DNA of 7,363 bases, from positions 1 through 7,363 of the forward strand of contig JASMLY010000005.1 of the NCBI GenBank assembly GCA_030748455.1, read 5' to 3'. Under the pieces are notes generated by a model, which saw only the letters and a list, made by a program, of their open reading frames with translations, made no database searches and was not told where the DNA came from. Shown here in pieces: positions 1 through 7,363 of this stretch (positions are counted from its first letter, which is position 1; every line of letters starts with the position of its first letter). This DNA is from Phycisphaerales bacterium (GTDB taxonomy: Bacteria; Planctomycetota; Phycisphaerae; Phycisphaerales; SM1A02). Both the position numbers and the translations under genes were made by a program.

Positions 1-1
1 A

Positions 2-664
2 CGCGGTATTCCAACTGCGTTCATCATTGATGCAAATGGAACCGTTGCATGGATTGGTCACCCAATGCGTATGGACGAACCCCTTGAACAAATCGTAAAC
101 GGAACATGGGATCTCGCTGCTGCAACAGCTACATTCGCCCAAGAGCAAGCTCAACAAGCCGCGATGGATGAAATGCGATCCATCTACAACACCGCAATGG
201 AAAACGAAGATTGGGACATGTGGATCGCAGCAATCGACAACTTCACCGATACCTACGGCAGCAACGACCAAATGAACTCGATGAAATTTGATGCGCTGCT
301 CAATGGAAAACAAGATGCTGAAGCTGCCTACGCTTGGGCTCGTGTGATGCTCGCTGATTCTTGGGATGACCCCTTTGCGCTCAATGCGTTTGCATGGAAT
401 ATCCTTGATGAAACACCTTCCGAATTGCAAAATCTAGAGTATGCACTTGAAGTAGCGATCCGAGCTTGTGAACTTACAAACAATGAAGATCCTATGATTC
501 TTGACACACTTGCTCGGGCATATTGGGAGCTTGGTGAAACGTATAAAGCAATCGCTTGGCAGCAAAAAGCCGTTGCATTTGCTGAAGAAGGTGAAATGGG
601 TGACGAGATCGCCTCGACGCTCAAACGATATGAGTTATCGCTCGCCTCAGTTACAGAGGAGTAA
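2..664 (+). CDS. Thioredoxin-fold (redoxin/TlpA-like) protein with C-terminal TPR-like region, 5' end missing
   Basis: The reading frame is open from base 2, so the gene enters from the left and its start and active-site CxxC lie outside the window. The first 21 visible residues contain GIPTAFIID, the cis-proline segment of thioredoxin-like folds, followed by the NGTVAWIGHP strand-turn usual in TlpA/redoxin proteins. About 180 residues of acidic, helical sequence follow. Its last 100 residues (DPFALNAFAW, then DPMILDTLARAYWELGETYKAI) look like TPR repeats. This arrangement is common in planctomycete redoxin-domain proteins, which are usually exported or membrane-anchored; that location cannot be tested here. 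Likely role: thiol-disulfide exchange with a protein-binding tail. The TAA stop at 662-664 lies inside the 3' end of the opposing oxidoreductase gene. The ATG at 65 is internal and is not the start. The fold is fairly certain; the substrate is unknown. Confidence 0.8.
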   Translation, partial: RGIPTAFIIDANGTVAWIGHPMRMDEPLEQIVNGTWDLAAATATFAQEQAQQAAMDEMRSIYNTAMENEDWDMWIAAIDNFTDTYGSNDQMNSMKFDALLNGKQDAEAAYAWARVMLADSWDDPFALNAFAWNILDETPSELQNLEYALEVAIRACELTNNEDPMILDTLARAYWELGETYKAIAWQQKAVAFAEEGEMGDEIASTLKRYELSLASVTEE

Positions 665-1724
665 CCGCAACCTCACGTTGTTCACAACTTGATTGATAGA
701 TCGCATCGACGATGGTCTGCACCAGAAGACCATCGTTCGCTGCGCCTGCACCGTGTGAAATCGAACGATGCAGCAAACTACTCGCAAACGCATTGTGTTC
801 GGCTTGGAAAGCTTCTGACCAAGCATCTTGAACTTCGACTGCGATCGTCTTTTCAACTGGTTTACCCTCTTCTGAACTTCCAAATGAAATTGCGTTCCCC
901 CAAACATCAAACCAGACTGCACCTTGGTCCCCTTCGATCGAAACACCATCACGCAGTGAACGTTCAGGTAAGTGTGTCGCCCAAGAAACATCGATTTGAT
1001 GTGTACTGCCATCTTCAAATGTGGTCATTGCTCGCACACCATCTTCCACATCGAAGGTGCCTTCTGGATTAGGAGTTGCCCACATCTCTTCATACCCATA
1101 ATTTGTGAGAGAAAATGTTTGAGTGCACGATCCAACCACGCGGCTTGGGCTTGTTGCACTCGTTATGTAAGAAAGCAAGTCAATAAGATGTACACCAATA
1201 TCAATCAAACACCCCCCTCCACTGCGTTCTTTGTTTGTAAACCAACTGCCTAATCCAGGAATCCCTCGTTGACGAAGGAGCGTTGCACGAGCATTGTACA
1301 CTGTTCCTAACTTGCCTTCTTCAATCATCTCTCGTACAACGCGAACTGCTGGAGAAAATCTGCACACAAAACCTAATTGCAAAACCCTGTTGGTTTCATG
1401 TTGCACTTGAATGATCTCATTGCATTGTGCGATCGACATTGCCATTGGCTTTTCAAGTAACACATCTTTACCACATTGCATCGCTGCGATGGCAAGTTCT
1501 GCGTGTCTGTCATTTGGAGCTGCAACGACAACTGCATCAATATCTTTTTTCGAAAGCAACGATGCAAAATCGGAACAAGAATCACAAGACCACTTCTTTG
1601 AAAATTCTTCTCGTCTGTGATCACGAGGATCGTATACCGAAACAATCTCACCGCCCGTTGCAACGATTGCTTCTGCGTGCACATTGGCAATCATGCCTGC
1701 TCCAAGCAATCCATACTGTGTCAT
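651..1724 (-). CDS. Gfo/Idh/MocA family NAD(P)-dependent oxidoreductase
   Basis: This 357-residue protein has the usual length and order for the Gfo/Idh/MocA family. An N-terminal Rossmann domain opens with GLLGAGMIANVHAEA (residues 5-19). The EKPMA motif at residues 91-95 carries the conserved lysine. The C-terminal alpha/beta domain contains GGCLIDIGVHLID (about 170-182), whose Asp and His (about 175 and 179) are the expected catalytic pair. The family oxidises or reduces sugars, inositols and related hydroxyl compounds with NAD(P); the sequence does not identify this substrate. No signal peptide is seen, so it is probably cytoplasmic. Its ATG overlaps the TGA of the upstream dehydrogenase gene as ATGA (1721-1724), which suggests translational coupling. 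Its TAA at 651-653 lies inside the 3' end of the convergent redoxin gene. Family call strong, function open. Confidence 0.9.
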   Translation of the reverse strand: MTQYGLLGAGMIANVHAEAIVATGGEIVSVYDPRDHRREEFSKKWSCDSCSDFASLLSKKDIDAVVVAAPNDRHAELAIAAMQCGKDVLLEKPMAMSIAQCNEIIQVQHETNRVLQLGFVCRFSPAVRVVREMIEEGKLGTVYNARATLLRQRGIPGLGSWFTNKERSGGGCLIDIGVHLIDLLSYITSATSPSRVVGSCTQTFSLTNYGYEEMWATPNPEGTFDVEDGVRAMTTFEDGSTHQIDVSWATHLPERSLRDGVSIEGDQGAVWFDVWGNAISFGSSEEGKPVEKTIAVEVQDAWSEAFQAEHNAFASSLLHRSISHGAGAANDGLLVQTIVDAIYQSSCEQREVAVTPL

Positions 1725-2869
1725 GCAACAGGTTCCATCGTTCGAATATACCGAACTCCACGTTCTTCTAATTCAGCGAGCAGCCGATTGACAACGAGTT
1801 CATTCCCCCCAAACGTTTCGGGTGGATGCACGCCTGAGAGGTCGATCGTCCCATCGACAATCATTCGACCAATCGCCGCAGCAGGAAAACCAGTCGTTCG
1901 AGCCATACTTGATTGCCCCTTTTCATGATCGTAATAGTCAAGCAGATCCCAACGAATCCGCATCTCAGTACCATCGAGCGTCCCTTCACCCTCGACTCGC
2001 ATCACAGTGAGATCAGCTTCACCCTCATCGTATTTCCAACCGTCAATCAAAATTTTTGCGGTCATGTCTATTGGTTTGACTTTTTGACCTGCGATTTCAA
2101 TTTCTTGCGTCTTGAAGAACCCACCATCTCGTAACAATTGCATTTGCTTCGCATGTCCGGGGTATCGCAATGTTCGTTCCTTCATAAATGGAACGTCAAG
2201 GGTATCGCACAACGTACGAAGACCATCGGAATTGAACGCTTCGAGTGTGCCAACTCCAGGAAGATCCATACGTACGCACTCACTCAATGCTGCACGGGTG
2301 ACAACTTTTCCATGTTCGACAAGGCGAGCTGGGCGAATATATTCTTCAACAACATCTCGTGGACTAAAGGGAGCCTTATATTCCCAAGGCCACGTTCGCT
2401 CAAGTGGTAATCCACCAACAACGATATCAAGCCGTTTGCAAACATCAAGTGTTTCATTTGCAACGCTACAGAGAAGGTGGCTCATCCCAGGAGCAACGCC
2501 AAAATCGAGAACACATGTGACATTGTGCTCGATTGCAAGCGCATGTAATTTTCGAGGGTCTTCTTCCATAAAGGAAATGTCGCAGTATGGCTTTCCTGCT
2601 TTGATGACTGTTTCAAGTGCTGCAAACCCAAGCCAACTTGGAAGTGCTCCCAACACAATATCTGCATTTTTTGCGAGCATTGCAATTGCCTGTTGATCGC
2701 TGCAATCGAGTTCTTGAATACTGATTGTTTGATTTGATCGCTCAGAAACTCTCGCAAGTGCGCTCGAGTTGATGTCAGCAATTGTGACAGAAAAACCAGA
2801 AGCAGCAAGGTCTTCTGCAATGACCGATCCAACCATCCCCGCACCCAATACAACAGCATGTGTTTTCAT
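1721..2869 (-). CDS. Saccharopine dehydrogenase-family protein, lysine 6-dehydrogenase-like
   Basis: This 382-residue protein starts with a Rossmann fold, VVLGAGMVGSVIAEDLA (residues 6-22). The acidic residue ending strand 2 (ADIN, Asp32) favours NAD over NADP. Then come DFGVAPGM (122-129), GVGTLEAFNSDGLRTL (205-220), TLRYPGHAKQM (233-243), and a C-terminal MARTTGFPAAAIG followed by GVHPPE. That series is the pattern I associate with single-domain saccharopine dehydrogenase-like enzymes, especially L-lysine 6-dehydrogenase of about 380 residues. Such enzymes oxidatively deaminate or cleave a lysine-type side chain using NAD; carboxynorspermidine and saccharopine reductases are relatives. The gene follows the small membrane-protein gene by only 4 bases and overlaps the next gene by 4. 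Only a weak AGTGGTGA ribosome-binding site precedes the ATG, inside the upstream gene, so coupling is likely. Family sure, substrate inferred. Confidence 0.85.
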   Translation of the reverse strand: MKTHAVVLGAGMVGSVIAEDLAASGFSVTIADINSSALARVSERSNQTISIQELDCSDQQAIAMLAKNADIVLGALPSWLGFAALETVIKAGKPYCDISFMEEDPRKLHALAIEHNVTCVLDFGVAPGMSHLLCSVANETLDVCKRLDIVVGGLPLERTWPWEYKAPFSPRDVVEEYIRPARLVEHGKVVTRAALSECVRMDLPGVGTLEAFNSDGLRTLCDTLDVPFMKERTLRYPGHAKQMQLLRDGGFFKTQEIEIAGQKVKPIDMTAKILIDGWKYDEGEADLTVMRVEGEGTLDGTEMRIRWDLLDYYDHEKGQSSMARTTGFPAAAIGRMIVDGTIDLSGVHPPETFGGNELVVNRLLAELEERGVRYIRTMEPVA

Positions 2870-2873
2870 TCAA

Positions 2874-3140
2874 TCACCACTTATCTGCAAGTTCGTCAAT
2901 TTTGGATCGCTGACCACTCTTGGCGTGAGTGATCGTTGCAACAATAGAGATGGTGAGGGCAACGAATCCTAAGAGCCAAACAAACCAACCAGAGCCGGGC
3001 AAATTGTCATCTCCGATGAATCCAACAAACGCGATGATCGTGCCGAAAATCACAAAATAAAGGAGGAAGACTCGAAACATGTGCCCGAAACTCATTGGTG
3101 CATGGTGATTCGATTTTTTTTGTTTCTTTGTAGTAGACAT
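2874..3140 (-). CDS. Small two-helix membrane protein, function unknown
   Basis: I do not recognise this 88-residue protein. It has a basic, histidine-containing N terminus (KKQKKSNHH), a hydrophobic segment at about 21-43 (MFRVFLLYFVIFGTIIAFVG), a short polar turn DDNLPGS, a second hydrophobic segment at about 51-70, and a charged tail ending KIDELADKW. By the positive-inside rule, both ends probably face the cytoplasm. It is the first gene of a leftward three-gene operon, ending 4 bases before the dehydrogenase start, so it may be made together with those enzymes. The link in function is not obvious. AGAGAGGA lies just before the ATG and could be a ribosome-binding site, but it overlaps the predicted -10 box. 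The gene is supported by its composition, tight spacing and upstream promoter. Confidence 0.7.
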   Translation of the reverse strand: MSTTKKQKKSNHHAPMSFGHMFRVFLLYFVIFGTIIAFVGFIGDDNLPGSGWFVWLLGFVALTISIVATITHAKSGQRSKIDELADKW

Positions 3141-3142
3141 GG

Positions 3143-3178
3143 TTTCCTCTCTATAAAAAGGGGTCTCGTATACCCCAA
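3143..3178 (-). promoter_or_regulatory. Probable sigma-70-type promoter of the leftward operon
   Basis: Read leftward, TTGGGG (3178-3173) is followed after exactly 17 bases by TATAGA (3155-3150). This places the start of transcription near 3143, only about 3 bases before the ATG at 3140. The -35 box matches the consensus at 3 of 6 positions and the -10 box at 5 of 6. The -35 box lies inside the inverted repeat at 3168-3194, so a bound regulator could block polymerase there. Confidence 0.4.
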
Positions 3179-3194
3179 GGTGGGGTGAGTATAC
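3168..3194. repeat. Inverted repeat overlapping the operon -35 box (possible operator)
   Basis: GTATAC (3168-3173) and GTATAC (3189-3194) flank a core ACCCC-AAGGT-GGGGT (3172-3186) with 5 complementary base pairs. A GAGT insertion on the right arm makes the dyad asymmetric. Its place over the -35 box suggests a repressor site. It could also be a small hairpin in a transcript, but there is no U-tract to make it a terminator. Confidence 0.35.
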
Positions 3195-3271
3195 ATTCTA
3201 GTGCTCCTTTTCGCCTTTTTTTGAAAAATATCGAAGTTCACCGTTCACAATTTCATCGTGAGTACGTAGAA

Positions 3272-3499
3272 GGAGTGACCGCAGGAGTGGTTCCAACGAT
3301 TCCTTGGACCACTTCCCTTTGGTCACCTCCCCCGAAGCTTCAAACTGTTGCTTCAATGGACCATGAAGGTGCCTCCCTGAAATGAGGTGCCAGCAGCCTT
3401 TTCCTGAAGGTTGCCCCGAGTTCAGCCGCCGTTGGCCTACTCGGGCTTGTTTAAGCCGTGGACTTTGCGACCAGGATCGTCGCTAGCCGCTAAGACAAG
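3272..3499 (+). ncRNA. Candidate structured RNA, probably the 5' leader of the ECF sigma gene
   Basis: Six helices can be drawn almost end to end. H1: 3272-3280 with 3321-3330 (bulged C3327), continued inward by 3284-3290 with 3309-3316 and 3291-3295 with 3305-3308, about 20 base pairs in all. H2: GAAGC 3334-3338 with GCTTC 3350-3354. H3: 3368-3375 with 3384-3391, 8 pairs including two G-U. H4: 3393-3398 with 3409-3414. H5: CCCGAGT 3415-3421 with ACTCGGG 3439-3445, perfect, with an inner GCC/GGC. H6: 3446-3452 with 3493-3499, continued by 3454-3456 with 3489-3491, enclosing GCGAC/GTCGC (3467-3471 with 3479-3483). H3 to H6 follow each other with 0-1 base between. H6 covers the left part of the AAGGTGAG ribosome-binding site of the sigma gene. 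The stretch appears richer in G+C than the genes around it. It does not match the signature sequences I know for RNase P, tmRNA, SRP or common riboswitches. Strand is inferred from the downstream gene; it could instead be a free RNA. Confidence 0.4.
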
Positions 3500-3510
3500 G
3501 TGAGATTGCC

Positions 3511-4041
3511 GTGCCTGAACAAACATCCATCACAAACGATAGAGCAAACCGAGTTCTTGAACTTTTCGATTCTTATTACAAGCGAGTGTTCTGCTTTGCT
3601 CGAAAATCCTTAACAAATAATGCCGCTGAAGACATCGCACAAGAAGTGTTCACTCGTCTCCTCCAAGTCAAAGACCTTGAACAAAAAGAAATCTCTTCAA
3701 GTTATCTCATCAAAATCGCAGACAATCTCATTAAAAGGCGGTACAACAAAGAACAACGAAAAAACCGCTTTATCGACTCACAACGAGAAGATGCGATCCG
3801 TGACCTCCGCCGCCATGCAGACAAAGAGGAACCGCAGTGGTCCCCTGCCGAAATCACAAAAGCACTCGCGAGCCTTCCATCGCACGAACGCGATGCCGTT
3901 CGACTTGTCGTCTGCGAAGGTCTCAGTTACGACGAGGCATCCGCTTCACTTGGCGTTCCTGTTTCCACAGTGAACAATTGGAAATATCGTGGCATCAACA
4001 AGCTTAAGACGCTTGCAGAAAATGTCGACGAAGTAGCATAA
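3511..4041 (+). CDS. ECF-type RNA polymerase sigma factor
   Basis: This 176-residue protein has the two-domain plan of extracytoplasmic-function sigma factors. Region 2 spans about residues 16-82: LFDSYYKRVFCFARKSL, then DIAQEVFTRLL, the core-binding helix, then IKIADNLIKRRYNKEQRKNR for -10 recognition. A short charged linker follows (DKEEPQWSP). Region 4 spans about 114-166: ALASLPSHERDAVRLVV, then a helix-turn-helix YDEASASLGVPVSTVNNWKYR for -35 recognition. It directs RNA polymerase to a set of promoters unknown here. The start is GTG at 3511, preceded by AAGGTGAG 6 bases upstream, the best ribosome-binding site in the window. No anti-sigma or kinase gene lies next to it, so control must be elsewhere, possibly through the folded leader at 3272-3499. 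It is followed by a terminator hairpin and so is probably a single-gene unit. Confidence 0.93.
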   Translation: MPEQTSITNDRANRVLELFDSYYKRVFCFARKSLTNNAAEDIAQEVFTRLLQVKDLEQKEISSSYLIKIADNLIKRRYNKEQRKNRFIDSQREDAIRDLRRHADKEEPQWSPAEITKALASLPSHERDAVRLVVCEGLSYDEASASLGVPVSTVNNWKYRGINKLKTLAENVDEVA

Positions 4042-4062
4042 CGAGCAACATCATCCACCCGT

Positions 4063-4102
4063 CCGCACAGAGGCACCGACTCCCAAGTCCGCCTCTGTGT
4101 GG
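4063..4102 (+). terminator. Strong hairpin after the ECF sigma gene, probable terminator
   Basis: CCGCACAGAGGC (4063-4074) pairs with GCCTCTGTGTGG (4091-4102), 12 pairs with one G-U. An inner GACT/AGTC (4078-4081 with 4086-4089) closes a four-base loop. The hairpin starts 21 bases after the sigma-gene stop. The sequence after it, TATTTGTGAG, is only weakly T-rich, so termination may be partial or Rho-assisted. Confidence 0.55.
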
Positions 4103-4112
4103 TATTTGTGAG

Positions 4113-4170
4113 GGTCTGACCCCCGACATGACCCAAGGTCTGACCCCCGACATGACCCTCGACCTGACCC
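4113..4170. repeat. TGACCC repeat with 12-base period, upstream of pheA
   Basis: TGACCC occurs five times, at 4117, 4129, 4141, 4153 and 4165, each exactly 12 bases apart. Within this, a perfect 22-base direct repeat beginning GGTCTGACCCCCGAC spans 4113-4134 and 4137-4158. The other strand reads as GGGTCAGACC/GGGTCATG units, a type seen in intergenic repetitive elements of several bacteria. The period is four codons, so the frame into pheA stays open, but the encoded LTPD/MTQG repeats look like an accident rather than protein. Confidence 0.8.
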
Positions 4171-4181
4171 CAAGGTATCCT
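4152..4181 (+). promoter_or_regulatory. Possible pheA promoter partly made from the 12-base repeat
   Basis: TATCCT (4176-4181) stands 6 bases before the pheA ATG at 4188. ATGACC (4152-4157), part of the fourth repeat unit, is 18 bases upstream of it and matches the -35 consensus at 4 of 6 positions. Such a promoter would start transcription at or next to the ATG, giving an mRNA with no leader. No convincing ribosome-binding site precedes the ATG; GTGGG is immediately adjacent to it and too close. Confidence 0.35.
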
Positions 4182-4187
4182 AGTGGG

Positions 4188-5273
4188 ATGACGAACGAAC
4201 CTGAACAGTTAGATGGTCTACGCAGCAAGATCGACAAACTCGATCAACAACTCGTTGCTCTTCTTTCAGAGCGAGCCAACGTTGTAGTCGAGGTTGGGAA
4301 ACTGAAACGTGACAGCGAAACACCAATTTACGCGCCGCATCGAGAGCAAGAAGTCCTTGCAAGAGCCTTAGAACTCAATTCTGGTCCCCTCTCAGATAAA
4401 ACGATTGAAGCAATTTATCGAGAGTTGATGTCCGGTTCTTTCCAAATCGAAAAACCACTCGCCATTGCACACCTTGCACCGAAAGGGTCGTTCAGCCATA
4501 TTGCTGCAATTCGACACTTTGGTTCAAGCGTGGATTGTATTGGCGTTCCCACAATCGATCGGGTCTTTCGAGAAGTGGCAGCTGGACATTGCACCTATGG
4601 GCTCGTGCCGTATGAAAACTCCACAAGTGGTTCCGTCACCGACACACTCGATGCGTTCCAAGATCATGATGTTACTATTTATGCTGAAGCGTTGATTGAT
4701 ATCCGCCATTGCCTTCTCTGCAACGGCCCCACGTCTGACATCACCACGATTGCTTCAAAACCACAAGTGATGACGCAATGCCGAAAGTGGCTTGCAGCGA
4801 TGTATCCTGATGTCACCCTTATTGAAACTCCTAGCAGCGCAGAAGCTGTAAAGTTTGCCGCGGAAGATCCACACGTTGCAGCCATCGGCTCCCACCTTGC
4901 TGCGCACGAACATGGTGTTGAAATCGCTATCGAAAACGTACAAGACCGTGCTGAGAACATCACTCGTTTTTTAATTCTTGCAAAGGAAGAGGCGAAGCCT
5001 TCGGGTGATGACAAAACGACCATGATGTTCACAACAAAACACGAACCGGGCGCACTTGTTGATGTACTTGCTGCATTTCGTGACAATGGGATCAACCTCA
5101 GCCACATTGATAAACGCCCAAGCGGACGGGTCAATTGGAATTACACGTTTTACATTGATGCAGATGCGCACCGAGAAACTCCTGCATTGCAACAGGCAGC
5201 AAAAAATGCAGAACAATTCTGTAACTCAATTGAAATACTCGGTTCCTACCCCAAAGCAGGCCAAGTTTTATGA
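4188..5273 (+). CDS. pheA: Bifunctional chorismate mutase / prephenate dehydratase
   Basis: From the ATG at 4188 this is a 361-residue fused enzyme of phenylalanine synthesis, turning chorismate into prephenate and then phenylpyruvate in the cytoplasm. Residues about 8-85 are an AroQ-type all-helical chorismate mutase (LRSKIDKLDQQLVALLSERA, then KLKRD and HREQEVL). Residues about 91-265 are the prephenate dehydratase domain: AHLAPKGSFSHIAA at its start, VPYENSTSGSV (140-150), and NITRF (257-261) with the conserved catalytic Thr. Residues about 277-325 form an ACT regulatory domain (EPGALVDVLAAFRDNGINL, then HIDKRPS and NWNYTFYID), the expected site of phenylalanine feedback. The usual ESRP of this site reads DKRP here (308-311), probably a lineage variant. 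The frame is open back to an ATG at 4128, but those 20 codons are the 12-base repeat, so I start at 4188, where the mutase domain begins. Confidence 0.95.
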   Translation: MTNEPEQLDGLRSKIDKLDQQLVALLSERANVVVEVGKLKRDSETPIYAPHREQEVLARALELNSGPLSDKTIEAIYRELMSGSFQIEKPLAIAHLAPKGSFSHIAAIRHFGSSVDCIGVPTIDRVFREVAAGHCTYGLVPYENSTSGSVTDTLDAFQDHDVTIYAEALIDIRHCLLCNGPTSDITTIASKPQVMTQCRKWLAAMYPDVTLIETPSSAEAVKFAAEDPHVAAIGSHLAAHEHGVEIAIENVQDRAENITRFLILAKEEAKPSGDDKTTMMFTTKHEPGALVDVLAAFRDNGINLSHIDKRPSGRVNWNYTFYIDADAHRETPALQQAAKNAEQFCNSIEILGSYPKAGQVL

Positions 5274-5275
5274 AG

Positions 5276-6430
5276 TTAACGACTTCCTTTATATAACTCA
5301 TAACGAAGCAAACGACAATCAATGTCTGCATTCATAAATGGGGTTCGTCGTGCAACTTTCAAGCGAATTGCAGCGATCAACGGCTTACCCGAAGTAAAGA
5401 CATACCCGTCCCAACCGGCACAATTGGTCTTCAAAAAATCACCGATCCGCTTGTATGTCAACAACAAGTCATCATCTTCGCCAAGCCGTACTCCGTACTC
5501 ACCGTGAAAAACAACATCTCCTATTCCGAGGGTCGGTGTTTCTGCAAAATCACACACATGAAACTCCAACAAATGATCGACACCGGCAGTAATAGCATTT
5601 TTCTTCGATGCTTCAACGCAATCTGGATCAATGTCAGACAATAGTATGGGGGCGGGGTCTTCCTTCTTCAATAGTTTCTTAGCAGCGAGCCGCTCTTTCC
5701 CCCACGCTTCTTCGTCGTATCCAAGAAAGTGCATGAAGGAAAAATTCCCACGAAGTAAGCCAGGTGATCGACCCTTTGCCATAAGCGCTGCTTCTATTCC
5801 GATTGTCCCACTTCCACACATTGGAACAATAAGTGGGCGACTTCCATCGTACTTCATTTCCATCAAGACTCCTGCAGCGAGCGATTCACGCATCGGCGCA
5901 GCACATGGAATCTTCCGATAGCCTCGATCGGAGAGTTTTCTGCCTGTCAAGTTCAAATAGATTCGCGCTTTATCTTTCACCCAATGTAAATGAATCACTG
6001 CCTTGTCAACACTTGCGCCAGAGTCAGGACGTTTGCCTGCAACTTTTGTCATGCGATCACAAATTGCATCTTTCAAACGCATATTTGGAAACATGGAGTT
6101 TGTAATCGTGTCGTTGTTGACGGAAGAAGTCACCGAAATAAAACCGTTTGGATCGATCACTCGTTCCCATGGTAAAGCAACTGCTTCTTTATATAACTCG
6201 TCAGCATTTTTGCAGTACACATCACCAAATCGCTGCAATACGTGGAACGCTGTACGCAATCGCAAATTCAATCGCATTGCTTCTGTGTTAGTCGCCCGAG
6301 TCTCAACACCTGTTCGATCCATTGCACGAATCTCAAAACCAAGATTTTCTAACTCAGTTCGTAGATAGGGAACTAATCCTGGTGCGCACGTCACGCGTGT
6401 TTGTCGTTTTGGTTGCGATCGTTGATCCAT
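5276..6430 (-). CDS. THUMP-type class I SAM-dependent RNA methyltransferase (RlmL N-domain/Trm14-like)
   Basis: This 384-residue protein resembles the RlmL/YpsC/Trm14 group, which methylate guanine N2 in rRNA or tRNA. The first 165 residues fit the ferredoxin-like plus THUMP RNA-binding part, ending LNLTGRKLSDRGYRK, the usual hinge. The Rossmann-like methyltransferase domain follows, with RESLAAGVL (181-189), the SAM-binding PMCGSGTIGIEAA (203-215) and the motif II acidic SDIDPD (265-270). At the catalytic motif IV, where NPPYG is expected, it reads HGEYG (309-313) followed by VRLGE, which otherwise keeps the family pattern. The codons read CAC GGT GAG TAC GGA on the coding strand with no frame change, so this is a real substitution. 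Activity may be lost or changed. The stop is 2 bases from that of pheA; the start is 20 bases after the upstream gene, with no clear ribosome-binding site. Confidence 0.88.
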   Translation of the reverse strand: MDQRSQPKRQTRVTCAPGLVPYLRTELENLGFEIRAMDRTGVETRATNTEAMRLNLRLRTAFHVLQRFGDVYCKNADELYKEAVALPWERVIDPNGFISVTSSVNNDTITNSMFPNMRLKDAICDRMTKVAGKRPDSGASVDKAVIHLHWVKDKARIYLNLTGRKLSDRGYRKIPCAAPMRESLAAGVLMEMKYDGSRPLIVPMCGSGTIGIEAALMAKGRSPGLLRGNFSFMHFLGYDEEAWGKERLAAKKLLKKEDPAPILLSDIDPDCVEASKKNAITAGVDHLLEFHVCDFAETPTLGIGDVVFHGEYGVRLGEDDDLLLTYKRIGDFLKTNCAGWDGYVFTSGKPLIAAIRLKVARRTPFMNADIDCRLLRYELYKGSR

Positions 6431-6450
6431 GAATGAGTAGATGGTACCTG

Positions 6451-6756
6451 TTATGTTTTCCGAGCGTTTGCCATATGTTTGCGGTGGTCAAACCCTCCGT
6501 CTGCGAGATGGCCTAGCAACTTATATTCAAAGTGGTACCGCCCCCATGTCCATGGAGCAAACCAAGCAGCGTCAGAAACACGTCGTCGAACTACTTTCGC
6601 CCACCCATCACGGGCGTTGAGGTCACACCGCTCTCCACATTTTGGACAGGTCTTGTAATGCAACGCTGCAATGATAAAATCCCCGCTGTAAAACGGCCCG
6701 CACATAAACAAACATTCGTGCTGGGCGTATGTCAACCACTTCCCTTTTTTGGACAT
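6451..6756 (-). CDS. Small cysteine-containing protein, possible zinc ribbon, function unknown
   Basis: I do not recognise this 101-residue protein. Residues 37-44 are CPKCGERC, a zinc-knuckle type pattern, and two more cysteines at 15 and 19 with His13 (HECLFMC) could complete a zinc site. The second half is rich in aromatic and basic residues (RRRVSDAAWFAPWTWGRYHFEYK, about 57-79) and ends HRKHMANARKT, which could suit nucleic-acid or protein contact. There is no signal peptide or membrane segment. It lies 20 bases upstream of the RNA methyltransferase gene on the same strand, so the two are probably co-transcribed, and a role in RNA handling is possible but only by association. The ATG at 6756 is supported by a TATAAT box 7 bases before it. 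Confidence 0.65.
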   Translation of the reverse strand: MSKKGKWLTYAQHECLFMCGPFYSGDFIIAALHYKTCPKCGERCDLNARDGWAKVVRRRVSDAAWFAPWTWGRYHFEYKLLGHLADGGFDHRKHMANARKT

Positions 6757-6763
6757 GAACGTG

Positions 6764-6769
6764 ATTATA
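6764..6769 (-). promoter_or_regulatory. Consensus -10 box (TATAAT) for the 101-residue protein gene
   Basis: Read leftward, a perfect TATAAT (6769-6764) is followed by CACGTTC and then the ATG. Transcription would begin within a base or so of the start codon, giving a leaderless mRNA. No good -35 box is found 16-18 bases upstream (TACTGC at 17). Confidence 0.4.
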
Positions 6770-6825
6770 GTGAAGGATTAAAGTAGGCAGTACTCGTCTT
6801 CGAGTCGCTATCACTCTTTGCAGGA

Positions 6826-7044
6826 TTAACCTGTTTCTTCTTCACTCGCATTGTCCTTATGGCTTCCACCACCGCAACATGATGACTTGCGGGTTAGACC
6901 TAGCGCCACACCAACTGCGGCACCAATTGCCACCCACATACCAATGTTGTCAGAAAAATAGCCAACTATAAGACCAAGTACCGCACCACCAAGAATCCAA
7001 GGTGCTGGGCAAGAACCACCGTTTGTTTTGCATGAATTTGACAT
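6826..7044 (-). CDS. Small glycine-rich two-helix membrane protein, function unknown
   Basis: This 72-residue protein is not recognised. It has a short cysteine-containing N terminus (SCKTNGGSC), a hydrophobic segment at about 15-30 (PWILGGAVLGLIVGYF), a brief turn SDNIG, and a second at about 36-51 (MWVAIGAAVGVALGL). Both are rich in small residues spaced like glycine-zipper helices, which favours tight packing. The tail carries TRKSSCCGGGSHK, with paired cysteines and a histidine that could bind a metal or form a disulfide, and then an acidic end. The gene lies between the tRNA-Thr terminator and the 101-residue protein gene, 69 bases upstream of the latter on the same strand. No ribosome-binding site is seen; a TATAAC box 6 bases before the ATG suggests leaderless expression. 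Confidence 0.65.
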   Translation of the reverse strand: MSNSCKTNGGSCPAPWILGGAVLGLIVGYFSDNIGMWVAIGAAVGVALGLTRKSSCCGGGSHKDNASEEETG

Positions 7045-7050
7045 ATTTTA

Positions 7051-7056
7051 GTTATA
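7051..7056 (-). promoter_or_regulatory. Possible -10 box (TATAAC) for the 72-residue membrane protein gene
   Basis: Read leftward, TATAAC (7056-7051) is followed by TAAAAT and then the ATG at 7044, so a transcript would begin at the start codon. The -35 position falls inside the tRNA-Thr terminator hairpin and does not match the consensus. Read-through past that terminator is an alternative source of transcript. Confidence 0.3.
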
Positions 7057-7060
7057 CCAT

Positions 7061-7096
7061 AAAAAAAACAAAGACCTCGGCATATGCCTAGGTCTT
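7061..7096 (-). terminator. Rho-independent terminator of tRNA-Thr
   Basis: Read leftward, AAGACCTAGGCAT (7096-7084) pairs with ATGCCGAGGTCTT (7083-7071). There is one A-C mismatch, and the last bases form the loop. It is followed by TG and eight T residues (7068-7061). It begins 4 bases after the mature tRNA end and also shields the downstream 72-residue protein gene. Confidence 0.9.
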
Positions 7097-7099
7097 AAA

Positions 7100-7172
7100 A
7101 GCCGCCGGTGGGACTTGAACCCGCAACCTCAAGATTACAAATCTAGCGCTCTACCAGTTGAGCTACGGCGGC
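7100..7172 (-). tRNA. tRNA-Thr, anticodon UGU
   Basis: Read leftward, the acceptor GCCGCCG pairs fully with CGGCGGC. The D arm is GCTC/GAGC with loop AACTGGTA. The anticodon stem CTAGA/TCTTG encloses loop TTTGTAA, giving anticodon TGT at positions 34-36. The variable loop is AGGTT and the T arm is GCGGG-TTCAAGT-CCCAC. There are two internal mismatches, U28-U42 and C50-A64. The discriminator base is U and no CCA is encoded, so CCA must be added after transcription. It reads ACA-type threonine codons. Confidence 0.95.
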
Positions 7173-7196
7173 ATCTGGATTTGGGTTTGCATACGC

Positions 7197-7225
7197 TTGC
7201 CCGCTATCCACAGGGCGAGTAGGAT
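7197..7225 (+). promoter_or_regulatory. Promoter of tRNA-Tyr
   Basis: TTGCCC (7197-7202) and TAGGAT (7220-7225) are exactly 17 bases apart, matching the sigma-70 consensus at 4 of 6 positions each. Transcription would begin near 7232, about 12 bases before the mature tRNA 5' end, a normal length for a tRNA leader. Confidence 0.6.
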
Positions 7226-7252
7226 ACCACATTCAATTGAATAGGGCGAGTA
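7213..7252 (+). repeat. Nine-base direct repeat of the tRNA-Tyr 5' end
   Basis: GGGCGAGTA occurs at 7213-7221 and again at 7244-7252, where it is the first nine bases of tRNA-Tyr. The left copy overlaps the promoter's -10 box. The copies are 31 bases apart. They may be remnants of a small duplication or target-site event at the tRNA end, or chance. Confidence 0.5.
7231..7242. repeat. Perfect 12-base palindrome before tRNA-Tyr
   Basis: ATTCAATTGAAT is fully self-complementary and lies between the predicted transcription start and base 1 of the tRNA, ending 1 base before it. It could be a protein site near the transcription start. As RNA it would form at most a 4-pair stem in the short leader. 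Confidence 0.5.
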
Positions 7253-7326
7253 CCCAAGTGGACAAAGGGGGCAGACTGTAAATCTGCTGGCGTACGCCTT
7301 CACAGGTTCGAATCCTGTCTCGCCCA
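7244..7326 (+). tRNA. tRNA-Tyr, anticodon GUA
   Basis: The acceptor GGGCGAG pairs fully with CTCGCCC, followed by discriminator A. The anticodon stem GCAGA/TCTGC encloses CTGTAAA, giving anticodon GTA. A long variable arm (TGGCGTACGCCTTC region) marks it as a class II tRNA, as bacterial tRNA-Tyr should be. The T arm is ACAGG-TTCGAAT-CCTGT. CCA is not encoded. It has its own promoter and terminator and is transcribed away from tRNA-Thr. Confidence 0.97.
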
Positions 7327-7332
7327 TAATAA

Positions 7333-7363
7333 AAATAAGCCCAGACAAGTTCTGGGCTTATTT
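7333..7363 (+). terminator. Rho-independent terminator of tRNA-Tyr, cut by the window end
   Basis: A perfect 13-pair hairpin joins AAATAAGCCCAGA (7333-7345) and TCTGGGCTTATTT (7351-7363) around loop CAAGT. It begins 7 bases after the tRNA. The right arm ends in TTT and any further T-run lies beyond the window. The symmetric A- and T-rich flanks suggest it can work in both directions. Confidence 0.85.

Follow-up and report, generated by a model that had tools for sequence, protein, structure and literature searches.

The DNA analyzed here (the window, 7,363 nt of a Phycisphaerales bacterium) carries a conserved structured RNA directly before the gene of an ECF sigma factor. With a probability of roughly 0.93, this RNA is a cis-acting structured 5′ leader of that one ECF sigma gene in a marine Phycisphaerales lineage. 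Its structure is conserved through compensatory changes, and because the shape was kept while the letters changed, the leader probably helps decide the timing of sigma factor production. ECF sigma factors are mostly described as being restrained by anti-sigma proteins. No recognizable anti-sigma gene was found among the scanned neighbors of this sigma gene, as an earlier reading made from the letters of the window (the sequence-only reading) had also observed, and a conserved RNA leader on such a gene would provide the same control post-transcriptionally. To our knowledge, little RNA regulation has been described in the planctomycete phylum. The elements of the region are collected in Table 1.

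Table 1. Features of the leader and the sigma gene (window positions).
Feature	Position	Strand	Description
Promoter-like box	3244..3269	+	TTCACAA-N15-GTAG, probably ECF type; conserved in close leaders
5′ bulged arm (first helix)	3272..3330	+	minimum-energy fold; variable in relatives
Small hairpin	3334..3354	+	3334-3338 with 3350-3354; fold; comparable hairpin in L001, L002, L009
Eight-pair helix	3368..3391	+	3368-3375 with 3384-3391; 99.1% of cells paired (14 leaders)
Variable-length helix	3393..3414	+	3393-3401 with 3406-3414; fold; length differs in relatives
Hairpin A	3415..3445	+	3415-3421 with 3439-3445; inner 3425-3427 with 3434-3436
Strand able to pair with the ribosome-binding site	3446..3452	+	CUUGUUU; 7-pair duplex with 3493-3499 (closing helix)
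Middle helix	3458..3490	+	3458-3461 with 3487-3490; bears hairpin B
Hairpin B	3467..3483	+	stem 3467-3471 with 3479-3483; loop CAGGATC 3472-3478 (conserved CANGA)
Ribosome-binding site	3497..3504	+	AAGGTGAG; AAG (3497-3499) in closing helix; openness 0.39
ECF sigma factor gene	3511..4041	+	GTG start, 176 aa; Pfam Sigma70_r2 and r4_2 above cut-off

The region from 3200 to 3510 folds at −115.5 kcal/mol, as compared with −89.65 ± 5.24 kcal/mol for 100 dinucleotide shuffles, none of which folded as well (z −4.93). In 37 leaders, the 200 bases immediately preceding the sigma gene have a mean z of −2.4 vs −1.1 for a segment of sigma coding sequence. The sequence-only reading had described a densely folded RNA at this place, with a perfect 7-pair helix, a long bulged arm and a last helix that takes up part of the ribosome-binding site, and all three were recovered (the outer helix of hairpin A, the first helix and the closing helix, respectively). 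Relatives likewise form a 5′ hairpin at the position of the first helix, as judged from the fold.

Upstream regions were taken from 40 distinct sigma homologs, and six belonging to more distant sigma homologs (L013, L014, L015, L016, L107, and L109) were left out before the family-wide counts; among these six, a CCANGA hairpin occurs only in L015. The close group comprises 14 leaders including that of the window (identity to the window 0.56–0.93), which were aligned without regard to structure and in which 38 pairs were counted. Here, 93.0% of 527 cells pair, as opposed to at best 42.0% when the partners are slid by 1–3 columns, and double-sided changes occur at 16 pairs (best slid arrangement, 5). 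In a tree-aware null, made by randomly re-dealing the substitutions of each column on the sigma-gene tree, the maximum double-change score in 1000 sets was 0.040 vs 0.127 for the close leaders, so that the compensatory changes which the sequence-only reading had proposed to look for are present in the homologs above all 1000 null sets. They are found in several helices: six of the six counted outer pairs of hairpin A and four pairs of the eight-pair helix changed on both sides, and the three counted pairs of the middle helix (columns 124–126 with 154–156) are paired in 100% of cells, with one double-changed. The variable-length helix covaries at its base (columns 36 with 78), and its inner part aligns poorly (61.5% of cells). 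A separate alignment of nine outer leaders has 97.5% of 161 cells paired; L101 and L116 were omitted from alignment A4 because MAFFT misplaced their stems. The same null was exceeded by hairpin B in 36 leaders (0.332 vs a maximum of 0.185 in 1000 sets; L133, a near-duplicate of L089, was excluded here and kept in the promoter and openness counts) and by hairpin A in 18 outer leaders (0.248 vs 0.150; L008 excluded).

Could this conservation reflect a protein? The leader as coding sequence or as an N-terminal extension of the sigma factor was rejected, as 13 of the 14 close leaders have an in-frame stop at most 180 bases upstream and the length differences among them are not multiples of three; some database sigma proteins do extend into the leader. 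A transcription attenuator was likewise ruled out by the plus strand of 3100–4200, which holds no intrinsic terminator-like site, in agreement with the earlier remark that a U-tract is missing.

The distribution of the leader argues for action in cis. Covariance models were built separately from the 14 close leaders (R1) and from nine outer leaders (R2, 85 positions), and both were searched in 181 whole genomes of the family at a threshold of E ≤ 0.01. In 35 of these genomes the sigma gene is present, defined by a match at E ≤ 1e-55. R1 identified 15 places, spread over 14 genomes, and R2 identified 16, each in a different genome; jointly these are 31 places in 29 of the 35 sigma-bearing genomes. 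By coordinates, each of the 31 is immediately followed by the sigma gene. None was found in the remaining 146 genomes, in searches where strict filters were used and only the top first-look candidates (7 to 24 a genome) were scored, so that weak copies elsewhere could be missed. Eight of the 31 places lie outside both training sets, namely G318 for R1 and G197, G006, G331, G220, G257, G261, and the C26 copy of G350 for R2; the second C24 copy of G350 repeats a training sequence and was not counted as held-out. For the six sigma-bearing genomes without a model match (G008, G010, G013, G237, G248, and G317), inspection by eye detects the hairpin B motif in every leader except that of G013. Each model is weak on the leaders of the other group: R1 matched L101, L116, L102, L092, and L093 at E 0.021–1.4, and R2 matched 9 of the 14 close-group sources at E 0.028–1.7. 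R1 also matched a non-leader place in L096 (E = 0.0013) and R2 one in L010 (E = 0.048). A search of 400 genomes from the order added six R1 matches at E 0.012–0.039, which were treated as chance; the one inspected (G295) has no sigma gene after it. Since the genome-wide matches at E ≤ 0.01 fall only directly before the sigma gene, the region is best read as a cis-acting 5′ leader of one sigma gene. Of the two possibilities that the sequence-only reading had raised, control in cis is thus strongly favored and a free RNA of about 230 bases is disfavored.

A promoter-like box precedes the leader (Table 1). In its exact form, TTCACAA-N15-RTAG, it occurs in 13 of the 14 close leaders (L113 has one mismatch) and directly upstream of the leader in 12/12 close genomes searched. 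The looser form CACA-N15/16-NRTAG, which was picked after the result for the strict form had been inspected, is present in 26 of 37 leaders vs 5 of 357 control windows of the same loci. The CGTA-like part of the box is taken by us to resemble an ECF promoter, and its position suggests that transcription would start near 3272–3277 and that the leader would be part of the sigma mRNA.

The 3′ half of the leader has a fixed order, in which hairpin A is followed by a pyrimidine-rich strand and hairpin B, and these by the ribosome-binding site and start codon. The loop of hairpin B, usually 7–8 bases long and closed by a C-G pair, starts with CANGA in 34 of 36 leaders. Because the hairpin was placed by its motif and best stem, pairing is favored and this count is partly circular. 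The N of CANGA takes all four letters and the stems vary freely; the two exceptions are L010, with one more C before CANGA and a bulge, and L115, with CAGGGA. Hairpin A, whose loops were marked after looking, as were the anti-site strands, has in the outer groups a loop of 7 bases closed by C-G, in which position 4 is G in 18/18 leaders and position 2 is A or G in 17/18. By eye, most hairpin A loops of the close group fit the same pattern, the exceptions being the window, L001, L113, and L088. From these loop letters, A/G-N-G tends to occupy equivalent positions in the two loops. The leader shows no clear repetition of CANGA: a 240-base leader holds 2.16 copies vs 0.97 in shuffles, and about one of these is hairpin B by definition.

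The hand-marked pyrimidine-rich strand forms a duplex with the ribosome-binding site of on average −6.42 kcal/mol in 36 leaders, as compared with −5.37 kcal/mol for mixed leaders and −3.67 kcal/mol for shuffles (500 sets, minimum −4.54). At a median of 13% of positions, another window of the leader pairs with the site equally well. The letters of strand and site differ together between groups (CUUG/CAAG, CCUC/GAGG, and CUUC/GAAG). Within either alignment (14 close and 9 outer leaders) the closing helix shows no compensatory change, and its core gives no covariation evidence because the core pairs are invariant within groups. In the window, the computed openness of the site is 0.39 vs 0.29 when shuffled. 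Computed at 37°C, the openness of the site falls below that obtained with shuffled upstream sequence in 20 of the 23 outer leaders and in 2 of the 14 close leaders. The earlier proposal that control is exerted by blocking the site therefore holds in part: the reduced openness in the outer leaders supports it, but in the window the closing helix takes only the AAG, and in its clade the core of the site is open. Because openness is reduced in only two close leaders, blocking alone is not the best account for the window.

We put at even odds a translational operator, bound by a putative RNA-binding factor at hairpins A and B. In this mechanism, the sigma mRNA starting near 3272–3277 would carry the leader, and the factor would recognize the two hairpins, whose C-G-closed loops mostly bear A/G-N-G and which flank the strand able to pair with the ribosome-binding site. 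Its binding would lock or open the arm at the site and thereby set the amount of sigma factor. The covariation, the fixed place before the sigma gene, the promoter-like box, the kept CANGA loop and the strand/site pairing are consistent with such an operator; the site that is no less open than in shuffles in 12 of the 14 close leaders and the invariance of the closing helix within groups argue against it, as do the marking of its strand by hand and the equally good pairing of other leader windows. The loop code would offer a handle for finding the bound factor, and the leader is compact, family-wide and suited to simple reporters.

mRNA leaders bound by CsrA/RsmA have hairpin loops beside the ribosome-binding site, often with two sites per dimer, and the CsrA motif is ANGGA, in which the GGA is needed. 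CsrA is a candidate for the factor because its gene is found in 15/15 genomes tested (G001–G012, G091, G101, and G350; loci L117–L119, L136, and L142), 14 of which have two paralogs. The second paralog has an insertion near the N-terminus (L136, L142) and presumably retains the RNA-contact residues, as judged by eye. In a special case of the operator, a CsrA paralog, perhaps with shifted specificity, would repress sigma translation, its dimer binding both hairpin loops and the ribosome-binding site. Two hairpins close together and beside the site, with loops of A-N-G-A or G-N-G, resemble a CsrA target. The leader differs in that its loop is ANGA in 34 of 36 leaders, one G short of the CsrA motif, with ANGGA in a hairpin loop only in L115, and in that CANGA is not clearly repeated, as mentioned above, which together make CsrA a doubtful candidate. 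More speculative, and unlikely, is a wider version in which, in this lineage, an mRNA operator would replace the usual protein anti-sigma switch and the duplicated CsrA would read the twin hairpins with a new A/G-N-G loop code; if true, sigma activity would be set at translation.

The leader could instead merely stabilize or insulate the mRNA, with no factor bound to it. The helices in the clade of the window stop just short of the open core of the ribosome-binding site, as such a role would allow. Stability alone needs no particular loop, however, and the CANGA letters are kept although the stems vary freely, so that we regard a purely structural role as improbable.

In Escherichia coli, the leader fold sets sigma translation in rpoH, by acting as a thermometer, and in rpoS, which is opened by an sRNA. 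The leader described here resembles these in being a 5′ fold that would set the translation of a sigma factor, and it differs from them in sigma class, phylum, and fold, with no link by sequence or Rfam model. An RNA thermometer or plain sequestration, where the arm closes the ribosome-binding site and heat melts it, would fit the 3′ arm that closes on the site and the reduced openness in the outer leaders. The open site core in the clade of the window and the kept CANGA loop, for which a thermometer has no need, make it quite unlikely. Still less credit is due to a metabolite riboswitch controlling translation. The leader is compact, conserved and ahead of a single gene, as a riboswitch would be, but few of its unpaired letters are conserved apart from those in the loops and in the arm close to the ribosome-binding site, its 5′ half is variable, and the gene encodes a regulator and not an enzyme or transporter. 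A separate trans-acting RNA from the same place, suggested by the strong fold and a promoter-like box of its own, is the least probable of all given that the sigma gene directly follows each of the 31 matches (E ≤ 0.01, 181 genomes) and that the plus strand has no terminator-like site.

Membership in a known Rfam class was ruled out: Rfam 15 gave no match at 3272–3499 up to E = 5, and searches along the full length of nine related loci, up to E = 1, gave none at the leaders. The comparison that the sequence-only reading had called for thus bears out its statement that no known RNA class is recognizable. Translation-controlling structured leaders are already known as a class, and this fold and loop signature at an ECF sigma gene matches nothing in Rfam 15. 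No such leader of a planctomycete ECF sigma gene appears in the parts of the open-licence literature covered here, which leaves its absence from print unproven. Passages of two genome surveys name no motif before an ECF sigma gene; their candidate RNAs are like the leader in that the evidence is a conserved structure before one gene, and one of them, Rhodopirellula-1, is listed in these passages for Planctomycetes without an Rfam number and is thus outside the Rfam comparison (PMC2864571, PMC11109978). Taken as a whole, the earlier interpretation stands for a conserved structured RNA before an ECF sigma gene, with action in cis strongly favored, is not supported for the free RNA and is left divided on blocking of the site.

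For the sigma protein of the window, 295 homologs were found, and its relatives sit in MAGs labeled Phycisphaerae, Phycisphaerales or Planctomycetota. The gene order in the window is a minus-strand pair (a saccharopine dehydrogenase-like gene and a gene for an 88-aa protein), the RNA region, the plus-strand sigma gene and, last, a gene for chorismate mutase/prephenate dehydratase. This order is conserved, with homologs of both minus-strand genes upstream in 12/12 close-group loci compared. The 88-aa protein (2877–3140, divergent from the sigma gene) is probably a two-helix membrane protein and has no match in Pfam and NCBIfam. Of the loci compared, 12/12 close-group and 0/8 outer ones have a homolog, so the protein does not accompany the RNA generally. 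Just upstream of its gene, the minus strand of 3160–3176 holds a terminator-like hairpin with a T-run (GGGG..CCCC TTTTT), which may be a leader element of the 88-aa gene.

No clear regulon is defined by the promoter-like box, judging from counts against controls. In 12 genomes, TTCACAA-N13/16-RTAG occurs no more often than its reversed control; a stricter form of the box has 48 sites vs 24 in the control (15 genomes), of which 14 are the sigma site. Some conserved extra sites fall in or at coding sequence. In three genomes (L137, L138, and L139), a conserved short frame of 80–99 aa lies downstream of TTCACAA-N16-ATAG, possibly a second gene with the box or else coding conservation.

The region has no match in the phage collection searched. 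One MAG (G350) has three sigma copies (L113, L133, and L134) with two leader types; two of the copies share a contig, in opposite orientations. This MAG may be a misassembled or mixed bin. GGTCTGACCCCCGACATGACCC is repeated at 4110–4175, in the interval that separates the sigma gene from the chorismate mutase gene, and GGTCTGACCCC is present in the leaders of L010 and L091 too.
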